The position numbers and the translations under genes were made by a program. DNA of 61,355 nucleotides from an uncultured Roseburia sp. (GTDB lineage: Bacteria; Bacillota; Clostridia; Lachnospirales; Lachnospiraceae): assembly GCA_947567625.1 (NCBI GenBank), contig CANONN010000017.1:1-61355 (forward strand). The letters are read 5' to 3'. The notes under the pieces are model-generated. The model was given only the letters and a program-made list of their open reading frames with translations. It did no database searches and was not told where the DNA came from. Of the stretch, positions 1-61,355 are shown in pieces (the stretch's first letter is position 1; the number at the start of each line of letters is the position of its first letter).

Positions 1-113
1 AATTGCAGAAGCCGACGCTGGTCATCGCCCACAACAAGACGCTTGCGGCACAGCTATACGGAGAATTCAAGGAGATGTTCCCTGAGAACGCAGTGGAGTA
101 TTTTGTGTCCTAA
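1..113 (+). pseudogene. 5' fragment of uvrB, truncated at a recombination junction
   Basis: Reading from base 3, this stretch encodes about 36 residues matching UvrB residues ~56-91 (just after the Walker A region, through [14 protein letters not shown] to EYFVS), then stops at TAA 111-113. The intact uvrB at 2972 has the same peptide with three differences, yet by hand alignment bases 1-112 match 3132-3243 at only about 73%. This is therefore not a fresh duplication but two long-diverged copies. Its GC-rich codons resemble the host-like body of uvrB. The beginning lies left of the window. Homology ends just after the shared core at 100-112 / 3231-3243. I infer it is the original host 5' part, cut off by the cassette to its right. 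Confidence 0.88.
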
Positions 114-142
114 TTTGGGGACAGGGTGAAAACCGCATTATT

Positions 143-212
143 TAGTGTTATTTGGTGCTGATTGTACCGTATTTTGTGGACAAGATGGGGGATTATGGAC
201 GAAATAACACTA
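143..212. repeat. 11-bp perfect inverted repeat beside the uvrB junction
   Basis: The arm tagtgttattt at 143-153 is the exact reverse complement of aaataacacta at 202-212, with a 48-base spacer. It sits between the broken uvrB end and the nuclease gene, in the 236-base non-coding entry of the cassette (114-349). It could be a recombination site, an operator or chance; nothing else recognisable was seen in this interval. Confidence 0.45.
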
Positions 213-349
213 GGCGGACGGGGGGAGTTTGTGACTTGGATTCGTGTAGTGGACCAGGTAACATAAGATAGTACAAAATAGCAGAGATAATGGTATTAGA
301 GAAGAAATGTGGGAAGCGGAAATCGTAGCAGGCAAGGAGGCGGTCAAAC

Positions 350-1453
350 ATGAATCATGGTCAAAAAACAGAGGTATTAACTAATGAGGATGCAGCTATT
401 GAAAGACTGTGTGTCAAGACAGTTGCTTTAGTAAAGCATGCAAGAAATATAACTGTTCAACAAGTAAATATGATACAATTGCTTACTTACTATGCTATTG
501 GAAAATGGATTGTAGAAGTGCAGCAAAGAGGCGAATCAAGGGCAAGATATGGCAGTCAAGTTATTAAAAGGCTATCAGAAGAAATGAAAAAGAATTTTGA
601 AAGAGGATTCTCGGAGGATAGTTTGAAAAATGCACGGAAGTTTTATATGACTTATAAAGATAGAATTGACGAAACAGTGTTTAATCTTTTTGCTGTTGAA
701 AAAAGCGAAACAGTGTTTAGCCTTTTTGAAGAGAAACCGCCCTTCATAGTATCATGGTCACACTATTTGCAATTAATGCGAATAGAAAATGAAGATGAAA
801 GAAGTTTCTATGAAATTGAATCAGCAAGATCCGGATGGAGCGTCCGCACTCTGCAGAGGCAATATAACTCCAGCTTTTATGAAAGATTAGCGCTTAGCCG
901 GGATAAGGAGGCTGTTTTACAGTTAGCCAAGAAAGGTAACATTATTGCAAAACCAGAAGACATTGTAAAACAGCCAACAGTATTAGAATTTTTAGGAATG
1001 GAAGAAAAGACGAAGTATTCGGAAACAGATTTGGAAACAGCGATTATTAATAAATTGCAGAAATTTTTGCTGGAAATGGGAAAAGGATATCTATTTGAAT
1101 CCAGGCAAAAGCGTTTTACTTTTAACGAAGATAGTTATTATGTGGATTTGGTTTTCTACAATCGCCTTCTTCGCTGTTATGTGCTGATTGACTTGAAGGT
1201 AGATAAATTGACACATCAAGATATCGGACAAATGCAGATGTATGTAAATTATTATGATCGTTATGAGAAATTGGAAGATGAAAATCCGACGATTGGTATC
1301 CTGTTATGTAAAGAGAATAATGACGCACTGGTGGAGATTACACTGCCACAAGATGCTAATATTTATGCTTCTGAGTATAAGCTGTATTTACCGGATAAGA
1401 AATTATTACAAGACAAGTTACGACAGTGGATAGAAGAGGCTGATGTAGAATAG
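350..1453 (+). CDS. DUF1016 / YhcG-family PDDEXK nuclease
   Basis: A 367-residue protein of the DUF1016 (YhcG-like) family. The N-terminal ~190 residues are the helical DUF1016_N type (YAIGKWIVE, RYGSQVIKRLSEEM, FSEDSLKNARKFY). The C-terminal ~190-340 region is a PD-(D/E)XK nuclease fold: VDLVFYN with Asp ~266, IDLK with Asp ~281 and Lys ~283, followed by GQMQMYVNYYD. A good ribosome site (AAGGAGG, 333-339) precedes the ATG. Residues ~108-130 carry a 12-codon near-duplication (ETVFNLF / ETVFSLF). The gene is AT-rich, unlike the genes beyond uvrB, and lies 40 bases upstream of a P-loop ATPase gene, so the two are probably one operon. Family members are often found with restriction-modification or mobile DNA; a defence role here is inference. 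The family call is firm, the substrate unknown. Confidence 0.9.
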   Translation: MNHGQKTEVLTNEDAAIERLCVKTVALVKHARNITVQQVNMIQLLTYYAIGKWIVEVQQRGESRARYGSQVIKRLSEEMKKNFERGFSEDSLKNARKFYMTYKDRIDETVFNLFAVEKSETVFSLFEEKPPFIVSWSHYLQLMRIENEDERSFYEIESARSGWSVRTLQRQYNSSFYERLALSRDKEAVLQLAKKGNIIAKPEDIVKQPTVLEFLGMEEKTKYSETDLETAIINKLQKFLLEMGKGYLFESRQKRFTFNEDSYYVDLVFYNRLLRCYVLIDLKVDKLTHQDIGQMQMYVNYYDRYEKLEDENPTIGILLCKENNDALVEITLPQDANIYASEYKLYLPDKKLLQDKLRQWIEEADVE

Positions 1454-1493
1454 AGTGGTAAAATACTTGTAGGTTTATCATTAAAGAAATGGG

Positions 1494-2951
1494 ATGTTTG
1501 TTATGTACGAAAATAAAAAAGAATTATTATCAAAATTAGAATTTGGAAGTGTGGATTCCGAGTCGGAATTGGATTTAGATAGAAAATTTATTAAAACTAA
1601 AGATTTTGAACAATTTATTAATCCACAGAAATCTTTGGTTTTAGGGGCGAAAGGTTCTGGAAAAAGTGCCCTATTTCAGATGTTTTCTAAGTATGAACAA
1701 GTAGCAAAGAAACTTGCAGGACTTGATAGAAAAATAATTATAGTAACAGGAACGGGCTTCAGTGATTTGAAGGAATTACAAACAGATGATTTTAGAAAGT
1801 TATTAAGGAACGAGGAAGCTGATTTTAATAAAATATGGGAACTTTATATAGCGGTGAAAATAGCAATTAAAATGGGTAAGGAAGGATATTACTGTGGTGA
1901 AAATTTAGTTGAATTTTATAGAAATGTAGGTATTATGGAGGATTTCAGGATTTTAAATATCCTGAAACAATTATGGAGTGTGGTTGTGGGAACTCCAATA
2001 CAAGGTATAGACATTGATATAAAAGGGGTAAAAATTAAAATTGGTGGAAAATATAGTATTGATACACAGGATTTATTGGGTGACATTAATGATGTTTTAG
2101 AGCAGGAATGTTTAGATTGTTGGATTTTATTTGATAAAATTGATGAGTTGTTTTCTGACGATTATGAAAAGAGAAAGATTTGTATAGAAAGCCTTTTTAG
2201 AACGTATTTGAGTTTCGTTAATAGGTTTCCAAGAATAAAATTTAAAATATTTTTAAGGAATGATATCTGGTCTACACTAGAATTTGTGAATAAAAGTCAT
2301 TTGTCGGATAAAAGTGTAGTGCTTTCATGGGATAAAAAAGATTTGCTGATTATGTTAATGCGTCGATGTTTAAATAATGAAATGGTGGAAGAATATGTAG
2401 TAAATGAGATAGGGTTGGAAAAGGAGGAGTTATTATTGGCTCCAAATTTGGAAGAGACTTTTTATACTATATTTGCTCGTCAGGTGTATAAGGGGAAAAA
2501 AGAGGCAAATATGATTGATTGGCTGTTACAACGAATAACAGATGGGCTAGGGGGGAAATATCCGAGAGAATTTATCAATTTTGCTAATTATTCTAAAGAA
2601 GCACAAGAAGAAATAGAAAATTTTGAAGAAAATTGTTTGATTTCTGGCATGGCAGTGAAAAAAGCTTTTTCTAAAGTGTCTGAAGTTAAATGCGATACAT
2701 ATTTGAGTGAATTTCCAAAATTAAGAAAACATTTTGATAGGTTTAAGGGAAAAGATACAGCTCGATATAGTAGAGAAGAAATATTCGTACTTATGGACGG
2801 ATTGGAACCCCAAGGAGATGATATGCTTCAAGAACTTTATGAAACAGGAATGTTAGAAGCAAAAGGGGGTAAAGCGTTTGCAGATAATTTATTTGAAATC
2901 CCTAAATTGTATAGAATGGGTTTGGGCTTAGTTCTAAGAGGAAGACCATAG
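1494..2951 (+). CDS. P-loop ATPase, Sll1717-like, cassette partner of the DUF1016 nuclease
   Basis: A 485-residue AT-rich gene. Walker A is GAKGSGKS at residues 51-58, and a Walker B-like strand with ILFDKIDE covers Asp ~214 to Glu ~218. The start, with a conserved phenylalanine-rich segment before [10 protein letters not shown], and the overall length resemble the Sll1717-type P-loop ATPases found in predicted defence and mobile regions; I give that subfamily only tentatively. No membrane segment or signal peptide is seen. An in-frame ATG at 1503 has better spacing from the purine-rich GGG and may be the true start. The gene ends 20 bases before uvrB, so uvrB is probably read through from this cassette. 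The likely role is the NTP-dependent sensor or switch of a two-gene effector system, by analogy only. Confidence 0.78.
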
Positions 2952-2971
2952 TTATAGAAAGGTATAGTATC

Positions 2972-4954
2972 ATGGATCATTTTGAATTAGTATCACAATA
3001 CGCCCCAACCGGCGACCAGCCCCAGGCCATTGCCGAGCTGGTCAAAGGCTTCAAGGAGGGCAACCAATTCCAGACTTTACTGGGGGTCACGGGTTCCGGC
3101 AAGACCTTTACGATGGCAAATGTCATCCAGCAATTAAATAAACCAACGCTTGTCATAGCGCATAACAAGACATTGGCAGCCCAATTATATGGAGAATTTA
3201 AAGAATTTTTCCCGAATAATGCTGTCGAATATTTTGTCTCCTACTACGACTATTACCAGCCCGAGGCATACGTTCCCCAGTCGGATACCTACATTGCAAA
3301 GGACTCCGCCATCAATGAGGAAATCGACAAGCTTCGCCTTTCGGCGACGGCGGCTCTCGTGGAGCGGAGAGATGTAATTGTGATCGCCTCGGTGTCCTGT
3401 ATCTATGGCCTGGGCAGCCCGGACGATTATCTGGGCATGATGGTATCGCTGCGACCTGGGATGGAAAAGGACAGGGACGAGGTAGTGCGTGCGCTGGTAG
3501 ATATCCAGTATACCCGCAACGATATGGATTTTCACCGCGGTACTTTCCGGGTCAGGGGAGATGTGCTGGAGATATTTCCGGCCAATTATGGAGATACTGC
3601 TATAAGGGTGGAATTTTTTGGAGATGAAATTGACAGAATAACGGAGATTGATGTGCTGACCGGAGAGATACGGTGCAGATTGGAGCACTTTGCCGTTTTT
3701 CCCGCTTCCCACTATGTAGTGCCCCAGGAGAAGATCTTGCAGGCGTGTGAAGAGATTGAGGTGGAATTGGAGGAGCGTGTTCGCTATTTTAAGGGGGAGG
3801 ACAAGCTGATTGAGGCGCAGCGAATCGCAGAGCGCACTAATTTTGATATTGAGATGTTAAAGGAAACCGGTTTTTGTAGCGGTATAGAAAATTATTCCAG
3901 GCATCTGGCGGGTATGCCGGCAGGTGCGACGCCGCATACACTGATGGATTACTTCAAAGACGATTATCTCATTATCGTGGATGAATCCCATATCACGATT
4001 CCGCAGGTGCGCGGTATGTTTGCCGGGGATCAGTCCAGAAAGACAACGCTGGTAGACTACGGATTCCGTCTCCCGTCCGCCAAAGATAACCGTCCCTTGA
4101 ATTTCGAGGAATTTGAGAGCAAAATTGATCAGATGCTGTTCGTTTCCGCGACGCCAAATATCTACGAGAAAGAGCACGAGCTGCTGCGCACGGAGCAAAT
4201 CATTCGGCCTACGGGACTGCTCGACCCGGAAGTTGTTGTCCGCCCTGTGGAGGGGCAGATCGACGATCTGATTGGGGAAGTAAATAAGGAGACCAAAGCG
4301 CATCATAAAGTATTGATTACAACGCTCACAAAGAAAATGGCGGAGGATTTGACCGATTATATGCAGGAGCTGGGCGTGCGGGTCAAATACCTGCACTCTG
4401 ATATAGATACGTTGGAGCGAGCGGAGATTATCCGTGATTTGCGCCTGGATGTGTTTGATGTGCTGGTTGGTATTAACTTATTGCGCGAGGGATTGGATAT
4501 CCCGGAGATCACGCTTGTGGCGATACTCGACGCAGACAAAGAGGGATTTCTCCGTTCCGAGACATCATTGATTCAGACGATCGGCAGGGCTGCGCGCAAC
4601 AGTGAGGGCCATGTAATCATGTATGCGGATAAGATCACAGATTCCATGCAGATTGCCATTGAGGAGACCAACCGCCGCCGCAGAATACAGCAGGAATACA
4701 ATGAAGCGCACGGGATTACGCCGACTACGATACAAAAATCAGTGCGCGAATTAATTTCGATCTCCAAGAAGGTCGCAAAAGAGGAATTGAATTTCAAGAA
4801 ATCACCGGAGTCCATGAATAAAAATGAGTTGGAAAAACTGATTGCAGATATACAAAAGAAGATGCAGAAAGCGGCTGCGGATCTCAATTTTGAGGCGGCT
4901 GCGGAGTATCGAGATAAGATGATAGAATTGAAAAATATGCTGCGGGAGATGTGA
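2972..4954 (+). CDS. uvrB: UvrB, excinuclease ABC subunit B (5' part replaced)
   Basis: UvrB is the damage-verification helicase of nucleotide excision repair, working with UvrA and UvrC. The 660-residue length is normal. Visible motifs are Walker A GVTGSGKT (38-45), the beta-hairpin [10 protein letters not shown] (~91-100) that clamps DNA, DESH (~337-340), SATPN, the helicase C-terminal block with [13 protein letters not shown] and QTIGRAARN, and the C-terminal UVR domain (~620-655). The ribosome site is GAAAGG at 2957-2962. The protein is intact, but the first ~272 bases derive from a second copy: bases 3116-3243 are AT-rich and only ~73% identical to the truncated copy at 1-112, while ~3000-3115 is GC-rich. 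Only 20 bases separate it from the ATPase gene, with no promoter visible in the gap. Confidence 0.98.
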
Positions 4955-5030
4955 GCCGTTTGAAAGATCGCGAGACAAAGATGTTTTTCGCTGGCGGGAT
5001 AATATTGGATGCAGAGAAAGAAAATAGTAA

Positions 5031-5267
5031 AATGTAAGCAATGCATTTCTTGAAATCTCAAATTATAAAAGCCTGACGTTTATGCCGTCCGATCGTTTGC
5101 AGCTTTTGAAAGATTATGCATACGCCGACGAAGAGGAGTTTGTGGTTATAGTGGCTGGGAAAAAGAATACGATTCCATCAGTAGTGGCTGCAATGCCAAA
5201 TGTCGAACGATATAAAGAGATACGGTCGTTCTCTCATTTTGTGACCTATCGTTTATCGAAAAACTAG
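5031..5267 (+). pseudogene. C-terminal remnant of an unknown protein between uvrB and uvrA
   Basis: The 535-base interval from 4955 to 5489 holds one open stretch, with no start codon at its head (open from a stop at 5028); its first ATG is at 5082. The ending FSHFVTYRLSKN and the preceding EEFVVIVAGKK strand look like the soluble tail of a membrane glycosyltransferase-like protein, but I do not recognise the family. No ribosome site precedes 5082. Decayed fragment is the best reading; a genuine 61-residue protein is possible but less likely. A TATAAT at 5279-5284 may belong to a uvrA promoter; the rest of the interval shows nothing clear. Confidence 0.35.
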
Positions 5268-5489
5268 TGCCGTAACTGTATAATAACCTCATGTTTGGCC
5301 GTGTGAAACAACGCTGCCGGGCATGAAAGTCTTTGTTGTATTGCCGTTCGCTAAGTCTTATATGAACAGTAACTTTACAATTTCGGCGCGGTATCATTTG
5401 CAGAAAGGATGGTTTTCGTGTCCGAGAAAAGGAAATTAAAATGAGAATGAACATGCAGTGTTTCACGGCTGATTGCGGAAAGGAGAAAA

Positions 5490-8321
5490 ATGGAACGTAA
5501 GTACATTAAAATCAGAGGGGCCAGCGAGCACAATTTAAAAAATATTGATGTCGATATACCAAGGGATTCCTTTGTAGTTTTGACCGGTCTGTCGGGTTCG
5601 GGTAAATCGTCACTGGCATTTGACACCATATATGCGGAAGGGCAGCGGCGTTACATGGAATCGCTGTCTTCCTATGCGAGACAGTTTTTGGGACAGATGG
5701 AAAAGCCGCGCGTGGAAAAAATAGAGGGCCTTTCCCCGGCAATCTCGATCGATCAAAAATCAACGAACCGCAATCCGCGCTCTACGGTGGGAACCGTGAC
5801 GGAGATCTATGATTATTTTCGTCTGCTGTATGCCAGAATCGGTGTGCCGCATTGCCCCAAATGCGGGAAAGAGATCAAAAAACAGACGGTTGATCAGATG
5901 GTGGATCAGATTATGGAACTGCCGGAGCGCACCAGAATACAATTGCTTGCACCCGTAGTGCGTGGGCGCAAGGGAGAGCATGTGAAGCTTTTTGAACAGG
6001 CAAAGAAGAGCGGGTTTGTGCGAGTCATTGTCGATGGCAATATGTACGAGCTTGGCGAGGAGATCAAGCTGGAGAAAAACAAAAAGCACAACATTGAGAT
6101 TGTGGTGGACCGTCTGGCGATCAAGCCTGGTATAGAACGGCGTCTGGGAGACTCCATCGAGACCGTGCTTGAGATGGCCGAGGGGCTTTTGATTGTGGAC
6201 GTGGTGGACGGAGAGCAGATTCAGTTTTCGGACAGTTTTTCCTGCCCGGACTGTGGAATCAGTGTCGGTGCAATCGAGCCGCGCAGCTTTTCCTTTAACA
6301 ATCCGTTTGGCGCCTGCCCGACCTGTTTTGGATTGGGATATAAGATGGAGTTCGATGAAGACCTGATGATTCCCGATAAGAGTTTAAGTATTGCGGACGG
6401 TGCGATTCAGGTTATGGGATGGCAGTCCTGTATGGATTCGTCGAGTTTTACCAACGCGATTTTGCAGGCGCTTTCGCGGGAATATCAGTTTTCGCTCGAC
6501 ACCCCGTTTGCGGAATATCCAAAAGAAATACGAGATCTGATCCTCTACGGTACAGACGGGAGAGAGGTCAAGGTACATTATCAGGGACAGCGTGGCTCCG
6601 GCGTTTATGATGTGGCGTTTGAGGGATTGATTAAGAATGTGCAGCGCCGGTACCGTGAGACCGGCTCGGATGTCATGAAACAGGAGTATGAGCAGTTTAT
6701 GCGGATTACGCCGTGCGAGACCTGCAAGGGAAGGCGTCTGAAGAAAGAATCCCTCGCAGTGACGGTGGCGGACAAAAATATTTATGATATGACGTCGATG
6801 TCCGTCAAAAATCTCAATGAATTTATCACAGGGCTGGAGTTAAGTCATCATCAGCAGTTGATCGGGGGCCAGATTTTAAAGGAAATCCGTGCGCGTGTGG
6901 GATTTTTAAATAAAGTCGGCCTGGAATATTTGTCCCTTTCGCGCGCGACGGGCACACTTTCCGGCGGCGAAGCGCAGCGCATCCGGCTGGCAACCCAGAT
7001 CGGGTCCGGGCTGGTGGGAGTCGCCTATATTTTGGATGAGCCTTCGATAGGGCTGCACCAGCGGGATAACGATAAGCTGCTGTCGGCCTTGAAAAATCTG
7101 AAGGAGCTGGGCAATACCCTGATTGTGGTGGAACATGACGAGGATACGATGCTCGCGGCAGATTATATTGTGGATGTGGGGCCGGGGGCCGGCTCTCACG
7201 GCGGAAAGATCGTGGCCTGCGGAACCGCGGAGGAGATTATGAAATGCCAGGATTCCATAACCGGGGCCTATCTGGCAGGACGGATTCAGATCCCGGTTCC
7301 CGCGGTGCGCAGAACGCCCACTGGTTTTCTGACGATAAAAGGGGCGAGAGAGAATAATCTCAAGAATATCGACGTACAAATACCGCTCGGCGTTATGACT
7401 TGTATTACCGGTGTTTCGGGTTCCGGCAAAAGCTCCCTGACGAATGAAATCTTGTACAAGCATTTGGCCCGAAAGCTAAACAGGGCGCGCTGTATACCGG
7501 GTGTGCACGACGCGATCGCCGGTGTGGAGCAGCTTGACAAAGTGATCGATATTGATCAGTCTCCGATCGGTAGAACGCCGCGCTCGAATCCGGCGACGTA
7601 TACCGGCGTATTTGATATGATAAGGGACTTGTTTGCCGCAACGTCGGACGCCAAGGCAAAGGGGTACAAAAAAGGCAGATTCAGTTTTAATGTAAAAGGC
7701 GGGCGATGCGAGGCGTGTTCCGGCGACGGCATCATCAAGATAGAGATGCACTTTTTACCGGATGTCTATGTGCCCTGCGAGGTGTGCCAGGGAAAACGTT
7801 ATAATCGCGAGACCTTGGAAGTAAAATATAAGGGGAAGAGCATCTACGACGTGTTGGATATGACGGTCGAGGAAGCGTTGAAATTTTTTGAGAATGTGCC
7901 TACGATTCACCGCAAGATTCAAACGCTCTACGATGTCGGATTATCCTATGTAAAGCTGGGACAGCCGTCGACCGAACTGTCGGGGGGCGAGGCGCAGCGC
8001 ATAAAACTGGCGACGGAGCTGAGCAAACGCAGTACCGGCAAGACGATTTATATTTTGGATGAGCCGACGACGGGACTGCATTTTGCGGATGTGCATAAGC
8101 TGATTGATATTTTGCATCGGCTGTCGGACGGCGGTAATACGGTGGTCGTGATTGAGCATAATCTGGATGTCATCAAGACAGCAGATTATATTATCGACAT
8201 GGGCCCCGAGGGCGGAGACGGCGGCGGTACGGTGATTGCAAGCGGTACGCCGGAGGAGATTGTGAAAGTCAAAAAGTCATATACGGGCCAATTCCTGAAA
8301 AGATACTTAAAGAAAAAATGA
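5490..8321 (+). CDS. uvrA: UvrA, excinuclease ABC subunit A
   Basis: UvrA is the damage-recognition ATPase that loads UvrB on DNA. The 943 residues show the family plan: first Walker [10 protein letters not shown] (~32-40), the zinc site [10 protein letters not shown], a second CPDCG...CPTCFG zinc module near residue 250, first ABC signature [12 protein letters not shown], second Walker [10 protein letters not shown], a zinc finger with CEACSGDG and CEVCQGK, second signature [12 protein letters not shown] and Walker [11 protein letters not shown]. Ribosome site GGAAAGGAG lies just before the ATG. It follows uvrB at 535 bases, a common pairing, and ends at a strong terminator (8333-8379). Confidence 0.99.
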
Positions 8322-8332
8322 TCGTTAGTCAG

Positions 8333-8379
8333 GGCATTAAAATCCATCTGTCCGCAGGTGGATTTTAATGCCTTATTTT
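8333..8379 (+). terminator. Rho-independent terminator after uvrA
   Basis: The arm ggcattaaaatccatctg (8333-8350), a tccg loop and the arm caggtggattttaatgcc (8355-8372) form an 18-bp stem with one G-U pair, followed by ttatttt. It begins 11 bases after the uvrA stop. Confidence 0.92.
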
Positions 8380-8411
8380 GAGATATTAATTCTGAAACAT
8401 GCGATCATTCT

Positions 8412-8594
8412 TTACATTTTTGCTTGCCGACAATCTGTTTGCTTTGGGTAGTCGGGCAGTTCATTTATGCGATAGAGTGCTTGCAAATCAGTCAGCAGGG
8501 CTTTCGTAAATTTGGCGCTCAACTTATTGGGTATGGCATTCTCTTGCGGTTCAGTATGTTTTACTTGGCAACCTAAAACTAAGAGAGTAACGAT
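8412..8594 (-). pseudogene. Remnant of a small lipoprotein gene, 5' end lost
   Basis: On the minus strand, 60 codons without a start read IVTLLVLGCQVKHTEPQ... and end QAKM at TAA 8414-8412. The segment LLVLGC is a good lipobox, so the original product was probably a small secreted lipoprotein of about 50 mature residues. The signal-peptide end runs straight into the inverted repeat element at 8586-8729. Beyond the element (minus strand from ~8765) an ATG exists but is one frame off, so insertion plus a frameshift would be needed. The family is not recognised, and it could be a chance open stretch. Confidence 0.4.
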
Positions 8595-8729
8595 TCAGCC
8601 TTCGGCTTCTTACGGAATCCGGCTCATTTAAAGTTTGTCTTCGACAAAGAGCCGGATTCCCGCTTGTCTAAATATACGCGTTCTTACGGACTTTGCAATA
8701 AGTGCAAAGTTCTGAGCTGAACTGTTACT
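8586..8729. mobile_element. 144-bp MITE-like element with 6-bp target duplication
   Basis: Terminal inverted repeats are agtaacgattcagc (8586-8599) and gctgaactgttact (8716-8729), matching at 12 of 14 bases. The element is flanked by perfect direct repeats taagag at 8580-8585 and 8730-8735. Inside are a long hairpin with arms gaatccggctc (8615-8625) and gagccggattc (8649-8659), a second hairpin actttgca/tgcaaagt (8690-8710), and a repeated ttcttacgga (8607-8616 and 8681-8690). It codes for nothing. Terminal repeats plus target duplication without a transposase is the MITE definition; the parent transposon is unknown. Confidence 0.7.
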
Positions 8730-8831
8730 TAAGAGATACAAAAAACAACATAATCATTATAATATAACAAAAAACTTATATAATAAAAAATAAGGAAAAA
8801 TTCCGAACTTGGAAAGATTTTTGGGGAGTGC

Positions 8832-8862
8832 CCCTCCAGGTTTATGGATGGAACCCGGAGGG
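8832..8862 (+). promoter_or_regulatory. Leader hairpin sequestering a ribosome site
   Basis: Arms ccctcc (8832-8837) and ggaggg (8857-8862) enclose an inner ggttt/gaacc stem. The right arm is a perfect Shine-Dalgarno sequence 9 bases before ATG 8872. An upstream gggg-agtg-cccc hairpin (8823-8834) competes for the left arm, so alternative folds are possible. It may be a regulatory leader; no known riboswitch consensus was recognised. Confidence 0.35.
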
Positions 8863-8871
8863 ACATGAGTT

Positions 8872-8913
8872 ATGAAAAATTATATTAGCCGCCTAGCCTT
8901 TCGACTAGACTAA
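8872..8913 (+). CDS. Possible 13-residue leader peptide
   Basis: ATG-started mini-gene reading MKNYISRLAFRLD followed by TAA, nine bases after the GGAGGG buried in the hairpin above. Its 3' half overlaps a further ctag-based hairpin (8893-8919). It lies about 350 bases upstream of the mbl-like gene, with a separate promoter at 9113-9140 in between, so if it is a leader it may control nothing now present. Very short, so it may be chance. Confidence 0.25.
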   Translation: MKNYISRLAFRLD

Positions 8914-9112
8914 AGCTAGTACTCTTATAATATATCGGCAATGTGTGTCCAAAATGTGTTCAAAAAATAAAAAAAGTATAAACTATAAATACATCCGCTG
9001 TTTATGGAACTGTAAATCAGAGCGTGGCAGTCAAACAGCGAGCGTTTGCAGAACAAATTATTACGAAATAATTATTTTTTTAAAAAACCGTGGGATTTCA
9101 GAAAAAAACACT

Positions 9113-9140
9113 TTGAAAAAAACATATTATTGTATATAAT
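9113..9140 (+). promoter_or_regulatory. SigmaA-type promoter of the mbl-flagellar rod operon
   Basis: TTGAAA at 9113-9118, a 16-base spacer and TATAAT at 9135-9140, in an AT-rich stretch 126 bases upstream of the mbl-like start. No sigmaD/FliA-like flagellar promoter was seen, which suits an early (rod) operon. Confidence 0.7.
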
Positions 9141-9265
9141 GTGTTTATATATGTAAAAATATGATTGAATGAGTTTTTATGTCCATATATTTGACAAGCA
9201 GATATATTTCTTTATGGAAGCAATTGCTATAGATCGGTGACAGATCGGAGAAAGGGGAACAGAAC

Positions 9266-10276
9266 ATGTTGGGTACGGATATCGGGATAGACCTTGGTAC
9301 TGCTAGTATTCTGGTATATATAAGAGGAAAAGGCGTAGTGTTGAAAGAACCGTCCGTTGTGGCGTTTGATCGTGATACAAATAAAATAAAGGCAATCGGC
9401 GAGGAGGCAAGACTGATGCTCGGGAGGACGCCGGGCAACATTGTGGCGGTCAGGCCGCTGCGGCAGGGAGTTATTTCCGATTACACAGTGACGGAAAAGA
9501 TGATAAAATACTTTATACAGAAGGCTTTGGGCAAGAAGTCGTTCCGCAAACCCCGCATCAGCGTGTGCGTGCCGAGCGGCGTCACCGAGGTAGAGAAGAA
9601 AGCGGTCGAGGATGCCACCTTTCAGGCCGGCGCCAGGGAAGTAAAGATTATTGAGGAACCGATCGCGGCCGCGATCGGCGCAGGCATTGATATTGCGCGG
9701 CCATGCGGTAATATGATCGTTGATATCGGCGGCGGTACGGCTGACATTGCGGTGATTTCTCTGGGAGGGTCCGTTGTCAGCACGTCGATTAAGATTGCAG
9801 GGGACGATTTTGATGAGGCGATCGTGCGTTATATGAGAAAGAAACACAATCTTTTGATCGGCGAGCGCACGGCGGAGGATATCAAGATCAGGATTGGTTC
9901 GTGCTTTCCGTTGGCACAGACGGAGACAATGGATGTGCGCGGCCGTAACCTTGTGACCGGCTTGCCTAAGACGGTCAACGTCTCTTCGGAGGAGACCGAG
10001 GAGGCGCTGCGCGAGACGACGCTTCAGATTGTGGAGGCCGTGCACTCCGTATTGGAGAAGACACCGCCTGAGCTGGCGGCGGATGTTGCCGACCGCGGGA
10101 TTATCCTGACAGGCGGCGGTTCTTTATTGCGCGGTTTGGAGGAGCTGATCGAGGACCGGACCGGGATACACACCATGACGGCCGATGAGCCGATGACCTG
10201 CGTCGCCATTGGAACAGGCAAATATGTCGAGTTCTTGGCGGGGAGAAGAGATGACAAAGAGTCCATTTCCGGCTGA
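9266..10276 (+). CDS. mbl: MreB/Mbl-family actin-like rod-shape protein
   Basis: A bacterial actin that forms membrane-associated filaments guiding lateral wall synthesis. The 336 residues are normal for the family. Nucleotide-binding motifs are DIGIDLGTASILVY (phosphate 1, residues ~5-18), IEEPIAAAIGAG and DIGGGTADIAVISLGG (phosphate 2, ~158-173), and LTGGGSLLRGLEELI near the C-terminus. A ribosome site AAAGGGG precedes the ATG. It is followed by two flagellar rod genes, the same order as mbl-flhO-flhP in Bacillus subtilis, which supports the Mbl name over MreB although the two are hard to tell apart by eye. Confidence 0.93.
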   Translation: MLGTDIGIDLGTASILVYIRGKGVVLKEPSVVAFDRDTNKIKAIGEEARLMLGRTPGNIVAVRPLRQGVISDYTVTEKMIKYFIQKALGKKSFRKPRISVCVPSGVTEVEKKAVEDATFQAGAREVKIIEEPIAAAIGAGIDIARPCGNMIVDIGGGTADIAVISLGGSVVSTSIKIAGDDFDEAIVRYMRKKHNLLIGERTAEDIKIRIGSCFPLAQTETMDVRGRNLVTGLPKTVNVSSEETEEALRETTLQIVEAVHSVLEKTPPELAADVADRGIILTGGGSLLRGLEELIEDRTGIHTMTADEPMTCVAIGTGKYVEFLAGRRDDKESISG

Positions 10277-10343
10277 TTATAGTCACAAAGGCACTTGAAA
10301 GAGACAGTTTCATGCGATGACAGACGCATAGAAAGAGGGGAAT

Positions 10344-11144
10344 ATGGTAAAGGGATTATATACGGCGCACACGGGTATGATTCAGGAACAGCGAAGGCTG
10401 GATGTTTTGTCCAATAACCTGGCTAACGCCGACACAAACGGTTACAAAAAAGAGGGCACCACATCACAGACATTTGCGGACGAGCTGGCAATCAAGATCA
10501 AGGATACGTCCGCTTACGCGCTCCCGCGCAAATTGGGCGGCATGAGCATGGGAGTGCATATCGGTGAGACGTACACGGACTATACACAGGGCAATTTTAA
10601 AGTGACCGACAACGAAACCGATATTGCGTTGGACGGCGACGGCTTTTTTGCAATCGCCTACACGGATAAACAGGGCAATACGACGGTCAAATACACGAGA
10701 GACGGTGCGTTTACCGTCAATACAGAGGGATATCTCGTGACAAAGGACGGGGATTATGTGCTCAATATGGCGGGAGCTACGAACGGAGACCCGGCGGAGG
10801 GCAACCGTATCCGGCTGGACCCGAATGCGCACATCGTCATCAACGAATTTGGGCATATTTATCAGAATGATCAGCGCGTGGCAGCGCTTGGATTTGTGGA
10901 TATTCAGGATTACAATTACCTGCAAAAATTTGGGGAGAACCTCTATGACCTGGTGGAAGGCGGGGTGCGGGCTCCCTCGGAGGCCAAAGTGGTGCAGGGG
11001 TGCATTGAGGGGGCGAATGTCAATATCGTCTCGGAGATGGTCAATATGATTACGATCGCCAGAGCTTACCAGGCGGGACAGAAGATTATCAACGCCATTG
11101 ATGAGACGCTCGACAAAGCGGTAAATAACGTTGGTCAGGTCTAA
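10344..11144 (+). CDS. flhO: Flagellar basal-body rod protein, FlgF/FlhO type
   Basis: A 266-residue flagellar rod/hook family protein exported through the flagellar type III apparatus. The N-terminal signature is MVKGLYTAHTGMI...LDVLSNNLANADTNGYKK. The middle has IALDGDGFFAIAY. The C-terminus has the conserved EMVNMITIARAYQAGQKIINAIDE coiled coil. It is the first of two paralogous rod genes downstream of mbl, as in the B. subtilis flhO-flhP pair, so it is most likely the FlgF/FlhO (proximal rod) member. AGAGGGG precedes the ATG. Confidence 0.92.
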   Translation: MVKGLYTAHTGMIQEQRRLDVLSNNLANADTNGYKKEGTTSQTFADELAIKIKDTSAYALPRKLGGMSMGVHIGETYTDYTQGNFKVTDNETDIALDGDGFFAIAYTDKQGNTTVKYTRDGAFTVNTEGYLVTKDGDYVLNMAGATNGDPAEGNRIRLDPNAHIVINEFGHIYQNDQRVAALGFVDIQDYNYLQKFGENLYDLVEGGVRAPSEAKVVQGCIEGANVNIVSEMVNMITIARAYQAGQKIINAIDETLDKAVNNVGQV

Positions 11145-11299
11145 ATTTTTTAGAGATACAGACCGATATTATGATAAGGATTATGTCACGATTTTGTATC
11201 GTTGCATCTTTTGTGTAATCATTGATAAGCTAAAAACAGTATCACTGCGAATGTTAAGCCTGCGGCGGAGGCCGTGGACGGAAAGGAAAGAGATTTAAC

Positions 11300-12115
11300 A
11301 TGGTAAGATCACTTTACACTGCGGCGACCGGTATGATTGCCCAGCAGTCCAATGTGGATAATATTTCCAATAATCTGGCCAATGTCAACACGGTAGGATA
11401 TAAAGAAGAAAAGATGGAGTTTAAGTCTTTGCTGTATCAAACGCTTCAGACAAAGACGACCACGGCAAACGGCGAGCAAAAGCCGATTCCGGCACAGGCG
11501 GGTCTTGGAACGCGCGTGGCCTCCAACACTTCCATTTTTACACAGGGTTCCATGCTGGACAGTGACAGCGCCACCGATTTTGCAATTGCGGGCGACGGAT
11601 TCTTTGCGGTGCGCGGAGCCGACGGGGAGACTTACTATACGAGGGACGGAAGTTTTACCTGGGCGATGGGGCCGACAGGACTTACGCTTTGTACTTCAGA
11701 CGGATATCCGGTGCTGGGCAACGATGGCAATCCGATCGTTATTCCCAACGGGATACAGTCGGAGCAGGTGATTGTCAGCGCGGACGGTAGATTCGGCTAT
11801 ATGCAGAATGACGGTACATATGTGAATTTAAACAGATCTTTTGGCCTATATCAGTTTAATAATCCGGCCGGGCTTGAGAAGATCGGACAGAATCTATATA
11901 ATGTGACGCCGGCCTCCGGCAATGCGCTGGCAGAGGCGACCGTGGCAAATCTCACGAGAAGCCAGGTGAAACAGAAATATCTGGAAGGTTCCAATGTCAA
12001 TGTGGCGACCGAGATGGTAAATCTTATCGTGGCGCAGCGCGCTTATCAGTTAAACTCCAAAGCGATTACCACCTCGGATGAGATGCTGGAGCAGGCAAAT
12101 AACCTGAAACGTTAA
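11300..12115 (+). CDS. flgG: Flagellar distal rod protein, FlgG/FlhP type
   Basis: A 271-residue rod protein. It has the N-terminal rod signature (LYTAATGMIAQQ, DNISNNLANVNTVGYK), a FAIAGDGFFAVRG core and the C-terminal NVATEMVNLIVAQRAYQLNSKAI helix, which is typical of FlgG. The 155-base gap before it holds no gene; its second half has a purine-rich run ending in GGAAAGGAAAGAG, which serves as ribosome site. It should form the distal rod between FlgF and the hook. Confidence 0.93.
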   Translation: MVRSLYTAATGMIAQQSNVDNISNNLANVNTVGYKEEKMEFKSLLYQTLQTKTTTANGEQKPIPAQAGLGTRVASNTSIFTQGSMLDSDSATDFAIAGDGFFAVRGADGETYYTRDGSFTWAMGPTGLTLCTSDGYPVLGNDGNPIVIPNGIQSEQVIVSADGRFGYMQNDGTYVNLNRSFGLYQFNNPAGLEKIGQNLYNVTPASGNALAEATVANLTRSQVKQKYLEGSNVNVATEMVNLIVAQRAYQLNSKAITTSDEMLEQANNLKR

Positions 12116-12151
12116 TGAGCGGTTTCCTATATAGAGAAAGGCGGTAGTTGT

Positions 12152-12508
12152 ATGACAGTTGATGGCATTACTTCCATGTTGGGCACCGATGTGGCAAACA
12201 GCATGGCGGCGGGCAGGGCTGATTCGGTTAAAAATAATATCAACAAGGTATCGTCGGATACCACTTCCGATGAGCTGATGGAAGTCTGTAAAGATTTTGT
12301 ATCCTATTTTGTGGAAGAGATACTAAAAGAGATCAAAGAAAATCTCACCAACGACGAAGAGGAGGAGGACGGTTCCACGGCCATGCTGACGGATTTCCAT
12401 ATGGACAGTGCGATTGAGACGATCTCAGACGCACTCATGGATCAGTCCGGTCTCAATTTTACGCAGCAATTGTACGAGCAGATGAAGCGCAATTACAATA
12501 TTGAGTGA
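12152..12508 (+). CDS. FlgJ-like rod-binding protein (N-terminal domain only)
   Basis: A 118-residue protein with no signal peptide. Its central segment SDELMEVCKDFVSYFVEEILKEIKE and C-terminal TDFHMDSAIETISDALMDQ...TQQLYEQMKRN match the rod-binding (Rod-bind/FlgJ-N) domain: helix, linker, then a helix near the end. It lacks the peptidoglycan-hydrolase half of proteobacterial FlgJ, as usual in Firmicutes. Acidic residues cluster in the middle (NDEEEEDG). Position right after flgG and before a terminator supports a rod-cap or rod-assembly role. Confidence 0.75.
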   Translation: MTVDGITSMLGTDVANSMAAGRADSVKNNINKVSSDTTSDELMEVCKDFVSYFVEEILKEIKENLTNDEEEEDGSTAMLTDFHMDSAIETISDALMDQSGLNFTQQLYEQMKRNYNIE

Positions 12509-12531
12509 TCGTGTCATATAGGCAGTATAGA

Positions 12532-12576
12532 GTACACCGTAAAATTAATGCAGATTAATTTTACGGTGTACTTTTG
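12532..12576 (+). terminator. Rho-independent terminator closing the flagellar rod operon
   Basis: A perfect 18-bp stem (arms 12532-12549 and 12554-12571, gtacaccgtaaaattaat and its complement, loop gcag) followed by tttt. It ends the mbl-flhO-flgG-flgJ unit; the next gene, recD2, has its own start region. Confidence 0.95.
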
Positions 12577-12697
12577 CGAAATATAAGGACAGTTTGCAAA
12601 GCGTGCTGTCTGTTTCTACACATTGGGATGTCTCGCAGAGCGTGGCATCCGTTGTTTTAATTTATAGAAAATGAGACGTAAGGAGCAGTAAGATACC

Positions 12698-14908
12698 ATG
12701 GAAAAACTGACGGGCTATGTGGAGCATATTATTTATCGAAATCCCGATAACGGATATACCGTGTTAAATCTGGTCAGCGGTGATGAGGAGATCACCTGCG
12801 TGGGGAGTTTTACCGGTATCGGCGAGGGGGAGACGATTGAGGCTTTTGGGGAATATGCGGAACATCCCGCATATGGCCGGCAGTTTAAAGTGGATTATTT
12901 TGAAGAGAAAGCGCCCGAAGATGAGGCGGCAATTGAGCGCTATCTCGGCTCGGGGGCTATCAAGGGAATCGGGGCCGCGATGGCTGCGCGTATTGTCAGG
13001 CGCTTTAAGGACGATACGTTTCGGATTATCGAGGAGGAACCGGAACGTCTGGCGGAGATTAAGGGGATCAGTGAGCGCAAAGCCATGGAGATCGCCCATC
13101 AGGTCAACGAGAAAAGAGATTTGCGGCAGGCAATGATATTTTTGCAGCAATACGGGATTCGCATGAATCTGGCAGTGAAAATATACCGGGTTTACGGACA
13201 GGAGATCTATCACATATTAAAGGAAAATCCATACCGTCTGGCTGATGATGTGGAGGGGGTTGGCTTTAAGACGGCCGATGACATCGCGGCCCGTGTGGGA
13301 ATCCGCATGGATTCGGATTTTCGGGTCAAAAGCGGTATCCTGTATGTGCTGCTGCAGGCTTCCGGCGAGGGCCACACCTATCTGCCGCAGAGCGAATTGA
13401 CGCAGCGCGCTAAGCTGCTGCTGGGCGTAGAACCGCCCCAGATCGAAAAACAGTATATGGATTTGTCCATTGAGCGGAAAATTATTATCAAGCAATCGAA
13501 AGAGAGTGAGGCGCATATCTATGCCGCTTCCTTTTATTATATGGAATCAAACACCGCGCTGATGCTGGGACGGCTCAACGTCCATTATGATGTGCCGGAC
13601 ATAGAGATCGAGCAGCGGATGCGTTCCATCGAGCAGCAGGCCGAGATTGTGCTCGACGAACAGCAGCGCATGGCGGTGCGGGAGGCGGTGCGCAGCGGAC
13701 TGCTGGTGATCACGGGCGGGCCGGGAACCGGGAAAACCACCACCATCAACACCGTCATACGCTATTTTGAGCTGGAGGGGCTGGACGTCTATTTGGCCGC
13801 GCCGACCGGCCGGGCGGCCAAGCGCATGAGCGAAGCCACGGGCTTTGAGGCGCGCACGGTTCACCGTATGTTGGAGTTAAACGGCGGGGTGGAAGGGAAC
13901 GCCGGCTTTGAGCGAAATGAGAACAATCCGCTCGAGGCGGATGCAGTCATTATCGATGAGGTTTCGATGGTGGATATCTCGTTGATGCATGCGCTGTTAA
14001 AGGCGGTGGCCGTCGGAACCAGGCTTATTCTCGTGGGCGATGTAAATCAGCTTCCCAGTGTGGGCCCGGGAAGCGTGCTGAAGGATATTATCGCTTCCGG
14101 GGCGTGTAACGTGGTAATGCTCAATAAGATATTTCGACAGGCGTCGACCAGCGACATTATCGTCAACGCGCACAAGATCAACCAGGGGGAGGAAGTGGCG
14201 CTCGACAACAAGAGCCGGGATTTCTTTTTCCTCAAACGCTATCAGGCGGATGTGATCATAAATGTGGTGTTGCAGCTTATTTATCAGAAGCTGCCCAAGT
14301 ATGTGAACGCCACGCCCTATGATATCCAGGTGCTCACACCAATGCGCAAGGGGCTTTTGGGAGTGGAACGTTTAAACGGTATCTTGCAGAGCTATTTAAA
14401 CCCTCCCTCCGACCGCAAAATCGAACGCGAGCACGGGGATACGCTGTTCCGCGAGGGAGATAAGGTGATGCAGACAAAGAATAACTATCAGCTTGCCTGG
14501 GAAATCCGCACGAAGCTTGGCCTTGCCGTCGACAAGGGCATGGGCGTTTTTAACGGCGATATGGGGGTGGTCAGAGAAATCAATGAGTTTTCCGAGATCA
14601 TGACGGTGGAGTTTGACGAGGGCAGGATGGTCGAATACCCGTTTAAACTGCTGGATGAATTGGAACTCGCCTACGCGATCACGATACATAAGTCGCAGGG
14701 AAGCGAATACCCGGCCGTGGTGATTCCGCTGCTGAGCGGGCCGTCCATGTTAATGAACCGCAATCTTTTGTATACCGCTGTGACGCGTGCGCGCAAATGT
14801 GTGACGGTGGTGGGCAATGAGGGGACATTTTTTAATATGATAAAAAATGTGTCGCAGCAGAAACGTTACAGCGGCTTGGCACAGCGGCTACAGGAAAACG
14901 TGATATAG
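12698..14908 (+). CDS. recD2: RecD2-type ATP-dependent DNA helicase
   Basis: A 5'-3' superfamily 1B helicase of the RecD2/YrrC family, which acts without RecBC in DNA repair. The 736-residue length fits. The N-terminus is an OB-like domain (VEHIIYRNPDNGYTVLNL) then helix-hairpin-helix repeats around residues 90-200 (GAIKGIGAAMAARIV, GVGFKTADDIA). Helicase motifs are GGPGTGKTTT (~340-349), APTGRAAKRM, VIIDEVSMVD (~417-426), LVGDVNQLPSVGPG, FRQA, the UvrD_C-like TIHKSQGSEYP (~661-671) and LLYTAVTRAR. The ribosome site AAGGAG lies 16 bases upstream of the ATG. Confidence 0.96.
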   Translation: MEKLTGYVEHIIYRNPDNGYTVLNLVSGDEEITCVGSFTGIGEGETIEAFGEYAEHPAYGRQFKVDYFEEKAPEDEAAIERYLGSGAIKGIGAAMAARIVRRFKDDTFRIIEEEPERLAEIKGISERKAMEIAHQVNEKRDLRQAMIFLQQYGIRMNLAVKIYRVYGQEIYHILKENPYRLADDVEGVGFKTADDIAARVGIRMDSDFRVKSGILYVLLQASGEGHTYLPQSELTQRAKLLLGVEPPQIEKQYMDLSIERKIIIKQSKESEAHIYAASFYYMESNTALMLGRLNVHYDVPDIEIEQRMRSIEQQAEIVLDEQQRMAVREAVRSGLLVITGGPGTGKTTTINTVIRYFELEGLDVYLAAPTGRAAKRMSEATGFEARTVHRMLELNGGVEGNAGFERNENNPLEADAVIIDEVSMVDISLMHALLKAVAVGTRLILVGDVNQLPSVGPGSVLKDIIASGACNVVMLNKIFRQASTSDIIVNAHKINQGEEVALDNKSRDFFFLKRYQADVIINVVLQLIYQKLPKYVNATPYDIQVLTPMRKGLLGVERLNGILQSYLNPPSDRKIEREHGDTLFREGDKVMQTKNNYQLAWEIRTKLGLAVDKGMGVFNGDMGVVREINEFSEIMTVEFDEGRMVEYPFKLLDELELAYAITIHKSQGSEYPAVVIPLLSGPSMLMNRNLLYTAVTRARKCVTVVGNEGTFFNMIKNVSQQKRYSGLAQRLQENVI

Positions 14909-15018
14909 TATTTGGCCGGTGAATCGGTTCCAAGCCAATGGGTATAGTGATCGGCGTGGGAGAGAAACATAACGAGCGTTACTAATATTTACAAAAAATA
15001 GTGAAATATGGATGGTAT

Positions 15019-15048
15019 TTGTTGTGCAAAAGTGATAAAATATATAAT
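15019..15048 (+). promoter_or_regulatory. Candidate sigmaA promoter for comF-yvyF
   Basis: TTGTTG at 15019-15024, an 18-base spacer and a consensus TATAAT at 15043-15048, 44 bases before the TTG start of comF. The -35 is weak; TTGTGC at 15022 with a 15-base gap is the alternative. Confidence 0.5.
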
Positions 15049-15092
15049 AGGATTATGGCAAATGGTTCTTCTTTTGGGAGAGGAAAAATAAT

Positions 15093-15836
15093 TTGTCTAA
15101 ACGAATATTTCACAAACGGCAGCTTTTCTGCCGGCTGGGAGAGGAAGTTTTGTCGCTGGTGTTTCCCGGGAGATGTCCTGTCTGCGACGAGGTTCTCTCA
15201 GTCGGGCAGCAAATCTGCTCCTCCTGCCGTCCTTTTATGCTGCGGGCGAGGGAACCTGTATGTATGCGCTGCGGCAAACCTCTGGAGTCGGAGCGCGAAG
15301 AGTATTGCATGGACTGTGCGGCAGGGACGCATCTGTTTCGGCAGGGCAGGGCGGTATTTTTGTACGGCGGACAGATCAGGGGTTCTTTGTACCGCTTTAA
15401 ATATCACGGCAGACGGGAATATGCCCGCTATTATGCAGGCGTGGCAGCGGATGTCTGGGGGCAGTGGATGAAAAGCAGGGGGATTGAGGCGATCGTTCCG
15501 ATTCCCATGTACGGGCCAAAGCAACGTGTGCGGGGATACAATCAGGCCAAGGTGTTTGCACAGGCTCTGGGCCTTACGATAGAGATACCGGTGATTGACC
15601 TGGTGCGGCGCGTGCGGGATACCGTTCCGCAGAAAGAATTGGATTATAAAGAAAGAAAACATAATTTAAAAAATGCTTTCCAATTACAGACAGATATAGT
15701 AAAATATAGAAGAGTATTATTAGCAGATGATATTTATACGACAGGAAGTACCATGGATGCGGTGGCGGAGGTGCTGCTTCGCGCCGGCGTTGTGGACGTT
15801 TATTTTATATGTATCAGTATAGGAGAAGGCGCTTAA
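15093..15836 (+). CDS. comF: ComF-family phosphoribosyltransferase-like protein
   Basis: A 247-residue ComF/ComFC-type protein linked in other bacteria to DNA uptake and recombination. The N-terminal zinc-binding part has two CxxC pairs (FPGRCPVCDEV, ICSSC) and a second set (CMRCGKPL, CMDC). The C-terminal half is a phosphoribosyltransferase fold with VPIPMYGPKQRVRGYNQA and the PRPP loop VLLADDIYTTGSTM. The start is TTG, chosen because GGGAGAGGAAA lies just upstream and the coding pattern begins there. It is followed 24 bases later by yvyF, the same neighbour order as comFC-yvyF in B. subtilis. Confidence 0.93.
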   Translation: MSKRIFHKRQLFCRLGEEVLSLVFPGRCPVCDEVLSVGQQICSSCRPFMLRAREPVCMRCGKPLESEREEYCMDCAAGTHLFRQGRAVFLYGGQIRGSLYRFKYHGRREYARYYAGVAADVWGQWMKSRGIEAIVPIPMYGPKQRVRGYNQAKVFAQALGLTIEIPVIDLVRRVRDTVPQKELDYKERKHNLKNAFQLQTDIVKYRRVLLADDIYTTGSTMDAVAEVLLRAGVVDVYFICISIGEGA

Positions 15837-15860
15837 ACTACAAGTAAGGGGGATGAATAA

Positions 15861-16262
15861 ATGGACGCAAGAAATTGTAGAAGCTGTGGAACATTGTTTA
15901 ATTATATAAGCGGTCCGCCGATCTGTACAAAGTGTAAAAAAAAGCTGGAGGAAAAGTTTACGGAGGTGAAGGAGTACCTCGACGGTCATCCAAGGGCTAC
16001 GATCAGCGTGGTCTCCGAGGAGATAGATGTTTCGGTAAAGCAGATCAAGCAGTGGATACGGGAGGAGCGGCTTTCGCTTTCGGATGCGACGGACGCAGGA
16101 GTTACCTGCGAAACCTGCGGCAAGCCGATTTGCAGCGGGCGTTTCTGCGACAAGTGTAAAGCAAAAATGCACAATGAGTTGTCGGGCGTCATTGCCAAGC
16201 CGGTTTCCGCTCCAGCAAAGAAAAAGGATCATGACGGAAATCGGATGCGCTTTTTACAATAG
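15861..16262 (+). CDS. yvyF: YvyF / TIGR03826-type flagellar operon protein
   Basis: A 133-residue protein with an N-terminal zinc ribbon (NCRSCGTLF, ICTKCKKK), a helix-turn-helix-like middle (TISVVSEEIDVSVKQIKQWIREERL) and a second zinc knuckle (CETCGKPIC, CDKC). This pattern is that of B. subtilis YvyF, the gene between comFC and flgM. Here no flgM follows; a terminator is present instead. Its role is likely regulatory or accessory for late flagellar genes, by genomic context. Confidence 0.85.
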   Translation: MDARNCRSCGTLFNYISGPPICTKCKKKLEEKFTEVKEYLDGHPRATISVVSEEIDVSVKQIKQWIREERLSLSDATDAGVTCETCGKPICSGRFCDKCKAKMHNELSGVIAKPVSAPAKKKDHDGNRMRFLQ

Positions 16263-16339
16263 ATCATTAGTTTTTCAATGATCGTATGATGGAAACCGGA
16301 TACGGTTCTTACAGGCTGGCAGACATAGGTTCGGGAAAA

Positions 16340-16372
16340 AGAGCGGGATATGTAAGAATCCTGCTCTTTATT
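16340..16372 (+). terminator. Probable terminator after yvyF
   Basis: Arms agagcgggat (16340-16349) and atcctgctct (16358-16367) pair with one G-U, preceded by aaaaa and followed by ttattcccttttg. The 193-base gap 16263-16455 holds this and a weaker gatcatt/aatgatc hairpin at 16263-16284. Confidence 0.65.
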
Positions 16373-16455
16373 CCCTTTTGGGGGTCCGTCGCAAGACGAT
16401 GCCGGGCGGCGGCCTGTTTGCCGTAAGACAGATTCCGAAAGAAATGGAGATTGAC

Positions 16456-16884
16456 ATGGTAAACGAAGAACGGTTGCGACACATGCTCAAAATATCCGAA
16501 TTTGATACTTATGAGGATAAGGGGTGCAAACCCATGACACAGTATGCGAGGAAAGATTATATTTCCTTACAGATGATAAAGAGCTTTATCATGGGAACGA
16601 TTACCTTTTTTCTGATTGCGGGATTGTGGTGTCTGTACGCGGTCGACATGCTGATGAAGCTGGTGAACAGTATGGACTATAAAGAGACGCTGACAACGGT
16701 GCTGACACTGTATGCAGTGTTTATGCTGTTCTACCTTGGCGCCACCTATATCGTTTATCAGATGAAATATACGGCGGGCAGGCGCAAAGTAAAGAGCTAT
16801 TACGGTAATTTGAAACAGGTGAATCAGATGTATGAGCGTGACGAGCGGCTCAAAAGCGCCGGCGGAACAGACACGGACTCATAG
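16456..16884 (+). CDS. Small membrane protein, function unknown
   Basis: About 142 residues from the ATG at 16456, chosen because GGAG sits 6 bases upstream; a TTG at 16378 would extend it into terminator-like sequence. Two transmembrane helices are evident, SFIMGTITFFLIAGLWCLYAV and TVLTLYAVFMLFYLGATYIVY, with a soluble N-terminus of ~35 residues and a charged C-terminal tail. It lies 12 bases before the next membrane protein gene, and the pair precedes the cdaA operon. I do not recognise the family. Confidence 0.7.
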   Translation: MVNEERLRHMLKISEFDTYEDKGCKPMTQYARKDYISLQMIKSFIMGTITFFLIAGLWCLYAVDMLMKLVNSMDYKETLTTVLTLYAVFMLFYLGATYIVYQMKYTAGRRKVKSYYGNLKQVNQMYERDERLKSAGGTDTDS

Positions 16885-16896
16885 CAGGAGGATAAC

Positions 16897-17892
16897 ATGG
16901 CAGCTTTATTGGAGATGAAAGAGAGATTGATACGGTTTTACGGCAAGCATGAATTTTGGCTGAAACCGATCGCCCGTTTTTTGATCGCGCTGGCGATTTT
17001 TATGTGCATTAACCAAAATATCGGGTATATGAGCCGTATCAGCCAGACGCCGATCGCCTTGATTCTGGCGTTAGTCTGTGCGCTTGCGCCGGTTGGCCTT
17101 ACGGTGTTTTTGACGTCAGTGGTCATTTTGCTGAATATGTATGCGCTGTCGCTGGAGGTTTGCCTGGTGACGCTGATTTTGATCTTGATTATATATTTTT
17201 TATATTTTCGTTTTGCGCCCAAAAACGGCTATGATATGGTGCTCACGCCGCTCTGTTTTCAGTGCGGCATCCCCTATGTGATGCCGTTGGCGATGGGGCT
17301 TTTGCGTGGCTGGTATTCCGTATTTTCTTTGATGGCAGGCACAGTGCTCTATTTTTTCCTGCACGGCGTCCATGAAAATGCTGCCGTGCTCAGCAGCGCC
17401 GCGGAAGTGGAAGAGGGAGCGGCGTCAAAGTTTGTGATCGTGATCAATCAGCTCGTCGATAACCGGGAGATGTATCTGGTGATGGGAATCTTCGTGCTGA
17501 CAACCGTTATCGTGTATATTATCCGCCGCATGGCCATCGAAAATGCGTGGGTGATCGCCATTATTTCCGGTGTTTTGTTTGAGACAATCGGTTTGATTGC
17601 CGGGTATATCCTGCTTGAAATCCCGGATAAGATGGTGTGGGTGCTGGTCGGAAATCTGATTTCTGTTCTGATCGCCTTTGTGCTGCAATTCTTCTTCTTT
17701 AATTTGGACTATTCACGCACGGAACGTCTGCAATTTGAAGATGATGAGTACTATTATTATGTGAAGGCCGTGCCCAAAGCCATCGTTTCCGGCATGGACA
17801 AAAAAGTAAAGCGCTTCGGCAGCAGGGAGGAGCATTTGACGAAGCAAAAATTTGCCGAAGAAATGGGAATCGATGAAGAATTATTGGATTAG
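16897..17892 (+). CDS. Polytopic membrane protein, function unknown
   Basis: A 331-residue protein with about eight hydrophobic segments: one near residues 24-40, clusters at 48-107 and 121-152, a loop (~160-180), a second cluster at 190-270, and a ~60-residue charged cytoplasmic tail containing DDEYYYYVKAV. It is co-oriented with the upstream two-helix protein and 63 bases upstream of cdaA, so it may belong to the cell-wall/c-di-AMP group. No catalytic motif was seen. AGGAGG precedes the ATG. Confidence 0.7.
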   Translation: MAALLEMKERLIRFYGKHEFWLKPIARFLIALAIFMCINQNIGYMSRISQTPIALILALVCALAPVGLTVFLTSVVILLNMYALSLEVCLVTLILILIIYFLYFRFAPKNGYDMVLTPLCFQCGIPYVMPLAMGLLRGWYSVFSLMAGTVLYFFLHGVHENAAVLSSAAEVEEGAASKFVIVINQLVDNREMYLVMGIFVLTTVIVYIIRRMAIENAWVIAIISGVLFETIGLIAGYILLEIPDKMVWVLVGNLISVLIAFVLQFFFFNLDYSRTERLQFEDDEYYYYVKAVPKAIVSGMDKKVKRFGSREEHLTKQKFAEEMGIDEELLD

Positions 17893-17955
17893 ACGTAACA
17901 GTGAGCGTATGGAACCGTTACGATTAGACTAAATAAAGGGGATACAGAGCAAGCT

Positions 17956-18852
17956 ATGAAGGCGACATGGGATACATTTTGGGAAAAAGCATCCATATAT
18001 ATGCATCTGCCGAAAATGACTACGACGGATTTGGTGGAGATTGCGATCATTGCGATTCTGCTGTACTACATGTTTGTCTGGATTCGCAATACCAGAGCGT
18101 GGATGCTGCTCAAGGGCCTGCTTGTGATACTGATCTTTGTGGGGATCGCCGCACTGTTTCAGATGAATACGGTGATTTGGATTGCCCGCAATACGTTCAG
18201 TGTTGCGATTATCGCGCTGGTGGTGATTTTTCAGCCGGAAATGCGCAAAGCGTTGGAAAATCTCGGAAGCAAAAATTTTATTTCGACTATATTTTCTTTT
18301 GATTTCAGCAAAAACGTACCCAAGAAATTTTCTGACCGCACTGTCGATGAGCTGGTGAAAGCCTGCTATGAGATGGGGAAAGTAAAGACGGGTGCGTTGA
18401 TTGTGGTGGAAAAGGATATTTTGTTGACAGAGTACGAGGGCACCGGTATCGCGGTGGATGGTATTGTGACAAGCCAGCTTTTGATCAATATTTTTGAAAA
18501 AAATACACCGCTGCACGACGGTGCGATCATTGTGCGCGGGGATCGTGTGGTGGCTGCGACCTGTTATCTGCCACTGACCGACTCCAAGGTTCTCAGCAAA
18601 GAGCTTGGGACCAGGCACCGCGCTGCGGTAGGCATCTGTGAGATCAGCGATTCTCTTACCATCGTGGTCTCCGAGGAGACCGGGCACGTTTCGATTGCTA
18701 TGGGCGGCGAGCTGTACCGCAGCGTGCAGCCTGATTTTCTGCGAAGAAAATTGCACTCCTTACAGAAGCGGGAGCAGGAGGCGACTAAGATAGAATTGTT
18801 GAGAAGGAGGCTGAAAGATGTTAAAAAAGATCGGGAAAAAGCTAATAAATAA
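17956..18852 (+). CDS. cdaA: CdaA, membrane diadenylate cyclase
   Basis: It makes cyclic di-AMP from two ATP, controlling osmolyte and wall homeostasis. In the 298 residues, N-terminal hydrophobic helices (~25-90) are followed by the DisA_N (DAC) domain with the DGA motif (LHDGAIIVRG, ~188-190) and the RHR motif (GTRHRAAVG, ~220-222). A conserved serine-rich C-terminal segment and a basic tail follow. Its 3' end overlaps the start of cdaR by 35 bases, indicating coupled translation. Order cdaA-cdaR-glmM is the standard Firmicutes arrangement. Confidence 0.97.
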   Translation: MKATWDTFWEKASIYMHLPKMTTTDLVEIAIIAILLYYMFVWIRNTRAWMLLKGLLVILIFVGIAALFQMNTVIWIARNTFSVAIIALVVIFQPEMRKALENLGSKNFISTIFSFDFSKNVPKKFSDRTVDELVKACYEMGKVKTGALIVVEKDILLTEYEGTGIAVDGIVTSQLLINIFEKNTPLHDGAIIVRGDRVVAATCYLPLTDSKVLSKELGTRHRAAVGICEISDSLTIVVSEETGHVSIAMGGELYRSVQPDFLRRKLHSLQKREQEATKIELLRRRLKDVKKDREKANK

Positions 18853-20314
18853 TTTTAGCCTCAAGATCATAGCCGCCCTGTCAGCGATTATCCTGTGGAT
18901 TGTCGTGGTAAACATCGATGATCCGATCAAAACACTGCCTTATACGACCAGTGTGACGCTGCTCCACACGGATTATATTACGTCGCAGGATAAGTATTTT
19001 GAGGTACTTAACGCCAACAATACGGTTTCGTTTACCGTATCGGCAAAGCGCAGTGTGCTCGAGCGCATTGTCAACACCGATTTTTCCGCCACCGCGGATA
19101 TGGAGAAGATTGCTTACGATGAAAAGACGGGCGGGTACCGCGTGCCGATCACGGTATCCTCTACCAAATATAGCTCTACACAGGTGACGATATCCGTCAA
19201 GGAGTCTTATATGGATGTCTCGCTGGAAGATTTGGGCAGGACGCAGAAAAAGATTACCGCAGATGTCAAAGGTACCGTAGCGGACGGATGCGCGGTGGGT
19301 AACGTGGCCGTAGTGGGGTCCAATCTGTTGAAAATTTCAGGCCCTTATTCGATCGTCAGCCAGATTGATACGGCAAAAGGGACGGTCAATGTCGAGGGAA
19401 TGTCCTCCGATGTGACCGACAGTGTCGTACCGGTTTTGTACGATGCGGAGGGCAACGTTGTGGACACGACCAAGCTTACGCTCAGCATGAATACGGTGAC
19501 GATAGAGGCGCAGATTTTAAATACCAAGGATGTCGCGGTGGAACTGAAAACGTCCGGGAACGTGGCGGACGGGTATATTATGACCGGACTGCATTTTGTG
19601 CCGGACACGGTGCGCATCAAAGGAGAGGCGGCGGATCTCAATCCGATCAACAAGATCACGATACCCGCTGAAGTGCTTGACCTTACGGAGGCGTCCAGCG
19701 ATATCGATACCACCATTGATATTTCTGCCTATCTGCCCCAGGGAGTCTCCCTGGTGTTGAATTCGGACGCTATTGTCAATGTCGTGGTAGACATTGAGCC
19801 GGTGGCGAAGCGGTCGTTTGAGATTCCGGTTTCACAGCTGACCGTAAACAATTTGAACCCTGAACACTCTCTGCATTATGGCGTCGAATTTATGTCGGTT
19901 GAAGTCGCCGGGCCGCAGAGTGTGATGCAGAATATGACGGCGGATAAGCTTGCCGGCGCCATTGATGTCGGCGGCGTGTCAGTCGGTGAACACAGCATCA
20001 CCGTACTGTTTGAGATTGCGGTCGAGGGAGTACAGCAGACGGCCGAGGTTCGCGTGCCGGTGATCATCAGTGACGGCAGCGTGCCTGATCATGTGCCGGG
20101 AGATATGCCGCAGCCGGGGGATGTGGGCGCGGCGGCCACCGAAAATCCCGAGAGCACACAGAGGCCGGAGCGAGATTCCCAGAAACCGGAGAGCAGCCAA
20201 AAACCGGAGCGGGATTCCCAGAAGCCGGGGAACAGCCAAAAGCCGGAGCGGGATTCCCAGAAACCGGAAAACAGCCAGAAGCCGGAGAACTCCCAGGAGA
20301 ATACGGGGGAGTAG
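18818..20314 (+). CDS. cdaR: CdaR/YbbR-domain regulator with a repetitive tail
   Basis: A membrane-anchored extracellular protein that modulates CdaA. The 498 residues start with a basic segment and one helix (FSLKIIAALSAIILWIVVV, ~13-31), then about four YbbR domains to ~420, and a low-complexity Pro/Gln/Lys tail (~440-498) built on SQKPERDSQKPE. That tail is an unusual addition; it resembles a wall-spanning or peptidoglycan-interacting linker (inference). The start overlaps cdaA and has AAGGAGG 7 bases before the ATG. Confidence 0.93.
   Translation: MLKKIGKKLINNFSLKIIAALSAIILWIVVVNIDDPIKTLPYTTSVTLLHTDYITSQDKYFEVLNANNTVSFTVSAKRSVLERIVNTDFSATADMEKIAYDEKTGGYRVPITVSSTKYSSTQVTISVKESYMDVSLEDLGRTQKKITADVKGTVADGCAVGNVAVVGSNLLKISGPYSIVSQIDTAKGTVNVEGMSSDVTDSVVPVLYDAEGNVVDTTKLTLSMNTVTIEAQILNTKDVAVELKTSGNVADGYIMTGLHFVPDTVRIKGEAADLNPINKITIPAEVLDLTEASSDIDTTIDISAYLPQGVSLVLNSDAIVNVVVDIEPVAKRSFEIPVSQLTVNNLNPEHSLHYGVEFMSVEVAGPQSVMQNMTADKLAGAIDVGGVSVGEHSITVLFEIAVEGVQQTAEVRVPVIISDGSVPDHVPGDMPQPGDVGAAATENPESTQRPERDSQKPESSQKPERDSQKPGNSQKPERDSQKPENSQKPENSQENTGE
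20155..20290 (+). repeat. 39-bp imperfect tandem repeats in the cdaR tail
   Basis: Three units of 13 codons encode QKPERDSQKPE plus two variable residues (SS, NS, NS), with partial units on both sides. The DNA differs by scattered synonymous changes, so the array is not newly expanded. It lies in the coding tail of cdaR. Confidence 0.8.
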
Positions 20315-20469
20315 GGCGCGGACGACAGAAAGATCGGCCGACGATTAGATGCGCAATCCAAGAAGAAGACGGGCGAAACGTGAAAATCAATAAATTAATT
20401 ATGATGTGAAAAACGCGTTCCTGAGGGATAGGCCGTAGGCGGGTTTTCACAGACAGAAAAGAGGAACAA

Positions 20470-21819
20470 ATGGCTAGAATGTTTGGTACGGACGGGGTTC
20501 GCGGAATTGCGGGCAGCGAGTTGTCCATCGAGCTTGCCACCAAGCTGGGTCAGGCAGGTGCATATGTGTTGACGAAAGAAAAAGATCATCAGCCGACGCT
20601 TATAGTCGGATGTGACACGAGAATCTCCGGCGGGATGCTTGCGAGCGCGCTGATGGCGGGGATTTGCTCGGTCGGGGCGAATGCGGTCTTTGTCGGCGTG
20701 ATGCCCACGCCTGCCATCGCGTATCTGACCAGAAAGCACGGCGTCGATGCCGGTGTTGTGATTTCCGCATCGCACAATCCGATGGAGTTTAACGGCATCA
20801 AATTTTTTAACGGAGACGGTTATAAGCTTTCCGATGAGATGGAGGACGAGATCGAGGCGTTGATCCACGACAATATGCGTGACGTGGTGATGCCTGTGGG
20901 AGCCGGCGTGGGCAGAATCGACTATCGGTTTGACCTGCGCGATGAGTATGTGGCCTTTATGGAGCAATGCGTGCCGATCGATCTGTCCGGTCTGAAGATC
21001 GTGGTGGATTGTGCCGAGGGCGCGGCGCATTATACATCGGTGGCGACCCTGCAAAATATGGGGGCGGAGCTGGTGGCACTGCACACGAATCCTGACGGAA
21101 CGAATATCAATGCCGGATGCGGCTCCACTCATATGGAGGAGCTGCGGGCTGCCGTGGTGCGCGAGAAAGCGGACGTCGGTCTTGCCTTTGACGGGGACGC
21201 GGACCGCATGCTGGCGGTCGACGAGCGCGGGACGTTGGTGGACGGCGATCAGATCATGGCGATCTGCGGCAATTACATGAAAGAGAACGGGACGCTGCGC
21301 AACAATACAATCGTCGTCACGGTCATGACCAATCTTGGCTTTTCCCTGATGGGAGAGCGAGAGGGGATTCATATCGAGAAGACCAAAGTGGGAGACCGCT
21401 ATGTGTTGGAGCATATGCGCGCCAACGATTATAATATTGGCGGGGAACAGTCCGGCCATGTCATTTTTTTGGATGACAATACGACGGGCGACGGGCTGTT
21501 GAGCGCGCTGCATCTGTTGGAAGTGATGGTGAAAAAGAAAAAGAGCCTGTCAGAGCTGGCTGCGATTATGGAGGTTTTGCCGCAAGCCCTGATAAACGCA
21601 CCGGTTCCAAACGAGAAAAAAGAACATTACATGGAATATCAAGAGATTGCGGACGCCATTGCGACGGTGGAGCAAAAGTTACAGGGAGAGGGGAGAGTAC
21701 TGATCCGTCCTTCGGGCACAGAGCCGTTGGTGCGCGTGATGATTGAGGGAAAAAATCAGAAGGTCATTGAAGAGGAAGCAAAAACCTTGGCAGAACTTAT
21801 TACAAAAACGATGTTATAA
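20470..21819 (+). CDS. glmM: GlmM, phosphoglucosamine mutase
   Basis: It converts glucosamine-6-phosphate to glucosamine-1-phosphate for UDP-GlcNAc, the precursor of peptidoglycan and other surface glycans. The 449 residues show the family start FGTDGVRGIAG, the active-site serine loop ISASHNPMEFNGIKFF (Ser ~101), the metal loop DGDADR (~240) and the phosphate-binding RPSGTEPLVRVM near the end. A 155-base gap after cdaR holds an imperfect gtgaaaa/ttttcac hairpin (20407-20451). GAGGAA precedes the ATG. Third member of the cdaA operon set. Confidence 0.97.
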   Translation: MARMFGTDGVRGIAGSELSIELATKLGQAGAYVLTKEKDHQPTLIVGCDTRISGGMLASALMAGICSVGANAVFVGVMPTPAIAYLTRKHGVDAGVVISASHNPMEFNGIKFFNGDGYKLSDEMEDEIEALIHDNMRDVVMPVGAGVGRIDYRFDLRDEYVAFMEQCVPIDLSGLKIVVDCAEGAAHYTSVATLQNMGAELVALHTNPDGTNINAGCGSTHMEELRAAVVREKADVGLAFDGDADRMLAVDERGTLVDGDQIMAICGNYMKENGTLRNNTIVVTVMTNLGFSLMGEREGIHIEKTKVGDRYVLEHMRANDYNIGGEQSGHVIFLDDNTTGDGLLSALHLLEVMVKKKKSLSELAAIMEVLPQALINAPVPNEKKEHYMEYQEIADAIATVEQKLQGEGRVLIRPSGTEPLVRVMIEGKNQKVIEEEAKTLAELITKTML

Positions 21820-21843
21820 AAAGGTATTTTGGAGGGAAACTAA

Positions 21844-22107
21844 ATGGTAAGTCAGAAAGTAACGATTAAGAATCCCACGGGCCTCCATATTAGGCCGGCA
21901 GGTATTTTGTGCCAGGAGGCCATGCATTTTAAAGCACATATCACGTTTCGTTATCGCGGAAATATTGCCAATGCAAAGAGTGTACTCAGCGTACTCGGCG
22001 CCTGCATTAAATCCGGGGATGAGATAGAGCTGGTCTGTGAGGGGGAAGATGAATCAGAAGCTTTGGAGACTCTTGTGAAAGCGATAGAAAACGGATTAGG
22101 GGATTAA
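21844..22107 (+). CDS. ptsH: HPr, phosphocarrier protein
   Basis: An 87-residue HPr. NPTGLHIRPAG gives the PEP-dependent phosphorylation site His15, and NAKSVLSVLG gives the regulatory Ser46. Both are present, so it can serve in sugar transport and, through Ser46 phosphorylation, in carbon catabolite control. It stands between glmM (24 bases) and rmlD (9 bases), away from any other phosphotransferase gene here, tying a carbon-status sensor to glycan-precursor genes by transcription. GGAGG lies 8-12 bases before the ATG. Confidence 0.93.
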   Translation: MVSQKVTIKNPTGLHIRPAGILCQEAMHFKAHITFRYRGNIANAKSVLSVLGACIKSGDEIELVCEGEDESEALETLVKAIENGLGD

Positions 22108-22116
22108 GGAGAGAAA

Positions 22117-22989
22117 ATGCATATGAGTAAGAAAATTTTGATTACAGGTGCCAACGGCCAGCTGGGACGTGCGCTGGGCAAAGAGTATGACGGGGAAGAC
22201 GTTTCTTTTATCAATACCGATGTGGTGGAGTCGCAGGGGATCAAAGCTATGGATATCACCGATATCGACAGTGTCCTCTCGGTGGTGCGGGACGTAAAAC
22301 CGGACGTCATCATCAATTGCGCCGCGCACACCAACGTGGATGCCTGTGAACAGCAGTGGGATTTGGCCTACAAGATCAATGCCATCGGCCCCCGCAATCT
22401 GAGCATTGCATCGCGCGAGACAGGGGCGAAACTGATGCATGTATCGACGGACTATGTGTTTGAGGGAAACGGGACAAGACCGTACACGGAGTTTGACGAA
22501 CCTCATCCGATCAGTTCCTACGGAAAGACAAAGTGGGAAGGCGAAAAGTTTGTAAAGGAATTTTGCGACAGACATTTTATTTTCCGCACGGCCTGGCTGT
22601 ACGGAGACGGCAAAAATTTTGTGAAAACGATGCTGGGGCTGGCAGAGAAATACGAGGAAGTCAGCGTAGTTATGGACCAGAAGGGCTCTCCCACCAGCGC
22701 GGCCGAGCTGGCGCGGGCGATTCACTATTTTGAAGATACCGACAATTACGGACTGTTTCATGCCACCTGTGAGGGAGATACCAACTGGGCGGATTTCACG
22801 GAGGAGATTTTTCGGCTGACCGGAAAGAAGACGCGCGTGAACCATGTGACAAGCGCGCAGTATAAGGAGATGAACCCCGCGTCGGCGGACCGCCCCGCGT
22901 ACTCCATTCTCGACAATTATATGATGCGGCTTACCAGTGATTACCGTATGGCCGATTGGCAGGAGGCGTTGCGAGAATATTTAGACTAA
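22117..22989 (+). CDS. rfbD: RmlD, dTDP-4-dehydrorhamnose reductase
   Basis: It catalyses the last step to dTDP-L-rhamnose (NADPH reduction of the 4-keto sugar). The 290-residue short-chain dehydrogenase-like protein has TGANGQLGRAL at the N-terminus, INCAAHTNVDACE, STDYVFEG and the catalytic Tyr-Lys in YGKTKWEGE. AAGGAG precedes the ATG; an internal ATG at 22123 is possible. It is separated from the other rml genes by one membrane protein gene. Confidence 0.95.
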   Translation: MHMSKKILITGANGQLGRALGKEYDGEDVSFINTDVVESQGIKAMDITDIDSVLSVVRDVKPDVIINCAAHTNVDACEQQWDLAYKINAIGPRNLSIASRETGAKLMHVSTDYVFEGNGTRPYTEFDEPHPISSYGKTKWEGEKFVKEFCDRHFIFRTAWLYGDGKNFVKTMLGLAEKYEEVSVVMDQKGSPTSAAELARAIHYFEDTDNYGLFHATCEGDTNWADFTEEIFRLTGKKTRVNHVTSAQYKEMNPASADRPAYSILDNYMMRLTSDYRMADWQEALREYLD

Positions 22990-23019
22990 GAGCGTTTTTA
23001 AATTGAGAGAATAGGTAAG

Positions 23020-24678
23020 ATGAATAACACAGTGATAAAAGATGGGAAAGATTTTGTCAAAAATCATGGCAGATTGTTGCTGCTGTCTGTGGTTGTTGCG
23101 GTACTCTGCTATGGTTTCCTTGTGTTTAGCGGGAATATCCGCATTGATACGGAGGAGTTGATCAACGAGCCGGGGACGACGCTGGGCTGGCTGAAAATCG
23201 GGCGCTATAGTCTGGTGCTTTTGAAACGGCTTTTGGGGCTTGGCACACATCACATTTTATGGAGTGCGCTGCTGTTTCTCCTTTTCTTTTCTGCCGGCGG
23301 TTTTTTTTTGGCTTTTCTTTTCTATCACGCGTCGGGGAAATCAGAAGATTATCCGTACTGGGTATTTATTCTGCTCTACGGTTCGTCCAATGTCTGGTGT
23401 TACCAGGTCTATTTCTCTTTGCAGCAGGCGGAGATGGCGCTGGCGATGCTGTTGCTTGCGGCGGCGGCGCTTTTGGCGATGAGGGCGTCATTTGAGGTCA
23501 GGGGCAGGGGGAATATACTGCGGTATGCAGTGGCGGCGCTTTTGGCGGTGATCGGTTTTGGCGCGTATCAGGCTTTGGTGGCTTACTATATTTCAATTTG
23601 CCTGGGTTACTTTTTGATATTTTTGTGGCGTGCGCAGATGCCGTGGCAGGAGACTTACGATGGCGGACGCAGGGAAGAGAGCAGACGTCTCTATGGCGGT
23701 ATCGCCAGGATTTTGACGCATTTTGTGTTATCCTATGGTTTCTATATGGCGATTGCGTACCGGTGGTTTATGTCCACCGGCGCATATCTCACCGGACAGA
23801 AAGGCTGGGGCAGGCTCTCGATGATCCAGTGTGTAAAAAATATCCTGCGAACAATCGAGCGGGTGGTATTGTGCCGCGGTGCGGAATATTTTTCTTTTTA
23901 CACGCTCGGCGTGTTGTTTTCGCTGTTGGCAGTGATCTGGCTGCTGCGCAGACAGTGGAGCGGGCAAAAGGCCAAATGTGTGTTGTTTGTGCTGGCGTGG
24001 ATTGCGATGCTGCTCACACCGTTTTTGATGACGGTTTATATGGGGGAGTTTATCGTGATCAGGGCGCAGTTTGCGCTGCCGGTTGCGGCGGCTTTCTTGG
24101 GCATGTACGGCATTGGCGTGCTGCGACGGGTGAGGCCGGGCACAAAAGGCATCTGGAAGACAAAGAGCGCCGGTGTTTTTGCCCGGCTTTTTCCCGGGAT
24201 AGCGGGGTTTTTGGTCCTGCTGACGATGGTTGTACAGACCGCCTATTGTATGCAGCTTTCCTACACGGATGATGTGCGCAATGAGCAGGATTTGGCCTTT
24301 GCGAAAGAGGTGGCGGAGCGGCTGCGTTTGCAATGCGGTGACGACTATGCGAAAAAAACGATTATTTTTGTGGGCAGAAAGATTCCTGCGCTGCGCCGGG
24401 GGTGTGCCCGTACGGAGATGTACGGATGGTCGTTTTTCGAGTGGGATTACAGCCCGGACAACCCGACGGGAGCCACGCACCGCATCCTGGGATACCTGCG
24501 CGCCGCTAAGATTGGAAACCCCGATACAGACAGTTTCCCGGAAGATGCGGACGAAGAGCAACGGGAAGAAGCAAGGCGGCTTGCAGGGCAGATGTCGGAT
24601 TTTCCGTCTAACGGCTGCATCATGGAGACAAAAGATTTTATTGTGGTGCGGCTTTCCGCAGAAGAGGGGGCAAGGTAA
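23020..24678 (+). CDS. GtrII-like membrane glucosyltransferase
   Basis: A 552-residue multi-span membrane protein with an N-terminal helix, an IDTEELI loop, and about ten further helices to ~residue 425, then a ~125-residue C-terminal extracytoplasmic domain. The IDTE motif and the GFGAYQALVAYYISICL segment match the GtrII-type family of lipid-linked glucosyl donors that add side-branch glucose to surface polysaccharide. It is embedded between rmlD and rmlB, so its product probably decorates the rhamnose-containing polymer. The catalytic residue cannot be assigned by eye. Confidence 0.72.
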   Translation: MNNTVIKDGKDFVKNHGRLLLLSVVVAVLCYGFLVFSGNIRIDTEELINEPGTTLGWLKIGRYSLVLLKRLLGLGTHHILWSALLFLLFFSAGGFFLAFLFYHASGKSEDYPYWVFILLYGSSNVWCYQVYFSLQQAEMALAMLLLAAAALLAMRASFEVRGRGNILRYAVAALLAVIGFGAYQALVAYYISICLGYFLIFLWRAQMPWQETYDGGRREESRRLYGGIARILTHFVLSYGFYMAIAYRWFMSTGAYLTGQKGWGRLSMIQCVKNILRTIERVVLCRGAEYFSFYTLGVLFSLLAVIWLLRRQWSGQKAKCVLFVLAWIAMLLTPFLMTVYMGEFIVIRAQFALPVAAAFLGMYGIGVLRRVRPGTKGIWKTKSAGVFARLFPGIAGFLVLLTMVVQTAYCMQLSYTDDVRNEQDLAFAKEVAERLRLQCGDDYAKKTIIFVGRKIPALRRGCARTEMYGWSFFEWDYSPDNPTGATHRILGYLRAAKIGNPDTDSFPEDADEEQREEARRLAGQMSDFPSNGCIMETKDFIVVRLSAEEGAR

Positions 24679-24686
24679 AACTTGTG

Positions 24687-24715
24687 TTGACAGGTAAAAT
24701 ATGGTAAGATAACAA
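24687..24715 (+). promoter_or_regulatory. Candidate promoter for rmlB-rmlA-rmlC
   Basis: A consensus TTGACA at 24687-24692 with a weak TAACAA at 24710-24715 (17-base spacer), 34 bases before the rmlB start. The -10 is poor, so strength is uncertain. Confidence 0.4.
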
Positions 24716-24749
24716 AGATTGATAGAATCAGGAAAGGTAGGATTAGAGT

Positions 24750-25832
24750 ATGAGGACTTATCTGGTTACAGGCGGAGCCGGTTTCATCGGTTCCAATTAT
24801 ATTCATTATATGTTCCGCAAGTATGGCGATGAGATCCGTATTATCAATGTGGATGCGCTGACCTATGCGGGAAATCTCGAGAATTTAAAGGGCGTTGAGG
24901 ACAGGCCCAATTACACGTTTGTCAAGGCAGATATCACGGACAAGGAGGCGATCGCCAAGATTTTCGCCGAGAACGATATCGACCGTGTCGTGCATTTTGC
25001 GGCGGAGAGCCATGTTGACCGCAGCATCAAGAGCCCGGAGGTTTTTGTGAAGACCAATGTGCTCGGCACTGCCGTGATGTTAAACTGTGCGAAGGATGCC
25101 TGGGAGCTGCCGGACGGCAGTTTTAAGGAGGGCAAAAAGTTCCTGCATGTCTCGACGGATGAGGTGTACGGCTCCCTCGAGGATGACGGTTCTTATTTTT
25201 ACGAGACTACGCCTTACGCGCCGCACAGCCCTTATTCCGCGTCCAAGGCTTCCTCGGACATGCTGGTGAAGGCGTATATTGACACCTATCATTTCCCGGC
25301 GAATATCACGAACTGCTCGAACAATTACGGCCCCTATCAGTTCCCGGAGAAGTTGATACCGCTTATTATCAACAACGCGCTGCAAGGGAAAAAGCTGCCG
25401 GTGTATGGGGACGGCAAAAATGTCCGCGACTGGCTCTATGTGGACGATCACGCGAAGGGCATCGACATGGTGCAGGAGCAGGGAAAAATCGGCGAGACTT
25501 ACAATATCGGCGGCCATAACGAGAAGCAGAATATTGAGATCATCAATATTATCTTAGAGACGCTGCTTGAGATGCTGCCGGATGATGACCCAAGGCGAAA
25601 GCTGGTGAGCAAAGACCTGATCACTTATGTGGAGGACCGCAAAGGCCACGACAGAAGATATGCGATTGCGCCTGACAAGATTAAGGCAGAGATCGGCTGG
25701 GAGCCGGAGACCATGTTCAAAGACGGTATCAAAAAGACGATCGCTTGGTTCTTTGAGCATGAGGACTGGATGAAAAATGTAACGAGCGGGGATTATCAGA
25801 AATATTACGAGGAAATGTATCAGGGAAAATAA
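24750..25832 (+). CDS. rfbB: RmlB, dTDP-glucose 4,6-dehydratase
   Basis: It makes dTDP-4-keto-6-deoxyglucose, the second step to dTDP-rhamnose. The 360 residues carry NAD-binding TGGAGFIGSNYIHYM, HFAAESHVDRS, STDEVYG and catalytic YSASKASSDMLVKAY, then NCSNNYGPYQFPEKLIP. Slightly longer than the ~340-350 typical length, with a C-terminal EDWMKNVTSGDYQKYYEEMY extension. GGAAAGG precedes the ATG. Confidence 0.97.
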   Translation: MRTYLVTGGAGFIGSNYIHYMFRKYGDEIRIINVDALTYAGNLENLKGVEDRPNYTFVKADITDKEAIAKIFAENDIDRVVHFAAESHVDRSIKSPEVFVKTNVLGTAVMLNCAKDAWELPDGSFKEGKKFLHVSTDEVYGSLEDDGSYFYETTPYAPHSPYSASKASSDMLVKAYIDTYHFPANITNCSNNYGPYQFPEKLIPLIINNALQGKKLPVYGDGKNVRDWLYVDDHAKGIDMVQEQGKIGETYNIGGHNEKQNIEIINIILETLLEMLPDDDPRRKLVSKDLITYVEDRKGHDRRYAIAPDKIKAEIGWEPETMFKDGIKKTIAWFFEHEDWMKNVTSGDYQKYYEEMYQGK

Positions 25833-25845
25833 CGACGACTTTTGG

Positions 25846-25883
25846 CAATAGAAAGTCCGCTTACCACGGGCTTTCTATTGTTT
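25846..25883 (+). terminator. Hairpin between rmlB and rmlA
   Basis: Arms caatagaaagtccg (25846-25859) and cgggctttctattg (25867-25880) pair with one G-U, followed by only ttt. This could be a weak terminator or attenuator lowering rmlA/rmlC expression, or an mRNA-processing site. Confidence 0.5.
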
Positions 25884-25916
25884 GCGTTAAAAAACAAAGA
25901 AACAGGAGGAACAGTG

Positions 25917-26795
25917 ATGAAAGGAATCATACTTGCCGGCGGGGCCGGCACCAGACTATATCCATTGACCAAGGCGATCTCGAAGCAGATCATGCCGGTT
26001 TACGACAAGCCGATGATCTATTACCCGCTTTCGACTTTGATGCTGGCCGGAATCCGCGAGGTGCTCATTATCTCCACGCCGCGGGATCTGCCGATCTTTG
26101 AGGAGCTGTTCGGCGATGGGGAGCAGCTTGGCATGAGCTTTTCTTACGCGGTTCAGGAAGAGCCCAGGGGGTTGGCGGACGCGTTTCTGATCGGCGAGCA
26201 GTTTATCGGCAGGGATGCCGCCGCACTGGTGCTCGGCGATAATATTTTCTATGGACAGAGTTTTTCAAGGGTGTTAAAATCCGCGGCCGACCGCACCCAG
26301 AGCCAGCCGGGGGCCACAATCTTCGGCTACTATGTCAAAGACCCCAAGGAGTACGGCGTCGTGGAATTTGACGGGGAGGGAAGGGCGCTCTCCATCGAAG
26401 AGAAACCCGAGAAGCCAAAGTCCAATTACGCGGTGCCCGGGCTTTACTTTTATGACAATGATGTTGTGGAGATCGCCAAGAATGTAAAACCGTCCGCGCG
26501 GGGCGAGATCGAGATTACTTCCGTAAACAACGAATATTTAAAACGCGGCACGCTTTGTGTCGAGACACTCGGGAGAGGCTTTGCCTGGCTTGACACCGGG
26601 AATCATGATATGCTTTTGGCTGCGGCCGATTTTGTGTCGGCGTTCCAGAAACGGCAGGGACTTTATATCTCCTGTATCGAGGAGATCGCGTATAAGCGCG
26701 GATTTATTGACAAGGAACAGCTGATTCGGCTGGCGCAGCCGCTGCTTAAGACGGAATACGGCAAGTATCTGTTGGATGTGGCCGAAGGTTTGTAG
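25917..26795 (+). CDS. rfbA: RmlA, glucose-1-phosphate thymidylyltransferase
   Basis: It makes dTDP-glucose, the first step of the rhamnose pathway. The 292 residues start [18 protein letters not shown] (nucleotidyl-transfer loop), then [38 protein letters not shown] and [14 protein letters not shown], all typical of RmlA. The ATG at 25917 was chosen over one at 25842 because AGGAGG lies 9-14 bases upstream and the family always begins with this loop. Confidence 0.97.
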
Positions 26796-26840
26796 GGAAT
26801 AGATTAGATATCAATAAAATATGCGTATGCGGAGGAAAGT

Positions 26841-27416
26841 ATGGGAAAGATAACAGTGACAGAAGATTGCAATGGCATTGCGGGACTGAAAGTGATCGAA
26901 CCGGCAGTGTTCGGAGACGAGCGCGGCTATTTTATGGAAACCTACAATTATCATGATTTTCAGGAGGCGGGAATCGACTGTACGTTTGTGCAGGATAACC
27001 AGTCGGCATCCAAAAAGGGAGTGCTCCGGGGACTTCATTTTCAGATTGATTACCCGCAGGACAAGCTGGTGCGCGTGGTAAACGGTGAGGTGTTTGACGT
27101 GGCGGTCGACCTGCGCGAGGGGTCAAAGACATTTGGCAAATGGTTTGGCGTTCGCTTATCCGCAGAGAATAAAAAGCAGTTTTTTGTTCCGAAGAATTTT
27201 GCCCACGGGTTTATTGTCCTGTCGGACTATGCAGAGTTTTGTTATAAGGTGACTGATTTCTACCATCCCAACGACGAGGGAGGTATTCTCTGGACGGACC
27301 CGGAGATCGGCGTCGAGTGGCCGATGCCGGAGGGAATGACCGAGGCGGACCTGATTTTGTCCGACAAGGACAGAGCTTTGGGCAGCTTCAAAGCGTACTG
27401 CACCAATAAAAAGTAA
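26841..27416 (+). CDS. rfbC: RmlC, dTDP-4-dehydrorhamnose 3,5-epimerase
   Basis: A 191-residue cupin epimerase. FGDERGYFMETYN, QDNQSASKKGVLRGLHFQ (catalytic His), GEVFDVAVDLREGS, FVPKNFAHGFIVLSDYAEFCYKVTDFY and WTDPEIGVEWP are all family hallmarks. It completes the set RmlA-B-C-D for dTDP-L-rhamnose in this locus. GGAGGAAAG precedes the ATG, and the Wzm-like permease starts 12 bases later. Confidence 0.96.
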   Translation: MGKITVTEDCNGIAGLKVIEPAVFGDERGYFMETYNYHDFQEAGIDCTFVQDNQSASKKGVLRGLHFQIDYPQDKLVRVVNGEVFDVAVDLREGSKTFGKWFGVRLSAENKKQFFVPKNFAHGFIVLSDYAEFCYKVTDFYHPNDEGGILWTDPEIGVEWPMPEGMTEADLILSDKDRALGSFKAYCTNKK

Positions 27417-27428
27417 GAGGAAACGGAC

Positions 27429-28262
27429 GTGAAAGAGAAAAAGGCGGCTGTCACCATGGTGGGGCAGTTTATCGAAAATCGTTCTTTGATATGGAATCTG
27501 GCCAGGAACGATATGAAAAAGAAATTTGCGGGTTCCTCGCTCGGTGTCGTGTGGGCGTTTGTACAGCCGGTGGTGACGGTACTGGTGTACTGGTTTGTGT
27601 TTGAAAAGGGGCTGAACAGTAAGGCGACCGACCTTAGGACGGGGATAGAAGTCCCGTTTGTGTTGTGGCTGATGTCGGGCCTGATTCCCTGGTTCTATTT
27701 TCAGGAGGCGGTAAACGGCGGCACCGGAGTGCTTGTCGAGTACAGCTATCTGGTCAAAAAGGTGGTATTTCATATCGAGATGCTTCCTTTGGTGAAGATG
27801 ATTTCCGCTTTTTTTACGCATCTGTTTTTTGTGCTGTTTGCCATTGTACTGTTTGCCTGCATGGGATATTTACCGAGTTTTTATCTGCTCCAGGTATTTT
27901 ACTATTCGCTCTGTATGATGATGTTTACCATGGGTGTGGTGTATATTACCAGCGCGGTCAATGTCTTTTTCCGGGACATGAAAGAAGTCGTGGGGATTCT
28001 ATTGCAGATTGGAATCTGGGTGACGCCGATTATGTGGACGATCGAGTCGATGGCTGGCATACCGGCCTGGGCGGCCGCCATCCTGCGCATTAATCCTATG
28101 TACTATATTGTCTACGGTTACAGAGATGCGTTTATCAACAAGATCGGCTTCTGGGAGCATCCGGTGCTGACGGCAGTGTTTTGGGGCGTAACCGTCCTGA
28201 TGGTCGCGCTGGGATTTTCCGTATTTAGAAAGCTGCGCCCGCACTTTGCGGATGTATTGTGA
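27429..28262 (+). CDS. ABC-2 type polysaccharide export permease (Wzm-like)
   Basis: A 277-residue, six-helix ABC-2 permease. The N-terminal amphipathic segment NRSLIWNLARNDMKKKFAGSSLGVVWAFVQP, the IPWFYFQEA helix, FFRDMKEVVGILLQIGIWVTPIMW and the NPMYYIVYGYRD segment are diagnostic of the Wzm/TagG group. The start is GTG, with GAGG 8 bases upstream. It is followed by its ATPase partner, which starts 8 bases after its stop. It should export a completed, lipid-linked glycan across the membrane. Confidence 0.92.
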   Translation: MKEKKAAVTMVGQFIENRSLIWNLARNDMKKKFAGSSLGVVWAFVQPVVTVLVYWFVFEKGLNSKATDLRTGIEVPFVLWLMSGLIPWFYFQEAVNGGTGVLVEYSYLVKKVVFHIEMLPLVKMISAFFTHLFFVLFAIVLFACMGYLPSFYLLQVFYYSLCMMMFTMGVVYITSAVNVFFRDMKEVVGILLQIGIWVTPIMWTIESMAGIPAWAAAILRINPMYYIVYGYRDAFINKIGFWEHPVLTAVFWGVTVLMVALGFSVFRKLRPHFADVL

Positions 28263-28269
28263 GGTGGAT

Positions 28270-29547
28270 ATGGAAAAAACGGCGATTCAAGTAGAGGATG
28301 TCTGCAAAACATACAAGCTGTACAACCGCCCCGCGGAGCGCCTGCTCGATGCGCTGGGACTGGCGGGGAAAGGGCGCTTTAAAGAGCATATGGCGCTTAA
28401 GCATGTCTCTTTTGAGGTAAAAAAGGGAGAGACGGTGGGGATTATCGGGACCAACGGCTCCGGCAAATCCACCATCTTAAAGATAATCACCGGTGTGTTA
28501 AGCCCCACCAGCGGCAGGGTGGAGGTGGACGGAAGGATTTCCGCACTGCTGGAGCTTGGCGCCGGCTTTAATATGGAGTACACCGGGATTGAGAATGTCT
28601 ATCTAAACGGCATGATGATGGGATTTTCCAGGGAAGAGATGGATGCGAGGCTCGAGGAGATTTTGAGGTTTGCAGATATCGGGGATTTTGTACATCAGCC
28701 CTGTAAGACCTACTCGAGCGGCATGTTTGTGCGTCTTGCGTTCGCGGTGGCGATCAATATCGATCCTGAGATCCTGATTGTCGACGAGGCGCTCTCGGTC
28801 GGAGATGTGTTTTTTCAGGCCAAATGTTATAAAAAGTTTGAGGACTTTAAGGCGCAGGGGAAGACCATCATTTTTGTCACTCACGATATCAGCAGTGTGG
28901 CAAAATATTGTGACCGCGTGATTTTGCTCAATAAGGGAGATAAGCTAAAAGAGGGCAATCCCAAAGATACGATCAATCTCTACAAAAAAGTACTTTTAAA
29001 TCAACAGCAGAATGTGGAGAGCGGCCAGGTGCTAAAAAACCATCTGTCGGCGACAGGGGAAAAGCTCTGGAAATCAAATTATGTCCTCAATACCCAGGTC
29101 AATGAGTACGGCACCGGAGAGGCGGAGATCATAGATTTTGCCCTGATCGACGAGTATGGCAGCTATACCAACTGTATCCAGAAAGGTACGCGTTTTACGA
29201 TTAAGTCGAAGGTGCGTTTTGCGGCAGAGATCGCGGACCCCATTTTTACTTACACCTTTAAAAACGTACAGGGAACGGCGGTGACAGGGACAAACACGAT
29301 GTATGAAAAGATCGGCGTCGGTACGGCCCGGCCCGGAGAGGTCTATGTAGCCTCATTTGAACAGCAGATGGATTTGCAGGGGGGAGAATACCTTCTGTCG
29401 CTCAGCTGCACCGGGTATGTGGGCGGAGAGTTTCGCGCGTATCACAGGCTGTATGATGTGTGCGGCGTCACGGTGATATCCGACAAAAATACGGTGGGAT
29501 TTTATGATATGAATTCTGTGACGGCCGTGGAGCGGGTGTTTCCGTAA
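28270..29547 (+). CDS. ABC polysaccharide export ATPase with Wzt C-terminal domain
   Basis: A 425-residue ATPase with Walker A GTNGSGKST (~60-68), signature YSSGMFVRLAFA and Walker B ILIVDEAL, followed by a ~170-residue C-terminal domain (~250-425) rich in beta strands with IDFALIDEYGSYTNCIQKGTRF and a final VFP. This layout is the Wzt type in which the C-terminal domain binds the finished polymer's terminal cap before export. The ATG at 28270 is preferred (GAGGTGG upstream) over one at 28246 inside the permease gene. Next to it is a WbdD-like capping candidate, supporting recognition of a cap. Confidence 0.92.
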   Translation: MEKTAIQVEDVCKTYKLYNRPAERLLDALGLAGKGRFKEHMALKHVSFEVKKGETVGIIGTNGSGKSTILKIITGVLSPTSGRVEVDGRISALLELGAGFNMEYTGIENVYLNGMMMGFSREEMDARLEEILRFADIGDFVHQPCKTYSSGMFVRLAFAVAINIDPEILIVDEALSVGDVFFQAKCYKKFEDFKAQGKTIIFVTHDISSVAKYCDRVILLNKGDKLKEGNPKDTINLYKKVLLNQQQNVESGQVLKNHLSATGEKLWKSNYVLNTQVNEYGTGEAEIIDFALIDEYGSYTNCIQKGTRFTIKSKVRFAAEIADPIFTYTFKNVQGTAVTGTNTMYEKIGVGTARPGEVYVASFEQQMDLQGGEYLLSLSCTGYVGGEFRAYHRLYDVCGVTVISDKNTVGFYDMNSVTAVERVFP

Positions 29548-29578
29548 TCATGATGGAAGCGGTGGAGAGGAGATGACG

Positions 29579-31639
29579 ATGCCGGCGGAAACTTTTCTTT
29601 CGGATTTGAAAAATATCATAGCGGAGAAAAAAGAGACGGATTATGATGATGTGATTCTAAAAAAGGCGTCTTATCCGTATTTGTACCATCTTTCTGCTCT
29701 GCGCGCCAATATTCTCGACTGGATTTCCATAGGCAGTGGCGAGCATGTGTTGGAATTAAATGCAGGCTGCGGCGCACTCACGGGCGTGCTGTTGAAACGG
29801 GCAGGCCGCGTCACGGCGGTGACGGAGACGAGCGAGGAAGCGCAGATGATCAGGGAGCGCTGCGCCGGCAGTGGCGAGCGCCTTTCGGTATATACCCGCG
29901 AGCGTTTTTTAACGGAGCAACAGATGGGTGGCGGCGGAGAGCGCACATTGCACAGTGATACCACGGGCGGGAGAGCCGTGCAAAGAGAAAAACAAGAATA
30001 TCATAAGATTTTCTTAATTGGACAGGCGAGCCGGTTTTACGGTACAATGAAAGCGGCATGTCAGTATCTGGAAGAAAATGGAAAGTGCTATCTCGCGGAC
30101 GCCAACCGCCTGGGCCTGCGCTATTTTGCCGGATGCCAGGACGAATACCGGCAGGGATACTTTGCCGGCATCGAGGGCTATGGGGAGGAAGCGGCGGAGC
30201 GCTGTTATACGAGAAAAGAGTATGAGGCGATGCTTCAGGAGGCCGGGTTTACGGAGTGGAGCTGTTATTATCCTTATCCAGACCACAAGTTTCCGGCGAG
30301 CATCTACTCGGATGCATGGCTGCCAAAGACCGGGGAGCTTAATGACAATCAGAGAAATTATGACAAGGACCGTTATCAGTTATTTGATGAGAGAAGGGCG
30401 TTCGATACGATCATAAAAGAGGGCCTGTTCTCGGAATTTGCCAATTCATTCCTCTTTGAGGCTGGGGTGGGGACAAAGGAAGCGCGCGCGCGCGTAGTCT
30501 ACTCCCGGCATGCCAATGAGCGCGCGGCGCGCTATCAGGTGCGCACCGATATTGTTGAACTGCCCGGTCGGTCCAGACGGGTGATAAAATACGCGTTCAA
30601 AAAAGAGGGAGAGGCACACATTGCGCATATGGCTTATGCCTATGAGAAATTGTGCGCGTGTTATGACGACGAAAACATCGCTTTTTGCGGCTGTTGCAGA
30701 GAGGAGGAGGGCGTTTCGTTCCCCTTTGTTCCCGGCATTTCGCTGCAGGAGCTTTTAGAGCAGGCGCTGCGAGGACAGCGCGATGCCTGGATAGAGAAGA
30801 TATTGAGCGATTACTGTCAAAGAATACGGAGCTTGGGGGGAAGCCGCACGTATGCGCCAACTACCGAGTTTTATGAAATATTTGGCAGTGATCCGAATGT
30901 TGAAGCGGTACTGGATGGACTGGAATGTCCGCTGTACTGCGATGTAGATCTGATCTTTTCCAATATTCTGGTTGAGATGGATTGTGAAAAATTGCTTTCT
31001 CCGCAACGGATGAGATGGCAGGTGATCGACTATGAGTGGTCGTTCGGTTTTCCGCTGCCAAAGGCGTTTGTGCTCTATCGCGCCATGTATTATGCCTATT
31101 ATCAGATTTTTTGCGGGAGCGATTGGACGCTGCCAAGGCTGTTTTCTCTGGCCGGTGTGACGGAGGAGCAGCAGGCGTTATTTTTAAAAATGGAAGAGCA
31201 TTTTCAGCGCCATATCTCGGGCGGCGGTTTTCCGGTACGCAATATGCAGCGGATTATGGGCACGAAAATTGTTCGTTTGCAGGAGACGCAGTTTTTGGCG
31301 CCAAGGGAGTTTGGCAGGGCAAAAAGTATTTCTTTCCATATAGACCGGGAGGAGTATCAGGATGGCTGCGTGGTGTGCAGCGGTTGGGCGCTGGCAGAGG
31401 ATTGGCGTCACCATGGCGCTCCGGTGGAACTGACGGTGGAGGATGAGACGGGCGCGGGTTTGATGCCCGAGATTACCCGCAGTGAGAGGGCGGATGTGGC
31501 GGCAGTGCGAAAGCTTCAAGGTGAGGATGCACCGTTTTACGGTTTTGACTGTATTTTTCCTGCGAAAAGGGAGGGGAGATGGCAGATTACTTTTATAAAA
31601 GGACATCTGAAGAAGAGATATCGTTCTAAGAACTTCTGA
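29579..31639 (+). CDS. Methyltransferase-kinase fusion, WbdD-like chain terminator candidate
   Basis: A 686-residue three-part protein. Residues ~30-240 are a class I SAM methyltransferase with motif I VLELNAGCGALTG (~57-69). Residues ~300-570 look like a protein-kinase-like fold: RRVIKYAFKK (candidate ATP lysine), a hinge-like FPFVPGISLQELL, a catalytic loop CDVDLIFSNIL with Asp-(5)-Asn spacing (~Asp457, Asn462) and VIDYEW in place of DFG (~484). The C-terminal ~95 residues are a small beta-rich domain (VVCSGWALAEDW). This order matches E. coli O9a WbdD, which phosphorylates and methylates the growing O-antigen end; WbdD's coiled coil is not obvious here. It lies directly after Wzm-Wzt. The family parallel is inference. 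The upstream ATG at 29573 is an alternative start. Confidence 0.65.
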   Translation: MPAETFLSDLKNIIAEKKETDYDDVILKKASYPYLYHLSALRANILDWISIGSGEHVLELNAGCGALTGVLLKRAGRVTAVTETSEEAQMIRERCAGSGERLSVYTRERFLTEQQMGGGGERTLHSDTTGGRAVQREKQEYHKIFLIGQASRFYGTMKAACQYLEENGKCYLADANRLGLRYFAGCQDEYRQGYFAGIEGYGEEAAERCYTRKEYEAMLQEAGFTEWSCYYPYPDHKFPASIYSDAWLPKTGELNDNQRNYDKDRYQLFDERRAFDTIIKEGLFSEFANSFLFEAGVGTKEARARVVYSRHANERAARYQVRTDIVELPGRSRRVIKYAFKKEGEAHIAHMAYAYEKLCACYDDENIAFCGCCREEEGVSFPFVPGISLQELLEQALRGQRDAWIEKILSDYCQRIRSLGGSRTYAPTTEFYEIFGSDPNVEAVLDGLECPLYCDVDLIFSNILVEMDCEKLLSPQRMRWQVIDYEWSFGFPLPKAFVLYRAMYYAYYQIFCGSDWTLPRLFSLAGVTEEQQALFLKMEEHFQRHISGGGFPVRNMQRIMGTKIVRLQETQFLAPREFGRAKSISFHIDREEYQDGCVVCSGWALAEDWRHHGAPVELTVEDETGAGLMPEITRSERADVAAVRKLQGEDAPFYGFDCIFPAKREGRWQITFIKGHLKKRYRSKNF

Positions 31640-31673
31640 TTATTTACACACGCGAATTTGTGTCTGCGGCTGG
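31636..31673. repeat. Dispersed glycan-locus repeat, copy 1
   Basis: It begins ctgattatttacacacg and continues through gaatttgtgtctgcg. From cacacg it matches copy 3 (51785-51806) at 19 of 22 bases, and copy 2 (33161-33175) at 13 of 15. It forms an acaca/tgtgt hairpin and lies between the WbdD-like gene and the sugar transferase. Confidence 0.5.
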
Positions 31674-31710
31674 TACGGCGCAGATGCGGAAAGGCATGGT
31701 TATAGATATG

Positions 31711-33129
31711 TACCGATCGAGAGAAAATTTTCAGGATGTCATGTTGGTACTGGTGGACTGTATCTGCTTTGTCGCAAGCTATATAGGCGGCGGTTATTTG
31801 TGGCTGGTGGGACTGCGCAATGTGTCCGTGGAAAATATGAAAACGGAGCTGATGGAGAGCTTTGTCATTGTGTTGATCGCGTATCTGTTGGTGATGCTGT
31901 TTTCCAATATCGAGGACAGATTTATCCGCAGAAGCCTGTATCAGGAGATGTTTGCCGCCGTAAAGTCCAGCGTCGTGCTGATCTTTGCGATGGTGCTGAC
32001 GATTTTTTTACAACACAATAACGCTGACGCCTCCCGCGGCGTGTATTTTTGTATCGCCGCGATCGACGGCGTGCTGTTCTTTCTTACGCATGTTATCTTA
32101 AAATACTATTTACTGAAGATTTTCCGCAACAAGCGCGCCGTAAACCAGGTGTTTTTGGTTACGACGAGAGACCGGGCGGCAGGTATTATGGCGGAGACGG
32201 AGAACTTTAAGGATTGGGCGTACCGCATTGCGAGCATCGCCATTGTCGATGACAATCAGATCGGCAGATGGTATGCGGGCGTGCCCGTGGTGGCGACTTA
32301 CACGAATATGTTTCAGTATGTAAAGGAACAGATCGTCGACGAGGTGTTTATCGACGTGCCCTACGAAGACGGCGCGGCGCTGGCTGGGGTGGTGCAGGAG
32401 TTTGCCAATATGGGCGCCACCGTGCACACCAGCATAGAGATATTGAATAAATTTGACGATTATCACAAAAGCTTTCATATGCTGGGGAATATCCCGGTGG
32501 TGACATTTTCCAATCAGTACTACGACTGGAAAAAATTGTTTATCAAGCGCGCGATGGATATTGTGGGCGCGCTTGTGGGACTTGCCATCACCGCGGTCGT
32601 CACGGTATTTTTGGCGCCGCCGCTGCTGCTCGAATCGCCGGGCCCGCTGTTTTTTTCGCAGAAGCGCGTGGGCAAAAACGGGCGCTATTTTAAGATCTAC
32701 AAATTCCGCTCCATGTTTCGGGACGCCGAGGAGCGCAAGAAAGATCTCGAAGATCAAAATGAGATGAGCGGCCTTATGTTTAAGATGAAAGATGACCCGC
32801 GCATCACCAAAGTGGGCAAATTTATCCGCAAGACCAGCATCGACGAGCTGCCTCAGTTCTACAATGTGCTGCGCGGCGACATGAGCCTGGTGGGCACCAG
32901 GCCGCCCACAGTCGACGAGTTTAAACAGTATGAGATGCACCAGAAGAGGCGCTTAAGCGCGAAGCCCGGAATCACGGGGCTCTGGCAGGTCAGCGGGCGC
33001 AACAGCATCAAGGATTTTGAGGATGTGGTGAAGCTGGATGTGCAGTATATTGATAATTGGAGCATAGGGCTTGATATTAAAATCTTGTGTAAGACCCTGC
33101 TTGTCGTGTTTCAAAAAGACGGCGAATAG
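31711..33129 (+). CDS. Polyprenyl-phosphate sugar-1-phosphate transferase (initiating), first copy
   Basis: About 472 residues. Five hydrophobic segments at the N-terminus (VMLVLVDCICFVASYIGGGYL onward) precede a cytoplasmic CoA-binding-like domain (~140-270), one more helix with KRAMDIVGALVGLAITAVV, and the catalytic bacterial sugar transferase domain: SPGPLFFSQKRVGKNGRYFKIYKFRSM, KTSIDELPQFYNVLRGDMSLVGTRPP and KPGITGLWQVSGRN. It puts the first sugar phosphate on undecaprenyl phosphate to start a repeat unit. Start is uncertain (ATG 31711, or 31696 / GTG 31660); AAAGG lies ~14 bases before 31711. It ends inside a hairpin element. Confidence 0.92.
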   Translation, partial: YRSRENFQDVMLVLVDCICFVASYIGGGYLWLVGLRNVSVENMKTELMESFVIVLIAYLLVMLFSNIEDRFIRRSLYQEMFAAVKSSVVLIFAMVLTIFLQHNNADASRGVYFCIAAIDGVLFFLTHVILKYYLLKIFRNKRAVNQVFLVTTRDRAAGIMAETENFKDWAYRIASIAIVDDNQIGRWYAGVPVVATYTNMFQYVKEQIVDEVFIDVPYEDGAALAGVVQEFANMGATVHTSIEILNKFDDYHKSFHMLGNIPVVTFSNQYYDWKKLFIKRAMDIVGALVGLAITAVVTVFLAPPLLLESPGPLFFSQKRVGKNGRYFKIYKFRSMFRDAEERKKDLEDQNEMSGLMFKMKDDPRITKVGKFIRKTSIDELPQFYNVLRGDMSLVGTRPPTVDEFKQYEMHQKRRLSAKPGITGLWQVSGRNSIKDFEDVVKLDVQYIDNWSIGLDIKILCKTLLVVFQKDGE

Positions 33130-33377
33130 TGTGAAAAATCAGCTTGATAGCTGATTTTATCACACGTGAACTTGTTCGCGTTGGCTATGTTGTGCCGAGA
33201 ACGTCACAAATAAGCCCTGATCCGACAGGAGAAACTGCATTTGCAGATTTCTCCTGCGGTTCCTCGAACGTAAACGTTCTCGGAATGGAGGTTAGCGTGA
33301 AAAGTACATCTAAGGCTCATGCCAGAAGGCACTAACGTGAAACAAGTTCACGTGCCAAGATGTACTAAGTTTCACGC
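33129..33377 (+). repeat. Hairpin-dense intergenic element, copy 2 of the dispersed repeat
   Basis: The 365-base gap before the next gene is one chain of stems. H1: gtgtgaaaaatcagc (33129-33143) with 33150-33165. H2: cgtgaac/gttcgcg (33165-33180). H3: ccgagaacgt (33195-33204) with acgttctcgg (33274-33283), enclosing a stem with caggagaaa (33226-33234) and tttctcctg (33248-33256). H4: gcgtgaaa...agtacatct (33295-33311) with agatgtact...tttcacgc (33358-33377). A 13-bp inverted repeat (33164-33176 with 33341-33353) links H2 and H4. The 63-codon open frame at 33144-33335 falls on these palindromes and is unlikely to be a gene. A terminator follows. The function is unknown. Confidence 0.8.
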
Positions 33378-33378
33378 C

Positions 33379-33408
33379 GAAAAACGCCAAAAACGGGCGT
33401 TTTTCATA
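33379..33408 (+). terminator. Rho-independent terminator closing the first glycan block
   Basis: Arms gaaaaacgcc (33379-33388) and ggcgtttttc (33396-33405). The loop is aaaaacg, and the run of five T is part of the right arm. It lies 250 bases after the sugar transferase stop, so that transcript would end here unless antitermination occurs. Confidence 0.8.
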
Positions 33409-33494
33409 CCTATTTGAGCGGCCAAAGGCGGCATGGGGATTAGTGTGGGAATCATGCAGGCGTTATGTGACTTTAAAGGAGTATGGAGGTAAAG

Positions 33495-34769
33495 ATGAGA
33501 GAGTATAAGGCGGAAAAAGAGTACAATGTGGGCGAGATCATACGATACAACTTCAAAATGTGGTGGCTGGCGGCGATCCTGGCGGCGATTTTCGGCGTGC
33601 TGCTCGGCGGTTATAAGTTCGTCTCGCTAAAGCCCTATGTGGAGAATGAAGTCTATCAGGATAAGATGCAGGTGAAAGCATCGCTGTATCTGTCACAGTT
33701 TAATGACAGCAGTGTGCTCGAGCGGGGCTGCGATATCATGAAGATTGCGGACAGCAATCTTGCGTATCAGGCGTTTTGCAGGGATACCGGCTATCAATTG
33801 ACGCTTGACCAGTACCGCAGGCTGTTTGACTCCGAGCAGACCGAGACGTCCAATGTCGTGACGTTTTATATCACGTTTCCCCACGCCGAGGGGGATTTTG
33901 TGATCGAGGACGAGAACGGCGGCATCGCGTTTATGGAGGGCGTGCTGCGCGCCACCGACGCGGCGGCAAAAGAGCTTACCGGGCAGCAGGCAGTTACGGT
34001 TTTGGACAAACCCTATGCGACGAAAGAGGTGGAAAAGTTAGTCTCCTACTCAATCAGCGATTCCGACTATAAAAAAGCCATCTTAAAGGCATTGGTAGCA
34101 GGCGTATTTTTGGGCATCATGATTGAAGTCGCACTCTATACCCTTTGGATGCTGTTATACAAGAGGCCGAAGAATGAGGAGGAGATCAAGGATTGCCTCG
34201 ACACGCAGGTGGTGGATGTGTTTCGGAAGTCTGCCCAGAATGTTGAGAGCTACAAGAAGGCGGCGCTCTTTTTACAGGGGGCGGGCGACCCCCAGGTCAT
34301 CAGTTGTCTGCCGGTCAACTGGAAGACGGACGATGCCAGAAAGATAGCCATGTGTTATGCCAATGAGCAGAAGAAAACACTGTTTATCAGTATGGAGGAC
34401 AGTGACAGCAGCGAGTACTCGTTGAGCAGTTATATGCTGGGGAAAGTGGAAGCGCCAAAGGTAGAGGTGTTGAATGATCATTTTCACTGTCTCTACCGCA
34501 GCTTGAGCGACGAGAACGGATATGATATTGCGGGAAGCAGAACATTTGCAACGTATCTCGAGCAGGTTCGCAGAGAATACGATTACATCGTGATCGCCTG
34601 CCGTGATCTTGCCAAGACCGCGGAGGGTTTTCAGCTGGCAAAATTCTCCGATAAGAATCTGGTGCTGTGTAACCGCAAAAATACCACAAACAAAGAACTT
34701 TACAATATTCGCAATGTGATGGCGATCAATCAGATCGCAGTGGACGGAGTGCTGGTATATGACTTGTAA
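33495..34769 (+). CDS. Wzz-like chain-length protein fused to a degenerate BY-kinase-like domain
   Basis: About 424 residues from the ATG at 33495 (GGAGG 5 bases upstream; the earlier ATG at 33483 is less well placed). TM1 is at ~21-43 (WWLAAILAAIFGVLLGGYKF), with an extracellular coil domain to ~195 and TM2 at ~200-223 (VAGVFLGIMIEVALYTLWMLLY). A cytoplasmic domain follows that aligns with tyrosine-kinase (MinD-like) folds: VISCLPVNWKTDDARKIAM where EGKTT would bind ATP, TLFISMED for the Walker A' LLIDAD, and YDYIVIACRDL for Walker B. The P-loop glycine and acidic catalytic residues are missing, and no Tyr-rich tail is present. It probably controls polymer length without kinase activity. Confidence 0.8.
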   Translation: MREYKAEKEYNVGEIIRYNFKMWWLAAILAAIFGVLLGGYKFVSLKPYVENEVYQDKMQVKASLYLSQFNDSSVLERGCDIMKIADSNLAYQAFCRDTGYQLTLDQYRRLFDSEQTETSNVVTFYITFPHAEGDFVIEDENGGIAFMEGVLRATDAAAKELTGQQAVTVLDKPYATKEVEKLVSYSISDSDYKKAILKALVAGVFLGIMIEVALYTLWMLLYKRPKNEEEIKDCLDTQVVDVFRKSAQNVESYKKAALFLQGAGDPQVISCLPVNWKTDDARKIAMCYANEQKKTLFISMEDSDSSEYSLSSYMLGKVEAPKVEVLNDHFHCLYRSLSDENGYDIAGSRTFATYLEQVRREYDYIVIACRDLAKTAEGFQLAKFSDKNLVLCNRKNTTNKELYNIRNVMAINQIAVDGVLVYDL

Positions 34770-35877
34770 AACCGTTCTGTCCATGTGTGTGCTGTTTTTG
34801 GCAGTGCCCACATGGTTTGGAATATTCTGGATAACATTTTTGCAGATACGACAGAGGGCAAAGGCGGTTCTCGCCGCCTGGGTGCTCGGCGTCACGGAGA
34901 TGCTGGCGCTGGGACAGCTGGCTCTCGTGCCTCTGGTGGCCGGGAAGTTTACGCTGACGACGGCGGTCATGGTGATAAAGATACTCTTTACCGCGGCGGC
35001 GCTTTTGTCCTTTTATACGGTGCTTCGTGTGTACGGGCAGCGTTTGGACGCAGGGGACGTAAACGTCTTTTCCAGGGCGGTTGTGGGGAAGCGTAAATCT
35101 GTGACGTCCGGCGAAAACGGCGCAAAAAAAATATGGAGCATCCTTTTTATTTCCCTGGCTGCGGTGCTTATTTTATTGCAGGCGTGGATTTTGGCGCGCT
35201 ATCAGCATATTGATGACGATGACGCCCGCTTTGTGGCGGAGGAAGTGTCAGCGGTCGTACATGATACCATGCTGGTGGACGATCCCATCGAAGATACGTT
35301 TATGTACTGGGATGTCGGCGAGACGAGGAAAGATCTGGCGTCGCCCTGGACGATGTTTGTGGCTGCGTGCTGCCGCATCGTCGATGTTGCGCCCGCAATT
35401 TTTTCGCATACGCTGTTTCCGTTTTTTATGATTCTGATCTGTTATGGCGTATATGCCCTGATCGGGCAGGTTCTTTTTGCCGGGGATTGGGAAAAAACGG
35501 CGCTGTTTTTAATTTTTCTTTCGGTGCTTCACATCTGGGATTATACGTCCACCCACACGCTGGGCTCCATGCTCCTGCTGCGCATCTGGCAGGGCAAGGC
35601 GGTCGTGGCCAGTTTTATCATACCGCTGTTGTTTTTCCTGTTTTTTCAAATTTTGCAGCAGAGAAAGACGGGGCGCTATCCGGCGGTGTTATATCTGGTA
35701 TCGTTTGCCGGCTCGCTGCCATCCGGTATCGGGATTGTGATTGTTCCCGTGTTGACGGCGATTTACGGGATTGTGGATTTTTGCTGTCATAGGAATTGGA
35801 AGAAGACACTGCTGATCTGGTGCTCGGCCGCTCCCTGCGGCCTGTATCTGGTTTACTATTTGATGGGATTAGCGTGA
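34759..35877 (+). CDS. Membrane protein, 5' half of a gene split by an in-frame TGA
   Basis: The 372 residues have about nine hydrophobic segments and a loop YQHIDDDDARFVAEEVSAVVHD after the fourth. The gene overlaps the Wzz-like gene by 11 bases. It ends ...YYLMGLA at TGA 35875-35877; the same frame continues immediately as FSNMGVKMADFYAVWDNF into the next entry. A whole protein of ~640 residues is implied. It resembles large Lachnospiraceae membrane proteins near polysaccharide genes (DUF6077-like; tentative). It may be a dead gene or a two-part protein. Confidence 0.75.
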   Translation: MTCKTVLSMCVLFLAVPTWFGIFWITFLQIRQRAKAVLAAWVLGVTEMLALGQLALVPLVAGKFTLTTAVMVIKILFTAAALLSFYTVLRVYGQRLDAGDVNVFSRAVVGKRKSVTSGENGAKKIWSILFISLAAVLILLQAWILARYQHIDDDDARFVAEEVSAVVHDTMLVDDPIEDTFMYWDVGETRKDLASPWTMFVAACCRIVDVAPAIFSHTLFPFFMILICYGVYALIGQVLFAGDWEKTALFLIFLSVLHIWDYTSTHTLGSMLLLRIWQGKAVVASFIIPLLFFLFFQILQQRKTGRYPAVLYLVSFAGSLPSGIGIVIVPVLTAIYGIVDFCCHRNWKKTLLIWCSAAPCGLYLVYYLMGLA

Positions 35878-35898
35878 TTTAGCAATATGGGGGTTAAG

Positions 35899-36681
35899 AT
35901 GGCGGATTTTTACGCAGTATGGGATAATTTTAAGAATTTTATCGGCGGCAGGGACGGCGTCCTGCACGTGCTGTTGTTTGGGCTGGCGCTTCTTTCCTGT
36001 TTGTTTATGGGGAAAAAGCAGCGCAGGCTGCTGGTTTACCCGACAATCTTCGTGTTTGTGTTTTTCTTTAACCCGCTTTTTTACCGCTATATCGGCAACA
36101 AGTTTTTGTCCGGCGTTTACTGGCGGCTGCTGTGGATGGTGCCGTTTACGTTTGTCACGGCATACGGCCTGGCGTCTCTTGTCTGCCATTTCCGCAGACA
36201 GGTGGTGCGAGTGGCGGCGATTCTGGCTGCTGCGGCCTGTGTGATCGTCACCGGGAAGTGCATCTACAACGAGCGGACATTTACCGAGGCGGACAATCTC
36301 TACAAGCTTCCGCAGGCGGCCATCGACGTGGGCGATGCGATGGCGGCGGCCGGCATTGACTGGAAAGTGCGCGCCGTGGTGCCCAATGAGCTGTTCTGTT
36401 ATGTGCGGCAGTACCGCTGTGATGTCGGCTTATTGTATGGCAGAAATGCCGGAGGATTTATCTCCGATATCAGTGATGAGGCGAAGGCAGTGTACCATGA
36501 GATGTGCAGGGAAACGCCGGATATCGGCTTATTGACCGATCTGTGCAGACAGCAGGAGGTCGTATTTATCTGTTTTAACACAGACATGCAGCAGATACCG
36601 GAGGACCTTAGCGCATACGGCTATCTGCCCTACCGCACGATCGGCGAATACAGTATTTATATCTGGGAGGAAAAGGCTTGA
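35899..36681 (+). CDS. Membrane protein, 3' half of the same split gene
   Basis: About 260 residues in the same frame as the 5' half, with only nine nucleotides between TGA 35877 and the first in-frame ATG (35887). The ATG at 35899 has GGGGG 5 bases upstream and could allow reinitiation. Three helices (VLHVLLFGLALLSCLFMG, LVYPTIFVFVFFFNPLFY, LLWMVPFTFVTAYGLASLVC) and a fourth at ~105-120 precede a soluble C-terminal domain ending GEYSIYIWEEKA. The following wzy-like gene overlaps by 4 bases, so downstream expression is translationally coupled to this half. Confidence 0.7.
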   Translation: MADFYAVWDNFKNFIGGRDGVLHVLLFGLALLSCLFMGKKQRRLLVYPTIFVFVFFFNPLFYRYIGNKFLSGVYWRLLWMVPFTFVTAYGLASLVCHFRRQVVRVAAILAAAACVIVTGKCIYNERTFTEADNLYKLPQAAIDVGDAMAAAGIDWKVRAVVPNELFCYVRQYRCDVGLLYGRNAGGFISDISDEAKAVYHEMCRETPDIGLLTDLCRQQEVVFICFNTDMQQIPEDLSAYGYLPYRTIGEYSIYIWEEKA

Positions 36682-37850
36682 ACAGAGTAAAACAATGGTT
36701 TGGAGAAATCGACTGGCGGCAGTTTGGCATTGTTTCCTACTATGCCTATTTCGCCATCAATGTGCTGGCGAAAGCGTTCGCCTACGACAGCGGCGATAAT
36801 ATATACAAATATTTTATGTATACCGGCATTTTCTTTCTTGCCATCAAACTGGTGACAACCAAATATACGCTTCGCGAGCTGCTCATATGCTGTATCTTCC
36901 TTGGTATGGGGCTTACGATGTATATCGTGACAAAATCCGCGACGATGCTGCTTTTGTTTCTGACGATCATGGGATTAAAAGACTGCAAATTCGGCAGGCT
37001 CATTCAGATGTCGGTCTATATTCGCATGGTGGTGGCCCTGATCATGGTCATCGGTTCCGTGTACGGTATTTTTGACATCGGCTATAAGACAAAACCGGAT
37101 ACCAACTATATCGAGATGCCGGTCTACAGCTTTGGATTTAACGAGCCGAATATGGCATTTTTGACCATCTTTATTTTGTTGATGGTTTTGTTATACTATA
37201 ATTATGAGAGGTTAAATGCACTGTGGTTTTTGGCCACGGCGGCGGTGGCGTTTCTGTTTTATGAGTGGACATTCTGCCGCACGGGTATCGCGGTCTTTCT
37301 GTTCGCGTGGGTACTGATTATTTTTGACAAGCTGGTGAAAAACAAAAGAGTGAAGATCGTGCTGGCGCTGTCGGTGCTGGTGGGAGCGCTGTTCAGCTTC
37401 TGCGCCATGGTATTTTATGCCGGGGACAATCCGCTGTTGCACCTGCTCAATCACTTTGTGTCTGGCCGCATCTATATTATGAACAGCTATCTTACCGATC
37501 AGGGGCTGGCGTTTTTCCCGCGCAACCAGGAGCTGTTTTATGCCAGCTATTATGGACTGATCGACAATTGTTATATGTTTATGCTTCTCTACGGCGGCTG
37601 GATTATGGCGATCGCCTATCTGGTCGTGATGTGCGCCGCGATGTATCGTTTGTACGAGAAAGAATGTTACAGAGAGCTGGTGATGATCTCCGTGTTTGCG
37701 CTCTACGGCGTGTTAGAGCAGTTCGTTATGAACGCATTTATGAATCCGTTTATTTTACTGGCGGGCATCCTGCTCTATCCCGGCCTGCTTGAGACAGAGA
37801 AAGGGCGAAAGAAGGCTTATGGAAAATTACCGTATCCTGCAAATTCATAA
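36678..37850 (+). CDS. Wzy-like polysaccharide polymerase
   Basis: A 390-residue protein with about ten transmembrane helices and a large periplasmic-side loop (FSFCAMVFYAGDNPLLHLLNHFVSGRIYIMNSYLTDQGLAFFPRNQELFYASYYGLIDNCYM, around 237-300) in the position of the Wzy catalytic loop. Sequence identity among Wzy proteins is low, so the call rests on topology, the loop with GRIYIMNSY and the neighbours (Wzz-like, GTs, Wzx). Start TTG is preceded by GGAGG. It should join repeat units on undecaprenyl diphosphate. Confidence 0.78.
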   Translation: MNRVKQWFGEIDWRQFGIVSYYAYFAINVLAKAFAYDSGDNIYKYFMYTGIFFLAIKLVTTKYTLRELLICCIFLGMGLTMYIVTKSATMLLLFLTIMGLKDCKFGRLIQMSVYIRMVVALIMVIGSVYGIFDIGYKTKPDTNYIEMPVYSFGFNEPNMAFLTIFILLMVLLYYNYERLNALWFLATAAVAFLFYEWTFCRTGIAVFLFAWVLIIFDKLVKNKRVKIVLALSVLVGALFSFCAMVFYAGDNPLLHLLNHFVSGRIYIMNSYLTDQGLAFFPRNQELFYASYYGLIDNCYMFMLLYGGWIMAIAYLVVMCAAMYRLYEKECYRELVMISVFALYGVLEQFVMNAFMNPFILLAGILLYPGLLETEKGRKKAYGKLPYPANS

Positions 37851-39021
37851 CTTTTATCAGATTCCCGGCGGCGAGGATGTGGTGGTGCGCAATGAGAAGA
37901 AGCTGCTGGAGGAGCACGGCCATGTGGTGCGCACCTACTACCGCAGCAACAGCGAGCTCAACGAGGGAGGCCGTTTTAAGAAGCTTCTGATCCCGTTCAC
38001 CGCGATCTTTTCGCTCAAAACCTACCGCGAGGTGAAAAAGCTCATCGAAGAGGAGAACATTGATATCGTGCATGTGCACAATACGCTGATGATGATCAGC
38101 CCCGCCGTGTTCTATGCGGCGTTTCACTGCAAAGTGCCTGTGATACAGACGCTGCACAATTTTCGTATGCTCTGTCCGGCGGGTTCTTTTTTCCGGGACA
38201 ATGTGATCTGCGAGGAGTGTGTGGACCACGGTATGCGGTGCGCGGTGCGCCATAAGTGCTACCGCAACAGCAAGCTGCAAACGATCGTGAGCGCGGGGAT
38301 ATTAAAGCTTCACCGTATGCTGGGCACGTATTACCGTGTGAATTTTATCTGTCTGACGGAGTTCAACAAAGAAAAGCTGCTGGGGTCTTTAAATCCGGCC
38401 AAGCAGATTGTAAACCCGCAGCGCATTTATATCAAACCGAATTTTACGTTTGCCGAGGGGATACGGCCGGTGCACGAGCAGGCGGCCGACGAGTATTTTT
38501 TGTTTGCCGGGCGCATCGAGGCGCTAAAGGGGATTGATGTCGCGATTCGGGCATTTGAAAAGCTGCCGGAGGAAAAGCTCTACATTGCCGGAAGCGGCCC
38601 GCTCGAGGAGGAGATGCGGCGCTATGTTGTGGAGCACCACATGAAAAACATCACATTCCTGGGATATCTGCAAAAGGAAGAGATGCGAGATAAGTTTTAC
38701 CATGCCAAGGCCGTCATCATGACCTCACAGTGCTATGAGGCGTTCGCCATGACGATCGCGGAGGCGTATTCGTATGGCGTGCCGGTGATTGCGGGGCGCG
38801 TGGGCAACATGGAGGGCATGGTGAAAGAGGGCGTCACGGGTATGAAGTTTACCTACGATTCGGCGGAGGATTTGGCTCTGAAGGTGCGCCAGTTTAACCA
38901 GATGGAGCTGGCCGCGCTCAAGCAAAATGCCAGGGATTTTTACGAGAGAAGGCTTCGGCCGGAGGACAATTATCGCAAGCTGGTCGGCATCTATGAGAGT
39001 ATTTTACAGGAGAACGCGTAG
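37819..39021 (+). CDS. Glycosyltransferase, GT4 (GT-B) family
   Basis: The 400-residue retaining GT-B enzyme begins MENYRILQIHNFYQIPGGEDVVVRNEKKLL. It has VHVHNTLMMISPAV, LHNFRMLCPAGSFFRDN with a Cys cluster (CEECVDHGMRCAVRHKC) and the C-terminal nucleotide-binding part FLFAGRIEALKGID, YIAGSGPLEEEM and the E-x7-E region SQCYEAFAMTIAEAYSYGVPVIAG. It overlaps the wzy-like gene by 32 bases (ATG 37819, preceded by AAAGAAGG). The sugar is not predictable. Confidence 0.93.
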   Translation: MENYRILQIHNFYQIPGGEDVVVRNEKKLLEEHGHVVRTYYRSNSELNEGGRFKKLLIPFTAIFSLKTYREVKKLIEEENIDIVHVHNTLMMISPAVFYAAFHCKVPVIQTLHNFRMLCPAGSFFRDNVICEECVDHGMRCAVRHKCYRNSKLQTIVSAGILKLHRMLGTYYRVNFICLTEFNKEKLLGSLNPAKQIVNPQRIYIKPNFTFAEGIRPVHEQAADEYFLFAGRIEALKGIDVAIRAFEKLPEEKLYIAGSGPLEEEMRRYVVEHHMKNITFLGYLQKEEMRDKFYHAKAVIMTSQCYEAFAMTIAEAYSYGVPVIAGRVGNMEGMVKEGVTGMKFTYDSAEDLALKVRQFNQMELAALKQNARDFYERRLRPEDNYRKLVGIYESILQENA

Positions 39022-39059
39022 CCGGTCGCGCGGCAGGAGACGCAAAGGATGGTTGGATT

Positions 39060-40166
39060 ATGAAGAGAGTTGTGTTTATCACGAATATTCCGTCCCCCTA
39101 CCGGGTGGATTTCTTTGTATATTTGCAAAAACATTATCAGGAGTATGAGTTTCATGTTATTTTCTCGGGTGCGGGCATGGAGAACAGAAAATGGCATGTG
39201 GAACTGAACGCGCTGAAAAATGCCGAATTTCTTCAGTCGAAAACGCTCATTTTCCGCAAACGCTATGATGACCGCTATGTGTTTATCCCCATCGGCGTGG
39301 AGCGCGCGCTGCGCGAGGCGGCCCCGGATGTCGTGGTCGCCATGGAGTACAATCCCACGATTCTTCGGGCCGTGCGCTACTGTGAGAAGCATCGTATCCC
39401 GTTTGTCAGCTGGACGGACGGGACGGCGCACTCCGAGCGCTCGATCGGCAGGGTACAGCGCATGTCGCGCCGGTATATTATCAAGCGGGCGTCCGCGTTT
39501 GTGGCGAGCAGCACGGCGTCCCGCGACAATCAGCTCGCCTACGGGGCGGACAAAAAGCGCTGCTTTCTCTCCTACCTGACGGTGGATATCCGCAAATACC
39601 TGATGGTCAAAGAAAGCTACAACAGCAGAAATCTCATCTACGTCGGGAGCCTGATTCAGCGCAAGGGCCTTGATCTGCTCTTTCCCGCCCTGGCAGAGGC
39701 GAGCGACGATATCCGCCTTATCATTGTCGGTGAGGGGCCGGAAAAGCCGTTCCTTTTGGAGCAGGCAAAGAAGCTTGGCATTATGGACCGCCTTGATTTT
39801 AAGGGGTTTGTGGAGGGGGAAGCGCTGCGCGCGCTCTATGCGTCGGCCGATGCCTTTATCCTGCCCACGCGCGAAGACTGTTACGGTCTGGTATTGCTCG
39901 AGGCGATGTGCGCCTCGCTGCCGGTGATTGCCTCAAAATACGCGGACGGTGCGAAGGACTTGATCGAAGAGGGCGCAAACGGGCTGATCGTTGACCCGGA
40001 GAATACGCGGCAGCTCTCCGCTGCCATCGATGGGCTCATGAATGAGAGTGATCTGGCGGCTATGGGAAAAAGGAGCTATGAACGGGCTAAGCTGTTTTCT
40101 TTTGCGCATGTGGCGGGCGGCTGCATGGATGCGATCCATTGTTGTATGGGGGAAGAATCAACGTAA
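39060..40166 (+). CDS. Glycosyltransferase, GT4 family
   Basis: A 368-residue GT-B protein. The N-terminus is MKRVVFITNIPSPYRVDFFVYLQKH. Further blocks are YNPTILRAVRYC, WTDGTAHSERS, LIYVGSLIQRKGLDLL, LIIVGEGPEKPFLL and the donor-site segment ILPTREDCYGLVLLEAMCASLPVIAS. It follows the preceding GT by 38 bases, in the same operon. Donor and acceptor are unknown. Confidence 0.93.
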   Translation: MKRVVFITNIPSPYRVDFFVYLQKHYQEYEFHVIFSGAGMENRKWHVELNALKNAEFLQSKTLIFRKRYDDRYVFIPIGVERALREAAPDVVVAMEYNPTILRAVRYCEKHRIPFVSWTDGTAHSERSIGRVQRMSRRYIIKRASAFVASSTASRDNQLAYGADKKRCFLSYLTVDIRKYLMVKESYNSRNLIYVGSLIQRKGLDLLFPALAEASDDIRLIIVGEGPEKPFLLEQAKKLGIMDRLDFKGFVEGEALRALYASADAFILPTREDCYGLVLLEAMCASLPVIASKYADGAKDLIEEGANGLIVDPENTRQLSAAIDGLMNESDLAAMGKRSYERAKLFSFAHVAGGCMDAIHCCMGEEST

Positions 40167-40206
40167 CTCTTTTTATTCCCGGGTTTGGGCGGGCATGAGG
40201 TAATCT

Positions 40207-41334
40207 ATGAAAAAAAAGATATTATTTAACGGTTTGGGCAACCGCGGCTGGATTGGCGGTCTTTACTATCTAAAAAATATATTATTCAGCTGTATGCAGA
40301 GCGAGGCGATCAGGGACAGGTTTGACTTTGTAGTGTTGATCGACCCCGGGCACGCGGATATTTTTGACAGCTTCCGCGGCAAGGCCGATATTCGCGTCTA
40401 TGAGGGCGGCGGCAAGTTAAAGCTCGCGCTCTATGAGATGCGTCTCATCTGGTTGGGCGGCGTCAAATACTGCTACGCGCTGGAACTCAACAAAATCGGT
40501 AAATTGTTTGCAAAGCGCGGAATTTTCTGGATACCGGATTTTCAGCACAAGAATCTGCCGGAGTTCTTTTCCCGGGAGGAGCTCGCGAAAAAAGACGTCA
40601 ATTTCCTGGAAGTGACAAGCCGCAGCAATCCGCTGGTGTTGAGCAGCGAAGACGCAAAGCATGATCTGGAACGCTATTATCCCGGGCATCGGTGCAGCGT
40701 GGAGGTGGTGCATTTTGTCTCTTATATTGAACCCGAGATACGCGCTGTGACGCCGGAAGTGGAGACGGCTGTCAGGGAAAAGTTTCATCTTGACCGGGCA
40801 TACATCTATCTGCCCAATCAGTTCTGGCAGCATAAAAACCATCTGGTGGCCGTACAGGCGATCGAGATTTTGCGCCGTCAGGGGCGCTTAAAGGAGTATG
40901 ATTTTGTTTTTACCGGCAACCTCGAGGATTACCGCAATCCCGCGTATATTGAGCGCCTAAAAGCGATCATGCAGGCGCCCAAAGTGAAAGACGGTATCAA
41001 GCTGCTGGGCTTTGTGGATCGGACGGAGCAGCTGGCGATCATGAAAAATGCATGTTTTATCGTGCAGCCGTCGCTCTGCGAGGGGTGGGGCACGGTCTTA
41101 GAGGACGCAAAGGTGCTGGACAAGACGGTGCTGCTGTCCGATATTCCGGTACACCGGGAGCAGAAAAATGAGAAGTGCCATTTATTCCCCGCCGATTCGC
41201 CGGACGAGCTGGCTGCACTGATGGAGAAAGTCAGCCGTATGAAGTCGTCGGAGAGCATCGAGAGCGGAATCGCCAATATGTACCGCGAGGCCGCAGTCTA
41301 CGCCAAAGCGCTGGAGCGGGTTTTCTGCCGGTAG
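40207..41334 (+). CDS. Glycosyltransferase, GT4-like
   Basis: A 375-residue GT-B protein starting MKKKILFNGLGNRGWIGGLYYLKNI. It contains FWIPDFQHKNLPEFFSREELAKKD (acceptor side), VLSSEDAKHDLERYY, IYLPNQFWQHKNHLVAVQAIEIL, LLGFVDRTEQLAIMKNACFIVQPSLCEGWGTVLEDA and VLLSDIPVHREQK, typical of GT4 enzymes acting on mannose/rhamnose-like acceptors; the exact sugar is unknown. It is third in a row of related enzymes, and 132 bases of non-coding DNA follow. Confidence 0.92.
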   Translation: MKKKILFNGLGNRGWIGGLYYLKNILFSCMQSEAIRDRFDFVVLIDPGHADIFDSFRGKADIRVYEGGGKLKLALYEMRLIWLGGVKYCYALELNKIGKLFAKRGIFWIPDFQHKNLPEFFSREELAKKDVNFLEVTSRSNPLVLSSEDAKHDLERYYPGHRCSVEVVHFVSYIEPEIRAVTPEVETAVREKFHLDRAYIYLPNQFWQHKNHLVAVQAIEILRRQGRLKEYDFVFTGNLEDYRNPAYIERLKAIMQAPKVKDGIKLLGFVDRTEQLAIMKNACFIVQPSLCEGWGTVLEDAKVLDKTVLLSDIPVHREQKNEKCHLFPADSPDELAALMEKVSRMKSSESIESGIANMYREAAVYAKALERVFCR

Positions 41335-41466
41335 GCGTTTGCCGGAAAGATGGGCGCGATTTTTGCAGGGTAGTTTTGGTGTTTGCATACAGCGACAGTC
41401 GGTGCGGGAAAGGCAAAGGCGTAAACGCGCCGCTGCTTGATTGGAATCAGAAAGGTTTTGGGCGCT

Positions 41467-42381
41467 ATGAAGAGAATGGTGATTACCGGCATCGGCGGTT
41501 TTATCGGCCAGAATGCCAAGAAATATTTTGAGCGGGAGTATGAGATTATCGGTATCGGCCTTGCGGCCGACTACCGCGACGGCGAGAACCCGGTATGCTA
41601 TTATCAGTGCAATATGTCAAAAAGCGAGGCGGAGCTTTCCAATATATTGACCGATGTACAGCCGGACGTGATCTTACACTGTGCCGGCAGTGCCAATGTG
41701 GGGGCCTCCGTGGTCAATCCGGTCGCCGATCTCGAAGGCAACCTGCACAGCCTCTATCATCTGCTGCTGGCCCTGCGCGCATTTGAAAAAAGGCCGAAAG
41801 TGATTTTCTTTTCGAGCGCCGGCGTCTACGGCAACCCCGTGCGCCTGCCGATTAAGGAGACGGACGCGCCGGCTCCGATTTCCCCTTACGGACTGCACAA
41901 GCTGATGTGTGAGCAGCTTTGCCACTATTACAATACCGTGCACGGATACCGGGTGCGCGCGATTCGCATTTTTTCCGCCTACGGCGCAGGGCTGCGCAAG
42001 CAGCTTCTGTGGGATATCTACCAGAAATACGAAAAATCGGGCGAGATTTCTCTGTTTGGGACGGGCCGGGAGAGCAGGGATTTTATTCATGTGCGTGATA
42101 TCATGCAGGCGATCCGTCTGATTTTGAATTATGAGGGCGGCGAGGAAATATTCAATGTGGCCAACGGCGAGGAGGCCGCCATCGCCGATATCGCGGCGAT
42201 CTACGCGAAAAAATTGGGGGAAAGCCAGAGTATTGTGCGTTTTAACGGAGAGACGAAAGTGGGCGACCCCTTGAATTGGAGAGCCGATATCTCACGCTTA
42301 AAGAGTCTGGGATACAAAAAAAGCGTGGACTTAGAGCAGGGCATCGGAGATTACGTTGACTGGGTGCGTGCCGGGCAATAA
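41467..42381 (+). CDS. NAD-dependent sugar epimerase/dehydratase
   Basis: 304 residues from the ATG at 41467 (GAAAGG upstream), beginning MKRMVITGIGGFIGQNAKKYF. It has the Rossmann motif TGIGGFIG, HCAGSANVGASVVNP, FFSSAGVYGNP and the catalytic pair SPYGLHKLMCEQL (Tyr, Lys), and FIHVRDIMQAIRLIL. This is a GalE/RmlB-like extended short-chain dehydrogenase making a nucleotide sugar for the local repeat unit; the substrate is not assignable. Its last 20 bases are duplicated just after the stop (42394-42413). Confidence 0.9.
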   Translation: MKRMVITGIGGFIGQNAKKYFEREYEIIGIGLAADYRDGENPVCYYQCNMSKSEAELSNILTDVQPDVILHCAGSANVGASVVNPVADLEGNLHSLYHLLLALRAFEKRPKVIFFSSAGVYGNPVRLPIKETDAPAPISPYGLHKLMCEQLCHYYNTVHGYRVRAIRIFSAYGAGLRKQLLWDIYQKYEKSGEISLFGTGRESRDFIHVRDIMQAIRLILNYEGGEEIFNVANGEEAAIADIAAIYAKKLGESQSIVRFNGETKVGDPLNWRADISRLKSLGYKKSVDLEQGIGDYVDWVRAGQ

Positions 42382-42413
42382 AAAAGCGCAGTCGACTGGG
42401 TGCGCCGGGCAAT
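42358..42413 (+). repeat. Short direct duplication around the epimerase stop codon
   Basis: The stretch gactgggtgcgtgccgggca (42358-42377, followed by at) is repeated as gactgggtgcgccgggcaat (42394-42413), missing two bases. The first copy encodes the final DWVRAGQ; the second is after the stop. Likely a slippage or recombination scar. Confidence 0.75.
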
Positions 42414-42468
42414 CGGAGAGCAGCGGCCGTTACCCCGGCAGTGACTGTGGAAAGGCAGAGGAACAAAG

Positions 42469-43416
42469 ATGGAACAGAAAAAAGATCAGATCGCGCCGGT
42501 GATTGTATTTACATACAACAGGCCAAAGCACACCAAACGAACGATAGAAGCGCTGGCAGGCAATGAGCTGGCAGAAAAGACCGATCTGTATATTTATTCC
42601 GATGCCCCGAAGCGGGAGACGGACAGGGATAAGGTACAGGAAATCCGGGAATATGCCGCGCATGTAACGGGGTTTGCCAGTGTCCATCTGGTGGAGCGGG
42701 AAGAAAATTTTGGCCTGGCCAAAAATATCATCCGCGGCGTGACCGAGATCGTAAACCGGTACGGCGTTGTCATTGTCTTGGAGGATGATCTGATCACCAA
42801 CCGCTTTTTTCTGCGGTTTATGAACGACGCGCTCCATCATTACAGGGACTGCAAGCGCGTGACCGGCGTGACGGGCTTTTCCCATTTCGACGATACGGTC
42901 CGCATCCCGGAGGAGTCCTATTTTCACACGCTCACGGGCACAAGCTGGTCGTGGGGCACATGGGAGGACCGCTGGAGATATTTTGACGAGCTGTGTGTCG
43001 ACTGGACGGAGATGATCGATGACAGGCGGCTCAGAAGGCAGTTTAACTATGATAATTCTTACGATTTTTACCGGATTATGAAGATGCAGCAGACGGATGA
43101 AAATACCAATTCCTGGGCGATACGCTGGTATTGGGCGAACTTTAAAAAGAGCGGCTACATCTTATCGCCGACGAAGTCGCTTGTCAGCAATGAGGGATTC
43201 GACGGTACCGGCGAGCATTGCGGCAGGGAGCGTAAGTCCATGTTTGATCACCGGCTTGCCACGGACCGGCCGATAACCTATTTTCCATCCAATATCGCGG
43301 AGACGGGTAAGACGCGCAGGCGTCTAAAACGTATCCTGCGCAGGGAGTATCAGCCGAGTCTGTTAAAGCGCGTCTACAACAGGGTCACGCGCCAAAATTA
43401 TGTCGGCAAGGCTTAA
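42469..43416 (+). CDS. GT-A glycosyltransferase (GT2/GNT-I-like)
   Basis: A 315-residue protein with VIVFTYNRPKHTKRTIEAL at the start, YIYSDAPKRETD, ENFGLAKNIIRGVTEIV and the DXD-like metal site VIVLEDDLITNRFFLRFMNDAL, then GTSWSWGTWEDRW, a motif of glycosyltransferases from polysaccharide loci. GT-A fold, inverting likely. The C-terminus is basic and may touch the membrane. AGAGGAA precedes the ATG. Confidence 0.88.
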   Translation: MEQKKDQIAPVIVFTYNRPKHTKRTIEALAGNELAEKTDLYIYSDAPKRETDRDKVQEIREYAAHVTGFASVHLVEREENFGLAKNIIRGVTEIVNRYGVVIVLEDDLITNRFFLRFMNDALHHYRDCKRVTGVTGFSHFDDTVRIPEESYFHTLTGTSWSWGTWEDRWRYFDELCVDWTEMIDDRRLRRQFNYDNSYDFYRIMKMQQTDENTNSWAIRWYWANFKKSGYILSPTKSLVSNEGFDGTGEHCGRERKSMFDHRLATDRPITYFPSNIAETGKTRRRLKRILRREYQPSLLKRVYNRVTRQNYVGKA

Positions 43417-43497
43417 AAGGCAAACGGATGGCATGGGACAAAGTATCAGTGTATCCTTTGATTCGATGGATGGGAAGAGAGGAAAAGTCAGACAGGT

Positions 43498-44301
43498 ATG
43501 ATAAAGATTTTGGCAATTTTCACCTGCTTTAACCGCAGGGAACTGACGAAGCGCAGCATAGAGACGCTTGCGCACAATCAAGATGTCAAGTTTGACTTTG
43601 TGATTGTGGATGACAACAGCACCGATGGCACCAAAGAAATGCTTGCAAAGTTGCCGCAGCAGATTGATTTGGTATCCGGAGACGGCAGCCTTTTCTGGAA
43701 CGGCGGCATGCATAAGGCGATCGAGCATGTCAAAAAGGAACATGCCGACTATGCCTATTATATGCTGATGAATGACGATACCCGTTTTTTTGACGGCATA
43801 TTCGACGAGATGGCGCCGTTTCTGAAAAAAGACGAGGTGCTTGTGGGCGCGATCTGCGGGGAACACGGCGAGTTAAGCTATGGCGGGATTAAATATACAA
43901 AAGGCATTAAGTATGATAAACTGGGACCGGAGGGAGCCGGCGTCAATTGTTCTACGTTCAATGCCAACTGTGCAATCATTCCCCATGAGATTTTTATGCG
44001 GGTGGGCATAGACCCTTATTACAAGCACAGCATCGGAGATTTTGACTACGGGCTTCAGATCAGCAGACTGGGGTATCCGATACACATTTTCCCCAAATAT
44101 GTCGGGGAGTGTAACGATAATTCCCTGCTTTTGACCTGGCAGGACCCGTCGCTGCCCAGGATAAAGAGGCTGCGCCTAAAGGAGAGCAGAAAGGGGCTGC
44201 CGTTTGACGACTGGTTTCACTTCCTGCGCCGCAATTTCGGGCTGGGAACGGCGATTGTGCGCTCGTTTACGCCGTATATTAAGATATTGATTAAGAAATA
44301 G
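43498..44301 (+). CDS. Glycosyltransferase family 2
   Basis: The 267 residues begin MIKILAIFTCFNRRELTKRSIETL. The nucleotide-sugar and metal residues are in FVIVDDNSTDGTKEML and YYMLMNDDTRFFDGIF (DDT), with SIGDFDYGLQISRLGY in the acceptor region and a basic C-terminal helix. This is the rhamnosyltransferase-like branch of GT2, plausible with dTDP-rhamnose made upstream, but the donor is not proven. It stands just before the ACP gene. Confidence 0.92.
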   Translation: MIKILAIFTCFNRRELTKRSIETLAHNQDVKFDFVIVDDNSTDGTKEMLAKLPQQIDLVSGDGSLFWNGGMHKAIEHVKKEHADYAYYMLMNDDTRFFDGIFDEMAPFLKKDEVLVGAICGEHGELSYGGIKYTKGIKYDKLGPEGAGVNCSTFNANCAIIPHEIFMRVGIDPYYKHSIGDFDYGLQISRLGYPIHIFPKYVGECNDNSLLLTWQDPSLPRIKRLRLKESRKGLPFDDWFHFLRRNFGLGTAIVRSFTPYIKILIKK

Positions 44302-44324
44302 TTCATCATAGAAAGGAATTGATT

Positions 44325-44540
44325 ATGCAGGAGTTTATTCAGTTTATCGCGGAAATATTGGAAGTGGAGCCGAAAACGCTCACAATGGAATCGACACAGG
44401 AGGAGATTGCAACGTGGGATTCCCTGATGCAGCTGCGTCTCGTGGGCGAGGTGGAGACCAGATATGGCGTCACGATTCCGATGGAGGAGATTGCGGATAT
44501 TAAGACGATCGGCGGCTTTTACCGTTTTGTACAAAAATAG
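44325..44540 (+). CDS. Acyl carrier protein of the glycan locus
   Basis: 71 residues from the ATG at 44325 (GAAAGGAA upstream). It is four-helix ACP-like, acidic, with the phosphopantetheine serine in ATWDSLMQLRLV (Ser33), followed by VETRYGVTIPMEEIADIKTIGGFYRFV as in stand-alone ACPs. No ketosynthase or other fatty-acid gene is near. The FkbH-like loader is the next gene (52 bases), so this ACP most likely carries a glyceryl or related acyl group for transfer to a sugar. Confidence 0.9.
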   Translation: MQEFIQFIAEILEVEPKTLTMESTQEEIATWDSLMQLRLVGEVETRYGVTIPMEEIADIKTIGGFYRFVQK

Positions 44541-44592
44541 GCGCAGGGAGTGTGTGATCACAGAGAAGAGCAGAAGGCGGAGGTAGAAAGCT

Positions 44593-46239
44593 TTGAGACT
44601 TGCCATTCTTTCCAATGTCAACCTGGACATGCTGTCAGGACTGTTAAAAAAAGAATATGAGGTGTTTTTGCCGGAAGGATACGGCGGCTGGGTGACCTAT
44701 GCCCTTGGGCGGCGCGAGGATATGGCGGCGTTTGGCGCGGATTGTATTTTTCTGCTGTTAGACGGCGCCGCGCTGATGCGGGGGCTGTCAGAGGGGGAGT
44801 ATGAGGAAGCGATGGACAAAACGCTGCAATATATCCGCGGGCTGGCGGACAACTATGAGCAGAGCCTGCTGTTTGTCTCCACGCTTGATTTTTTGCCGGA
44901 GCGCGTGGCGGCGGGCGATGCCGCGGACGCAGGACTTCTGGCGGCCGCGCTCTGGGAGCGAAAGCTTGCGGTGCTTTTGGCGGAAAATTTGCGCATCCAC
45001 CGCTTTCCGCTCAGGGAGCTAATCGCCGGCTGCGGCAGGAGCCGCTTCTATTCCCGAAAGTTTTGGTATATGGGTTCGATTCCTTACGATATGCAGGGGC
45101 TGCACCTCTTGGCGGAGGAGATTGGCAAATGTCTTTCCAGGGTCAAACGGGCGCGCTGCAAGGTGCTGGTGACCGATCTCGACAATACGCTCTGGGGCGG
45201 TGTGATCGGGGAGGACGGCGTAGAGGGGATTGTGCTGGATGGCGCCCACCAGGGAGCCGTCTATCAGGACGCCCAGAGACAGCTTCTGCGCATGAAAGAG
45301 CAGGGGGTGCTTTTGGCGGTCGCCTCTAAAAATAACAGAGAGGATGTCTGCGCCGCGTTTGCTCACCCGCAGATGCTTTTAAAAGAGGAAGATTTTGCCG
45401 TGATATCCTGTAATTGGGAGCCGAAAGCTGAAAATATCGCGAAGATGGCAAATGAGCTAAACCTTGGATTGGACGCTTTTGTTTTTCTGGATGACAATGA
45501 GGCCGAACGGGAGGCGGTGCGCATCGCGCTTCCGCAGGTAAATATAGCGGGATTTCCGACGGATATGACGGGATATGCCGATTTTCTCGCAGAGCTCTAT
45601 GAGACTTACTTCTTTCAGTGGCGCACGACCGGAGAAGACCGGGAAAAGACCGGCCAGTACCGGGCGGAGCGTATGCGAAAGGAGCAAAAGGAGGCCGCGG
45701 TCTCCTACGAGGATTACCTGCGGTCACTGGGGACCAAGATTCGCATTGCGGAAGTGACGGAACCGCTGAAGGAGCGCGCGTTACAACTGATGAATAAGAC
45801 CAATCAATTTAATACGCAGACGCTGCGCATGGAAGCGCCCGAGCTGGAAGCATATTTAAAGAGCGGCGGCAGGCTGCTGCTGGCGGAGGTTGCCGATCGA
45901 TACGGCAGCAGCGGCTGGACGGCGGAGTTTTTGTATCACAGGGAAGACGATACGGTGACGGTCGATAATTTTTTGATGAGCTGCCGGATTATGGGCAGGC
46001 AAATTGAGCACGCCATCGTAGACGATATCTTGCAGCGCCTGCGCGGACAGGGCGTGCGGGCAGTACAGGCGTTCTATAAGCGGACGGCGAAAAATAAGCC
46101 GGTGGAACAATTGTGGCAGCAGTTTGGGTTTGCTCAGACAAACGCGACGGAGGACGGCGCGAGCTTTGTGTTGAAGCTGGCGGACTACAAAGCGCCGCCG
46201 CAGACAGGAATCCACAGTGTGATATGGGAGGCAGTGTGA
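44593..46239 (+). CDS. FkbH-like HAD-domain acyl-loading protein
   Basis: A 548-residue protein of the FkbH family, which dephosphorylates 1,3-bisphosphoglycerate and loads the glyceryl unit on an ACP. N-terminal ~170 residues are an SGNH-like part. A HAD core with VLVTDLDNTLWGGVIGEDG (nucleophile Asp ~194) follows, with DAFVFLDDNEAER as the acid motif. The C-terminal GNAT-like domain (~375-535) begins near LQLMNKTNQFNTQTLRM and includes DNFLMSCRIMGRQIEHAI, all typical of FkbH. Start TTG with GGAGG upstream. It forms a module with the preceding ACP and the following left-handed-beta-helix acyltransferase. The final acyl product could differ from glyceryl. Confidence 0.9.
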   Translation: MRLAILSNVNLDMLSGLLKKEYEVFLPEGYGGWVTYALGRREDMAAFGADCIFLLLDGAALMRGLSEGEYEEAMDKTLQYIRGLADNYEQSLLFVSTLDFLPERVAAGDAADAGLLAAALWERKLAVLLAENLRIHRFPLRELIAGCGRSRFYSRKFWYMGSIPYDMQGLHLLAEEIGKCLSRVKRARCKVLVTDLDNTLWGGVIGEDGVEGIVLDGAHQGAVYQDAQRQLLRMKEQGVLLAVASKNNREDVCAAFAHPQMLLKEEDFAVISCNWEPKAENIAKMANELNLGLDAFVFLDDNEAEREAVRIALPQVNIAGFPTDMTGYADFLAELYETYFFQWRTTGEDREKTGQYRAERMRKEQKEAAVSYEDYLRSLGTKIRIAEVTEPLKERALQLMNKTNQFNTQTLRMEAPELEAYLKSGGRLLLAEVADRYGSSGWTAEFLYHREDDTVTVDNFLMSCRIMGRQIEHAIVDDILQRLRGQGVRAVQAFYKRTAKNKPVEQLWQQFGFAQTNATEDGASFVLKLADYKAPPQTGIHSVIWEAV

Positions 46240-46391
46240 GAAGAACTTCTAGAGCTCGCAGCAGAGGCTGCTTCGCTAAGAAGTTCTAAACTTGCTTTGC
46301 AAGTTTTTCTCACACCAGAGAATCCCAAAAGCACGCCATGCATGGCGTTGGATTCTCCGTGCAGATTTGATATTCCGCAGAAGCGGAATTA
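46234..46391 (+). repeat. Hairpin-dense intergenic element
   Basis: The 163-base gap holds stacked stems. The outer pair gtgtgagaa (46234-46242) with ttctcacac (46307-46315) encloses agaacttct/agaagttct (46242-46250, 46279-46287) and aaacttgc/gcaagttt (46288-46306). Then come gagaatcc/ggattctc (46318-46325, 46350-46357) with inner acgccatgcatggcgt, and ttccgc/gcggaa (46373-46388). It resembles the 33129 and 51765 elements in the gtgtga...tcacac outer pair. It overlaps the FkbH stop codon and ends at the next ribosome site. Confidence 0.7.
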
Positions 46392-46402
46392 GGGAGGTTA
46401 GG

Positions 46403-46969
46403 ATGACAAGTTTTTACAGTGAAGAAGAATTAAGAGAGATCGGCTTTGCCCGCCTGGGGCATGATGTGAGGATCAGCCGCAAGGCGAGCATCTATGGCGC
46501 GTCTTCCATCGCGATCGGCAGCCACGTCAGAATCGACGATTTTTGTGTGCTGAGCGGCAATATCACGATCGGAAACTATGTTCACATCGCGGTTATGACG
46601 GCGCTGTTTGGCGGCACGGCGGGGATTACGTTTGAGGATTATACGGCCATCTCCTCCCGCTGCGCGGTGTATGCCGCGAGCGACGATTATTCGGGGGAGT
46701 ATATGACAAACCCGACGGTCCCGTCGGAATATACGCATGTCTTGGAGGCGCCGGTGCTGATAAAAAAACACGCGATCATCGGCACGGGCTCGACGGTCAT
46801 GCAGGGCGTGACTTTAGCGGAGGGGACAGCGCTCGGCGCGATGACCTTTGCCACGAAAGACACAAAGCCGTGGGGCATCTACATGGGCTTTCAGTGTGTG
46901 CGGGTCAAAGACCGCAGTAAAAAACTTTTGGATATCGATCTGTCGGAGCTTGAAAGGGATGTGAATTAG
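46403..46969 (+). CDS. Left-handed beta-helix acyltransferase
   Basis: 188 residues from the ATG at 46403 (GGGAGG upstream; an in-frame upstream start at 46292 would cross the hairpins). It has hexapeptide-repeat triplets (ISRKASIYGASSIAIGSHVRIDDFCVLSG, VHIAVMTALFGG) and the WbbJ/LacA acetyltransferase-like tail with HAIIGTGSTVMQGVTLAEGTALGAMTF. Catalytic His is probably in the KKHAIIGTGS segment. Members normally use acetyl-CoA; beside the ACP-FkbH pair it is the best candidate to move the ACP-bound acyl group onto a sugar, which is inference. Confidence 0.88.
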   Translation: MTSFYSEEELREIGFARLGHDVRISRKASIYGASSIAIGSHVRIDDFCVLSGNITIGNYVHIAVMTALFGGTAGITFEDYTAISSRCAVYAASDDYSGEYMTNPTVPSEYTHVLEAPVLIKKHAIIGTGSTVMQGVTLAEGTALGAMTFATKDTKPWGIYMGFQCVRVKDRSKKLLDIDLSELERDVN

Positions 46970-46981
46970 GGGGAGCGGAAG

Positions 46982-47920
46982 ATGGGAAGTATCAGCTTTG
47001 TGATTTTAAATTATAAAATATGGCAGGAATCCGTCGCCTGCGCGGAGTCGATTTTGCAGACACAGACGTATGGCAACTACAGCATCGTGATTGTCGATAA
47101 CGGTTCGGGAAACGACAGTGCAGAGCGGCTTCGGGCGCACTTTGCACAGGAAAAGAGAGTGTCTGTCGTGGCGTCGGAAGAAAATCTTGGCTTTGCCAGG
47201 GGCAATAATCTGGGCATTGCCTACGCGAGAGATCAGTTCGACCCGGATTTTATTGTCGTGGCAAACAGCGATATCATTTTTGAACAGCCGGATTACTGTG
47301 AAGAGCTGGTAAATATCTACAAGCGCAAGCGTTATGATATCCTGGGCGGCGATATCGTCGACGCCGGGCGGATGAAGCATTTAAACCCGGTGGCGCGGGA
47401 GCGCAGCTATAGCCTGTCCTATATGAGAAAGCAAGTGCTGGTTTCGTGGGCAAAGAGCGTGATCTTTCGTCTGATTCGCCTGTTACACTTAAAGAAAGCG
47501 GTCGCTGGCCACTACGGGCTTACGGCGGACGAGAACGGAATCTATACGGCGGACGGCAGCAAAAATCTGACGACCCGGGAAGTGGCCGGCAGGTCGGTGG
47601 CGGCGGACGAGCGCATGGAGCACCAGCTTCCCGGCGTACTGCTGCACGGGTGCTGCCTGATCTTTTCCAGGGATTTTTTCAAGGGACAGCAGGGATTTTA
47701 TGATAAGACTTTTTTATATGCGGAGGAGGAGATTCTCTATTATCTGGCGTTAAAAAAGAATCAGACGGTGCTCTATTCTCCCAAAATCGTCTGTGTGCAC
47801 AAGGAGGGGGTCTCCACAAAGGCTTTAAAAAAGGATTTTTTCGACGCCAAAATATTTTACTTTTCCCATATCACACATTCTTACCGGATTTTTTTGGAGT
47901 TGATGAAGGAGTATGAATAA
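46982..47920 (+). CDS. Glycosyltransferase family 2
   Basis: The 312 residues begin MGSISFVILNYKIWQESVACAESIL. It has SIVIVDNGSGNDSAERL, ENLGFARGNNLGIAYA, VVANSDIIFEQPDY and the acceptor-side LPGVLLHGCCLIFSRDFF with ETL-like YAEEEILYYLALKKN. This is rhamnosyltransferase-like GT2 (dTDP-rhamnose donor likely but unproven). It overlaps the flippase gene by 8 bases. Confidence 0.92.
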   Translation: MGSISFVILNYKIWQESVACAESILQTQTYGNYSIVIVDNGSGNDSAERLRAHFAQEKRVSVVASEENLGFARGNNLGIAYARDQFDPDFIVVANSDIIFEQPDYCEELVNIYKRKRYDILGGDIVDAGRMKHLNPVARERSYSLSYMRKQVLVSWAKSVIFRLIRLLHLKKAVAGHYGLTADENGIYTADGSKNLTTREVAGRSVAADERMEHQLPGVLLHGCCLIFSRDFFKGQQGFYDKTFLYAEEEILYYLALKKNQTVLYSPKIVCVHKEGVSTKALKKDFFDAKIFYFSHITHSYRIFLELMKEYE

Positions 47921-49409
47921 TCGCAGGAGAGGAATGGTCAACATTGCTGCCGGAACGATTTCCCAGCTCGTGATTATACTGCTGGGGCTGTTGCTGCCCC
48001 GGCTTTTTTTGGTGCGCTTCGGTTCGGAGACAAACGGGTTTATCAATTCCATCACACAGTTTTTTTCGTATTTTACATTGTTTGAGGCGGGGGTTGGAAC
48101 GGCAACTCTACAGGCGCTCTACGGCCCTGCGGCGCGGGATGACAGGCAGCGGATAGCAGACATCCTGGCGGCGGCGTCGCGCTTTTACCACCGCACCGGT
48201 ATCTGCTATCTTGGAGCCGTCTGCCTGCTGGCGGTCGGTTATCCGCTGTTTGTCAGCGCCCAGGATATTTCGCCCGTCACGATGGCGCTTGTGATCTTGC
48301 TGCAGGGCTGCGGTGGTGCCATATCCTATCTGTTTCAGGGAAAGTATCTGATTCTTCTGCGCGCACAGGGGAAAAACTATCTGATCTCCCTGGTGGTGAC
48401 GACCGTGAATGTGGCGATCAGCGGCGGACGGATTTTAATGATGCTTTTGGGAGCGCCTCTGGTGGCGGTGCAGGCTTGTTTTTTTGTGGTACATGTGGCG
48501 CAGATGCTGTTCTACCAGTGGTATCTGAAAAAAAACTACGGCTGGCTGGCGATGAGGGCAGAGCCCGACTATGCGGCGATCGCCCAGAAGAATTCCGTGC
48601 TCGTCCACCAGTTTTCAACGTTAGTGTTTAACAACACCGACGTCATATTGCTGACGGTCCTTGGGGGCGATTTAAAGATTGTCAGTGTGTACACGATCTA
48701 CAATATGATCGTCAGTATGTGCCGTGTGCTGATCAATCAGATCAACGAGGGGGTGGCGTTCCGCCTGGGGCAGCTGTATCAGACGGACAGGGAGCGATAC
48801 AAAAGATACCACAATTATTTTGAGCTGTTTAATATAACGCTCGGTTTTTGCGTGTTTACGACCGCGTATGTATTGCTTGTTCCGTTTATCCGGCTCTACA
48901 CAGCGGGGGTGAACGATATCAATTATATTTTGCCGTATCTGCCGCTTTTGTTTGTGCTGGTGCAGCTGATTTCCTCCTCCAGACAGGCAGCCGCCTGTCT
49001 CATAGAGTTTGCGGGGCATTTCGAGAGCACCAAGCGGCGCTCCCTTATGGAGACGGGCATCAATCTGGCAGTCAGTATCGTGTTGATTCCGCGGTGGGGG
49101 ATTTACGGTGTGCTGGCCGGAACGATCGCGGCGCTTGCCTATCGCGCCAACGATATGGTGCTCTATACGCAAAAGCATATACTGGAGGAAAAGCCGTACC
49201 GCACATACCGCAGATGGGCCGTGCACTATCTGATCTTTTTTGCGGTCTGCCTGGTCACCGGGCGGCTGCAGCTTTGCGCGGCGTCCTACGGCAGATGGGT
49301 TCTTATGGCAATACCGGTCACGCTCGCGGTCGCGGCGTGTTATGCGGCGGCGAATCTGCTGACCGAGTATAAGACGCTAAAACAACTGTTTCATACATTA
49401 AAAAAATAG
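47913..49409 (+). CDS. Wzx-type polysaccharide flippase
   Basis: A 498-residue integral membrane protein with about twelve or more helices in the MATE/polysaccharide-transporter pattern: AAGTISQLVIILLGLLLPRLFLV, the second-helix FFSYFTLFEAGVGTATLQALYGP and a C-terminal LNLAVSIVLIPRWGIYGVLAGT-like segment. It should flip undecaprenyl-diphosphate repeat units to the outer side before Wzy polymerises them. Together with the Wzy-like, Wzz-like and initiating transferase genes it makes a full Wzx/Wzy pathway. Confidence 0.92.
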   Translation: MNNRRRGMVNIAAGTISQLVIILLGLLLPRLFLVRFGSETNGFINSITQFFSYFTLFEAGVGTATLQALYGPAARDDRQRIADILAAASRFYHRTGICYLGAVCLLAVGYPLFVSAQDISPVTMALVILLQGCGGAISYLFQGKYLILLRAQGKNYLISLVVTTVNVAISGGRILMMLLGAPLVAVQACFFVVHVAQMLFYQWYLKKNYGWLAMRAEPDYAAIAQKNSVLVHQFSTLVFNNTDVILLTVLGGDLKIVSVYTIYNMIVSMCRVLINQINEGVAFRLGQLYQTDRERYKRYHNYFELFNITLGFCVFTTAYVLLVPFIRLYTAGVNDINYILPYLPLLFVLVQLISSSRQAAACLIEFAGHFESTKRRSLMETGINLAVSIVLIPRWGIYGVLAGTIAALAYRANDMVLYTQKHILEEKPYRTYRRWAVHYLIFFAVCLVTGRLQLCAASYGRWVLMAIPVTLAVAACYAAANLLTEYKTLKQLFHTLKK

Positions 49410-49414
49410 CGGGG

Positions 49415-49484
49415 AATGTGAAGAAAATCACGAAACTTGAAAGTACCTCAAATGTGAATAAATCACGAAACTCGAAAGTATCTT
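49415..49484 (+). repeat. Two tandem ~35-bp direct repeats after wzx
   Basis: The core aaatcacgaaactYgaaagt recurs at 49425 and 49460, and each is preceded by aatgtgaa (49415 and 49451). The two copies differ at two core bases and by one small indel. They sit in the 137-base gap before the next GT2, with a purine-rich aaaggtatggttat (49531-49544) further on. Confidence 0.75.
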
Positions 49485-49546
49485 GTTCAGCGATTTCAAG
49501 CTTAACAATTCATTTTGTAGTACATTGGGAAAGGTATGGTTATTTC

Positions 49547-50584
49547 ATGGGAGAGTGTGAAGGCAAGATCAGCGTGATTGTTCCGGCCTACAACGCGGCG
49601 GAATATATTGAGGACTGTATTGGCAGTATTTTTCATCAGAATTTCATAAACATGGAGATAATAATAATAGAGGACGGTTCTTCGGACGGGACGCCTGCGG
49701 TCTGCGACAGGCTGGCAGCGCGGTATGATAAAGTCCGGCTCGTACACCAGAAAAATGCCGGCGCGGCAGCGGCGAGAAACCGGGGGCTTTTGATGGCTGA
49801 CGGGGAGTGGGTGATGTTTGTGGATGCCGACGATATGCTCTGTCAGGGGGCGCTCGCGTGTGCCTTGGACGCTGCCAAGCGTCTGCAGGCAGACCTGGTG
49901 CTTTTTAACATGCAGTATGAGTACGCCGGCGGCCGCGTCAAACAGGTCGTTCCGCTTGAGGGCGCCGAGCGCGTCTTTCGTCTGGACGCCGAGCGGGCCG
50001 CTCTGGAGGATATGATGCTGACGGAGCGGACGCCGCGGCGGGAGAGCTTTGTCAATATGACAGGCCCATACTGTAAGCTGATCAAAAAAGAATGTACGGC
50101 GGGCTGCCGGTTCCCGGAAGAGCTTAGCTCGGGGGAGGATGCCTGTTTTGTGTTTCAGGTGCTGCGAAACTGCGGGAGGATGGCATATCTGTCCGATATT
50201 TTTTATCGCCGCATCGTCCGGGAGGAATCCTTGTCCATGAAACAGGACGACGATTTCTGGCGGCGCAGGAGCGATTACGTCAACTGGGTACTGGATTATT
50301 TCGGGCGGCAGGCGGAAGAAAGAGAGGAGGCATTGAATTATTTCCGCTATCAGAACGAACAGCTGGTAATCTGGCATTATTTTATGCGTGGCAGCAGGCT
50401 TACCTATCGCCAAAAGCGGGCCGCGGTGTCCGCCTACGGACAGAGAGTGAAAGGAAAAACAGATTACAAGAATTTAGAAGCCGATCATAAAGTTTATCTT
50501 TTTTTCATAAAATATCGCGTATTTTGGGCGCTTGACCTGTTGAATCGTGTTAAAAATGTAGTAAAATATTTAAAACGCATCTAA
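49547..50584 (+). CDS. Glycosyltransferase family 2
   Basis: 345 residues from the ATG at 49547 (MGECEGKISVIVPAYNAAEY; AAAGG 12 bases upstream). It carries IIIIEDGSSDGTPAVCDRLA, NAGAAAARNRGLLMADGEWVMFVDADDML (DXD) and the base region PEELSSGEDACFVFQVLRN. The C-terminal ~100 residues are basic and probably amphipathic. This is the WcaA-like branch. A longer in-frame extension upstream exists but lies over the direct repeats, so it was not used. Confidence 0.93.
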   Translation: MGECEGKISVIVPAYNAAEYIEDCIGSIFHQNFINMEIIIIEDGSSDGTPAVCDRLAARYDKVRLVHQKNAGAAAARNRGLLMADGEWVMFVDADDMLCQGALACALDAAKRLQADLVLFNMQYEYAGGRVKQVVPLEGAERVFRLDAERAALEDMMLTERTPRRESFVNMTGPYCKLIKKECTAGCRFPEELSSGEDACFVFQVLRNCGRMAYLSDIFYRRIVREESLSMKQDDDFWRRRSDYVNWVLDYFGRQAEEREEALNYFRYQNEQLVIWHYFMRGSRLTYRQKRAAVSAYGQRVKGKTDYKNLEADHKVYLFFIKYRVFWALDLLNRVKNVVKYLKRI

Positions 50585-50597
50585 AGTATGCTATAAT
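50570..50597 (+). promoter_or_regulatory. Extended -10 promoter upstream of the acyltransferase gene
   Basis: TTAAAA (50570-50575), a 16-base spacer and TATAAT at 50592-50597, with TG at 50589-50590 giving an extended -10. It overlaps the end of the GT2 gene and is 102 bases before the acyltransferase start. The leader then contains two hairpins (50613-50630 and 50640-50666). Confidence 0.6.
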
Positions 50598-50698
50598 GTC
50601 AAAAAACATGCTATGCGCCAAAGCGCGCATCCGAAGCCAGATGCAATGTGCAAAGCACATGGCATCATGCCGGCAGTATGAGAGAAAGATTAAAATAC

Positions 50699-51748
50699 AT
50701 GAGTTTAATGGAAAGCGGCCGATCAAAAAAGATCGACGATCTCAAAGCAATCGCGATGATTCTTGTTGTACTTGGACATGCGTTCAGCTATTATGAACAG
50801 ACAAACGGTTTGGGCGGCATATGGTATCTGTGCAAGGAAGTCATCTATGCCGTCCATGTGCCGCTGTTTTTTGTGATCGCGGGATATCTGTGCCGTCCCA
50901 GAGCGGTGAAAGGGTATCTGTGGAGCAAGGTGTGCCGCATTTTGATACCTTTTTATCTGTTTGCGCTTTTGAAAGTGATGTACACCTGGCTGTTCTCTGT
51001 GGAGTTTTCCCACACCGGAGGGTTTTGGAGCGATATCGCGGAAGTTTTTTACGCGGGCTCTGTCTATTGGTTTTGCTATGCCCTGTTTGTCCTGTATCTG
51101 ATCGCGCCTTTGCTGTGGAAGCGAAAGTCTTCTACGCTGCTTGCGATTGTCGTCGTCCTCATTATCGCCAATACGGTGCGCGATTATTTCGGTATCAGGG
51201 TTACAAGTTTTCTTCAGATGAATACGGCGAGATATTATAGTATTTATTTTATAGCCGGCATGTGTATGAACCGCAGGGAGATCGGTGAAAAGGTCACGCG
51301 CATCATTGCCGGAAAGCGGGCGGTTGTGCTCGCGGCCCTGGCGGCGGCCGCCATGTTATGGATAGACTTGTCCGGGTTTGGCGTGGCTGTATTTCGCGTG
51401 ATCGAGGCATTTTCGCTGATGATACCGCTCTACCGCATCTTAGCCGCACGCGAGCGGTGCACGGCGTCCCAAAAAGCTGGCGCCTTTTACCGATTGATGC
51501 GGTTGACAGACAAGACGTTTGAGACCATCGCCCGGTATACGTTACAGATCATGTTGTTTGACAGCTTTTTTAAGGTGGTATTGTTCCAAATATTTGGCAG
51601 GACGACCGGTATCAACATAGGCATACTGTTTGTCATCACCGCGCTGAATATAGGTATGGCAGTGGTCTGCTGTAAGGTTATAGAGCGGATTCCGTATGTC
51701 CATTTTTTGTTTGGCCTGCAATTGTCTCGTAAAACCGGCAGGTCGTGA
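50699..51748 (+). CDS. Acyltransferase family 3 membrane protein (OafA-like)
   Basis: About 349 residues from ATG 50699 (ATG 50678 is an alternative), with ten or so helices. The first carries the signature KIDDLKAIAMILVVLGHAFSYY, followed by VHVPLFFVIAGYLC, and the YYSIYFIAGMCM segment lies further on. These are typical of AT-3 enzymes that O-acetylate surface polysaccharides from the cytoplasm. The cluster therefore holds two acyl modifiers, this one and the beta-helix enzyme. It has its own promoter region, so it may form a separate transcript with the PPC gene. Confidence 0.9.
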   Translation: MSLMESGRSKKIDDLKAIAMILVVLGHAFSYYEQTNGLGGIWYLCKEVIYAVHVPLFFVIAGYLCRPRAVKGYLWSKVCRILIPFYLFALLKVMYTWLFSVEFSHTGGFWSDIAEVFYAGSVYWFCYALFVLYLIAPLLWKRKSSTLLAIVVVLIIANTVRDYFGIRVTSFLQMNTARYYSIYFIAGMCMNRREIGEKVTRIIAGKRAVVLAALAAAAMLWIDLSGFGVAVFRVIEAFSLMIPLYRILAARERCTASQKAGAFYRLMRLTDKTFETIARYTLQIMLFDSFFKVVLFQIFGRTTGINIGILFVITALNIGMAVVCCKVIERIPYVHFLFGLQLSRKTGRS

Positions 51749-51764
51749 GAAAGGTATGGTTATT

Positions 51765-51861
51765 CGTGTGAAAAATACACTTTTCACACGGCGATTTGTG
51801 TCTGCGCGCTGCAAAGCCATAATGGCTTACACAAAGTCGCTTATGCGCAAAAGCAGCGCAG
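51765..51861. repeat. Dispersed hairpin repeat, copy 3
   Basis: Arms cgtgtgaaaa (51765-51774) and ttttcacacg (51781-51790) form a perfect hairpin. A second stem (gcgatttgtgt at 51791-51801 with acacaaagtcgc at 51829-51840) encloses aagccat/atggctt. Bases 51785-51806 match copy 1 at 19 of 22. It lies between the acyltransferase stop and the PPC gene. Confidence 0.6.
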
Positions 51862-51876
51862 AAATGAGGATTTATT

Positions 51877-53019
51877 ATGAAGAAAAGAACGCGTATGGCC
51901 TGCCTCATTCTGGCGGCAGCATTATTTGCGGGAGCAGCCGTGCCTGCGCAGGCGGCCCAGGAGGGAAACGGCGCGCCGTGGCCGATTCCGGGGATTGGGG
52001 ATGACATCAATCCGGGTGATCTGCCGAATATCATTTCCCCGGGAAACGGGAGCGGAGGAAATACAGGCGGCAACGGGAATATACAGAGCGAAAAAGAGCC
52101 GAACGATGATATTGCCACAGCCAACGCCATTGGGCTGGGGAAACCGATCGTTGGTTCCACGCACAGCGAGGGCGAAGTGGATATTTTTAAATTCACTTTA
52201 AAAAAGGCTGTGTATGTGAATGTCAGTATGGAATATACCGCCACAAATACGGGAGCAAATCTCTGGTTTGCTTATATCAGGGACTCGAGAGGTAAAGTCA
52301 TGAATAAGACGCTGGACAATCTTTTTGCCACGGATACCGACGGGTATGCGCAGTCCGGCCAGATCAAGCTGAAAAAAGGCACCTACTATGTGACGGTGGT
52401 GGGATATGCGCTGGCCTACGGCAGGAATTATACGCTGTGCGTCAATGAGATCAAGGCCAAAAAGCCGGAATTATCCGGTGTCGCGGCGAGCGGATACCGC
52501 GCCGTTGACGTCTCTTGGAAGCCGGTGCCGGGTGCCTATGCTTATTATGTTTACCGCAGTACGACAAAAAAAGGAAACTATAAAAAGGTTGCCACGCAAA
52601 AGGGAACGCTTAGCACCGCCTGGACCGACAAAAAAGTGCAGACGGGGAAAACCTATTATTATAAAGTGAAATCGGTCGTCAAGACTGCAAAGAAGACGGT
52701 CAGCCCTGCCTCAAAAGTCTTGGCGGCAAAGCCGATGCCGCAGGCGCCGTATGTATTGCCGGAGGCCGGAAAAAAGAGGGTGGACTTGCGGTGGTTGCGC
52801 GTGGAGGGGGCAAACGGTTATGAGGTTTACCGGAGTACGACGGCAAACGGCGCCTACAAAAAGGTAAAAACGGTCAAAAAGGGAAGCTCCACGGCTTATA
52901 CGGATACAAAAGTGAAAAAGGGCACAACCTATTATTATAAGGTCCGCGCATACGCTAAGGTGAAAAAGAAGAACGTGTACAGTGACTATTCTGCTGTGGT
53001 TTCCGCCAGGCCGGAATAA
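51877..53019 (+). CDS. Secreted PPC and fibronectin type III domain protein
   Basis: 380 residues. The Sec signal peptide MKKRTRMACLILAAALFAGAA...AQA is cleaved near residue 26. A Gly/Asn/Pro linker (~27-68) follows, then a PPC domain (~70-190) with EPNDDIATANAI, GEVDIFKFTL and GTYYVTVVGYA. Two Fn3-like repeats (~195-285 and ~290-380) share VDVSWKPVPGAYAYYVYRST / VDLRWLRVEGANGYEVYRST. No LPXTG or other sorting signal is present, and the mature part is very basic, so it may bind anionic wall polymers (inference). It lies inside a glycan locus and opens the third block. Confidence 0.88.
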   Translation: MKKRTRMACLILAAALFAGAAVPAQAAQEGNGAPWPIPGIGDDINPGDLPNIISPGNGSGGNTGGNGNIQSEKEPNDDIATANAIGLGKPIVGSTHSEGEVDIFKFTLKKAVYVNVSMEYTATNTGANLWFAYIRDSRGKVMNKTLDNLFATDTDGYAQSGQIKLKKGTYYVTVVGYALAYGRNYTLCVNEIKAKKPELSGVAASGYRAVDVSWKPVPGAYAYYVYRSTTKKGNYKKVATQKGTLSTAWTDKKVQTGKTYYYKVKSVVKTAKKTVSPASKVLAAKPMPQAPYVLPEAGKKRVDLRWLRVEGANGYEVYRSTTANGAYKKVKTVKKGSSTAYTDTKVKKGTTYYYKVRAYAKVKKKNVYSDYSAVVSARPE

Positions 53020-53042
53020 TCGCGGCAGAGAGGATTTGACTT

Positions 53043-55175
53043 ATGATAACATCTGGATTATTTATTCTGGCTTTTGCGGCATTGCTTTCGGGCATCATCT
53101 GGTGCCCGAAAGCGGAATGCAAAATGAACGGCGTCAGTATGGCGGTCATGGGAACGATGGCCATCTTTTGTTATCAGGCGTTTTGCGCTCTGGTTTATGC
53201 GAAGGTCGGGATACAGGTCAATATAGAGACAACGACGGCGTCCATGTTTGCGGCTGCCGCGCTCCTGTGGGGTTATACCGCCAGAAAGAGGCGTGTGCAG
53301 AGGGTGGCATTGCGCCCGGCGGACGTTTTGTGTCTGGCGCTGCTGGCGGTGCTGGTCGGATGGATGTCGCTGCATATGTTTACGCCCGAGCTTAGGCTTT
53401 GTTATCCAAACAGCGATCCGGCCATTCATTTTCGGGATGCGATGCGCACGGTGAGAGGCAAAGAGTTGGGCAGTTTTTATTTTTCTTCCTTTATCAATGC
53501 CATGTTTATCGAGCTGTTTGCACCGTTTATAGCGGTGACCAGCTACTACAAGGCGTTTATTCTGGGCGATATCTTTATGCATCTGCTGGAGATCTGGATG
53601 TTTTATGTTCTGGCGGTTACCGTGAGCAACCGCAGGGTCTGCCGCGTCTTTGCGCCTGTTTTCGCGGCTGGGTACTTTATGGGCTATCCCGCTTACAGTT
53701 ACATGACGGGAGGCTTTGTCACATGGAGCACCGGCGTCATGGTTTTTATGTTTTTGATTTACGCGCTGCTGTTGTTCGAGCGTTTTCCCGGACAGAGATG
53801 GTGCAGCGGGGCTTTGCTGGCTTTGGGGCTCTACGCGAATCTCTGCTGTAACAGGCTGTTTGTCCCCGTCAACAGCGCGGCCCTGTTTGTGGCGCTGTTT
53901 GTGCTGGTCTGCCAGATGAAATTGCAGGGGCAGATTTCCGGAAAATATTTTGCCATATTTCTGGGGGTTGTCGCTGTGGGGAGCCTGGCTGCCGCTGTCT
54001 TTTTCTTTGGCCACTGGGGCTCGGTGGCGCATATGCTGGAATACGTGCAGACCGTGGGAGGCACGTACCGCTCCATGTATGTGGACCTGGTATTTTTTGT
54101 GCCGGCCTTTATCTTTGTGTTTTACGAGGCTTTTTTTCGGCGCGGCCGCTCGAAAATGCTGCTGGTGCTGTCGCTTTGTATGCTGGTTGTCACCATAGCG
54201 ATGTATGTGCTCTGGTATAATTATCTGATGTCCACATACTACTATTACAAGATTTACTATAACCTCTGGCTGCTGGGGTGGCTGTTGGCAATGATGGCGC
54301 TCGATATCATGGCCGAAAAAAAGCAGCTGCCGGCGTTTGCCTCTTATTTTGGCCTGGTGGCCGGCCTGGCGGCGATTACGCTGTCCAATTATGACGTGAA
54401 GATGTGGAATCACAATGTCGATTACAACTATGCCTTTGTGCCCAAAAATGTCTTTTATCTCTACCGTTTAAATGCGGACAGCCTGATGACCGATTATGCG
54501 GACTATGAGATATCGCCGCAGATCATGGATGTGTTTGCGCGCGGTGTTGCGGAGCAGGAGAAGGTGGTGATTCTCTCGGACAACGATGTGTACCGGTATT
54601 GGTACAACGCGATGACCATACAGCGCACCTATTCTACGACGAAATACGAGCTTCCCACGCTGCTCAAAAAACTGGATAAAAAGAAAGTGACAAGGCTGCT
54701 GCTGTGCAAGGACGACAATTTTTATCAGCAGTATCAGGATTATTTTGCCCTGTGCCCGGTGATCTACGAAAACGGGGACGCGCTGATCGTCGGCTGTCCG
54801 GGAAAAACCTGGAAAGATGTTGCAAAGTCGGAAAGATATGATAAGAAAAAGCTGAAATTATACCGCTATGTGAAAAAGCATCTGCAGGAGGAACGGGTGG
54901 TTCTGATGGCGGACCGCACTGCCATGGCGGATTATATGGCGTACAGCCGGAAAACCAAAAAGAAGTGCTCCGACTGCTATACATGGAAATTTGACGCCAA
55001 GGGAAACCTTGACAATTTAAACAATCTTGGCATCCGTTACGTTGTGCTATTGTACGACGACGAATACTATCAGCAGAATCAGTACTATTTTGATTCGCAG
55101 GAGACGGTTTTTGAAAATGCTGCCGGCAAAGTGGTGCGCTGTCTGGGCGATTACTGGAGCACACAGTACCGGTAA
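53043..55175 (+). CDS. Large membrane protein, possible glycosyltransferase, unknown family
   Basis: The 710 residues have roughly a dozen hydrophobic segments within residues 1-455 and a soluble C-terminal domain (~460-710) containing two DDNFYQQYQDYF / DDEYYQQNQYYF-like repeats. An acidic first loop YPNSDPAIHFRDAMR after helix 4 is in the position where GT-C enzymes have their catalytic Asp; that assignment is speculative. Similar in layout to the split membrane protein at 34759. It is 23 bases downstream of the PPC gene and followed by an initiating transferase. Confidence 0.65.
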   Translation: MITSGLFILAFAALLSGIIWCPKAECKMNGVSMAVMGTMAIFCYQAFCALVYAKVGIQVNIETTTASMFAAAALLWGYTARKRRVQRVALRPADVLCLALLAVLVGWMSLHMFTPELRLCYPNSDPAIHFRDAMRTVRGKELGSFYFSSFINAMFIELFAPFIAVTSYYKAFILGDIFMHLLEIWMFYVLAVTVSNRRVCRVFAPVFAAGYFMGYPAYSYMTGGFVTWSTGVMVFMFLIYALLLFERFPGQRWCSGALLALGLYANLCCNRLFVPVNSAALFVALFVLVCQMKLQGQISGKYFAIFLGVVAVGSLAAAVFFFGHWGSVAHMLEYVQTVGGTYRSMYVDLVFFVPAFIFVFYEAFFRRGRSKMLLVLSLCMLVVTIAMYVLWYNYLMSTYYYYKIYYNLWLLGWLLAMMALDIMAEKKQLPAFASYFGLVAGLAAITLSNYDVKMWNHNVDYNYAFVPKNVFYLYRLNADSLMTDYADYEISPQIMDVFARGVAEQEKVVILSDNDVYRYWYNAMTIQRTYSTTKYELPTLLKKLDKKKVTRLLLCKDDNFYQQYQDYFALCPVIYENGDALIVGCPGKTWKDVAKSERYDKKKLKLYRYVKKHLQEERVVLMADRTAMADYMAYSRKTKKKCSDCYTWKFDAKGNLDNLNNLGIRYVVLLYDDEYYQQNQYYFDSQETVFENAAGKVVRCLGDYWSTQYR

Positions 55176-55250
55176 AGATTGTGACAAAAGAACAAATGAG
55201 AGACGAAGGAACCAAGCTGTTACGTTTTATCAAAAGATACAAGGAGTGAT

Positions 55251-56612
55251 GTGCCGTTGCGAAGAAGAGACAAATATAAACATCTGTTAAATGGTATGGC
55301 AAATTTGCTGCTGCTGCTGTTCCAGACGCTGATGTTCGCCTATATCTGGTATGAAGTATATGTTCCGACCTTAAACAAGACGTTTTTCCGTCGCGGAAAC
55401 TGGGCGGTCATCGGTATCTATATCCTGTTTGTGTTCTTTTTTACAAACTTTTTCGGCGGTTATCGAATCGGTTATCTGCGGATTACGGATATCTGCCTCT
55501 CGCAGATTCTGGGGATTATTTGCGCCAATTTCGTTGCCTATTTTGAGATGTGTCTGGTATCGCGCAATTATCTGAAGGTATGGCCGCTGTTGATACTCAC
55601 GCTCGTCGAAGCGCTGGTGATCATCCCCTTTGTCTATCTGGTCCGCTATATCTATGTGCGCCTTTATCCGCCGCGCAGGATGATTGTCGTGTACGGAAAG
55701 TATTCGCCCAATGATCTGATTGCAAAGATCAATACCAGAAAGGACAAGTATAATGTCTGCGCGTCGGTCAGTTACCAGATCGGCTATCAGAAGCTCTATC
55801 CGCTGTTACAGGAGTACAATTCCGTCCTCTTAAACGATCTTCCGGCGGCGGCGAGGAACCAGATCATGAAATATTGCTATCAGGAGTCCATCCGCGTGTA
55901 TGTGACGCCGAAGATTTCCGATGTGATTCTGTGCGGCGCCGAGGATATCCATCTGTTTGACACGCCGCTTCTGCTGGCGAGAAACCAGGGGCTTACGGTG
56001 GAACAGCGTTTCCTAAAGCGGTCGATGGACATTGTCATTTCCGGTCTTATGCTGCTGTTGCTGTCGCCGTTTATGCTGCTTACGGCGCTGGCGATCAAGC
56101 TCTATGACAGGGGGCCGGTATTCTATAAACAGGAACGGCTGACCAGAGACGGAGAGATCTTTGAGATGATTAAGTTCCGCAGTATGGCGACCAATTCCGA
56201 GACGGCCGGAGCGCGCCTCGCGGCAAAAAACGACGACCGGGTGACGCCGGTGGGCAAATTGATACGGCGCATCCATTTCGATGAAATACCGCAGCTGCTG
56301 AATATATTAAAAGGCGATATGTCGATCGTGGGGCCACGGCCGGAGCGCCAGGAGATCGCGGACAAATACACAAAGAAAATACCGGAATTTGTGCTCCGGC
56401 TCAAAGTCAAGGCCGGGCTTACGGGCTATGCGCAGGTATATGGCAAATACAATACCACGCCCTACGACAAAGTGAAGCTGGACATTACCTATATCGAGAA
56501 TTATTCTCTCTGGCTCGATTTTAAGCTGCTGCTTATGACTGTGAAAGTGATCTTCCAGAAAGAGAATACGGAAGGAATTGACGTGGACAGGAAAACGGCG
56601 CTCAAAGAATAG
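55251..56612 (+). CDS. Polyprenyl-phosphate sugar-1-phosphate transferase (initiating), second copy
   Basis: 453 residues from the GTG at 55251 (AAGGAG 4-5 bases upstream; TTG 55257 alternative). N-terminal helices, a cytoplasmic ~150-residue domain, a membrane helix after KRSMDIVISGLMLLLLSPFMLLTALAIKL, and the catalytic part DRGPVFYKQERLTRDGEIFEMIKFRSM, IHFDEIPQLLNILKGDMSIVGPRPERQE, KAGLTGYAQVYGKYN. It resembles the first copy at 31711 only in the catalytic domain, so they are not a recent duplication. Two initiating enzymes imply two separate polymers. Confidence 0.93.
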   Translation: MPLRRRDKYKHLLNGMANLLLLLFQTLMFAYIWYEVYVPTLNKTFFRRGNWAVIGIYILFVFFFTNFFGGYRIGYLRITDICLSQILGIICANFVAYFEMCLVSRNYLKVWPLLILTLVEALVIIPFVYLVRYIYVRLYPPRRMIVVYGKYSPNDLIAKINTRKDKYNVCASVSYQIGYQKLYPLLQEYNSVLLNDLPAAARNQIMKYCYQESIRVYVTPKISDVILCGAEDIHLFDTPLLLARNQGLTVEQRFLKRSMDIVISGLMLLLLSPFMLLTALAIKLYDRGPVFYKQERLTRDGEIFEMIKFRSMATNSETAGARLAAKNDDRVTPVGKLIRRIHFDEIPQLLNILKGDMSIVGPRPERQEIADKYTKKIPEFVLRLKVKAGLTGYAQVYGKYNTTPYDKVKLDITYIENYSLWLDFKLLLMTVKVIFQKENTEGIDVDRKTALKE

Positions 56613-56627
56613 AAAGGCAGGGGGCAA

Positions 56628-57377
56628 TTGGTTTCGATTATTACGCCGGCATATAATTGTGAAGCTTACATCGAAGAAACAATAAAAACCGTTTTAGACC
56701 AGACCTATACGGACTGGGAACATATTATTGTCGACGACGCTTCGACGGACAGTACTGCTGATCTTATCAGCCGCTACGCGGACGCGGACGCGAGAATACG
56801 TTTAATCCGCCTGACGGAAAACAAAGGCGTGGCCAATGCAAGAAATGTTGCGCTTGACCTTGCGCAGGGGGATTACATCGCGTTTCTGGACAGTGACGAT
56901 AAGTGGAAGCCGGGAAAACTCGAGCGCCATCTAAAGTTTATGCGGCGGCGGCAAGTAAATTTTTCTTATACCCCGTATGACGTCATCGACGCGAAAGGAA
57001 CTTATATCAAAGAGATCGTGCCAAAAAGGAAAGAGGTATCCTACCGCCAGCTATTGCAAACCAATGTGATGGCCTGCTGTACGATTATCGTAAAGCGCGA
57101 GCTCCTTCTGGGCGAACGTATGCCGTCCATCGGCCATGAGGACTATGCGATGTGGCTCAACGTGCTGCGGCATACCGGAGAGAAGGCGGTATGTTTTCCC
57201 GAAAACCTGTCCGTTTACCGCAAGCTGTCAGATTCCGTCAGCGCCAACAAATGGAAGACGATCGGCTGGAATTATCATATCTATCACAGCCATCAGGGCT
57301 TGGGTGTGCTGCAAAGCTGTTATTATCTGATGAATTTTATTGTGCGAACTGGAGTAAAATATCTGATAAGAAAATGA
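56628..57377 (+). CDS. Glycosyltransferase family 2
   Basis: The 249 residues start at a TTG and read MVSIITPAYNCEAYIEETIKTVL. HIIVDDASTDSTADLI, NKGVANARNVALDLAQGDYIAFLDSDDKWKPGKL (DSDD) and GHEDYAMWLNVLR place it in the WcaA-like GT2 group. GGGGGC precedes the start. It is immediately downstream of the second initiating transferase and may add the second sugar of that unit. Confidence 0.93.
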   Translation: MVSIITPAYNCEAYIEETIKTVLDQTYTDWEHIIVDDASTDSTADLISRYADADARIRLIRLTENKGVANARNVALDLAQGDYIAFLDSDDKWKPGKLERHLKFMRRRQVNFSYTPYDVIDAKGTYIKEIVPKRKEVSYRQLLQTNVMACCTIIVKRELLLGERMPSIGHEDYAMWLNVLRHTGEKAVCFPENLSVYRKLSDSVSANKWKTIGWNYHIYHSHQGLGVLQSCYYLMNFIVRTGVKYLIRK

Positions 57378-57388
57378 AAAGACGTTTT

Positions 57389-57417
57389 TTGACAAATGAT
57401 CAGAGATGGGATATAAT
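57389..57417 (+). promoter_or_regulatory. Consensus sigmaA promoter for the licD operon
   Basis: Exact TTGACA (57389-57394), a 17-base spacer and exact TATAAT (57412-57417), 34 bases before the licD start at 57451. One of the best promoters in the window; it would drive licD and the transferase and exporter genes after it. Confidence 0.85.
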
Positions 57418-57450
57418 AATTTGAGCTTTTGGGTGTAGGGGGAAATGACA

Positions 57451-58245
57451 ATGTGTCCCAGTTTAAAAGAGCTTCAAAATAGCCTGCTTGAAATGTATCA
57501 GAGTTTTTATGATGTGATGGAGCAGGAAGGGCTGGATGTCTTTTTGGTCGGAGGCTCCGCGCTCGGCGCCATCCGGCACCGGGGATTTATCCCGTGGGAT
57601 GATGACATGGACGCGGCGATGCTGCGGGCGGACTTTGAAAAGATGGAGCGGCTCCTGGCGGCACGCGGCGGAAGGATTGGCGTTTACCGGTATCTTCCGG
57701 CAGAAAATGAAATCCATCCCGATGCGCCGGTCGGCCATCTCTACGATACGCGCATGGTGGAGAAACGGGGCTATGCCCTCTCGCCAAAGATTGACATTCA
57801 TCCGCTCGACGGCGTGCCTGGGCGTGGCCTGATGCGAAAAATGCAAAATGTCATTTCCAAAGTATATTATCTGTTTGCCTATAACCATCCGACCAAAAAC
57901 AAAGGGAAAGTCATGAAGATGATCACGCGCCTGATACTTGCCGTTACGCCAAAGAGGCTCAGGCTGGCATATGTCAGAAGCGGCAAACGGTTTATCACCC
58001 GCTGGAACCGGGCGGATATGACGCATGTTTGCAGTCTGTACGGGGAAGCGGGATACACGAGAGAAACCCTTCCCTGCGAGATGGTGCTGCCGGCGAGGCG
58101 CGTTCCGTTTGAGGACAGGGAGTTTAAGACTTTTGCGGATGTCGAGGGGTATCTCGCAAGAAGATACGGGGACTATATGACGCTGCCGCCGGCAAGCGAA
58201 CGGCGCCCTGTGCACGGCATTGCGGATGTGGAAGAGACATGTTAA
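57451..58245 (+). CDS. LicD-family phosphotransferase
   Basis: About 264 residues from ATG 57451 (GGGGG 7-8 bases upstream; ATG 57445 alternative). The LicD core VFLVGGSALGAIRHRGFIPWDDDMDAAM has the NTase GG-S and the D-x-D metal site. IDIHPLDGVPG and the end YGDYMTLPPASERRP are typical. Members transfer phosphocholine or other phospho-substituents to surface glycans and teichoic acids. It overlaps the next gene by 7 bases. No choline uptake gene (licA-C) is seen nearby, so the head group is uncertain. Confidence 0.92.
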   Translation: MCPSLKELQNSLLEMYQSFYDVMEQEGLDVFLVGGSALGAIRHRGFIPWDDDMDAAMLRADFEKMERLLAARGGRIGVYRYLPAENEIHPDAPVGHLYDTRMVEKRGYALSPKIDIHPLDGVPGRGLMRKMQNVISKVYYLFAYNHPTKNKGKVMKMITRLILAVTPKRLRLAYVRSGKRFITRWNRADMTHVCSLYGEAGYTRETLPCEMVLPARRVPFEDREFKTFADVEGYLARRYGDYMTLPPASERRPVHGIADVEETC

Positions 58246-59510
58246 AACAGATCAAGGATTTAGGCAAACGTTTTATTGATTATACCATTGAGCGTGACAG
58301 GAGGATATACCGGCTTAGGCATACGCCGTTTTGCCTGCGCATATCACTGGTGAGAAGATTTGAAAAACGATACGGGGCGCTGCCCGTCTGTCCCCGCAAA
58401 GTAGTGATCGACAATTATATGGGAAACGGCTACGGCTGCAACGGCAAATATGTGACAGAGCGACTGCTTTCCCGCCGGGCGGATTTGGATATTGTCTGGG
58501 TGGTAAGGGAGAAAGAAGCGATGTGGGAGCAGTTTCCGCCGGGCGTGCGGCTTGTGGAATACGACACCAAAGAGGCGCTCTATGAGTACGCTACCGCGGC
58601 GGTTTGGCTCTGCAATTATCATCTGGTGAAATATTTAAACCGTGGATTACAGAAAAAAGAGGGACAGGCTTATATTCAGATGTGGCATGGTTCCTTTGGC
58701 ATAAAGAAAATAGAGCAGGATTGCGGGATATTGACAGAGATGAAAAGCTGGAATTATCTGGCGCAGAAAAATGCCGCCCTCACGGATTATTGGATATCCA
58801 ACAGCCGGTTCGAGACGGAAATTTACCGCAGCGCATTCTGGGGGGCCGGCGAGATCTTAGAGTACGGCCATCCGCGCAACGATATCTTTTTTTGCGCGGA
58901 TAAAGAAGACCTGCGCCGCGGCACGAAAGAGGCGCTTGCCCTGAAAGCGGAGGCACGTGTCGTGCTCTATGTACCCACGTTCCGCGAGCGGGGCGCATCT
59001 TCTGCGGGGAAGCTCCCTGTCGGTGAATTGCTGCATGCACTGCAGGAAAAGTGGGGGTATGATTACCGTTTTGTGGTGCGCTTCCATCCCAGGATGGCGC
59101 AAAACGAGCGAGCTTCTTTGTTAGAGAAGTGGCAGGATGTTCCGGTGACCGACGCCACTGGCTATCCCGATATACAGGAGCTTCTACTGTGTGCAGATCT
59201 TGTGATAACCGATTATTCCAGCTGTATTTTTGATTTTATGCTCACCGGCAGGCCGGGTTTTTTGTTTGTGCCGGACCGGGATTCCTACGGCGAGGAACGG
59301 GGGTTTTATTATCCACTTGAGCAGGCGCCGTTTCCGGTGGCCCAGACAAAAGAGGCGTTGATCGAACAGATCAGATGTTTCGATACAGACCTCTATCAAA
59401 AGAGCGTTGCGGCGTTTCTAAAGCAAAAGGGTTCCAAAGAGGACGGTCAGGCGTCGGAGCGCGTAGCGCGGCTGGTGCAGGAACTGTGCGGGAAGGTCAT
59501 TGAGGATTGA
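58239..59510 (+). CDS. CDP-glycerol glycerophosphotransferase family protein
   Basis: The 423 residues have an N-terminal ~50 basic residues that may bind the membrane and a GT-B-like TagB/TagF core: VVIDNYMGNGYGCNGKYVTERLL, YIQMWHGSFGIKKIEQDC (catalytic His), WNYLAQKNAALTDYWISNS, GHPRNDIFF, VLYVPTFRERG, VRFHPRMAQNE and DLVITDYSSCIFDFMLTGRPG. It probably adds or polymerises glycerol phosphate (or a related alditol phosphate) from a CDP-linked donor, making this block teichoic-acid-like. No CDP-glycerol synthase gene is visible here. Confidence 0.92.
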   Translation: MLKQIKDLGKRFIDYTIERDRRIYRLRHTPFCLRISLVRRFEKRYGALPVCPRKVVIDNYMGNGYGCNGKYVTERLLSRRADLDIVWVVREKEAMWEQFPPGVRLVEYDTKEALYEYATAAVWLCNYHLVKYLNRGLQKKEGQAYIQMWHGSFGIKKIEQDCGILTEMKSWNYLAQKNAALTDYWISNSRFETEIYRSAFWGAGEILEYGHPRNDIFFCADKEDLRRGTKEALALKAEARVVLYVPTFRERGASSAGKLPVGELLHALQEKWGYDYRFVVRFHPRMAQNERASLLEKWQDVPVTDATGYPDIQELLLCADLVITDYSSCIFDFMLTGRPGFLFVPDRDSYGEERGFYYPLEQAPFPVAQTKEALIEQIRCFDTDLYQKSVAAFLKQKGSKEDGQASERVARLVQELCGKVIED

Positions 59511-59511
59511 T

Positions 59512-60300
59512 ATGTTTGTGAAATTAAAAAAGTCGTGTAAACAATTTGTAAAGAGCAGAAATTTGTTGCAGGAGCTGGTGGTGAAAGGCGTGCGGCTGAA
59601 ATACCGGAGATCCTACCTTGGCATCATCTGGTCGCTGCTCGAGCCGATTTTGATGACGATCGTACTCACGATCGTATTCGGGACGCTGTTGGGCAAAAAA
59701 GACCCTACGTTTCCGCTCTATATTCTGTGCGGCCGCCTTTTGTATTCGTTTTTTTCTTCCGCGACTAAGGGAGCCGCGAAAGCGGTGCGCATGCATGCGG
59801 GGATGATTCGCAAGGTGTATGTGCCCAAATATATGTACCCGCTGTCGAGCGTGCTCTCCAATTATGTGATCTTTCTAATTTCACTGGTGGTGATCGTGCC
59901 GCTGTGTATCTACTGCCATGTCGTTCCGACATGGCGTATTGTGCTTGTGGTGGTTCCGCTGTTTGAAATATTTCTTATGGCTTACGGCGTGGGGATGATT
60001 CTCGCGACGATCGATGTGTTCTTCCGCGATATCGAGTATTTGTGGGATGTGTGCCTGATGCTCATCATGTATACGAGCGCCATTTTTTACGACGCAAACA
60101 AGCTTTTAGGCGGAGCGGCCGGGTGGCTGTTGCGCATCAATCCGGTGTACGGCCTGATTGCCAATTTCAGGAACTGTGTCTACGGCCGGCCGTTGGATTT
60201 GAATCTGCTGGCCTACGGTTTTGTGTTCAGTATCGTGGTGCTGATCGTGGGGCACTTTATGTTTTATCGCAGACAGGATGAGTTTATACTCTATTTATAG
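59512..60300 (+). CDS. ABC-2 type permease (TagG/Wzm-like), second exporter
   Basis: 262 residues from the ATG at 59512 (GAGG 7 bases upstream; a TTG at 59500 is in frame). N-terminal segment RNLLQELVVKGVRLKYRRSYLGIIWSLLEPILMTIVLTIVFG and FFRDIEYLWDVCLMLIMYTSAIFYDANKLL...RINPVYGLIANFRNCVYG follow the TagG/RfbA pattern, with six helices. It differs clearly from the 27429 permease. It is partnered with the ATPase that follows and sits next to the LicD and glycerol-phosphate enzymes. Confidence 0.92.
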   Translation: MFVKLKKSCKQFVKSRNLLQELVVKGVRLKYRRSYLGIIWSLLEPILMTIVLTIVFGTLLGKKDPTFPLYILCGRLLYSFFSSATKGAAKAVRMHAGMIRKVYVPKYMYPLSSVLSNYVIFLISLVVIVPLCIYCHVVPTWRIVLVVVPLFEIFLMAYGVGMILATIDVFFRDIEYLWDVCLMLIMYTSAIFYDANKLLGGAAGWLLRINPVYGLIANFRNCVYGRPLDLNLLAYGFVFSIVVLIVGHFMFYRRQDEFILYL

Positions 60301-60324
60301 GAATATGCCGCTGGAGGTATTGAC

Positions 60325-61355
60325 ATGGCAAAAAAGGCATTGGTGGTAGAACACTTGGGAATGAAGTTTAATTTGGGAAGGGAAAAGGCTGCGGGGGCGA
60401 GCGGGATTTTGGGCAGGCTCAAAAGCCGCCGTATGGGCGCGGATGAATTCTGGGCTCTGACGGACATCAGCTTTTCCCTGGACGCTGGGGACCGTCTCGG
60501 CATACTGGGATTAAACGGCGCCGGAAAGAGCACGCTCTTAAAGGCCATTGCGGGTGTGTTTAAGCCTACTTGCGGTTCGGTCAAACGCTACGGCAAGGTG
60601 GTGCCGCTGCTCGAGCTGGGAGCGGGGTTTGAAAAGCAGTATACCGGAAGGGAAAACATCTATCTGTACGGAGCGATGCTCGGATACAGCAGGGAATATA
60701 TCGACAAAAAATTTGATAAGATCGTGGAGTTTTCGGAACTCGGCAGGTTTATTGACGTGCCGATCGAGAATTATTCGTCCGGTATGCGCTCGCGGCTTGG
60801 GTTTTCAATCGCGACAGCCACCGAGCCGGAGATTTTGATCTTAGACGAGGTGTTGTCGGTCGGCGATGTGAAGTTTCGCAGAAAGAGTATGAGAAAAATA
60901 CAGAGCATGATGGGGGAGGGAACGACGGTTCTTTTTGTGTCACATTCCCTTCAGCAGGTGCGCAAGATCTGCAATAAAGCGATGATCTTAGAGGACGGGA
61001 AGCTGATTGCCATTGGGGATATGGATGAGATTGCGGCCCGGTATGAAAATATGTACAGTGTCATCAAGGACAAGGAGGAGCGCAAAGCAAAACGGCGGGC
61101 GAAAAAGATTGAGCGGCTGCAGCAGTTGCAGCAGGAATATGAAAAGTCCCTGCAATTGCAGCAGGAGATCGCGGCACGCGATCAGGCGTCAGATCAGCAG
61201 AATGACATGCAGAAAGTGCGTGTAGGGCAGGATGGAGTACCGATAAATCAGCAGGATGGCGTGCAGAAGGTGCCTGCAGTGCAGGATGGAGTACCGTCAG
61301 ATCAGCAGGATGGCGTGCAGAAGGTGCCTGCAGTGCAGGATGGAGTACCGTCAGA
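60325..61355 (+). CDS. ABC export ATPase (TagH/Wzt-like) with repeat tail, 3' end outside window
   Basis: Open to the window edge (343 complete codons visible). Walker A LGLNGAGKST (~67-76), signature YSSGMRSRLGFS, Walker B ILILDEVLS and VSHSLQQVRKICNKAM are the TagH/Wzt type. After residue ~245 a charged coiled-coil-like stretch (KDKEERKAKRRAKKIERLQQLQQEY) leads to a Gln/Asp/Val-rich tandem repeat. A true Wzt carbohydrate domain is not seen within the window but might follow. GGAGG lies 10 bases before the ATG. Confidence 0.92.
   Translation, partial: MAKKALVVEHLGMKFNLGREKAAGASGILGRLKSRRMGADEFWALTDISFSLDAGDRLGILGLNGAGKSTLLKAIAGVFKPTCGSVKRYGKVVPLLELGAGFEKQYTGRENIYLYGAMLGYSREYIDKKFDKIVEFSELGRFIDVPIENYSSGMRSRLGFSIATATEPEILILDEVLSVGDVKFRRKSMRKIQSMMGEGTTVLFVSHSLQQVRKICNKAMILEDGKLIAIGDMDEIAARYENMYSVIKDKEERKAKRRAKKIERLQQLQQEYEKSLQLQQEIAARDQASDQQNDMQKVRVGQDGVPINQQDGVQKVPAVQDGVPSDQQDGVQKVPAVQDGVPS
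61195..61355 (+). repeat. 54-bp tandem repeat in the exporter ATPase gene
   Basis: Unit 1 (61195-61248) is degenerate; unit 2 (61249-61302) and unit 3 (61303-61355, cut by the window) are identical over all 53 visible bases. Each encodes 18 residues, QQDGVQKVPAVQDGVPSD. More copies probably follow. Perfect identity points to recent slippage or unequal recombination. Confidence 0.93.

Follow-up and report, generated by a model that had tools for sequence, protein, structure and literature searches.

Organization of the uvrB locus

The window analysed in this study is an entire contig of 61,355 nucleotides (C17; CANONN010000017.1) from an uncultured Roseburia sp., and its numbering starts with that of the contig. 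As shown in Table 1, the contig opens within a truncated second uvrB 5′ end, after which come genes for a YhcG nuclease and a P-loop ATPase and then an intact uvrB with an unbroken reading frame. The left fragment is truncated by the contig start, and its own left flank lies outside the contig. Read from base 3, the fragment encodes UvrB residues 55-90 and then reaches a TAA stop codon at 111-113. Of these 36 residues, 33 are identical to those of the intact UvrB, while the nucleotide identity between the two copies over codons 57-90 is 73.5%. Codons 1-54 of the fragment were not found elsewhere in the window's genome. Both copies contain a common core, TATTTTGTSTCCTA. A preliminary description of this DNA had recognized the fragment, the core, and the nuclease and ATPase genes between the uvrB copies, all of which are seen here; only its numbering of the residues (~56-91) and the extent of its core (100-112 and 3231-3243, one base too short) needed correction.

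Table 1. Features at the start of the window
Feature	Position	Strand	Basis
Left uvrB fragment, codons 55-90 and TAA; putative stub of the pre-insertion uvrB 5′ end	1..113	+	sequence, contig start
Recombination core, left copy, TATTTTGTGTCCTA	99..112	+	sequence
Element left end, 140 bases compared; shared ATTCG motif near the inner edge	113..252	+	cross-genome left-end comparison
Cargo gene 1: DUF1016_N and YhcG_C PDDEXK nuclease, 367 aa; PADLOC candidate PDC-S02	350..1453	+	domain and PADLOC matches
Cargo gene 2: Sll1717-family P-loop ATPase, 485 aa; NF047389; partial PADLOC PDC-M28C	1494..2951	+	profile matches
20-bp gap between the ATPase stop codon and the uvrB ATG	2952..2971	+	sequence
Replacement uvrB 5′ end, codons 1-90 and core; P-loop GVTGSGKT inside; element origin inferred from relatives	2972..3243	+	comparison with relatives
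Recombination core, right copy, TATTTTGTCTCCTA	3230..3243	+	sequence
Intact uvrB, 660 aa	2972..4954	+	ORF, domain match
uvrA, native downstream neighbour (context)	5490..8321	+	ORF, genus comparison

Besides its partial match to PDC-M28C, the ATPase scored far below the cut-off of the defence model DS41_1 and had no match among solved structures. Judged from their sequences, the YhcG and ATPase genes are candidate phage-defence genes. Since uvrB starts 20 bp behind the cargo, it is probably read together with the cargo genes and not from the usual SOS-type promoter. The GAACNNNNGTTC box was absent from bases 1-3100 of the window at up to one mismatch. Eight fragment-bearing genomes have 330 bp of sequence upstream of the intact uvrB gene; the SOS box is absent there in four (G000, G006, G057, and G060) and kept in the other four (G005, G027, G033, and G055), so that the loss is not universal.

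Recurrence of the fragment in related genomes

Is this arrangement common in the genus and beyond? Of 63 genus genomes, 11 have an additional uvrB 5′ fragment whose end falls at codons 90-95; a diverged piece in G004 and one in G002 that its contig breaks off at codon 88 are left out of this count. In six of the 11, the window included, the fragment, the cargo, and an intact uvrB lie on one contig. Such a fragment also lies within the 3.1-Mb contig of G055, and the single-contig genomes G490 and G499 carry them as well. G490, which belongs to another genus, has the same kind of cassette, in the order fragment, RhuM gene, ATPase gene (73%), and uvrB. The fragment ends and the junctions across the genus genomes locate the insertion at a fixed site inside a conserved gene. 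Empty sites, whose absence the preliminary description would have counted against an inserted element, exist in 11 genomes, where the end of a secA, fprA, or PrfB-like gene lies no more than about 400 bp from uvrB. The insert of G055 contains a C-terminal piece of secA.

The left end of the element was also compared. Of its 140 bases, 137 are identical in G111, a member of another genus in which the left end lies beside different cargo, and 131 are identical in G023. The window's left end resembles most of 21 other left ends, with no similarity to six of them and weak similarity to a seventh.

A tandem recombinase pair beside uvrB

In relatives, a tandem pair of tyrosine recombinase genes, named INTA and INTB here, lies just upstream of uvrB. 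INTB relatives adjoin uvrB in all four genus genomes with a match (63 searched) and at 13 of 13 loci in a scan of named genomes, G038 among them; at three of these 13 loci, a uvrB fragment rather than the whole gene follows the recombinases. At the order level, INTB lies beside uvrB in six of the seven genomes with a match (392 searched); at the remaining locus, the sequence breaks off 271 bp past INTB. The domains of INTB are of the Arm, SAM-like, and catalytic types, and its residues R220, H344, R347, H370, and Y380 are invariant in five aligned sequences. The catalytic domain has a weak sequence match (E 2e-05 to 5e-05) to the solved structures 6emy, 6emz, and 6en0 of Tn1549 Int; unlike that Int, INTB has a tandem partner and sits at one target gene. 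The matches to INTB in the plasmid and phage collections were distant integrases, all of them below 60% identity, and the 16 matches listed had 25-29%. INTB copies are truncated in G033, G027, and G005, and the window's genome (93% complete) has no INTB relative at E 1e-30. The earlier remark that no recombinase is visible holds for this cassette, but the family as such is not free of recombinases; both the core and a linked recombinase pair, the items recommended for definition, could be identified in it.

Transfer of the uvrB 5′ end, large elements, and arrays

Coprococcus catus and Eubacterium ramulus are identical in the whole stretch compared upstream of uvrB, 11,732 bases, and remain so for the first 275 bases of the gene. 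The first mismatch is at base 276, and 454 of the following 1704 positions differ. Since the identity stops at uvrB base 275, this comparison shows that in relatives the replacement 5′ end is carried by the element. The three pairs among three further genomes (L110-L112) have 98.7-99.6% identity in the stretch adjoining uvrB and then drop. Together, these four cases show, in relatives, what was originally proposed: the element is directed to one fixed site in uvrB and brings along a diverged 5′ end that replaces the old one. By analogy, the replacement 5′ end of the window's own cassette is presumably element-borne. When 45 genus genomes were examined by a distance-matrix (Mantel) test for a break at the core, the correlation was 0.28 across the core, 0.21 within the noisy 5′ end, and 0.54-0.56 within the 3′ part, and these values were not taken as support.

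The C. catus element is 128,196 bp in length. Among ten of its proteins scanned were a TraG/VirB4-type P-loop protein, a VirD4/TraG coupling protein, an SLT/peptidase protein, and PcfJ, while no relaxase was identified among these ten. With INTA-INTB at its right end, this element combines an integrase with conjugation machinery as an ICE does, a status that is not claimed for the window. E. ramulus and 1XD42-76 each have two uvrB fragments and an intact gene, and Acetatifactor muris has one fragment and an intact gene; in all three, the recombinase genes precede the fragments. Arrays of two or three elements thus occur in relatives. The window's left fragment is closest to an element-type 5′ end in G046 (95.1% of 102 bases). 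Since relatives hold arrays and the fragment is nearest to an element-type 5′ end, it is plausible that the left fragment is the edge of a larger array.

Interpretation of the cassette

CIMEs are described in PMC5704250 as recombinase-less elements that keep attL and attR. The window has both cores and two cargo genes, neither of which encodes a recombinase or a transfer protein, and its cassette is best read as a CIME-like member, without recombinase, of a family of integrative elements that target uvrB. This reading, which is very likely correct, runs as follows. In full elements, the genes for INTA and INTB adjoin the right end, and the two enzymes most likely link the circular element with uvrB at codons 90-92 (an observed end point and a presumed enzyme activity). 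The element brings along codons 1-90 of uvrB together with the region upstream of them. Sequence comparison of relatives shows that integration splits uvrB and rebuilds it with the front end of the element, while the previous front end stays behind as a stub. The rebuilt uvrB can be used again by a later element, so that stubs and cargo accumulate upstream, as in the arrays of relatives. In the window, only the left end, the YhcG nuclease gene, the ATPase gene, and the replacement 5′ end remain.

A second 5′ end might also come from homologous recombination of the ordinary kind, or from gene conversion, between alleles of uvrB and with no site-specific system, as both copies are uvrB and the secA piece in the G055 insert shows that chromosomal flanks can travel along. 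Nevertheless, the end point is identical in many genomes, a recombinase pair lies beside uvrB, and two genera share 11.7 kb of identical DNA together with uvrB up to base 275. For these reasons, homologous recombination alone was rejected as highly improbable. No greater credence is due to an assembly artefact, in which the left fragment would be a chimeric contig end from another organism. The fragment does begin at base 1 of a draft-genome contig, and contigs end within -400 to +276 of the uvrB start in 14 of 54 genus genomes, while the figure at uvrA is 2 of 57 (p = 0.0009, for an interval chosen post hoc). However, G490 and G499, each a single contig, G055, with its 3.1-Mb contig, and named isolates all show the same arrangement, and the artefact was rejected. 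The recurrence in 11 of 63 genomes, the long or single contigs, and the left end shared with another genus argue against chance as well.

Present mobility is a separate question. The cassette may have been moved in trans by the recombinases of another element, while its present mobility is unsupported because no INTB relative was detected in the window's genome at the threshold given above. No excised circle or attP was found in the viral contigs searched with INTB and three left-end patterns; 29 records in a phage collection matched the UvrB N-terminus. There is a slightly less than even chance that the cassette is a decayed ICE or IME of the same origin, which, after losing its recombinases, has become fixed as a two-gene operon before uvrB. 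The lack of an INTB relative in the genome, the truncated INTB copies of G033, G027, and G005, which show that decay occurs, and the position of uvrB 20 bp behind the cargo all fit such a remnant. Against it, an almost identical left end stands next to other cargo in another genus, and the same kind of cassette in another genus indicates that such cassettes spread, maybe before the recombinases were lost.

Relation to known elements and significance

It is known from PMC8409611 that dusA-targeting integrative elements such as IMEVchUSA3 and SXT in prfC supply a new N-terminus to their target. In the family described here, the target is uvrB, and about 90 codons including the P-loop are replaced, against 35 residues compared for dusA. 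The uvrB family also differs in having two tandem recombinases, in its hosts (Lachnospiraceae and relatives), and in the repeated use of the site, which builds arrays of stubs and cargo. In tandem accretion, as outlined in PMC5704250, the att site containing the target gene serves later ICEs or IMEs for their integration. The uvrB family resembles those systems in both its recombinase-less members and its tandems, but its junctions are pieces of a gene 5′ end, and each step leaves a stub and rebuilds the gene. Five of the six one-contig cases in the genus (G000, G033, G055, G057, and G060) are 1-4 kb and without full recombinase genes. Like strand-biased circularizing elements (SE), GInt, and Tn554, as presented in PMC10214605, the uvrB family has tyrosine recombinases in tandem; unlike them, the uvrB element carries a part of its target gene, and a large relative has conjugation genes. 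No report naming uvrB as an integration site was found in the open-access literature, as judged largely from abstracts. Thus, the supply of a new N-terminus is already known from dusA and prfC, while the uvrB site, the arrays, and the defence cargo appear to be new.

It may be speculated, tentatively, that uvrB is an open-ended landing site that collects defence cassettes serially in Lachnospiraceae and their relatives. Small cassettes, consisting of no more than a left end, the cargo, and a front end for uvrB, would owe their movement to INTA-INTB supplied in trans by ICEs, either resident or incoming. In some cargo-only cassettes, uvrB might be freed from SOS control and tied to the defence operon; any damage to the cassette would then deprive the cell of excision repair as well.

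The flank of uvrB is a predictable spot in which to find mobile elements and new candidate defence genes in a major gut and rumen family. At each insertion, the element swaps about 90 codons of a DNA-repair helicase, including the P-loop. If it is true that cargo-only cassettes free uvrB from SOS control, a mobile element would rewire a core stress response of its host.

The Two uvrB 5′ Ends of the Window

Contig C17 (61,355 bp), shown entire in the window, belongs to a genome of 3.42 Mb in 110 contigs. The preliminary description of a UvrB fragment at the start of the window and an intact uvrB behind it, sharing about 73% of bases, was confirmed: the residues are equal at 33 of 36 positions, and codons 57-90 share 73.5% of bases. 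Both copies reach the core TATTTTGTSTCCTA and diverge after it. The flank of the left fragment lies off the contig. The sequence nearest to it, an element-type 5′ end, comes from a related genome, G046 (95.1% of 102 bases), so this fragment may itself have been brought by an earlier element. The nuclease and the ATPase encoded between the two copies match PADLOC candidate families, the ATPase partially. As 20 bp separate the ATPase stop from the uvrB ATG, I infer that uvrB would be co-transcribed with this cargo.

Features of the cassette and of related loci (G-numbers, relatives' genomes; L-numbers, loci cut from them)
Feature	Locus	Position	Remark
Left uvrB fragment	window	from first bases of contig, stop at 111-113	UvrB residues 55-90
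Intact uvrB	window	start 2972	
Core TATTTTGTSTCCTA, left copy	window	99-112	
Core TATTTTGTSTCCTA, right copy	window	3230-3243	
Cargo between uvrB copies	window		DUF1016/YhcG PDDEXK nuclease gene; P-loop ATPase gene of Sll1717 family
Left end	window	113-252	140 bases past core
Element left end, then C-terminal secA part	L033 (G055)	7098-7397	oriented with uvrB; inside insert
Element left end, then C-terminal secA part	L043 (G056)	4773-5000	oriented with uvrB; inside insert
Diverged uvrB fragment	L050 (G004)	7129-7269, minus	codons 50-96, about 62% identity
Distantly related tyrosine recombinase	L096 (G035)	6411-7736	oriented with uvrB; gene on opposite strand

Elements Carrying a uvrB Front End

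The proposal that an element carries a replacement uvrB 5′ end was borne out in relatives. Coprococcus catus and Eubacterium ramulus do not differ at any of the 11,732 bp compared upstream of uvrB, nor in the first 275 bases of the gene; mismatches begin at base 276, and from 277 on 454 of 1704 positions differ. At the level of sequence comparison, this is proof that the element carries the front end in these two species. Likewise, all three pairs among loci L110, L111, and L112 have 98.7-99.6% identity in the stretch adjoining uvrB and closely identical codons 1-90, after which identity falls; the pair L111/L112 also has shifted matching blocks at a greater distance from uvrB on the upstream side. 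On a single contig, the C. catus element is bounded by a uvrB fragment and the intact gene, whose starts are 128,196 bp apart. Ten proteins of its 91 ORFs (at least 150 residues) were scanned, three without a match; it encodes a TraG/VirB4-type P-loop protein, a VirD4/TraG coupling protein, an SLT/peptidase protein, and PcfJ. Two parts of this element recur in E. ramulus: its left end, at 98.9% over 5.3 kb, and 19.9 kb from its right side, uvrB included (99.7%).

No recombinase had been seen in the cassette of the window, and none of the INTB family was found in its genome (E at most 1e-30). The linked recombinases could be identified in relatives: in G038, uvrB is preceded by a tandem pair of tyrosine recombinases, INTA (405 residues) and INTB (435 residues). 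Of 63 genus genomes, four have an INTB relative (E at most 1e-30), in each case directly upstream of uvrB; three of these relatives are truncated. In a scan of named genomes, a uvrB 5′ end lies about 280-520 bp past the INTB match on the same strand at 13/13 loci, G038 itself being one of them; at three (L115, L118, and L120) this end is a fragment. The hosts include C. catus, E. ramulus, and Acetatifactor muris. A five-sequence INTB profile (E at most 1e-60) matched 7 of 392 genomes of the order. uvrB adjoins INTB in six; in the seventh, the sequence stops 271 bp past the gene, presumably at a contig end. The three collections may overlap, and their counts are kept separate. No excised circle was found in viral contigs searched with INTB and three left-end patterns. 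The G038 element (L078, L093) has a D5-like helicase/primase gene and takes up its contig from the first base as far as uvrB, at about 22 kb; this contig is without the left end.

No paper naming uvrB as an integration site of this kind was found in open-access full text. Therefore, uvrB appears to be a new site; elements that give their target gene a new front end are already known at dusA and prfC.

Recurrence, Arrays, and Empty Sites

The first 117 UvrB residues, used as a query, matched in 58 of 63 genus genomes. An extra uvrB 5′ fragment ending at codons 90-95 was found in 11 of the 63, a count that leaves out two others, a diverged one in G004 and one in G002 that a contig end cuts off at codon 88. 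Fragment, cargo, and intact uvrB share one contig in six genus genomes including the window's, at a spacing of 1 to 13 kb. No extra fragment was found among the matches listed for 38 genomes of the order's other families. Empty sites do occur: the end of secA, fprA, or a PrfB-like gene (labeled by eye) lies within about 400 bp of uvrB in 11 genomes (404 bp in G003, measured from the match end). The diverged fragment of G004 ends away from the core, uvrB being on a separate contig. In G035, fprA and uvrB are about 18 kb apart. The intervening DNA encodes a distantly related tyrosine recombinase and what by eye resembles a relaxase; no uvrB fragment turned up in it.

The intact uvrB is accompanied by two fragments in each of E. 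ramulus and 1XD42-76 and by a single fragment in C. catus, A. muris, G109, and G101. Recombinase genes, whole or truncated, lie ahead of fragments in E. ramulus, 1XD42-76, G109, and A. muris, as is expected if an element lands in a uvrB rebuilt by another; none was seen ahead of the fragment in C. catus and G101. In G029, two fragments enclose an AAA_15 ATPase cassette, and type I restriction genes lie on the left side; G499 (a single contig) has a RhuM-like gene and a partial YhcG-like gene between two fragments. In G499, uvrB with the recombinase pair and the stubs with the element left end are on opposite strands (L153, L154), and the sites at 1.457 Mb (+) and 5.450 Mb (-) are nearly symmetric about position 0 of the 6.93-Mb chromosome. 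This layout points to a large inversion that had one of its breakpoints within the element.

In 14 of 54 genus genomes, a contig ends between -400 and +276 relative to the uvrB start, compared with 2 of 57 for uvrA (p = 0.0009); this interval was picked after the data had been seen. Mixed or repeated insertions within the populations sampled are consistent with the excess, which is not proof of them. A breakpoint test at the core across the genus gave no clear-cut signal.

Left Ends and Cargo of Small Cassettes

The left end of the window is identical at 137 of 140 bases in G111, from another genus, and at 131 of 140 in G023. Compared with 21 others (one unusable row dropped; some rows are a single element via two loci), it beat all 300 shuffles in 14, these two included; one was weak (reached by 7 of 300 shuffles), and six had no similarity. 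Behind this left end, G111 and G023 have an RNase H/RnlA-like gene, not YhcG. Thus, the cargo varies behind one left end. Straight upstream of uvrB or between fragments lie, among others, YhcG, RhuM, KilA-N, nSTAND3/Mrr-like, PIN, and MazEF-type genes, as well as type I and type III restriction and AAA_15 ATPase genes. Several of these types match PADLOC candidates; the RnlA-like and MazF-type proteins had no such match. A relative of the window ATPase (73%) is present in a single genome, G490, among 396 others sampled from the family; the order there is fragment, RhuM, ATPase, uvrB, the cassette kind of the window. Within the genus, ATPases of this type also precede uvrB in G006 (71%) and, as a broken gene, in G020.

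In place of such cargo, the insert of G055 has a chemoreceptor gene. In G055 and G056, about 150 bp of element left end are followed by a secA piece, next to which lies the MCP gene in G055, as if the element had captured a donor secA-MCP-uvrB stretch. Right ends such as L034 and L111 have a conserved leader about 60-160 bp before uvrB (ATTCGTC ... GACGAAT ... GACGAAC). The first half of this repeat also closes the element left end, and the leader is possibly a recombinase-binding or regulatory site.

SOS Box and Control of uvrB

The box GAACNNNNGTTC, the Gram-positive SOS box, was looked for in the 330 bp before uvrB, one mismatch being allowed; by hand count, about one in eight 330-bp stretches matches by chance. 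All 11 empty-site genomes have it, as do 12 of the 13 right ends from recombinase-bearing elements; in 11 of these 12 the match is exact. It is absent from all eight genomes, chosen by eye, with a cargo gene straight upstream (G000, G006, G007, G020, G045, G046, G059, and G060). Among the fragment-bearing genomes with enough sequence (n = 8), four lack the box and four have it. G050 (a HipA-type gene upstream) and G034 (a weak PIN match upstream), both with no known uvrB fragment, also keep it. Thus, box loss accompanies some cassettes, including that of the window, and not insertion as such. Since the box is kept in several cases, I regard the following reading as tentative and slightly less probable than before: uvrB might be a serial landing site, at which small cassettes would be moved in trans by INTA-INTB and some of them would uncouple uvrB from SOS.
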